Virus record (IMG/VR): IMGVR_UViG_3300020395_000105
Location: 1 to 23,951 of that record
Source of the DNA: a virus
Strand: one strand, 5' to 3'
DNA length: 23,951 bases
The notes under the pieces were generated by a model. It had not been told where the DNA came from. It made no database searches and was given only the letters and a program-made list of their open reading frames with translations. The position numbers and the translations under genes were made by a program. The number at the start of each line of letters is the position of its first letter. Within the stretch, counting starts at the first letter, position 1. Below are positions 1 through 23,951 of this stretch, piece by piece.

Positions 1-25
1 CACGATATCTTGCTAAATTTGTCAT
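1..25 (-). CDS. 5' end of an unidentified leftward phage gene (partial)
   Basis: An ATG reading leftward from position 25 opens a frame encoding MTNLARYR before the window edge. A good ribosome binding site (AAGGAG on the minus strand, about 7 nt upstream) and a T4-type late promoter at 82-89 precede it. Only 8 codons are visible, so no product can be named. The late promoter suggests a structural or assembly gene (inference). Confidence 0.55.
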
Positions 26-81
26 AATAGTCTCCTTTGTAAGCGAGTTGTTTGATTGTGGATCCTTTCGGCATCCATATG

Positions 82-89
82 TATTTATA
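82..89 (-). promoter_or_regulatory. T4-type late promoter (TATAAATA), leftward
   Basis: The minus strand reads TATAAATA, an exact match to the octamer recognised by T4 gp55-type late sigma factor. It lies 57 nt upstream of the leftward ATG at 25. It is divergent from the rightward late promoter at 154-161, so late transcription leaves this 165-nt intergenic stretch in both directions. Confidence 0.7.
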
Positions 90-153
90 GCACGCTTCTA
101 CAATACTACCAGTAGTGCTATCCGTATTAATACTCTCTTAAGCATCTTTTTTT

Positions 154-161
154 GATAAATA
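154..161 (+). promoter_or_regulatory. T4-type late promoter (GATAAATA), rightward
   Basis: GATAAATA matches the late octamer at 7 of 8 bases. Cyanophage late promoters tolerate variation at the first base. Transcription would be expected to start near 167-170, leaving a leader of about 20 nt before the ATG at 191. It is the only promoter candidate seen for the three rightward exported-protein genes. Confidence 0.6.
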
Positions 162-190
162 GGCTTAGGATCCTACAAAAATCGGAGAAC

Positions 191-709
191 ATGAAGAAAT
201 TAATTTTACTTCTTGGTATGGGGATGCTGTTCACAGGTACTGGTGCTGCAAAGGCGGACTTGGTCCATCGTTTAACTACATCAACTCAGTTAAGTGTTGA
301 TGGTGCAGCAACTCAAGCTACCAGAATCGGAAGTACTTACAGTGTAAGTGGTAACAACATCAAAGTCGCATCATCAGACGATCACTTCGGTAAGTTAGTA
401 ACACCAAGTGGTACTGCTGCAGCAACACTTGACGCAGGTACATACGATATTAATACTACAGGCTCAGCTTTCAGCTTCAGCGAAACCTATATTTCAGGTG
501 ACGCTGTAAATCCAATTGGTACTGGTGTTGACGTAACTGCGGGTGTAGTTGCTGACATGCCAGCTTTCGGTAGTACGACTACTCAAAGTGGCGGTGTCGC
601 AGGAACCCTTGCAGGAACTATAACCTCAGCAGGTGCAATGACAATAACAGCTGGAGGGGCGGGCACAACAGCTACAGGTCAATTCGTATCTGAACTTACC
701 ATAAATTAG
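191..709 (+). CDS. Predicted secreted, Gly/Ser/Thr/Ala-rich protein, first of an exported trio
   Basis: This 172-residue protein begins with a typical Sec signal peptide: MKK, a Leu/Met/Gly-rich core to about residue 18, then AAKA before a predicted cleavage near residue 23. The rest is rich in Gly, Ser, Thr, Ala and Val with few charges, as in extracellular beta-structured proteins. The ATG at 191 is preferred over an upstream in-frame TTG at 152, because it has a GGAG ribosome binding site and the TTG lies upstream of the promoter core. A stretch around residues 85-105 (GTYDINTTGSAFSFSETY) resembles one in the next gene (DYTITTPGAAFQLTNTY), suggesting a tandem duplication. I do not recognise a named family. 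It could be an exported host-modifying protein or a virion surface protein; the signal peptide favours export. Confidence 0.75.
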   Translation: MKKLILLLGMGMLFTGTGAAKADLVHRLTTSTQLSVDGAATQATRIGSTYSVSGNNIKVASSDDHFGKLVTPSGTAAATLDAGTYDINTTGSAFSFSETYISGDAVNPIGTGVDVTAGVVADMPAFGSTTTQSGGVAGTLAGTITSAGAMTITAGGAGTTATGQFVSELTIN

Positions 710-723
710 GGTGATATATAATA

Positions 724-1176
724 ATGAAACGGGTAGTTATAGCTAGTCTTACTATCGTGTCACTAGGAACTCCAGTGATGGCAGTTCCAGTGGTCCCCAA
801 TTTTACTCAGGGCTCGATGACGAGCCATACGGAGACTACATCTACCGTAACTGAGACCATAAACTCAATTGATTATAATACAGGATGGCAATATTCAGTG
901 ACAGGGACAGGGGTTTCCCACAATGGCGACAGCATCTTACCAGATGGAGTGACTTCATCGGGAAGCATAGACCTTCTCGGAAGTTCAGGAACCACACCCC
1001 AAACCACTCATGGTCTGGATCTCTCGACGATGGGAGACTACACCATAACAACACCAGGAGCAGCCTTCCAACTCACAAATACATATCAAGGACCAGGTAT
1101 CTCGAATCAGACCGTGATCCAAAGAGAAACCACCATAACAAGCGTAACAGATACAACAAGTATCTTCTCCCAGTAG
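724..1176 (+). CDS. Predicted secreted protein, diverged paralogue of the preceding gene
   Basis: This 150-residue protein starts 14 nt after the previous stop. It has an N-terminal signal peptide (MKR, then a hydrophobic core, with VMA before a likely cleavage at residue 20). The mature part is rich in Thr, Ser and Gly. Its segment ending GDYTITTPGAAFQLTNTY matches, at low identity, the equivalent part of the first gene, and both have an upstream Y-S-V-(S/T)-G element. Its last 12 or so codons overlap, in another reading frame, the signal-peptide coding sequence of the third gene. The function is unknown. Position and composition suggest one transcription unit for the trio. Confidence 0.75.
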   Translation: MKRVVIASLTIVSLGTPVMAVPVVPNFTQGSMTSHTETTSTVTETINSIDYNTGWQYSVTGTGVSHNGDSILPDGVTSSGSIDLLGSSGTTPQTTHGLDLSTMGDYTITTPGAAFQLTNTYQGPGISNQTVIQRETTITSVTDTTSIFSQ

Positions 1177-2018
1177 TAGCATTACTAACATGTTCTCCTG
1201 CATATGCTACTGACGTTGGTGGTGTATCAGCTACCGCTAGTCCTATCGCCAACTCTTCTGGCTCAGTCACCAACCAGGCAATACAAGTTTTACAAGGTCC
1301 ATATATTAACAACCAATATGGTGGTGGTATATCATGTCAAGGACCGACCCTTAACGTGACCCCCTTCGTTACAGGAGCGTTATCTCAACAGCATCCATAT
1401 GAGGACATCTATCAAGATCCAGTCTACAACAACGTAGATGCTAACGATGATGGTGTACCAGATAATCCAGGTGAAGTCCTTTATTACGTTCCAACAAGGA
1501 CAGGACAGAAGAATAATACAAACGTATCGTTAGGTCTTAGTGCTACCATATCAATACCACTAGACAGACAACTACAGAAAGGTTGTAAGAACGCATTTAA
1601 TACACAGATAGCCTTACAACAGCAGATCCTGGCTAACAAGCGTCTAGACTTTGAGATTGCAAGGCTAAAGAATTGTGGTCAATTGATACAGGCTGGCATC
1701 TCATTTAAGGCTGGGTCTCAATACGCCAAAGTTTGTGCTGATGTAGACGTAGCTAGTCATACTATAAAAGGTAATGAGAATGTAGTTAAGCAACACACTC
1801 ACGGTATCGACCAGACCTTCCTGAACTGGGAACCTAAGCAAGAGAATACCTATAAGATAGATGCAAATGGTAATAAGTCTCTCCTAGAAACCAAGTTTGA
1901 GATCAAGACCAATGGTAGTGAAGTATCTACATTCGAATATGATGCTGACGGGAACGCTACCCTAATCAAACGGGAGAACTTTGGACCAAGGGAGAACTTC
2001 GAACTAAAGAAGAAATAA
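1140..2018 (+). CDS. Predicted exported protein, third of the trio; start codon not identifiable
   Basis: The frame open to 2018 encodes an obvious signal peptide (NKYLLPVVALLTCSPAYA, then TDVGG) followed by about 275 plausible residues. These include GPYINNQYGGGISC, a DANDDGVPD acidic loop like those that bind calcium, a central Gln/Lys-rich probably helical part, and a charged C-terminus ending ELKKK. The only in-frame ATG is at 885, but the residues it would add before about 1140 are an Arg/His/Asn-rich shadow of the neighbouring gene. No in-frame ATG, GTG or TTG lies near the signal peptide. The start given (1140) is therefore only the approximate left edge of convincing coding sequence. 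Possible explanations are non-AUG initiation, a lost start, or a base error in the assembly. A transcription terminator follows the stop directly. Confidence 0.65.
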   Translation, partial: KRNRYNKYLLPVVALLTCSPAYATDVGGVSATASPIANSSGSVTNQAIQVLQGPYINNQYGGGISCQGPTLNVTPFVTGALSQQHPYEDIYQDPVYNNVDANDDGVPDNPGEVLYYVPTRTGQKNNTNVSLGLSATISIPLDRQLQKGCKNAFNTQIALQQQILANKRLDFEIARLKNCGQLIQAGISFKAGSQYAKVCADVDVASHTIKGNENVVKQHTHGIDQTFLNWEPKQENTYKIDANGNKSLLETKFEIKTNGSEVSTFEYDADGNATLIKRENFGPRENFELKKK

Positions 2019-2021
2019 AAA

Positions 2022-2039
2022 AGACCCCCTAGGGGGTCT
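2022..2039. terminator. Bidirectional intrinsic terminator between convergent genes
   Basis: The 18-base perfect palindrome AGACCCCCTAGGGGGTCT is followed on the plus strand by CTTTCTTTTT and on the minus strand by TTTTTTATTTC. It lies 4 nt after the rightward stop at 2018 and 20 nt beyond the leftward stop at 2060. It can therefore end both convergent units. Confidence 0.9.
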
Positions 2040-2059
2040 CTTTCTTTTTAAATTTTACT

Positions 2060-2227
2060 TTACCTTAAGAGGTCTGTACATATGGTCTTACAACTGTGGT
2101 TGTCTGTCTCACAATCGATTAGGCATTCGAAGTAGTCGTCTATAAGGTCGTCTGTAAGTGTATACAGGGGTGTTTTCTCAACATGATTCCAACTTGCTAA
2201 TTGATTATGTGAGAGTTTGTTATGCAT
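2060..2227 (-). CDS. 55-aa miniprotein with twin CX3C motif
   Basis: A leftward ATG at 2227 opens a 55-residue frame ending at TAA 2060-2062. AGGAGG lies 3 nt before the start. Two late-promoter octamers lie upstream (2315-2322 and 2348-2355), and the bidirectional terminator lies 20 nt downstream, so this is a complete small transcription unit. The protein is acidic in the middle (DDLIDDYFECLIDC) and has two CX3C pairs, C34/C38 and C46/C50, separated by seven residues. This is the spacing of a two-helix hairpin held by disulfides or of a small metal site. There is no signal peptide or membrane helix. The function is unknown. The gene call is well supported by its signals, the fold idea is inference. 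Confidence 0.75.
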   Translation of the reverse strand: MHNKLSHNQLASWNHVEKTPLYTLTDDLIDDYFECLIDCETDNHSCKTICTDLLR

Positions 2228-2314
2228 GTGCCTCCTCTACTATTTTAAACCGCATGATATATGAGGTTTCAGTGCATCTTGTTGCTCCGTCGTGTACCTT
2301 TCGGTGACTACCAC

Positions 2315-2322
2315 TATTTATA
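2315..2322 (-). promoter_or_regulatory. T4-type late promoter (TATAAATA), leftward
   Basis: The minus strand carries an exact TATAAATA. The expected start near 2307 leaves a leader of about 80 nt before the 55-aa miniprotein. It lies in the otherwise gene-free 2228-2360 stretch, which holds nothing else I can identify besides the second octamer at 2348. Confidence 0.7.
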
Positions 2323-2347
2323 AGAGAAATGTCCTGGAGTTAACAAA

Positions 2348-2355
2348 TATTTATG
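2348..2355 (-). promoter_or_regulatory. Possible second late promoter (CATAAATA), leftward
   Basis: The minus strand reads CATAAATA just past the stop of the gene ending at 2361, with one mismatch at the most variable position of the octamer. It could act in tandem with the exact match at 2315. It could also be a chance match in A/T-rich sequence. Confidence 0.4.
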
Positions 2356-2360
2356 CCTAG

Positions 2361-3167
2361 TTACTTCTTTTTACCCTTCTTTTTTAGGGGTAACAGACCC
2401 TTCTTTTTCCTGTACTCATCAGCAATAATCTCATTCCTACTGGGTTTGACAGGAGTCTTACCTAGCAGAGCCTGAACCTTAGCAACTGCCTTCTTAGCAG
2501 CAGGTTTAAAGACCTTCATTAGAAAATCAGCAAGTGGTTTTGCTAACAATGCTGACGCTGCTGCTGTGGTTGCAATTGCTGCTGTGGTTGTGACCACAGA
2601 AAGCTCAGGAACATAATCACTAATAACAATAGGTGGTGGCGGTTGCTCTATTACAGGTGCAGGGTTAGGTTCGGGTGGATCTACACATTGCTGAGTAATA
2701 GGATCCCTGATCTTAGGTCTGACACAAGGTGTCTCTGGTATACCAGGTGTTTCTGGTACTGGTGGAGGTGGTCCTATCTTAAAGTCAGGTTCATATGGTT
2801 CCACCTCCATCTTTAGATCACCTTTATTGTAATCTATAGGAGTAAACGCTGGCGTACCTGCGTCACAAAAAATCTGTACACCCTTTGGATCATCATCCAC
2901 TAGGTTCTCATTCTTACCTGTATTGTCCTTGTGTGCCTCCACACAACCAGGCATGTCCACAATTGGTTTGCCTAAGTTTTGTGTGACTGGGACTGTTACA
3001 GTGCCCACTAGAGGTGGTCTAGCCTCATATATTAGTACCTGTCCACCAGAAGTGGTACCCCTAATCATAACTTTAGGGATATCAATCTCAACTTCGGGTA
3101 TGTTTGCTGCAGGAACTGGTTTAATACTCTGTACCCTAACAAATATATCCTTGATAGGGTCAGTCAT
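2361..3167 (-). CDS. Proline-rich probable membrane-associated phage protein
   Basis: This 268-residue protein has three regions. An N-terminal half is rich in Pro, Val and Ile with repeated short beta-like segments (residues 1-130). A proline-rich linker (about 135-180; PPPPVPETPGIPETP, then EPNPAPVIEQPPPP) contains two cysteines. An Ala/Thr-rich hydrophobic segment (about 188-215) is followed by a strongly basic tail ending LKKKGKKK. This suggests membrane anchoring with a basic cytoplasmic or nucleic-acid-facing tail. The stop sits 6 nt before a late-promoter-like octamer. The next gene upstream ends directly before this start, so they are probably co-transcribed. I cannot assign a function; a virion or lysis role is possible. 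Confidence 0.75.
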   Translation of the reverse strand: MTDPIKDIFVRVQSIKPVPAANIPEVEIDIPKVMIRGTTSGGQVLIYEARPPLVGTVTVPVTQNLGKPIVDMPGCVEAHKDNTGKNENLVDDDPKGVQIFCDAGTPAFTPIDYNKGDLKMEVEPYEPDFKIGPPPPVPETPGIPETPCVRPKIRDPITQQCVDPPEPNPAPVIEQPPPPIVISDYVPELSVVTTTAAIATTAAASALLAKPLADFLMKVFKPAAKKAVAKVQALLGKTPVKPSRNEIIADEYRKKKGLLPLKKKGKKK

Positions 3168-3404
3168 TTACTGTGCTGGAGGTGTAGGGAAGTTCGCTGG
3201 TCCTGTTTGTGCAGGTACTGATGGTACTGCAGGTAATGAACCCTTAACTAAACCTGGTAATATGTTACTAAGTTCTTCAGCAGCTCTGTCTTTAACTGAG
3301 TCTATAATCGCAGTACGATTAAAGTAAGTATAGCCTGCGACTCCAACAACGAGTGAGCTAGTAGCAAAAGATACTACAGTCATCGCTTTAAAAATTTTGT
3401 CCAT
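3168..3404 (-). CDS. Small single-span membrane protein with Pro-rich tail
   Basis: This 78-residue protein has one hydrophobic segment (about residues 8-28), then an amphipathic helix-like part (RTAIIDSVKDRAAEELSNIL), then a Pro/Ala-rich tail (PAVPSVPAQTGPANFPTPPAQ). The ATG at 3404 is preferred over the TTG two codons upstream because an AGGA ribosome binding site precedes it. Its stop abuts the start of the proline-rich gene. The architecture resembles small one-helix proteins common in T4-like cyanophages whose role is unknown. Confidence 0.75.
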   Translation of the reverse strand: MDKIFKAMTVVSFATSSLVVGVAGYTYFNRTAIIDSVKDRAAEELSNILPGLVKGSLPAVPSVPAQTGPANFPTPPAQ

Positions 3405-3406
3405 GA

Positions 3407-3634
3407 TCAATCCTCTTTGTAATCTTGTGAGTGAATAGGAGGTCCAAGAGTCTTATACTCCAGTTGCTTCCTAAGGAATTTTACTTCCTGTTTTAGTTCG
3501 TCAATAGTCTTGACTTGTATTTCGATTTCTTCCTGGTATATGTGATTCATACGTTCCAGTTCTTCGTTTATTAGTAGGAGTTCATGATATGGTATAACAT
3601 CATTATAATCCACTGAGGGTATTGTAGCATACAA
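3407..3634 (-). CDS. Small coiled-coil protein
   Basis: This is a 75-residue acidic protein. Residues 18-60 form one long heptad-like helix (ELLLINEELERMNHIYQEEI, then QVKTIDELKQEVKFLRKQL), predicting a parallel coiled coil or oligomerisation domain. There is no signal peptide or membrane segment. It ends 3 nt before the start of the small membrane protein, so the two are probably co-translated and may interact (inference). No family is recognised. Confidence 0.65.
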   Translation of the reverse strand: MYATIPSVDYNDVIPYHELLLINEELERMNHIYQEEIEIQVKTIDELKQEVKFLRKQLEYKTLGPPIHSQDYKED

Positions 3635-3643
3635 TAGTATGTA

Positions 3644-4240
3644 TTAACAATCCCGACTCATTTCCTCTGCCATGTTACCACCTATGTCAGCACCCTGATT
3701 GCCACCAAACATTGCCACCCAACCAGCAGCAACCCAACCAACAAAGGGGATACCAGACAGAGCAGGAGCAGCAGCAGTACCAACTGATGTACCAACGAGC
3801 CTACCTGTGTTCTTCCCTCCACCGATTGCTTCGATACATTCCACAGTTTTGTCACTGAGGTTTCCCCCCGATGATGCCTCCCTCATAGTAGAAGGATCTT
3901 GCCAAGATCTGTGGTTAGATACAGGACCGCCTTGATGCTTAGCCCCATCCATTACATATTCTTCTCGGACTTTTGTAGTGTTGTTTGCTAGTCCTAAGAA
4001 ACCACCCTTCTTCTTGATGTCTTTAATGGTTGTCAAACGTAAAGGATCATTCGCTCTGTAATTGATCGTATATCCTTCAGCACCTGACTGTATCTGATAA
4101 GAAGTATAGTCTCCTGTAGGAAGAGTAGGAAACTTGCTCTCTTGTCGAGTAGCAAGCAGACCTATCATACCTATATGTGAGACACCTAGAACAGCACCTG
4201 CTCCCACAGCAATCCATTTTGTCCAATTAATCTTTTCCAT
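3644..4240 (-). CDS. Membrane-anchored protein with C-terminal glycine-rich hydrophobic region
   Basis: The start at 4240 (MEKINWTKW) is chosen over an upstream in-frame start at 4300, because GAGG lies 5 nt before it and the longer form overlaps the next gene. The 198-residue product has an N-terminal hydrophobic span (about 9-29), a soluble central part with few cysteines, and a C-terminal Gly/Ala-rich hydrophobic stretch (about 145-190) with small-xxx-small spacing, like glycine-zipper segments that pack in membranes. It ends EEMSRDC. This is compatible with a membrane-active or virion-associated protein. The function is unknown. Confidence 0.7.
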   Translation of the reverse strand: MEKINWTKWIAVGAGAVLGVSHIGMIGLLATRQESKFPTLPTGDYTSYQIQSGAEGYTINYRANDPLRLTTIKDIKKKGGFLGLANNTTKVREEYVMDGAKHQGGPVSNHRSWQDPSTMREASSGGNLSDKTVECIEAIGGGKNTGRLVGTSVGTAAAPALSGIPFVGWVAAGWVAMFGGNQGADIGGNMAEEMSRDC

Positions 4241-4253
4241 AATAACCTCAAGT

Positions 4254-4679
4254 TTATAATGTGTATTTCTTATCTGTGTCTTTATTAGGTGACTCAGCAA
4301 TAATTTTTAATGGTGCCTGTTCTATAACAATAGTCTGTGTAGGACCACCGTTCTTACCAACTCCATTACCGTTACCATTACCATTCATCTTCATAGTACC
4401 ATCACCCTTCTTAGATGCAGTCTGAATTCCGAAGCTAGCTAAAACTCCAGTAAAAACCGAAGCTATAAATGTTGGATCTATTTTCTGTTGAGGGATACCA
4501 GGTATGGCAACATAGTTTAAAGTTAATATCCCACCAGACCAGGCCAGGACTGTGATTCTGACCATTGTAGAGATGATTGCTGCTTGCTCTTCGGGGTCAG
4601 GAAGAATAGCGGCTTTAGCTTTACCAAAGAAACCTTTCTTCTTAGGTTCTTTGACATCTTCTTTTATTTCTTCTGTCAT
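4254..4679 (-). CDS. Two-span membrane protein with Asn-Gly repeat
   Basis: This 141-residue protein has a charged N-terminus (EEIKEDVKEPKKK), two hydrophobic spans (about 34-57 and 67-88), then a low-complexity NGNGNGNG stretch and a soluble tail. A late promoter octamer at 4704-4711 lies 25 nt before the start, so the gene is probably the first of the leftward unit 4679-2361. Size and two spans are compatible with a holin-like protein, but no catalytic lysis gene is nearby and this remains a guess. The repeat is encoded by short TTACCA/ACCATT units that could vary in number. Confidence 0.7.
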   Translation of the reverse strand: MTEEIKEDVKEPKKKGFFGKAKAAILPDPEEQAAIISTMVRITVLAWSGGILTLNYVAIPGIPQQKIDPTFIASVFTGVLASFGIQTASKKGDGTMKMNGNGNGNGVGKNGGPTQTIVIEQAPLKIIAESPNKDTDKKYTL

Positions 4680-4702
4680 CTATATAGAGGATTGCTTCAG
4701 CC

Positions 4703-6157
4703 CTATTTATCAAATAAATTATTACCTATTACCATGGTATTAATTCCCTTCTTAGAGAACATCTCCTTTGCCTCCCAGATCCTAGATGCAATAGGGGATC
4801 CAGAGATGTTTAAGGAAGTATTAAGTATAACAGAATCACCTGTCATCTCTTTATATTTCCTTAAGAGTCTAGCAAAACTATCATCACCATCAACTGTCTG
4901 AATCCTACAAGATCCATCTACATGTGTGACTGATGTGAGTTCTTTATCTAATACGGGTACTGATGTGTTCATGTACGGGGAGTCACCATCGTAATCAAAA
5001 TACTTAGAGGTATCTTCCTTCAGTACAGCAGCACCAAATGGTCTGAATCCTTCTCTATGCTTGACTCTTTCGTTAAGAAACTGCTTGGCCCTGCGGTTCC
5101 TTGCTTGCATCAAAATACTTCTATGCCCTAGAGCACGGGGACCAATCTCACCATGTCCCTGATACCAAGCTACTATCCTACCAAGACTTAAATGTAGTGC
5201 TGCCTTCTCTATAGTCCTATCGTCTGGTTCATCCTCTGGTGCTTCATCATCTTGCCAGAATGGGAACCCTTCATTACTAAATGGTTCTTCATGGAACCTT
5301 CTTCTTAAAAATTCTACTGCTCCTAAGGATAAACCACAGTCATTTGCATGAGGTGGTATCAGGACTTGCTGACCTGTTTTCCTGATCTTACCATTAAAGT
5401 TGCAATTCTGTGCAACACCACCGCTATACCCAATGATGTCATCACCACCAACGGGATGGCTGAGATATAAAGCAAGCTGGTCTCCAGTGTATTCATGAAC
5501 TGTCCTTAACCAATTGATATCAAAGTCTTTATCCCACTTCCTATGCCACGATTTGTAATTCCATATGCCTTTTATGTTAGTAAAACCGTAGTGAGATATT
5601 TTATCATAGTACTCTTTATCTATAAGACCATAGGCAGCAAGTCCCATGACTTTACCTGCTAAATCTAATCCTTGTGGGTCTGCTTTTAGTCCTACCTGTA
5701 TACCTACGTTAGCCATCTCCTTACCGATGGATCCATATTCCTCTGCACTATGAGTCAGTGACACTTTCTCACCCTGTATCAGGGAGAATGAGTGGTCATC
5801 ATTACCAAACCCATCATAAACATAACCAGTATGAGGTACTTCCCCAACTGGCCAGATGCTTAGGTGATGTGCATAGTGGTGGTCTACTGCAAACGTCCTG
5901 CAGGGAAACCCCATCTCTAATTCTCTATATGATTCTCCTTGTTCGAAATTGATATCATCTGTGATGATAGCAATAGCATCTAAATCATCTACCTTGACAC
6001 CCCAAGAGTCTAGGACATCTTCCCATTGCCATATGTTGTCCCATCCATGATGTTTTATACCGTATAACCTTTCCGTTGCACAATACTTAACCTTCTTACC
6101 GTCAGTGTAAGTAACATTGGAATCGTGGTCATCGATTCTCAATCCCAGAAACTTCAT
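4703..6157 (-). CDS. Carbamoyltransferase, NodU/CmcH family
   Basis: The 484 residues match the two-part architecture of O-carbamoyltransferases, which transfer a carbamoyl group from carbamoyl phosphate via carbamoyl-AMP to a hydroxyl of a sugar or other acceptor. The N-terminal Kae1-like domain has a DHHYAHH metal-binding motif near residues 92-98, YDGFGNDD near 114-121 and YSGGVAQNCNFNGKI near 244-258. The C-terminal domain has the family signature GHGEIGPRALGHRS (about 335-348) and FRPFGAAVL. The start overlaps the RegA stop as ATGA. The acceptor is unknown. Such genes recur in T4-like cyanophages; a nucleotide or glycan substrate is possible. In T4 this position, downstream of regA, is held by DNA polymerase gene 43, which is not here. 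Confidence 0.9.
   Translation of the reverse strand: MKFLGLRIDDHDSNVTYTDGKKVKYCATERLYGIKHHGWDNIWQWEDVLDSWGVKVDDLDAIAIITDDINFEQGESYRELEMGFPCRTFAVDHHYAHHLSIWPVGEVPHTGYVYDGFGNDDHSFSLIQGEKVSLTHSAEEYGSIGKEMANVGIQVGLKADPQGLDLAGKVMGLAAYGLIDKEYYDKISHYGFTNIKGIWNYKSWHRKWDKDFDINWLRTVHEYTGDQLALYLSHPVGGDDIIGYSGGVAQNCNFNGKIRKTGQQVLIPPHANDCGLSLGAVEFLRRRFHEEPFSNEGFPFWQDDEAPEDEPDDRTIEKAALHLSLGRIVAWYQGHGEIGPRALGHRSILMQARNRRAKQFLNERVKHREGFRPFGAAVLKEDTSKYFDYDGDSPYMNTSVPVLDKELTSVTHVDGSCRIQTVDGDDSFARLLRKYKEMTGDSVILNTSLNISGSPIASRIWEAKEMFSKKGINTMVIGNNLFDK
4704..4711 (-). promoter_or_regulatory. T4-type late promoter (GATAAATA), leftward
   Basis: The minus strand reads GATAAATA, 25 nt upstream of the leftward start at 4679. 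It lies within the last codons of the carbamoyltransferase gene, whose stop is at 4703. It marks the boundary between the replication block and the small-protein block. Its first base differs from the exact octamer, as at 154. Confidence 0.55.
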
Positions 6158-6567
6158 TCAGCAGCGACCTTCTTCTTCCCAATATTATATTTGGATTCTA
6201 GAGTCCAGTCTCCTTTGTCTTTATAACTAAGTACCTTAATCTGATTCAGAGGTGCTATCTCTGTGGGTTGAGTTGATAGTTCTACTAGACCCCAATCAAA
6301 TAGTAGTTTTGTAATTCTGTTCCTACGTTCTACATCGTTCTTAGTTATGTTTGCAGGTTTACCATCTAGTGCAAACAGTTCCTTAAAATGAACTATGTAA
6401 TACTTGCCCTTCTTGTGTAGGATATGGCAAGATTGATAGAGTTTCTTCTCTTTCCTTGATGCTACACCTATTCTAGTAAGTGTCTCTCTTATTTTGAGAA
6501 AGTCATCAGGTTCTTTTAATGAAACCTCAAGCATCATATCTTGAGACCAGTTGATCTCGTCACTCAT
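6154..6567 (-). CDS. regA: RegA translational repressor of early genes
   Basis: At 137 residues it is close to T4 RegA (122) plus a short N-terminal extension of about 10 residues and a basic tail. Conserved RegA segments are clear: MLEVSLKEPDDFLKIRETLTR, LYQSCHILHKKGKYYIVHFKELF, DWGLVEL and the C-terminal YNIGKK. RegA binds the initiation region of many early phage mRNAs and blocks ribosome loading. The gene overlaps gp62 upstream and the carbamoyltransferase downstream, each as ATGA. The order gp44, gp62, RegA is as in T4, although two extra genes separate gp44 and gp62. Confidence 0.95.
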   Translation of the reverse strand: MSDEINWSQDMMLEVSLKEPDDFLKIRETLTRIGVASRKEKKLYQSCHILHKKGKYYIVHFKELFALDGKPANITKNDVERRNRITKLLFDWGLVELSTQPTEIAPLNQIKVLSYKDKGDWTLESKYNIGKKKVAAE

Positions 6568-6956
6568 TTTATTCCTCCAGTATCAAGTTTCGCTTTGATG
6601 ACTTCTAATTCTTCTTTTGAGAGTATAGAAAGAGCAGTTCTAGCTTTCTCATTACTATATCCATAAAACTCTTTCACGAGTTCCAAATCATTATCAGTCG
6701 ATTGTTTTTGCCAAGGAGAAAATCTCTTTGATTTCCTAATACTATATAGAAAATAATGATATTGGAGAGTGTTGTCTAAGTTATAATATCGATTCATTTC
6801 ATTGACATGAATGATACAGTCCATGTGACTAGATAACATCTTGTTAACCACATACTTAGGATACTTCTTCATAGCACGTTCATTGTCCTCAAGTTTTCCC
6901 ATCTTAAGGTTGATGCCATTTAGATAATCTTTTAGGGGAAACTCAAACTCTGCCAT
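6564..6956 (-). CDS. 62: Clamp loader small subunit gp62
   Basis: This 130-residue protein lies directly before RegA, as gp62 does in T4. It has the expected all-alpha character with YVVNKMLSSHMDCIIHVNEMN, a central HYFLYSIRKSKRFSPWQK segment that parallels the T4 PRGKRYGKWAK region, and a C-terminal helical part. Gp62 joins four gp44 subunits to load the gp45 clamp. It is shorter than T4 gp62 (187 residues), as is usual in cyanophages. The ATG at 6956 is chosen over a TTG at 6971 because GAGG precedes it by about 10 nt. It overlaps the end of the methylase gene by 14 nt. Identification rests mainly on synteny plus the central motif. Confidence 0.85.
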   Translation of the reverse strand: MAEFEFPLKDYLNGINLKMGKLEDNERAMKKYPKYVVNKMLSSHMDCIIHVNEMNRYYNLDNTLQYHYFLYSIRKSKRFSPWQKQSTDNDLELVKEFYGYSNEKARTALSILSKEELEVIKAKLDTGGIK

Positions 6957-7803
6957 AAAGTAATGCCTCAAGTGGATTTGGTGGTTGTATATCGTAGTTT
7001 GATATCAGCAGTTCTTGCTTCTTATTATTAGCACGATGCTGCATACCATACGTTAGTGTAAAATATTTCTGGTTATAGTTACTATATAATTTTTCTATCT
7101 CATCGTCAACGTTGTATGTAATCATCCATCTGTATGAACATACACTACAGTCATCATAGAATCTCTGGTGATCAAAATTCTTATGAAGATCTGCTTTGGT
7201 ACCATATAAAAACGATTTGATTTTGTATGGTGGATCTAAGAACACAAATGGATTAGGATGCTGATCGTTATCAAGTTCATCTACCATCAACTCTTTGTAA
7301 TCTAAGTTGGTAATAGTCCAGTTCTTTATAATATCTGGATACTTTCTAAGATTACCTGCACCTCTAAGAGAAAAGTTCTGATTAGATGCTGATTCAGAGA
7401 ACGCAGAGTTCTCAGTTAAGCCAGAATAAGAACACTTATTAAGAACCCAAAATAAAACAGCTTGATCAAAAGAGTCTTTGTGCTGTATGGAGTCCTTTGA
7501 TTCATTAAATAAAGACTTTGCTGAGATTGGGTCAGGATGATCCTTTTTGATAGCGATGCAAGCATCTGATAAGTCTTTTCCATCTGATTGTAATACTCTC
7601 CAAAAATTATAAAGGTAATCATATTTGTCGTTCACCCATACTGGTACGTCAGGGTGTAACTGACTATAGTATAGTGCCATGGAAGCACCACCTATGAAAG
7701 GTTCTCTGTACTCCTCAATTTGAGGAGGAAACCATTTATATAACTGTGCTGCTGCCCTTGATTTACCACCAGGATAGCGTAGTGGTGTCTTCAGTAGTTT
7801 CAT
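6943..7803 (-). CDS. DNA adenine-N6 methyltransferase, Dam type
   Basis: The 286-residue protein shows the alpha-class order of N6-adenine methylases: N-terminal SAM-binding motif PLRYPGGKSR (residues 7-16), EPFIGGASMALYY (34-46), VNDKYDYLYNF (57-67), and the catalytic DPPY at 190-193. T4 Dam is 259 residues. It probably methylates adenine in a short site such as GATC, protecting phage DNA or altering host methylation; the site cannot be read from sequence. The start overlaps the upstream oxygenase stop as ATGA. Its position inside the clamp-loader operon is not that of T4. Confidence 0.92.
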   Translation of the reverse strand: MKLLKTPLRYPGGKSRAAAQLYKWFPPQIEEYREPFIGGASMALYYSQLHPDVPVWVNDKYDYLYNFWRVLQSDGKDLSDACIAIKKDHPDPISAKSLFNESKDSIQHKDSFDQAVLFWVLNKCSYSGLTENSAFSESASNQNFSLRGAGNLRKYPDIIKNWTITNLDYKELMVDELDNDQHPNPFVFLDPPYKIKSFLYGTKADLHKNFDHQRFYDDCSVCSYRWMITYNVDDEIEKLYSNYNQKYFTLTYGMQHRANNKKQELLISNYDIQPPNPLEALLYGRV

Positions 7804-8417
7804 AATACATGCATTTGTGCCATAGGTATACCCTGTGGCCCTGCGTTCACTCTACCATGGGGCAAAGTGTTAAATGACATGGTGTAACGATCAACACCTA
7901 GTGGATTAGGATTACTAAAGTGACGTAACCAACCAGGAAATACTAATAGTTTACCACGTTCTGCCTTAAAGTTTTCCATAGGACCATCAAAATTATCACG
8001 AATAATTTCGAGTGTATCGAGGTTCCTTATATCTACTGGGTCTTGGAAAACAGTGTCCGAACCTTCTGTAAAATAGAAGACCCCAGAGAGATAGCTATAA
8101 GGGTGGCGATGCAAAGGATGACCAGCCCCTGATCCAGAGGGTGCGAAGTTTGCCCATGCGAGGGAGATTCTGAGTTCATCGACTTGGAGGTAGAGTTCTG
8201 ATCTGATGTCATCTATAGCATCTAAAAAGAAATTAATTAAGGGTTGCATCTCTGGATCTTTATGTATGTCACCCTTACTGGTGCGAACACCTGCAGGATA
8301 ATTATACATTTGGAATTCCAAAGTCTTTATATAATTAAGTGCTTGATCTATCGCTTGATCATCATCTAAACGATACTCATACACTCTAGTAGGAAATATG
8401 TCATGGTGTGTCTTCAT
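7800..8417 (-). CDS. 2-oxoglutarate/Fe(II)-dependent oxygenase-like protein
   Basis: The 205-residue protein resembles the putative 2OG-Fe(II) oxygenase family often found in T4-like cyanophages (TIGR02466-like). A conserved core reads ISLAWANFAPSGSGAGHPLH, then HRHPYSYLSGVFYF and a DTVFQDP strand. A second core reads LLVFPGWLRHFSNPN with RYTMSFN after it. The histidines around residues 98-105 and the histidine in WLRHFS are the likely iron ligands, and the arginine of RYTMSFN the likely 2OG contact. The substrate is unknown. It overlaps the 42-aa ORF upstream by 17 nt and the methylase downstream as ATGA. Confidence 0.85.
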   Translation of the reverse strand: MKTHHDIFPTRVYEYRLDDDQAIDQALNYIKTLEFQMYNYPAGVRTSKGDIHKDPEMQPLINFFLDAIDDIRSELYLQVDELRISLAWANFAPSGSGAGHPLHRHPYSYLSGVFYFTEGSDTVFQDPVDIRNLDTLEIIRDNFDGPMENFKAERGKLLVFPGWLRHFSNPNPLGVDRYTMSFNTLPHGRVNAGPQGIPMAQMHVL

Positions 8418-8529
8418 TTAATTTCTCCACTAACTCATCACAACATCGAAAGATGTTTTTATAGTTTTGTTCTTTACCTCGATATACTTTAAAGTATTTC
8501 ATGAGGATAGGTAGGATGTCTTCTTTCAT
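8401..8529 (-). CDS. 42-aa ORF coupled to gp44 and the oxygenase
   Basis: A leftward frame from the ATG at 8529 encodes 42 residues: MKEDILPILMKYFKVYRG, then KEQNYKNIFRCCDELVEKLN and EDTP. Its ATG overlaps the gp44 stop as ATGA, and its 3' end overlaps the oxygenase start by 17 nt. The tight fit between two genes, helical composition and normal codon use support a real gene. The function is unknown. It has no membrane segment and one CC pair. Confidence 0.65.
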   Translation of the reverse strand: MKEDILPILMKYFKVYRGKEQNYKNIFRCCDELVEKLNEDTP

Positions 8530-9467
8530 TTAAACTCGCAACGCATCATTAACTCTGTGAGAAATGCCACAAGATTAATTTCCTGATCCATGACAAAGGT
8601 TGCTTTGTACTGATACTCACCAATAACTAGCACTGCTTCGGGAATAGATTTGGGAAGAAGATATGTATAAAGGTTATCATAGATCTTACGCATGATAACT
8701 TGTGGTTCATTATCTATATTAGATGTGACCCACTTCTTCATCTTAGTAAACTCACGGTCTCTAAGATACCCTATAAGATCACTGACCTTAACATCACTAA
8801 CCTGTGCCAGAATACCTGTATCAATTTTACCTCTAGAAGCATACCTCTGCAACTCATTAAGAGTTCTTCTAAAGTCAGGAAAATGTTTTTGTATTACTTC
8901 TGCAACTACCTTGAGTTCGAACTCTATATTCTCTTGCTCAAGTATAGAATTAATTCTTTTAAGGAATGCACTTGCTAACTGTGCTTTCTCCTTACCTTTG
9001 ATATGAAAATCAACTACAGAACACCTAGAATGTAGAGGTTCTATGATCTTATTTTTATAATTACATGTGAAGATGAACCGACAGTTCTTTTGGAACTCCT
9101 CAATCGACGCACGGAGTAAGAGTTGTACGTCTGGGGTCGTATTATCTGCCTCATCCACAATGATAATCTTGTGACTAGACCCAGATGTAAGAGAAACAGT
9201 ACTAGCAAAGGTCTTTGCCTTATTGCGTACAGTGTCCAAGAATCTACCTTCATCAGACCCATTAATGACATAGAAATCTGCTCCTAATTCTCTACATAAT
9301 GCCTTAGCAATAGTAGTTTTACCGATCCCTGCAGGACCTGACAACAATAGATTAGGGATCTCACCCTGCTCTAAGAATCCTTTAAACATTGCCTTGGATT
9401 CATCAGGCAAGATGCAATCATCCACCTTTTCGGGTCGATATTTCTCGACCCATAAAAAATCATTCAT
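8526..9467 (-). CDS. 44: Clamp loader large subunit gp44 (AAA+ ATPase)
   Basis: The 313-residue protein has WVEKYRP at residues 6-12, as in RFC/gp44 proteins. It has Walker A GPAGIGKT (44-51), Walker B IIIVDEAD (101-108), sensor-like FIFTCNYKN (131-139) and the SRC arginine-finger motif LHSRCS (145-150). T4 gp44 is 319 residues. Four copies with one gp62 use ATP to open the gp45 clamp and place it on primer-template DNA. The downstream order gp62, RegA is T4-like, but gp44 and gp62 are separated by about 1.6 kb holding a small ORF, an oxygenase and a Dam methylase. Confidence 0.96.
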   Translation of the reverse strand: MNDFLWVEKYRPEKVDDCILPDESKAMFKGFLEQGEIPNLLLSGPAGIGKTTIAKALCRELGADFYVINGSDEGRFLDTVRNKAKTFASTVSLTSGSSHKIIIVDEADNTTPDVQLLLRASIEEFQKNCRFIFTCNYKNKIIEPLHSRCSVVDFHIKGKEKAQLASAFLKRINSILEQENIEFELKVVAEVIQKHFPDFRRTLNELQRYASRGKIDTGILAQVSDVKVSDLIGYLRDREFTKMKKWVTSNIDNEPQVIMRKIYDNLYTYLLPKSIPEAVLVIGEYQYKATFVMDQEINLVAFLTELMMRCEFK

Positions 9468-9474
9468 AATAAAA

Positions 9475-9975
9475 TTAAACCCATGAAGGTTTACGATCAG
9501 GTTTCCTCAGGTAATTATCGCATACCCAAGGTTTAGATGCAATATACTGTTTGTATGCATCAAATGTTGTAATAGATGTATCATACTTCCACTGGTCAGG
9601 CATAGCACGAGTCCATTCAGTAGGATCTGTGTCCTGAGGAGGGAAGATCTGAGTACAATGTGCAATAGTTGATTGACAACTGTGTATCTTACCATACCTA
9701 TGAGTATATTCATAGCATAGAGCAAGACCGTGTAATATTAACCATGTATAGTGATCTTGTGCCCAGATAGTACATGGGTGGTTACGAAACGCACCCTTAT
9801 CTGTAGCATAAAAACCACCAGATTTCTTAGGTAACCTACCAAAACCATGACCCCACTTCTCAGACCCCACAATAGATAACATTTGGCATGTTTCTAGTGG
9901 CATCTTGACGATGTGTTTGTCAGGTAGTGCCTGTGCTGAAGCAACAGGATCAGGGGAGGTTACAAAGATGTTCAT
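9475..9975 (-). CDS. Conserved phage protein, possible pyrimidine-dimer glycosylase-like
   Basis: This 166-residue protein begins MNIFVTSPDPVASAQALPDKHIVKMPLETCQML and contains GAFRNHPCTIWAQ and YTHRYGKIHSC. These are hallmarks of a protein widespread in T4-like cyanophages and other marine phages. Such proteins are sometimes annotated as pyrimidine-dimer DNA glycosylases, but I see only weak resemblance to T4 DenV and leave the function open. Conserved His, Lys and Cys residues suggest an enzyme. Its 3' end lies 7 nt before the gp44 start, so they are in one operon. Confidence 0.8.
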   Translation of the reverse strand: MNIFVTSPDPVASAQALPDKHIVKMPLETCQMLSIVGSEKWGHGFGRLPKKSGGFYATDKGAFRNHPCTIWAQDHYTWLILHGLALCYEYTHRYGKIHSCQSTIAHCTQIFPPQDTDPTEWTRAMPDQWKYDTSITTFDAYKQYIASKPWVCDNYLRKPDRKPSWV

Positions 9976-9984
9976 AGTTTTATT

Positions 9985-10191
9985 CTACCATTGTTTTGGA
10001 TGTGTGACAACATCCCCATGGTCTATATCAACATGACCTTCTACAATTTTTACCTTGTAAACGATCTGTGATTGTTTTTTAGCAAACTTAAGATCAATCC
10101 ATTTCTTGCCCCAGTAGAGACCAAAAAGGCAGATGCAAAATGGTATTGCTTCTGCCCATCCAATGTTGTTCCAAGCGTCAACTGGATTCAT
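9985..10191 (-). CDS. Small single-span membrane protein
   Basis: The 68 residues contain one hydrophobic span (about residues 10-28; AEAIPFCICLFGLYWG) followed by a basic stop-transfer (KKWIDLKFAKKQ) and a soluble tail (VYKVKIVEGHVDIDHGDVVT). The start overlaps the stop of the methylase as ATGA, and it ends 9 nt before the next gene. This supports an operonic small gene. No function can be assigned. Confidence 0.7.
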   Translation of the reverse strand: MNPVDAWNNIGWAEAIPFCICLFGLYWGKKWIDLKFAKKQSQIVYKVKIVEGHVDIDHGDVVTHPKQW

Positions 10192-11093
10192 TTTACATAC
10201 TCCTTGTGTAATTCACACCCAATGTAATGTCTATTGAGTGATTTGGCAACCCTTGCAGTAGTTCCTGATCCCATAAATGGATCAAGAATTATATCACCCT
10301 CTTTACTACCTGCCTTAATGCAAGGTTCGATTAAGTCAGGAGGGTATACAGCGAAGTGAGTCTTCATCTTACTAGGTTTGTTAGTAACAGACCACACACT
10401 ACGCTTATTCTTCTTAGGATAACTCTTAGTCAATCCAGTATGAGGGTTAAGACCAGTACCAGGATTGTGATACTTACCACTCTTCCTGTTTCTAGTACCC
10501 CAATCCTTAGCAGGTTCTTTGATTGCTTCATTATCATAGAAATACTTCTTATTCTTACTGAGTAAGAAAATATATTCATGTGATTTTGTGCAACGATCCC
10601 TTACTGATTCTGGCATGGGGTTTGGTTTGTGCCATATAATGTCTTGACGTAGATACCACCCATCAGCACGGAGAGCAAACGCAAGCATCCAAGGAATACC
10701 GATGAGATCTTTTTCTTTGAGTCCATCTATCTTGTTACCTCTTCTAGGGCAATTGGTTGGGTGGTCTTGATCGCTAGTAGCAAGTGTTTGTCTTGCTAAT
10801 GCTTGACCCTTACCAGGTCTATAGTTGTAATAACTATCACCTATGTTAACCCATAGTGTACCATCGTCAGTTAGAACATCTCTAACTGATCTGAATACTT
10901 CCACCAACTGTTGTATATATTCTTCTGGTGATTGTTCTTGACCTATCTGATTCTCTTCATCCCCATAATTTCTCAGTCCATAGTAAGGAGGTGAGGTTAC
11001 ACACATCCTTACTTTCTCATCGATTGTCTTGAGTGTATCTCGACAATCTCCAACTAACGTGACATCAATACTCACTATCTGGCTCCAATGCAA
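10188..11093 (-). CDS. DNA methyltransferase, beta class (N4-cytosine or N6-adenine)
   Basis: The 301-residue protein has catalytic motif IV TSPPYYGLRNYG near residues 33-44. The SAM-binding motif follows near the C-terminus as DPFMGSGTTARVA (about 272-284), then RHYIGCELHKEYV. Motif IV before motif I defines the beta class. SPPY fits N4-cytosine or N6-adenine methylation. Between them is a variable target-recognition region (about 95-240). The start at 11093 overlaps the gp45 3' end by 29 nt; a GTG at 11075 is an alternative. It differs in class from the Dam-type enzyme 2.4 kb away, so the phage may carry two methylation specificities. No cognate restriction gene is visible. Confidence 0.92.
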   Translation of the reverse strand: MHWSQIVSIDVTLVGDCRDTLKTIDEKVRMCVTSPPYYGLRNYGDEENQIGQEQSPEEYIQQLVEVFRSVRDVLTDDGTLWVNIGDSYYNYRPGKGQALARQTLATSDQDHPTNCPRRGNKIDGLKEKDLIGIPWMLAFALRADGWYLRQDIIWHKPNPMPESVRDRCTKSHEYIFLLSKNKKYFYDNEAIKEPAKDWGTRNRKSGKYHNPGTGLNPHTGLTKSYPKKNKRSVWSVTNKPSKMKTHFAVYPPDLIEPCIKAGSKEGDIILDPFMGSGTTARVAKSLNRHYIGCELHKEYVK

Positions 11094-11766
11094 TGAGGTA
11101 CTCTAATGATGAGACATTATCCTCTGCACTTTTGCTGATTATACCTGTGAACTTGGCAACCTTACACTGGAATATGTCTAACTTATATGCTGTACATAGT
11201 TTATTAGGTCTGATAACAGTTAGGTTCTCAATCTTAAGGCAGAAACAAAAATCCTTTTCGACAGAACCTAACTCTATCTCCAGTGAGTTTGACGCACTAT
11301 TACGCTTATCAGTTACGATAGCAGATAGTTTACCCTTATCACCTGTAAAGCATATGTCTGGCAACTGATAGGTAGATGCAATCCTCTGAATCTGATTAAG
11401 GTCAGATACATCTAACGTAGTTGACACAACTGGATCACCCATGTCCTGTATAGTCTCAGGAGGTTGTGTAACCATACGCTCTTCAGCATAGTAATACTTA
11501 ATAAGACTACGCTTAGATGTGATGTCTACACGTTGCTCTTGGAACTCAACATCCCCATTGTCCAACGTCTTAATACTGTTAATCAGGTTACCTAGATCAT
11601 AGATCGGTGCCTGTTTCTTAAAAGTAAACGCAGGAAAATCTGCAACAGCAAGTATGTTCTTGTTGTTTGAGATCGTGGAGACCTTGTTGCCTGGTTTAAA
11701 CACAATAGATGGATTGATCTCTCTAAAAGAAGTCAATACTTCCATCTCATAATCTGTAAATTTCAT
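11065..11766 (-). CDS. 45: DNA polymerase sliding clamp gp45
   Basis: The 233-residue protein is close to T4 gp45 (228). The N-terminal MKFTDYEMEVLTSFREINPSIVF and the repeated two-domain beta-alpha-beta pattern fit the trimeric clamp family. The NLINSIKTLD segment and TTLDVSDLNQIQRIASTYQLP match the clamp subdomain style. It tethers DNA polymerase gp43 to DNA, and in T4 it is also the mobile activator of late transcription with gp55 and gp33. The ATG at 11766 overlaps the upstream stop (TGATG) and is chosen over a TTG at 11769. Gene 45 is separated from gene 44 by a methylase, a small membrane gene and another ORF. Confidence 0.88.
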   Translation of the reverse strand: MKFTDYEMEVLTSFREINPSIVFKPGNKVSTISNNKNILAVADFPAFTFKKQAPIYDLGNLINSIKTLDNGDVEFQEQRVDITSKRSLIKYYYAEERMVTQPPETIQDMGDPVVSTTLDVSDLNQIQRIASTYQLPDICFTGDKGKLSAIVTDKRNSASNSLEIELGSVEKDFCFCLKIENLTVIRPNKLCTAYKLDIFQCKVAKFTGIISKSAEDNVSSLEYLIALEPDSEY

Positions 11767-12074
11767 CAATAGTTTAACTCCTGAGAGGGGATGTCGTTGA
11801 TTTGCTTGTCGTCAGGATAAGTTGTTCCTGAGAAGTAATATAATAGTATAGCATAGTGGATGATTTTTAGCACGTCCTGCTTATGCTGATTCTTTTTCTT
11901 GTAACGAGATGCATACTTAATGATATTGGATTGACAGAAGTGCTCTGCTGATCCTATTGCCTCAAGGAGGTCTAAAGTCTGCACATCTTTTTCCTCGTTA
12001 GAGTAATGAGATCGGTAGGTAGAAGAAATGTAATCTTGTACCACCTTGATCGTTTCGTCTTCTCTATACTTCAT
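11766..12074 (-). CDS. DUF3310-like small phage protein
   Basis: The 102 residues include DLLEAIGSAEHFCQSNIIKY, then ASRYKKKNQHKQDVLKIIHYAILLYY. This matches the pattern of DUF3310 proteins (aromatic, N/I-K-Y, R-Y-K-K-x-N, D-x-x-K-x-x-x-Y), which many phages encode. They are sometimes called nucleotide kinases without clear proof. It overlaps gp45 as TGATG downstream and the PKHD oxygenase by 4 nt upstream. The function is unknown; a role in nucleotide metabolism is speculative. Confidence 0.75.
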   Translation of the reverse strand: MKYREDETIKVVQDYISSTYRSHYSNEEKDVQTLDLLEAIGSAEHFCQSNIIKYASRYKKKNQHKQDVLKIIHYAILLYYFSGTTYPDDKQINDIPSQELNY

Positions 12075-12628
12075 TGTGAAAATCTTTCTAGTTGAGTGAG
12101 GTAAACATCGTCAGTAACCACATGCGAGAGAGCATCTCTTATGAATGGGTTCTGAACGTTGGACTGGTTCCACCAATGGACTACTTGTCTTGATCCCTTA
12201 GTGACTGGGTGTACTCTGTGTACTATACCAGTTGGGTAGGATACTGCCCACCCCATAGGTAACCTAGTATACACTGAGTAATCACCTAGTTTTAACTCCA
12301 ATTCACCACCCTCATAATCATCATTAAGAAATAGAGTAGTAGAGACATCGAGTCTCTTATCATCGAGGTTAGTGATCTCGTCTGAGTGCCAGTCATAACT
12401 ATCTCCTTCGAGATATTCTTTATAAGTATAACCTGATCTGTAATTGCTGCAAGTGATAATGTCATGATCACTTTCATCAACATAAGAATCAAGCACACCG
12501 TCCCTATGACTGAAACCCCTGATCTCTAAGCAAGATTTGAGGTGGTTCTTGACCACCTCAAAGTCACCTGCAAAGGATTTAATATGATTGATTTGTTTCG
12601 GATGGAGTATCCTGATCTTGTGCAGCAT
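12071..12628 (-). CDS. PKHD-type prolyl-4-hydroxylase-like 2OG-Fe(II) oxygenase
   Basis: The 185-residue protein has the iron-binding HxD of YDWHSDE near residues 76-82. DVSTTLFLNDDYEGGELEL follows, and then the distal histidine in GIVHRVHPVTKGSRQVVHWW with the 2OG-binding arginine in GSRQVV. This is the double-stranded beta-helix of P4H/PKHD oxygenases, common in T4-like cyanophages. The target may be protein or nucleic acid and is unknown. It overlaps the 3' end of the CobS-like gene by 50 nt if the first ATG is used. Confidence 0.92.
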   Translation of the reverse strand: MLHKIRILHPKQINHIKSFAGDFEVVKNHLKSCLEIRGFSHRDGVLDSYVDESDHDIITCSNYRSGYTYKEYLEGDSYDWHSDEITNLDDKRLDVSTTLFLNDDYEGGELELKLGDYSVYTRLPMGWAVSYPTGIVHRVHPVTKGSRQVVHWWNQSNVQNPFIRDALSHVVTDDVYLTQLERFSQ

Positions 12629-13754
12629 AAGGTGTGTCTGATAGGTCTACTTTAGCATCAATCTTGCTATAGAGTTCTAAGAATGACTCTTTAGTCTCAT
12701 CGTCAAAGCGGTTGAGACATACTTTAAGTGCCTTGATGCGATCCTTAAAGATAGCAAATGCACGAATTACATGAACCAGTCTACGAGTTGAGATAACTTC
12801 ATCCACTCCTCCTTCAGCGAAGGTCTTACGGATGATCTCTGCCCATGTAGTAAGATTCTCAGTGTACTCATCGTCACAGCAGTTTAATTCTGAACAATAG
12901 TTGTTGAGGATCTTCTTCTCATAACTTACATTAGGATACTCTTGCTCAAATGTCAAGGGGAATCTTTCTAAGAATGCTTCGTTCAGTACATTAGTACCAA
13001 CGAACCTACCGTCATCGGATCCTTTACCCTTAGTGTTAGCAGTTGCGATAACTGTGAACCCTGCTGCAGGTTTTACATACTTACCAATCTTTTTGAGGAA
13101 TACACCCTTCCCTTCGAGAATAGATTGTAAGCATAGGATCTTGTTAGAGGCGAGGTCAAGTTCATCGAGTAAGAGAACTGCTCCACGTTGGAGTGCTTCG
13201 ATGACAGGACCGTTGTGCCAGACAGTGCTACCGTCCACGAGACGAAAACCGCCAATAAGATCATCTTCATCTGTTTCTACTGTAATGTTTACACGAATAA
13301 GGTCTCTACCTAACTGAGCACATGCTTGCTCTACACCGAAGGTCTTACCATTACCTGATAAACCAGTGATGAATATAGGATAGAAGATCTTTGATTTTAC
13401 AACCTTCTTAAGGTCATTAAATGTACCGAATGGAACATAGTTTGGATCCTTATCAGGTACTAAGTCCTTACCTGCTAGGTATGCAGGATCAAATGAATCA
13501 ACAAGTGCAGTCTTTGGTTGTGTAGATTCTTTATAAGTCTTTTCTAATGCTTCTCTTACTGTGAATGTCCAGTTACCTTTACTTGTTTTCTGAACTAGGT
13601 TGGAACATGATCTAGTAAGTCTTGCATATATGCTAGGAGTCTTTACTCCGAAGTGTTGTGCTGCTTCCGAAACTCTCTTACTTGTAAAGTCACCCTTATC
13701 TGGGGATAGGAAGTTTAGCAGATCGTCATTGCTGAATGTTGATGTGAAAGGCAT
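12579..13754 (-). CDS. cobS: CobS-like AAA+ ATPase (MoxR/CobS family)
   Basis: The 391-residue protein has Walker A TGLSGNGKTF (130-139), Walker B LLLDELD (194-200), sensor I ATANT (237-241) and arginine-finger region FLERF (261-265). This matches CobS, the ATPase subunit of aerobic cobaltochelatase, a common T4-like cyanophage gene. Residues 10-75 form an N-terminal segment that looks like a winged-helix or other small domain (SEAAQHFGVKTPSIYARL). CobS acts with CobT to drive cobalt insertion into hydrogenobyrinate diamide, but cyanobacteria mostly use other cobalamin routes, so the phage substrate may differ. The adjacent upstream gene is a CobT-like partner. A sigma70-like promoter with a palindromic spacer lies directly upstream. 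Confidence 0.9.
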   Translation of the reverse strand: MPFTSTFSNDDLLNFLSPDKGDFTSKRVSEAAQHFGVKTPSIYARLTRSCSNLVQKTSKGNWTFTVREALEKTYKESTQPKTALVDSFDPAYLAGKDLVPDKDPNYVPFGTFNDLKKVVKSKIFYPIFITGLSGNGKTFGVEQACAQLGRDLIRVNITVETDEDDLIGGFRLVDGSTVWHNGPVIEALQRGAVLLLDELDLASNKILCLQSILEGKGVFLKKIGKYVKPAAGFTVIATANTKGKGSDDGRFVGTNVLNEAFLERFPLTFEQEYPNVSYEKKILNNYCSELNCCDDEYTENLTTWAEIIRKTFAEGGVDEVISTRRLVHVIRAFAIFKDRIKALKVCLNRFDDETKESFLELYSKIDAKVDLSDTPYAAQDQDTPSETNQSY

Positions 13755-13778
13755 TGGATGTTTGTTTCTTATATAATA

Positions 13779-13807
13779 ATGATATAGCCATATGGCTACG
13801 ATATCAA
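13779..13807 (-). promoter_or_regulatory. Sigma70-like promoter for cobS-like gene with palindromic spacer
   Basis: On the minus strand TTGATA (13807-13802) and TATCAT (13784-13779) are separated by exactly 17 bp; each hexamer matches consensus at 5 of 6 bases. The start would lie near 13771, about 18 nt before the ATG at 13754. Fourteen of the 17 spacer bases form the perfect palindrome TAGCCATATGGCTA (13785-13798), which could be an operator. As RNA the same palindrome could form a weak hairpin ending the upstream gene. The promoter has no experimental support. Confidence 0.5.
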
Positions 13808-13832
13808 GGGTTAGTGGACACTAATCTGAGTG

Positions 13833-15992
13833 TCACGCTATCTGTCCTGCGAAGGCAGATAGCAGTCTTCTGTTTGCTCCTTTACCTTTAAGAGACTTCT
13901 TAAAAGCACTGGTTAACTGACGCTTTGTGGCATCTGCAGCAACTTCCATGGTGGTCTCTTCGTTCTTACCATTGGCAATGACATAGAGTTCAGAGTATGC
14001 TGCTGTTTTTATTACAGCAAGTCTGTCTTTCTTCCATTGCTTTTTGTACTCATCTTGCTCCCAGATGCCCATGCGTGACATGTAGGATGAAAACTCTCTT
14101 GGTGGGCATAGTCTGAAACCAAGTACGTTGCACCATGTATATCTGTCTCTAATAACTCTGATTAGAGCAGCAGTCATAGAAGGACCACCATTTCTAATGT
14201 CACTGTAGTATCTTCCAGTCTTCTTATCTCTAAGTATAGATCTGTAATTTAGATGATACTCATACTTTCTATTGATGTATTCACTTTTTGCATGAACCTG
14301 ACCAATTTGTTGTGCTTCACCATCAGTTAGAACAACTAGGTGGCACTTCTCTACACCTTGCTTTGTTTTCCACTTAGGAAGTAGATCTATACAGGTTGAT
14401 AGACCTTCATTAAGTGGAGTACCACCTAGTCCTAAGAAGTGTGGGGGTGCAGGTACTCTTGCATTATCGTAACTCCAGTTGTGGTGTGCATCGAAGTACT
14501 TTGCAACTCTGAATAGATTTCTTGTCTGTCTAGTGAAGTCCTTAGAATTACCTTCACTTGTTAGAAGGTTATACATTCTGAATCTAGGGTCGATCCATAG
14601 GTCATCCACATTTTGATCAGAAGTTTTATCAAGAGCATCTTCATCCCCATAATTGTATCCCCATGAACCCTCATGTAAGAATGCATATACATCAAATGGG
14701 ATGTTAACTTTCTTACAGAACTGAGTTAGGTTGATCAATTGCTTAACAGTATCAAAGATTTCTCTACTCATGGAACCAGACCAGTCTAGTAGGAAGACAA
14801 GACCATGGTTCTTACCCTCAGGTATTGATGTAATCTTCTTAAAGATGTCCTCAGAGAACTTATACTGATGAAGTTTAGTTGTGTCTAGTGTACCAGTCTT
14901 AGACTCAGATGATCTAGCATAAGATGTTGCTGCTTTCTTACACTCAAACTCCTTTACAAGATAGTTAACATCTTTCTGTGTATCCTTTGACCATTGTCTG
15001 TAAAGTTCATCAACCCATTCCATTCTCTCAGGGTAGTCTCTAGTCTCTTCTCTCCAGTGATTTTCTGCTCTTTCCCAGATGGACTTGTTATCCACGATAA
15101 CCTTATCTGCATATACATTAGGTACGTTAACGTATGATGGAACATGTGCTTCTAAGTCTGCAAGATCTTTTGTCTTACTATCGAAAGCATTTTGAGTAGT
15201 AACTTCCATGTACTCCTCCTCAGTCTGTCTTCCATAGTCAGGTAGTTCACCTGCTGCTTGATTCCCACCAAACTCTTGATCTCCATCGCTATCTGAGTTA
15301 CCTTCCTCATCCTCTCCTTCTATCTCTTCTCCCTGTGCATTTGGAGATGGCATTTCCTGACCATTATTATCCATTTTCTCACCTTCACCTTGTCCTGCTT
15401 CCATCTCCAGTGAGAAGTCTGACTGTGACTCACCTTCTTCCTTTTGCTTCTTCTCAAATTCTGCTTTCATAAACTTAAATATATCCTTAGCAACCTGTAA
15501 TGCTTCTTCGAATGTTTCTGTGACCCCTGCAGCGTCTTTTAGAGGGGTCTCAGCAGCAGTAAATGGTACCATTGCATATGAACCAATCTTATAGTGGAGG
15601 TTGATTCTGTCTACAAGTGTCAACTCTGTAAGATCTTTGCCATCTATCTCGAAGAAATCATTATCAGTTAGTTGACTGTATGCTTTATGAAAATCCTTCT
15701 GAAGACCAGGAAACTTACGCTTCATTAACTTCTCGATACGAGCATCCTCTGTCACGTTAATGAAGGACATTGGTACTCCAAGTGTTGCAGGGTCTTCGTT
15801 AGGTGTGTATAGTGCGTGCCCAACCTCATGACCCACGAGCATATTATATACGTCATTGCTTGTCTTCCAGATTGGAAGTGTCAAAACTCTATTCTGAACA
15901 TCAAAGGATGCTGTCTCCACTTTCTTGTGCTCTACAAGAAGGTTCTCTGTGGCGAGGAGTTTTGCAAGGTTTCCTTTGATCTCGATGTTCAT
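13833..15992 (-). CDS. CobT-like VWA protein with HEXXH metallopeptidase-like motif
   Basis: Starting at 15992 (MNIEIKG), the protein has 719 residues. It has an N-terminal domain with HEVGHALYTP (HEXXH at 55-59) and EDARIEKLMKR (82-92), the layout of a zinc site with a downstream acidic ligand. An acidic, low-complexity linker follows (about 186-260, rich in Glu, Gly and Asp). A VWA domain has the MIDAS motif DWSGS (403-407) and VVLTDGEAQQ downstream. CobT of aerobic cobaltochelatase has the acidic linker and VWA domain, which explains the usual cyanophage annotation as CobT or peptidase. Whether the HEXXH site cleaves protein or only shapes the fold is unknown. Together with the downstream CobS-like AAA+ it is an apparent MoxR-VWA pair. 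A longer start at 16025 is possible. Confidence 0.9.
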   Translation of the reverse strand: MNIEIKGNLAKLLATENLLVEHKKVETASFDVQNRVLTLPIWKTSNDVYNMLVGHEVGHALYTPNEDPATLGVPMSFINVTEDARIEKLMKRKFPGLQKDFHKAYSQLTDNDFFEIDGKDLTELTLVDRINLHYKIGSYAMVPFTAAETPLKDAAGVTETFEEALQVAKDIFKFMKAEFEKKQKEEGESQSDFSLEMEAGQGEGEKMDNNGQEMPSPNAQGEEIEGEDEEGNSDSDGDQEFGGNQAAGELPDYGRQTEEEYMEVTTQNAFDSKTKDLADLEAHVPSYVNVPNVYADKVIVDNKSIWERAENHWREETRDYPERMEWVDELYRQWSKDTQKDVNYLVKEFECKKAATSYARSSESKTGTLDTTKLHQYKFSEDIFKKITSIPEGKNHGLVFLLDWSGSMSREIFDTVKQLINLTQFCKKVNIPFDVYAFLHEGSWGYNYGDEDALDKTSDQNVDDLWIDPRFRMYNLLTSEGNSKDFTRQTRNLFRVAKYFDAHHNWSYDNARVPAPPHFLGLGGTPLNEGLSTCIDLLPKWKTKQGVEKCHLVVLTDGEAQQIGQVHAKSEYINRKYEYHLNYRSILRDKKTGRYYSDIRNGGPSMTAALIRVIRDRYTWCNVLGFRLCPPREFSSYMSRMGIWEQDEYKKQWKKDRLAVIKTAAYSELYVIANGKNEETTMEVAADATKRQLTSAFKKSLKGKGANRRLLSAFAGQIA

Positions 15993-16170
15993 TGTATTTG
16001 GTCGTATTCGTTTGTATATACACATTATAATAAGAAACCCTCCGCTTGGGAGGGTTGAGTAGACACTTCTTTAAGTGGCTCCTTCTGGCTTTTGCTTGTC
16101 GCAATGCCTGTGGTTTAAGCTTTCGTTTGGGTGGCTTCCCTGAGTTGTGTTGCCAGTTAGGGGTGTTCAT
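15901..16170 (-). CDS. Possible basic ORF, 89 aa, crossing a terminator and the next gene's start
   Basis: The ATG at 16170 lies 5 nt after the stop of a 54-aa gene, and the first 45 residues are strongly basic (SGKPPKRKLKPQALRQAKAR, then RSHLKKCLLNPPKRRVS). The frame then runs through an intrinsic terminator hairpin at 16036-16056 and overlaps the CobT-like gene by 92 nt, where the composition looks like a shadow. Either a short nucleic-acid-binding protein is encoded, probably from partly terminated transcripts, or the frame is fortuitous. Evidence is weak. Confidence 0.35.
   Translation of the reverse strand: MNTPNWQHNSGKPPKRKLKPQALRQAKARRSHLKKCLLNPPKRRVSYYNVYIQTNTTKYNEHRDQRKPCKTPRHREPSCRAQESGDSIL
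16024..16029 (-). promoter_or_regulatory. Possible -10 element for the CobT-like gene
   Basis: The minus strand reads TATAAT, a perfect sigma70 -10, about 32 nt before the ATG at 15992. There is no recognisable -35 at the right spacing, where the terminator arm lies. It could be a promoter used with an activator, or just part of the AT-rich tail of the terminator. Confidence 0.3.
16036..16056 (-). terminator. Intrinsic terminator upstream of the CobT-like gene
   Basis: On the minus strand AACCCTCC pairs perfectly with GGAGGGTT across a CAAGC loop, followed by TTTCTTATTATAA. The stem is 8 bp and GC-rich. It lies between the gp46-side genes and the CobT-like gene and would end or attenuate leftward transcripts from the gp47/gp46 block. 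Confidence 0.75.
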
Positions 16171-16174
16171 TGTC

Positions 16175-16339
16175 CTAGAAGGATGCTTCTGCTAGTGTAC
16201 CAGTCTCTGCTGCGTCAAATTCCACATAGGTTAACTCATCATTGTAAACCCATCTGATTTTATCCCAGATCCAATAGAAATCATCCTCATCTAGGTCTAA
16301 AAAGAGTGCTCTCTCGTTCCAATAGATGTGATAGGTCAT
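16175..16339 (-). CDS. 54-aa acidic ORF downstream of gp46
   Basis: A leftward ATG at 16339 overlaps the gp46 stop as ATGA and opens a 54-residue frame: MTYHIYWNERALFLDLDEDD, then FYWIWDKIRWVYNDELTYVE and an acidic Ala-rich tail. It is rich in Trp, Tyr, Asp and Glu, soluble, with no membrane segment, and fills the gap to the next ATG. The overlap and composition support a real gene. I do not know its function; acidic Trp/Tyr-rich miniproteins may bind basic partners or nucleases, but that is speculation. Confidence 0.75.
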   Translation of the reverse strand: MTYHIYWNERALFLDLDEDDFYWIWDKIRWVYNDELTYVEFDAAETGTLAEASF

Positions 16340-18054
16340 GCGTCGTCTTGGATTTTAAGGGTGGAAAAGTCAGACTGCTTATCAAATGAGATAATCCGTT
16401 CGAATTTATCCAATAGTATATCACCTTTGTGTGATATGACAAATAGATTAGTATTGAGACCCAATCCCCTTAGTATCTTGAGTAGTTCATCAGTACTACC
16501 TTGGTCTAGGGAGGAATCAAATACCTCATCAAGGATTAGTAAATTTGTACTAACACTGTTTTTCATCTTGGCGATTTCTCTCCAAGTAAAGAGCAATGCT
16601 AGGTCAATTTTCTGCTTCTCACCCTCTGAAAACGATGCATATGAGAAGGAATCCCTGTACCTAGACAGTATATTCTCATTAAAGTTCTCGTCAAGGGTGA
16701 AATTGACGTAGAAGTCCATGCTTTGCAGATATTTATTGATCTTATTGTTTATAACAGGTACAAACTTAGAAACTATCTTCGACTTGATACCATCATCTCT
16801 TAGCAATCCAGACACTACCTTAAGGTTGTCTGCCTGTTTGTTCACGTTGGAACAAAACTTCTCCTTCTCCTCCAATTTCCACTCAAAATGCACTAATTCC
16901 TGCTTTTCTGCTTCTAAATTGGTTGCTTCACTCCCTACTTCGGTCATCAACCTAGTATTCTCCTTTAGAATACGCATCTCTTCCTTGGTTAAAGACTGGA
17001 TTGCATACCTATGGGAGTTAATGACAGCAGCTTTTGCTCTGAGATCCTCCACATCGGTACTTATGCTAGTAATATGCTCACATATCTGTGCATGTGCTAT
17101 ATCTAACTCTTCTACCTTCTCCTTGAGAGAAGTGACCTTACTTTCCTTAAGTTCAGCACCTATATTTTGAGTACATACTGGACATGTATCATTTTTCTGG
17201 AAGAAATCTACGTCTTTATTAGATGCTTTCTTCTTCACGTTGAGTTTGGTCTTCATGACCTTTAACTGTTCGTGCTTATGTACTGCCTTATCAAGTTCTA
17301 AAACCTGTGGAGTGATCTTATCTATCTCCTTTTCCTTATCTTTGATCTCTTTCTTGATCTCTTCTACTCTCTTCTCATTGTCATCAAACGTTTTCATCAT
17401 ATTACCAGTAGTTCTCTGGTCTACCTGCTCTAGGTTGTCTATATTCTTTCTCTGCATCTCAACCTTCTGTTGAGCAATCTCTAATTCATACTCACATTGA
17501 TTCTTTTCGTCTCTTATATCCTTTATCCTCTCCTTAAGGAGACCATTCATGAATGAGAAGATCTGGATGTCCAATATATCTTCGATAACTTCTCGCCTGT
17601 TAGGTGCGGTAAGTTGCATGAAGGGGACAAATGTGGATGAACCAAGTATGACGACTTGGGTAAAACTCTTGTAGTTAAGTTTGAGGACTGATTGCTCCAA
17701 GTATTTCTGTGTATCCTTGACTGCAGCGTCTTGATCAAGGAGTTCATCGTTTCTAAAAATCTGAAATACATTGGGTTTCACTCCTCTAATTACTTTGTAT
17801 TTAATAGTTCCAACTACAAACTCTACCTCTACTCTTAACTCTTTTTCATTAATACTATTAATAAGTTGTGATCTGCTGATCTTTCTAAAAGGTTTATTAA
17901 ACAAAGCAAAGCACAGGGCATCCAACATAGTGGATTTACCTGCACCATTACTCCCTATAATAAGGGTACTCTGTTTTTCACCCAGTGGAATCTCTGTGAA
18001 CTGCTGACCTGTGGACAAGAAGTTCTTCCATCTGATCTTCTCAAATCTAATCAT
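16336..18054 (-). CDS. 46: Recombination endonuclease subunit gp46 (Rad50/SbcC-like ATPase)
   Basis: The 572-residue protein is close to T4 gp46 (560). It has Walker A GSNGAGKST (34-42), a Q-loop-like FTQVVILGSS (131-140), long coiled-coil arms, and the zinc-hook CPVC (291-294) at the turn. A second coiled coil is followed by the ABC signature FSEGEKQKIDLAL and Walker B LLILDEVFD. With gp47 it resects double-strand ends for recombination-dependent replication and helps degrade host DNA. Its start overlaps the end of the 87-aa ORF by 8 nt. Confidence 0.97.
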   Translation of the reverse strand: MIRFEKIRWKNFLSTGQQFTEIPLGEKQSTLIIGSNGAGKSTMLDALCFALFNKPFRKISRSQLINSINEKELRVEVEFVVGTIKYKVIRGVKPNVFQIFRNDELLDQDAAVKDTQKYLEQSVLKLNYKSFTQVVILGSSTFVPFMQLTAPNRREVIEDILDIQIFSFMNGLLKERIKDIRDEKNQCEYELEIAQQKVEMQRKNIDNLEQVDQRTTGNMMKTFDDNEKRVEEIKKEIKDKEKEIDKITPQVLELDKAVHKHEQLKVMKTKLNVKKKASNKDVDFFQKNDTCPVCTQNIGAELKESKVTSLKEKVEELDIAHAQICEHITSISTDVEDLRAKAAVINSHRYAIQSLTKEEMRILKENTRLMTEVGSEATNLEAEKQELVHFEWKLEEKEKFCSNVNKQADNLKVVSGLLRDDGIKSKIVSKFVPVINNKINKYLQSMDFYVNFTLDENFNENILSRYRDSFSYASFSEGEKQKIDLALLFTWREIAKMKNSVSTNLLILDEVFDSSLDQGSTDELLKILRGLGLNTNLFVISHKGDILLDKFERIISFDKQSDFSTLKIQDDA

Positions 18055-18310
18055 GCAATGAAGGAGGGAATACTATATGATCTGGTTGGATGACCGTATA
18101 GTGGTATCCAAACTGATTGCAGTTTTCTTTGACCTGATCCTCTTCTATCTCCATGAGACGAAGATCTCTACTGTACCCATCAGCAACCAAGTGCTGATGA
18201 TAACGTTCAGCATCATCAGGGTGCTCAAAAATTTGGACTACTCTCTCTTTGAGAGTCTCATCTTTGATAGCATACACCCCTCCACTTCTTTTGTCAACTA
18301 GAACGTACAT
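18047..18310 (-). CDS. 87-aa conserved ORF between gp47 and gp46
   Basis: The protein begins MYVLVDKRSGGVYAIKDET and has a mixed alpha/beta pattern with VVQIFEHPDDAERYHQHLVADG, then DLRLMEIEEDQVKENCNQFGYHYTVI. It is small, soluble and acidic, with no recognised catalytic motif. Its ATG overlaps the gp47 stop by one base and its stop overlaps gp46, so it is translated between the two nuclease subunits. This position is typical of small hypothetical genes in T4-like cyanophages. The function is unknown. Confidence 0.75.
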   Translation of the reverse strand: MYVLVDKRSGGVYAIKDETLKERVVQIFEHPDDAERYHQHLVADGYSRDLRLMEIEEDQVKENCNQFGYHYTVIQPDHIVFPPSLHD

Positions 18311-19344
18311 TAAATCCTTTGTGCCTCTACATATAATGATTTAAGGATCCCAAAAATCTCATCCTTGTTATCAATTTCGCTAACACATTTCTGCAATATC
18401 GTTAATGTATCTTCTGCCTCAATAGAATCATCAACATCTTCTAAATGTAAGAACTGATCTTCTATGATTTTTAAGTCAGCAATATTGGCATCATTGATCT
18501 GCTTTAAAGTCTTGTCAAACAAGACCCTATCTTCTTTCTTCTCAACAATTAGCTTAACATAGCTACCCTTAAGGGTGTCATATTGTATATCAGAAGTCTC
18601 ATCATCCTTGTAAATGATCTTGTGAAACATTTTGTTAGGATTCTTATGAAAACTTAGCCTCTTTGTTTTAGTATTTAGTGTATGGAACCCACGTTCCTGA
18701 CCGTAATCATTCCAATAGAGTTGGTACGGGTTGCCAAGGTATCTAATGTTACCCTTGGTACTCCTCATATGGAAGTGCCCAGTGCATACCATCTCAAACT
18801 TGTCAAAAATGGCAGGATCCTGTCCGTGCTCCATGGTGTGTCCAGGAACAGCCTCAAAACCATTAAGCTCAAGATGCCCAAAACAGACGCTTGCATTACT
18901 AGCAGCGATACTTCGAAAGGATTCTTTACGGTTATCATCACATATCCAAGGAAGAAGAAGTATATCGAGACCGTCAATATTAAGTTCAGTCGGATCAGAT
19001 ATAACGGTGATATTATCGTACTCAGCAAGTAATAATTCTGGTGAGTTGACTCTAAGAGTATTTTTATAATAGATGTCATGGTTACCTACCATCATGTATT
19101 GCTTGACACCTCTCTCCAAGAGAGGATCAAACCACATTTCTTTAGCAGCATCTAGGGAATAGAAATTGACATACTTCCTTCTATCGAATGTGTCTCCTAG
19201 ATTGATGATCGTATGGATCTTATGCTTATCAATAAAAGGAAGGACAGTATCCCGATAAAAGGATTTGTATTTGTCTATGTAAAATTGGTTATCATTCCTG
19301 ACCCCGAAATGCTGATCAGTTATCAGTAGAATTTTGGATGTCAT
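18310..19344 (-). CDS. 47: Recombination endonuclease subunit gp47 (Mre11/SbcD-like)
   Basis: The 344-residue protein (T4 gp47: 339) has all five calcineurin-like phosphoesterase motifs: DQHFG (10-14), GDTFDRR (47-53), GNHD near residue 92, FGHLE and CTGHFHMRS. These bind two Mn ions. It is the nuclease partner of gp46. The start is overlapped by the 3' end of a 53-aa ORF. Confidence 0.97.
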   Translation of the reverse strand: MTSKILLITDQHFGVRNDNQFYIDKYKSFYRDTVLPFIDKHKIHTIINLGDTFDRRKYVNFYSLDAAKEMWFDPLLERGVKQYMMVGNHDIYYKNTLRVNSPELLLAEYDNITVISDPTELNIDGLDILLLPWICDDNRKESFRSIAASNASVCFGHLELNGFEAVPGHTMEHGQDPAIFDKFEMVCTGHFHMRSTKGNIRYLGNPYQLYWNDYGQERGFHTLNTKTKRLSFHKNPNKMFHKIIYKDDETSDIQYDTLKGSYVKLIVEKKEDRVLFDKTLKQINDANIADLKIIEDQFLHLEDVDDSIEAEDTLTILQKCVSEIDNKDEIFGILKSLYVEAQRI

Positions 19345-19477
19345 ACTCTATAGTAACCTTCCGACTTATTCTACCTTGAGAATTGGATGTAGTCAAGTGC
19401 TCTATTTTAATGTCGTCTTTCATTGCTGAGATCTCCTGCAACAATTGCCTTAAGCGTTCCTCTGTTCTGCTACCCAT
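19316..19477 (-). CDS. 53-aa ORF between gp55 and gp47
   Basis: The ATG at 19477 lies 5 codon positions inside the end of gp55 (overlap 8 nt) and the stop at 19316-19318 lies inside gp47 (overlap 29 nt). The product begins MGSRTEERLRQLLQEISAMK, then DDIKIEHLTTSNSQGRISRK and VTIEYDIQNSTDN: an amphipathic helix followed by beta strands. The gap it fills would otherwise hold no gene, and the overlaps are like those of neighbouring real genes. It is a plausible small hypothetical protein with no known function. Confidence 0.65.
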   Translation of the reverse strand: MGSRTEERLRQLLQEISAMKDDIKIEHLTTSNSQGRISRKVTIEYDIQNSTDN

Positions 19478-19961
19478 AACGTTGATTAGTCTCCACTCTT
19501 GATTTTATGTAGTTCATGTCTGAACTGTTTTCGTTTCCATCTGTGTGGAACACTTCTTCATATCCCTTACGCTCTAGGATTTTCTCTCTTATACTCTGCT
19601 GTCTCTTCTCCTTAGCAATTCTCCTCAGGTATGCATAGTAAACGATCTGAGTGAAGTAAGCAAAGGGGTTCTTGGATTTCTCTGGATCAAAGTTATGGAT
19701 ATACTGTATACAATTCTCTATACCATCTCCAATCATATCCTCTCTATACATATAGTTTATAAAATTTGGTCTATATGATAGATGTGTTGCAATCTTTAGG
19801 AAGCATTCACCAATGTAGTTAGAGACACGAGGTTTTGGATCACCTGCTTCTGCAGCAGCAGCAATCTTTTCACGATAAACAATTAGTTCTGCTAAGAACT
19901 TCTTATTGTCTACATAGTGTTCTTTCTTTTTAGTTGACTTCCGTGCCATAGTATACGCCAT
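19470..19961 (-). CDS. 55: Late transcription sigma factor gp55
   Basis: The 163-residue protein (T4 gp55: 185) is a highly diverged sigma70-family factor. The core region ECFLKIATHLSYRPNFINYM, YREDMIGDGIENCIQYIHNF and DPEKSKNPFAYFTQIVYYA corresponds to region 2, which contacts RNA polymerase and melts the -10. It lacks region 4, as expected. It directs host RNA polymerase to TATAAATA late promoters with gp33 and the gp45 clamp. The first ATG (19961) has GAG 8 nt upstream; a second ATG at 19949 is possible. It has its own sigma70-like promoter and a hairpin upstream. Confidence 0.93.
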   Translation of the reverse strand: MAYTMARKSTKKKEHYVDNKKFLAELIVYREKIAAAAEAGDPKPRVSNYIGECFLKIATHLSYRPNFINYMYREDMIGDGIENCIQYIHNFDPEKSKNPFAYFTQIVYYAYLRRIAKEKRQQSIREKILERKGYEEVFHTDGNENSSDMNYIKSRVETNQRYG

Positions 19962-19983
19962 ACATTAACTCACGGTTAGCATA

Positions 19984-20012
19984 ATTATAGTTCATGGTGC
20001 CTGAATTGTAAA
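19984..20012 (-). promoter_or_regulatory. Sigma70-type promoter for gp55
   Basis: On the minus strand TTTACA (20012-20007) and a perfect TATAAT (19989-19984) are separated by exactly 17 bp. The start would lie near 19977, about 16 nt before the gp55 ATG. Host RNA polymerase could therefore make gp55 before late genes are on. It is the best promoter-like match I found in the replication block. Confidence 0.65.
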
Positions 20013-20026
20013 GGGGGCTTGACAAG

Positions 20027-20063
20027 ACCCTTAACAACCGATAGACTCAACACTGTCAAGGGT
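20027..20063 (-). repeat. Inverted repeat spanning the stop of the Sm-like gene
   Basis: On the minus strand ACCCTTGACA can pair with TGTTAAGGGT, 10 bp with one G-U pair and a 17-base loop. The first arm includes the TGA stop of the preceding gene. No T-run follows, so it is not a typical terminator. It may stabilise mRNA ends or reduce read-through into gp55. A second arrangement (TTGACA with TGTCAA) competes for the same bases. Confidence 0.45.
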
Positions 20064-20517
20064 TGGAGGGGTCCTTAGGTTCTTTTTTATACATATGCTC
20101 TAAGAACAAGCGTGCGTCCTCAACTTTAGATATTAAACCCATGTTAGGACTCAATGGAACTTCACCTTTCTCTGACTCTTCTTCGTGTAATATTTCTTTC
20201 TTAACCCATCTCTTGTACATTCTTATAGCATCCTTACTCATAGGAGCGATGCTAATAACAGACCGTTCTTCTATTACAAAGAATTCTTCGTCTGAAAAAT
20301 TTACCCATTTAATAAAACCGACTGCGATCTTTTGATCAGTATGATCTTTACCTTCCATCTCTACGATCTTTGTCTTAGCAGGATGTTGTATGAATAAGAG
20401 ATCACCTTGTGATTCATCAGGATCTTTAGTCAACAATACCTCACCAAGGATCTCTTCCCCAGTAACTAATTTAATTGTTCCGTAAAATTGTTCGTCGTGT
20501 CGAATGTAATTAATCAT
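20056..20517 (-). CDS. Small protein with possible Sm-like (LSm/Hfq-like) core
   Basis: The 153 residues start MINYIRHDEQFYGTIKLVTGEEILGEVL, and after about 60 residues have FFVIEERSVISIAPMSKDA. The pairing of KLVTGEEILGEVL (strand 1-2 like) with the IEERSVISIAPMS closing strands resembles the Sm1/Sm2 layout of RNA-binding LSm and Hfq proteins. The C-terminal third is a helix (RMYKRWVKKEIL) and a Pro-rich tail. It starts inside the 3' end of uvsW (8-nt overlap). The fold call is inference from pattern only. If real it could bind RNA or form oligomeric rings. Such proteins are frequent but uncharacterised in T4-like cyanophages. Confidence 0.7.
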   Translation of the reverse strand: MINYIRHDEQFYGTIKLVTGEEILGEVLLTKDPDESQGDLLFIQHPAKTKIVEMEGKDHTDQKIAVGFIKWVNFSDEEFFVIEERSVISIAPMSKDAIRMYKRWVKKEILHEEESEKGEVPLSPNMGLISKVEDARLFLEHMYKKEPKDPSNP

Positions 20518-21967
20518 TTTTTAGTTTAACTTCTTTGATCTCGTAATCAAAATTCTCTTCCTCATATATCTTTCGTCTTATGACTAAGTGACGAAGAGTA
20601 TAGTTAAGTTTAGAACCTCTGCTACAGTCATCCGCTATATCGAATAATGTTGCCTGTGCTTTGTTCTCACCTTTTCGAAGAACCCTACCAATGCTCTGAA
20701 GATTCCTGACCCTCGACTTGGATGGACTCGCAAAGATTACATTGTGCAAATTTTTAATGTTAATCCCAGTAGAGAAGGTTCCATACGACGCTAGTATTAT
20801 AGCATCCTTCTCCTTCTCACAGATAGAACGTGCTTCTTCACGCTCCATCGCATCTATACCACCATGTATGAAGAAAATCTTACGATTTTCACTCACCTTA
20901 CTATTTAGCAATTCCCATAGAGGTTCTCCGTGTTTTTCGACGTAGTTAAAAAGAATTAAAGTGTTACCCCGTAGGTCACACGCAAGATTTATGATCAAAT
21001 TGTTTCGTTTTGGATGGGAAACAAGGTAATCTATCTCTTGGAAATAGTCATCAAAGGGTACAAACCCATGCTTACACAGTAGGACACACACCTTCAGTGG
21101 TGTTAGGTGTCCTTTTTTCATTAGGTCTATGGTTTTAGTGACCTGATCTACCTTCCCGAACAAACCTTCCAACACTAACTGATGAGTCTCCATTCCGTCA
21201 AGGGTACCTGTCAAACCCACTCGGTACTTAGCATCGTGACACTTGGTGAGAATCCCTGTCAGACTCTTCGCCTTATAAAGGTGTGCTTCATCCCCGATAA
21301 TGACATCAAAACGTTTAAAGAACTTACGGGGTTCCTTATAAATGCTCTGCCAAGTACTAATAACGACTGAATGATCCACATACTTTTCTTTACCTGCTTG
21401 GATCTTATGAAGGTCATTTGTTTTCCATCCATATGTTTTAAAGTCTTTTGCTAACTGTTCTACCAGTGACACAGTAGGTACTATAATAAGTATATTTCTA
21501 TCAAAACCTAAGTGCCAACGGACTATAGCATAGATGATCAGGGATTTTCCTGATCCTGTTGGGGATAGTAGTAGTTTGCGATGGTGCCTAAGTGCTTGAT
21601 AAATTGCTCGTAACTGGTAGTCTCGTGCTTTAAAAGGTAATCCCAATGATCTAACGTAGCCCGCAACACTCTCAGGGCTGATGATAGATTCCCAATCGTC
21701 TGGTCTTCCATAGTTACTATCTCCAATCGTAAACTCATACCCCCTCTCCTCTAAGAAGTCGGTCACATAATCAAAAAGACCCGCATATATTTCACCAGTT
21801 GCAGGTGAGTATAAGCGGATCTTACCATCCCATTTCCATTTTTGGTACTGAGGCATGTACTTAGCACCTGGAACATCAAAAATAAAATGTTCACTCAGTT
21901 CCTTATGGACATGCGGCTCGGCAGTTACCTTAAGATAAACCTCGTTCTTCTTTTGTATAACTGTCAT
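20510..21967 (-). CDS. uvsW: UvsW DNA/RNA helicase
   Basis: The 485-residue protein (T4 UvsW: about 502) has an N-terminal domain with MPQYQKWKWDGKIRLY. It then has SF2 motifs: FKARDYQLRAIYQAL (Q-motif-like), Walker A SPTGSGKS (135-142), GDEAHLYKA with DEAH at 226-229, GLTGTLDG and QSIGRVLRKG (motif VI). UvsW unwinds branched DNA and R-loops, switching from origin-dependent to recombination-dependent replication. The ATG at 21967 overlaps the uvsY stop as TGATG and is used in preference to a TTG at 21970. It follows uvsY directly, which is not the T4 spacing. Confidence 0.97.
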   Translation of the reverse strand: MTVIQKKNEVYLKVTAEPHVHKELSEHFIFDVPGAKYMPQYQKWKWDGKIRLYSPATGEIYAGLFDYVTDFLEERGYEFTIGDSNYGRPDDWESIISPESVAGYVRSLGLPFKARDYQLRAIYQALRHHRKLLLSPTGSGKSLIIYAIVRWHLGFDRNILIIVPTVSLVEQLAKDFKTYGWKTNDLHKIQAGKEKYVDHSVVISTWQSIYKEPRKFFKRFDVIIGDEAHLYKAKSLTGILTKCHDAKYRVGLTGTLDGMETHQLVLEGLFGKVDQVTKTIDLMKKGHLTPLKVCVLLCKHGFVPFDDYFQEIDYLVSHPKRNNLIINLACDLRGNTLILFNYVEKHGEPLWELLNSKVSENRKIFFIHGGIDAMEREEARSICEKEKDAIILASYGTFSTGINIKNLHNVIFASPSKSRVRNLQSIGRVLRKGENKAQATLFDIADDCSRGSKLNYTLRHLVIRRKIYEEENFDYEIKEVKLKND

Positions 21968-22389
21968 CAATATTCTGCATACTTTTTCAGTTCGATAACG
22001 TTCTTAATTTGGAATCCTCTATTGGAGCACTGCTTAAGAATGTTCTCCAAATAATTTATACAAGTTTCGAGGTAGTCTATTTTCTGTTTGGTACGGATGA
22101 ACTCATCATCTGCCCAGATGTATGTATTGAGGTCTCCCTTTAATACTTTAAAGTTAAAAGGTTTTTCCTGATAGACAGCAGCAGGTGCTTTACCAGAATA
22201 GTATTCGAACTTCTCCTTATACATGCGTTTATTCCTTGTCTCAGCATCAGATAGGAGTAATCTGAAATGTGCCCACAAGTTAAGGTACTTCTCATGGATG
22301 ACAGTTACCTTAAAATTTTCCGTGTCGAGATCGTTCTGGTCGATTTTACAATCTTCCTTCCATGCATCACGAATATCATCAAGATTCAT
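21967..22389 (-). CDS. uvsY: UvsY recombination mediator
   Basis: The 140-residue protein closely fits T4 UvsY (137): MNLDDIRDAWKEDCKID at the start, KYLNLWAHFRLLLSDAETRN, then YKEKFEYYSGKAPAAVY with the conserved Y-Y-S-G, and a C-terminal CINYLENILKQCSNRGFQIK helix. UvsY loads the UvsX recombinase on gp32-coated single-stranded DNA as a hexamer. Its stop overlaps uvsW and its start overlaps the upstream structural gene by 4 nt. Confidence 0.93.
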   Translation of the reverse strand: MNLDDIRDAWKEDCKIDQNDLDTENFKVTVIHEKYLNLWAHFRLLLSDAETRNKRMYKEKFEYYSGKAPAAVYQEKPFNFKVLKGDLNTYIWADDEFIRTKQKIDYLETCINYLENILKQCSNRGFQIKNVIELKKYAEY

Positions 22390-22958
22390 GCTAAATTAGT
22401 CTTTCTCTTACCTAGTGTGTCCTGTATGTCGTATATGTCATAGCGAAAACTCACTTGAGCTACAGCATACTCTGTACCATCTATTGTAGCATTAAACTCT
22501 AGTGCTGACAAGGAGATAGGGAACATTTCTGAGAAGGTAACAAAGAAATTTGTCTGAAAATTGCTGTTTAATACTGCTAATGATCCATCAGAACGTATAT
22601 TAGTCTGCAGTTTACCAGTAGGAAGTTTTTCTTCTGAATCATCCTCTAAGAATACTCTCTCTGCTATACTCCGACCAGTTGCCATACCCCTCATCCAGTT
22701 ATGTAAGATCAAATAGTTTTCTAGATCTTCATCTACAAGAAATTGTAAGTTAAGGGGATCATAATTAAGTCCATGACCATCCCAACCAAGAGTACGACCC
22801 ATACCAGTGGGTTGTTCTACCTGATTTATGCTGATAGCAGGTATGTTTGCATTCTGAGCAAAGTATGTCACCTTAGGAAAGTCTGATAATACAAACTTAA
22901 AACCTATAGGAGACAAGAAATTCCTGTTCTCTATCTGACCTTGCCAACTATCTGCCAT
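22386..22958 (-). CDS. Tail-tube/baseplate-like virion structural protein
   Basis: The 190-residue protein contains NRNFLSPIGFKFVLSDFPKV, FFAQ-like YFAQNANIPAISINQVEQPT, and LNLQFLVDEDLENYLILHNWMRGM. This is a motif string found in T4-like phage virion proteins with the gp19/gp54 tube fold. T4 gp54 is larger (320), gp19 similar in size (163). A role as a tail-tube or baseplate-to-tube component is therefore likely, but the exact gene is not certain. It lies directly upstream of uvsY, in the part of the genome that in T4 also holds baseplate genes 25 and 26. Confidence 0.75.
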   Translation of the reverse strand: MADSWQGQIENRNFLSPIGFKFVLSDFPKVTYFAQNANIPAISINQVEQPTGMGRTLGWDGHGLNYDPLNLQFLVDEDLENYLILHNWMRGMATGRSIAERVFLEDDSEEKLPTGKLQTNIRSDGSLAVLNSNFQTNFFVTFSEMFPISLSALEFNATIDGTEYAVAQVSFRYDIYDIQDTLGKRKTNLA

Positions 22959-23236
22959 TACTCTGTGTCTTTTTGACTATTTAGTTCTTCCATGATCTCG
23001 TCATGGTCTTTTGCTGCTCTTCTGAAGGCATCAAACTGTGCTTCTATAGAGGGTTCTTCCCACTCCATGATAGGAGATAGTGATTTATGTGGAGTCTTCT
23101 CTTCGAACTCCAACTGTGGTGTATCTTCCATGTACCAGACTCTACGCAACCACGCTATGAAACCTAGAGCGAAATACTTAATAGACTTATTCTCTGGGCG
23201 GTTTGCCCATCTTTCCATTTTCTCATACGGAGTCAT
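22958..23236 (-). CDS. Small acidic phage protein, 92 aa
   Basis: The start at 23236 (MTPYEKMERW) is preferred because AGGGG lies 7 nt upstream; an upstream ATG at 23266 would add 10 residues and overlap the neighbour by 44 nt. Residues up to about 32 are amphipathic (YFALGFIAWLRRVWYM), too short for a clear membrane helix. The rest is acidic and helical (EAQFDAFRRAAKDHDEIMEELN). The function is unknown. It is the middle gene of a late operon of small proteins. Confidence 0.65.
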   Translation of the reverse strand: MTPYEKMERWANRPENKSIKYFALGFIAWLRRVWYMEDTPQLEFEEKTPHKSLSPIMEWEEPSIEAQFDAFRRAAKDHDEIMEELNSQKDTE

Positions 23237-23504
23237 GAGGAATCCCCTTTTTACCTTTGTGTCCATGAGCGATACCTAATTCGTGCATCTTTGCATGTTC
23301 TGCGATCTCATCTCTAAGATCCTTCCCACCTGTACCAAAAGTCATGTATATTCCCCATATCAATAGGGCAACAACCAATAGTCCCATGAATACTGCGAAC
23401 GCAGGTCCAGGTGCTAGATTAAAATGATGGATAAGTGGTTCTTTACACTCTGTCCAAGTACCAGGTAAATGATATACTGGTGGGCATGATAATAATAAAT
23501 TCAT
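23223..23504 (-). CDS. Small single-span membrane protein, late operon
   Basis: The 93 residues have a hydrophobic segment at about 31-56 (GPAFAVFMGLLVVALLIWGI), followed by a soluble tail (DLRDEIAEHAKMHELGIAHG) and His/Gly/Lys-rich end. The N-terminus has two cysteines in MNLLLSCPPVYHLPGTWTEC. This resembles a common cyanophage membrane protein of unknown role. It overlaps the upstream gene by 4 nt and the downstream one by 14 nt. Confidence 0.75.
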   Translation of the reverse strand: MNLLLSCPPVYHLPGTWTECKEPLIHHFNLAPGPAFAVFMGLLVVALLIWGIYMTFGTGGKDLRDEIAEHAKMHELGIAHGHKGKKGIPHDSV

Positions 23505-23794
23505 CTTCGTACAATTGCGGGAACATCTCCATCCTTATCATCATCGTCATCATCTTCATCCCATGGATCTTCTATCTCCATGCCATTATGAATCCGATTC
23601 TGCAATGATGCATGTAATGGATCTCTAGTGAAGTCAACTACTAACAATTCATCCCCTTGCTTTACTTCTTCTAACTCTGGATGAATTGGTGTGGGTTTTC
23701 TTATAGGTTCATTCATTGCTCCCCACCCAACGGACATTAACCTTAATGCTTGGATGAAAAGGAATGCTGAAAATACTATAAACAAAAATGCCAC
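23501..23794 (-). CDS. Small membrane-anchored protein with acidic tail
   Basis: The 97 residues begin with a hydrophobic segment (about 2-22; FLFIVFSAFLFIQALRL), followed by a central soluble part (HPELEEVKQGDELLVVDFTR) and a strongly acidic stretch DEDDDDDDKDGD before VPAIVRR. One N-terminal span with a cytoplasmic or periplasmic acidic tail is the likely topology. Its late promoter at 23815 leaves a leader of roughly 15-20 nt. It is probably the first gene of the leftward late unit. Confidence 0.75.
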   Translation of the reverse strand: MAFLFIVFSAFLFIQALRLMSVGWGAMNEPIRKPTPIHPELEEVKQGDELLVVDFTRDPLHASLQNRIHNGMEIEDPWDEDDDDDDKDGDVPAIVRR

Positions 23795-23814
23795 TTGTTT
23801 CCTTCTTTAAAAAT

Positions 23815-23822
23815 TATTTATA
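23815..23822 (-). promoter_or_regulatory. T4-type late promoter (TATAAATA), leftward
   Basis: The minus strand carries an exact TATAAATA, 21 nt upstream of the start at 23794. It includes the TAA stop codon of the previous gene (23818-23820). It probably starts a unit that reads the three small proteins, the tail-tube-like gene, uvsY, uvsW and the Sm-like gene. Confidence 0.7.
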
Positions 23823-23951
23823 TCCTCGGTATATATCCTTTATACTTCTCAACCTGTGGTACAACTTCTAACTTAACCTTCTCCACAATCTGATCGATGA
23901 TATTAACATCAAGACCTGCGAATGGTGGAATGATACCAAGTATACGAAGTA
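23818..23951 (-). CDS. C-terminal end of an unidentified gene (partial)
   Basis: On the minus strand a frame runs in from the window edge, encoding LRILGIIPPFAGLDVNIIDQ, then IVEKVKLEVVPQVEKYKGYI and PRI, before a TAA within the late promoter. The 43 residues are typical protein-like sequence with an amphipathic C-terminal helix. Nothing identifies the family from this fragment. Position suggests a structural gene. Confidence 0.7.
   Translation of the reverse strand, partial: LRILGIIPPFAGLDVNIIDQIVEKVKLEVVPQVEKYKGYIPRI

Follow-up and report, generated by a model that had tools for sequence, protein, structure and literature searches.

A phage CobS/CobT-like gene pair as a candidate MoxR-VWA machine with a putative N-terminal zincin-type metallopeptidase domain

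The locus

The window, that is, the whole 23951-base stretch of DNA analysed here, is a fragment of a T4-like cyanophage whose closest named relative found is P-RSM6. It carries a CobT-like gene (T) and a CobS-like gene (S), 66.2% and 92.3% identical to their P-RSM6 counterparts, which are separated by 78 bases and lie between the replication genes gp46 and gp45, in a gp47/gp46/T/S/gp45/gp44 order that P-RSM6 shares. The features of the locus are as follows.

18310-19344: gp47 homologue, by match to the T4-like replication/recombination protein
16336-18054: gp46 homologue, by match to the T4-like replication/recombination protein
16036-16056, minus strand: terminator-like hairpin immediately upstream of T, between gp46 and T
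13833-15992, minus strand: T, CobT-like VWA protein with an N-terminal HEXXH domain, 719 amino acids; PHROG 459, 'peptidase'
15816-15830, minus strand: HEVGH, T residues 55-59; putative zinc ligands H55 and H59, putative general base E56
15732-15749, minus strand: EDARIE, T residues 82-87; candidate third ligand E82 or D83
15228-15422, minus strand: acidic linker, T residues 191-255, of which 20 of 65 are D or E
13836-15140, minus strand: VWA region, T residues 285-719
14772-14786, minus strand: DWSGS of the MIDAS, T residues 403-407
14418-14420 and 14322-14324, minus strand: remaining MIDAS residues T525 and D557
12579-13754, minus strand: S, CobS-like MoxR-type AAA+ ATPase, 391 amino acids, downstream of T; PHROG 249
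11065-11769: gp45 sliding clamp, by match to the T4-like protein
8526-9467: gp44 clamp loader, by match to the T4-like protein

Translation bears out the motifs that a first-pass annotation had read in T, namely HEVGH, EDARIE, an acidic linker and the DWSGS of a MIDAS, and corrects some details. The pair had been placed at 13779-15992, a span in which the CobT-like reading frame stops 54 bases short, at 13833, and which also misses the CobS-like gene; furthermore, the residue proposed as ligand E86 is an isoleucine, the second glutamate of EDARIE being E87. With T525 and D557, the DxSxS-T-D set of the MIDAS is complete. The PHROG 459 profile matches T over its full length (residues 2-719, E-value 1.2e-246), and PHROG 5298, 'cobalamin biosynthesis protein', is matched less strongly over residues 80-454 (E-value 4.5e-9). 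The Pfam VWA model scores 19.1 bits on the T of the window, below its 23.8 cut-off, and the CobT models PF06213 and PF11775 give no match at E-values up to 0.1. No solved structure was matched by the sequence of T alone or by its profile at E-values up to 1, and no plasmid by T at E-values up to 0.01.

The hairpin stretch upstream of T is also present in P-RSM6, and T may be the start of its own transcription unit.

Conservation of the motifs and of the pair

The AAA+, MIDAS and HEXXH/acid motifs are intact and co-conserved, and the pairing of the two genes is constant. Viral loci, contigs of public genome assemblies and a few named phages yielded 127 open reading frames matching the T profile, a redundant set that includes the window and a near-identical locus. 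All 123 that reach the N terminus carry HEXXH, counted as the first such motif in each frame: HEVGH in 114, HEVAH in 2, HEVSH in 2, and HECAH, HECGH, HESAH, HEISH and HECSH in 1 each. By alignment position across 67 sequences, with identities to the T of the window as low as 28%, H55, E56, H59, N79, E82, D83 and R85 are invariant, as are the MIDAS residues D403, S405, S407, T525 and D557; that H55, E56, H59 and E82 all fall among the 23 invariant positions of residues 1-150 has a probability of 4e-4 under random placement. Poor conservation of HEXXH among close phage relatives, which the first-pass annotation had named as the finding that would speak against its idea, is thus not what we observe. 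With the motif so conserved, the evidence favours the PHROG name 'peptidase' over the published remark calling this name a mistake.

S is a full MoxR-type AAA+ ATPase, as had been noted earlier. Its motifs comprise Walker A (GLSGNGKT), Walker B (LLLDELD), ATAN, FLERF and STRR, and among 90 full-length S proteins Walker A, ATAN and the ERF-type arginine finger are found in all 90, Walker B in 89 and sensor 2 in 88. In 107 of 126 loci, T is followed on the same strand by a downstream S at distances of -202 to 4023 bases, and in the other 19 at most 1244 bases of sequence remain; the Gordonia and Rhodococcus phages have their ATPase gene upstream of T instead. Records of T and S are equal in number for cyanophages named Synechococcus (365), Cyanophage (61) and Prochlorococcus (24). 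Adjacent genes, intact AAA+ motifs and a complete MIDAS agree with the MoxR AAA+ and VWA pairing that had been suggested. A search with the CbbQ_C model matched 1 of 31 genomes, in two places that, by position, correspond to CobS beside CobT and to a phage S beside T.

T proteins of other phages and plasmids

To look beyond cyanophages, 15 T proteins were hand-picked from two lists of phage and plasmid records and read, with Mosig and OC also counted among the 123 above; Pseudoalteromonas phage XG4, which yielded no reading frame, is not counted. HEXXH is kept in Salmonella phage SSU5, Escherichia phage Cyrano, Rhizobium phages RHEph10 and B1VFA, Vibrio phage ICP2, Gordonia phages Damp and GMA7, Rhodococcus phage ReqiDocB7, Bacteroides phage BS162P1, Pelagibacter phages HTVC008M and Mosig, and Ochrobactrum phage OC. 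Both histidines are gone in the other three, Pseudomonas phage nickie (SEISK), an Acinetobacter plasmid (QEVAK) and Stenotrophomonas phage BUCTxx99 (REVST); the machine can thus be maintained even where the site has been lost. An acid follows the motif in all 12 proteins that keep it, as E-D in 11 and as V-D in ICP2 (pattern [EV]D, then R or I). In the three Gordonia and Rhodococcus proteins, this E-D comes 70-77 residues after HEXXH, and we can only guess that it is equivalent to the E-D of EDARIE. Profile comparison with hhalign joins the cyanophage and SSU5-type N-termini at 97%, placing HEVGH on HEVAH and the EDARIEK stretch on EDVFIER.

Comparison with bacterial CobT

The cobaltochelatase subunits CobS and CobT (PF06213, PF11775 and TIGR01650) resemble S and T in forming an AAA+ plus VWA pair, and phage proteins of the SSU5 type connect the two families. 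The T of SSU5 scores 129.6 bits against PF06213 (CobT) and 374.4 bits against PF11775 (CobT_C), where a bacterial CobT reaches 282.4 and 330.9 bits, and the SSU5-type N-termini align with those of bacterial CobT at 88% in profile comparison, which supports homology of the N-terminal domains. The T of the window, unlike that of SSU5, does not pass the CobT cut-offs, and its S does not pass that for CobS, reaching 71.5 bits against the PD_CobS equivalog TIGR01650 (cut-off 558.55).

PF06213 matched 41 of 58 genomes of one class, that of a Rhodobacteraceae bin, and all 41 were read. HEXXH is kept in 12 of the 15 phage and plasmid T proteins and found in the CobT proteins of 0 of the 41 bacterial genomes, which answers the comparison proposed in the first-pass annotation and upholds its remark that a cobaltochelatase leaves the motif unexplained. 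At the columns of SSU5 H77, E78 and H81, CobT has H in 0/41, E in 0/41 and H in 1/41 (0/21 and 1/20), never the whole motif, and the E of the second motif (EQARxE) is retained in 38/41 (20/21 and 18/20); one short CobT fragment was left out of the alignment. A single HEPAH, about 470 residues before a DNSGS and far upstream of the likely CobT start, was excluded from the protein. When cyanophage T is aligned directly with bacterial CobT, H59 falls on another CobT histidine (21%, 4%), and the alignment bridged by SSU5 was preferred.

Given this bridge and the 0/41 count, bacterial CobT appears to be a relative devoid of the catalytic residues. A tree of T and CobT, in which three branches are long and 8 forks are open, needs 2 changes of the intact/lost label; from such an unrooted, long-branched tree, whose alignment included the columns of the label itself, we infer that the site may have been lost in CobT.

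Predicted structure of T

The T model was built from 67 sequences and replaced an 18-sequence model whose N terminus was poor. It has a mean pLDDT of 78.4; over the first 180 residues, most blocks of ten score 80-93, and residues 193-253, within the acidic linker, are below 50. A helix predicted with good confidence at residues 46-62 bears HEXXH and another at 75-93 bears E82. With VIA-align, the best matches of the VWA region are to NorD in NorQD complexes (Z 15.6, r.m.s.d. 7.7, 255 aligned) and to the MIDAS domain of midasin (Z 15.0, r.m.s.d. 3.1, 217 aligned). Ranked by Foldseek E-value against the PDB, a pilus adhesin comes first and NorD second; Foldseek rows with placeable titles are, in our judgement, VWA-type or VWA-containing, and haloarchaeal virus VWA proteins match T only at low TM-scores. 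These fold searches covered mainly residues 330-719 and barely included the N terminus, and their lists contain no zincin.

For the N-terminal domain, no Pfam peptidase model scores above cut-off in the T family; below it, DUF2201_N reaches an E-value of 0.0031 in 1 of 67 family members and MPTase-PolyVal 0.075 in 1 of 10. Bacterial proteins joining DUF2201_N to a VWA-like region (PF13203, 'putative metallopeptidase domain') resemble T in having HEXXH, a W-N-x-x-x-D stretch comparable to LWNALED of SSU5, and DxSGS, as read in two full members. They differ in that their sequence link to cyanophage T is weak (9.8% with hhalign for two such proteins) and that the E before the D is absent. At this position most T proteins have ED, ICP2 has VD and the two DUF2201_N proteins have AD and TD. 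Since D is the acid more widely held across these proteins, D83, like E82, may be the third ligand, and the candidate metal site would consist of the two histidines and E82 or D83, C-terminal to HEXXH.

A proposed ATP-driven machine

Taken together, we propose, at a probability of roughly 60%, that T and S work together as an ATP-driven MoxR-VWA machine, with an N-terminal zincin-type metallopeptidase domain on the VWA subunit. The proposed mechanism is based on the layout of T, an N-terminal domain, a disordered linker and a VWA domain, which is the same as that of NorD. In NorQD, NorQ is a MoxR hexamer and a finger of the NorD VWA domain enters the AAA+ pore, with ATP hydrolysis proposed to twist this domain relative to the N-terminal one (PMC13036017 and PMC9976466, each in part); NorD differs from T in that it serves iron insertion. 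By analogy, an S hexamer would hold the VWA domain of T in its pore while the MIDAS binds a client at an acidic spot. ATP hydrolysis would then rotate the VWA domain relative to the N-terminal one, stretching the linker, and the client would either undergo remodelling or be delivered to the HEXXH site for cleavage. In this proposal, zinc binding, peptide cleavage and the NorQD-like motion are putative.

The HEXXH domain could instead be a metal-binding substrate module or a pseudo-peptidase, with T and S remodelling or metallating a client that is never cleaved. NorQD, to which the VWA domain of T is, with midasin, most similar by VIA-align, inserts iron by remodelling (PMC13036017 and PMC9976466, in part), and the histidines are absent from three phage or plasmid T proteins and from bacterial CobT. 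We nevertheless consider this unlikely, as E56, the position of the catalytic base, which a purely structural metal site does not need, is as invariant as H55 and H59 across the 67 sequences.

Phage CobST and cobalamin

A published proposal takes viral CobST as a cobaltochelatase motor that works with host CobN and raises cobalamin for nucleotide synthesis (PMC8651126, in part). It gains from the weak similarity of S to the CobS equivalog, from the PHROG 5298 match of T, from the strong Pfam CobT matches of SSU5-type proteins and from host genomes, CobN being above cut-off in 19 of 59 cyanobacterial genomes, including the Prochlorococcus assembly that holds a T-bearing contig. Among 98 genomes from the phylum of that assembly, PF06213 CobT itself was found in none, and the T profile matches 1, through this same contig. 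Against the proposal, the T of the window matches neither CobT model and has a HEXXH site that the CobT of 41 of 41 bacterial genomes lacks. It also fits poorly with HEXXH-bearing T proteins beside a CobS-like gene in phages named after Salmonella and Escherichia (SSU5 and Cyrano). Such hosts have the early-cobalt pathway, or no de novo corrin synthesis. We therefore regard a chelatase role as improbable, and T and S are probably not a cobaltochelatase.

Gene context and timing

Where the pair acts may be approached through its neighbours. Replication or recombination genes flank T, within flanks of 2.5 to 6 kb, in 10 of the 15 further loci: Mosig, HTVC008M, OC, nickie, SSU5, Cyrano, RHEph10, B1VFA (RepC), ICP2 and BUCTxx99 (recombinase). 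The flanks hold an integrase and a sigma factor in the Acinetobacter plasmid, the ATPase and unnamed genes only in Damp, GMA7 and ReqiDocB7, and unnamed genes with a homing-type endonuclease in BS162P1. An annotated virion structural gene was found in the T flanks of 0 of the 15 loci, where many neighbours are unnamed.

The motif NATAAATA, which we take to be the T4-type late-promoter motif, was looked for within 120 bases upstream of the estimated start of T and occurs there in 0 of 114 loci, while 3 have it at -204; as the loci are related, its absence is suggestive only. In P-RSM6, NATAAATA precedes 10 of 32 gene starts in the structural region; the corresponding counts are 1 of 21 for the replication cluster and, among 11 other non-structural genes, 1 (hsp20). 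The replication-gene context, the absent late motif and the hairpin point weakly to early or middle expression of T. An expression class for T or S was not found in the literature searched; cobS of S-SSM5 is reported to be expressed, with no class given in the part of the source consulted.

These observations bear on a further reading, in which structural proteins of the virion are processed by the zincin domain as the particle is assembled. It has been put forward for group 2.2 jumbo phages, in which a MoxR ATPase has as its partner a vWA protein with a metallopeptidase fused at the N terminus and the pair is assigned a role in virion assembly, citing a MoxR-vWA pair in archaeal virus tail assembly (PMC7824862, in part). 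By description, which is the level at which we compare them, that pair has the parts of T and S and is likely of the same family; it differs in that the names CobS and CobT have 0 occurrences in the main text of PMC7824862. In favour of this reading, in P-RSM6 the head genes begin, and the major head gene lies, about 10 kb from T. Nevertheless, a replication-gene setting without a late motif upstream of T argues mildly against virion maturation, the setting being that of gp47, gp46, gp45 and gp44 in the window and of replication genes in several unrelated phages, and P-RSM6 encodes a separate gp21 head protease. The earlier suggestion that the pair might cut a virion protein is accordingly mildly disfavoured, and we hold this reading to be quite improbable. 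For the proposed MoxR-VWA metallopeptidase, we infer a client from the replication or transcription phase rather than from the virion.

Implications

As the architecture has already been reported in jumbo phages, what is new here is the re-reading of a well-known gene name. A link between CobT and zincins was not found in the literature searched, as far as the consulted parts of it extend. The gene cobS belongs to the 25-gene core common to 16 cyanophage genomes (PMC3037559, in part), and it is counted in ecology as a vitamin B12 synthesis gene, its phage function being noted as unknown (PMC9983427, in part). PHROG 249, to which S belongs, is named 'porphyrin biosynthesis'.

In its broadest form, which we would put a little short of an even bet, phage 'CobST' would mostly be a widespread zinc protease, powered by ATP and belonging to the replication/transcription module, rather than a part of B12 metabolism, a core pair of marine T4-like cyanophages that is also present in phages and phage-plasmids of unrelated hosts, with CobT as an offshoot whose peptidase site is dead. 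Should T and S turn out to be a protease motor, counting them towards B12 would be an error, a decision between two conflicting published readings becomes possible and a gene pair of abundant ocean viruses is opened to concrete experiment. It would also hint at the origin of the N-terminal domain of cobaltochelatase CobT.

Two further viruses came up in the course of this work. No gene annotated as CobS or CobT is present in 100 kb of the 143.9 kb of Halovirus HGTV-1, and in Staphylococcus phage A3R the one translated neighbour of an S-like ATPase was rejected as a T, having HEAFH at position 401 and no DxSGS. S-like ATPases as such are common in other phages too, with 762 records.

Genes around the CobS-like/CobT-like pair

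The CobT-like VWA protein with an N-terminal HEXXH motif (T) and its MoxR-type AAA+ partner (S) are accompanied in the window by an oxygenase gene, and the replication cluster holds two further genes:

4703-6157, Nol-like carbamoyltransferase, inside the replication cluster
10188-11093, N6/N4 DNA methylase, inside the replication cluster
12071-12628, 2OG-Fe(II) oxygenase, with 50 bases shared with the end of S

In cyanophage P-RSM6, the nearest named relative found, genes with the same annotations as the carbamoyltransferase and the methylase occupy the matching places. Its genome also has a cluster, at NC_020855 145617-162229 (locus L171), in which genes for 2OG-Fe(II) oxygenases are joined by three for endonuclease V and two for tryptophan halogenases. 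Several 2OG oxygenases also lie close to T in Pelagibacter phage Mosig.

In Ochrobactrum phage OC the gene immediately upstream of T encodes a peptide deformylase (4217-4711 of locus L031), and Mosig has such a gene two genes further upstream (3554-4108 of L030), a proximity that might hint at protein N-terminal processing.

CobT relatives in assemblies, plasmids and a control genome

A pattern search of public assemblies returned 146 matches, 130 of which are not relatives of T. The contigs that do carry T (L113-L128) come from assemblies titled as many bacterial groups and one archaeon, and are probably phage contigs binned with their host.

The CobT of Pseudomonas phage nickie, which has lost both HEXXH histidines, matched 969 plasmid records, mainly from Klebsiella, Escherichia and Acinetobacter, with at least 80% of the query covered in 115 of them; in the one plasmid read (L157), the gene adjoining the CobT relative encodes a MoxR family ATPase.

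Caulobacter vibrioides, a control genome of the profile searches, gave a CobT match and was absent from the control genomes matching the CobN model TIGR02257; it possibly represents a bacterial CobT without CobN.
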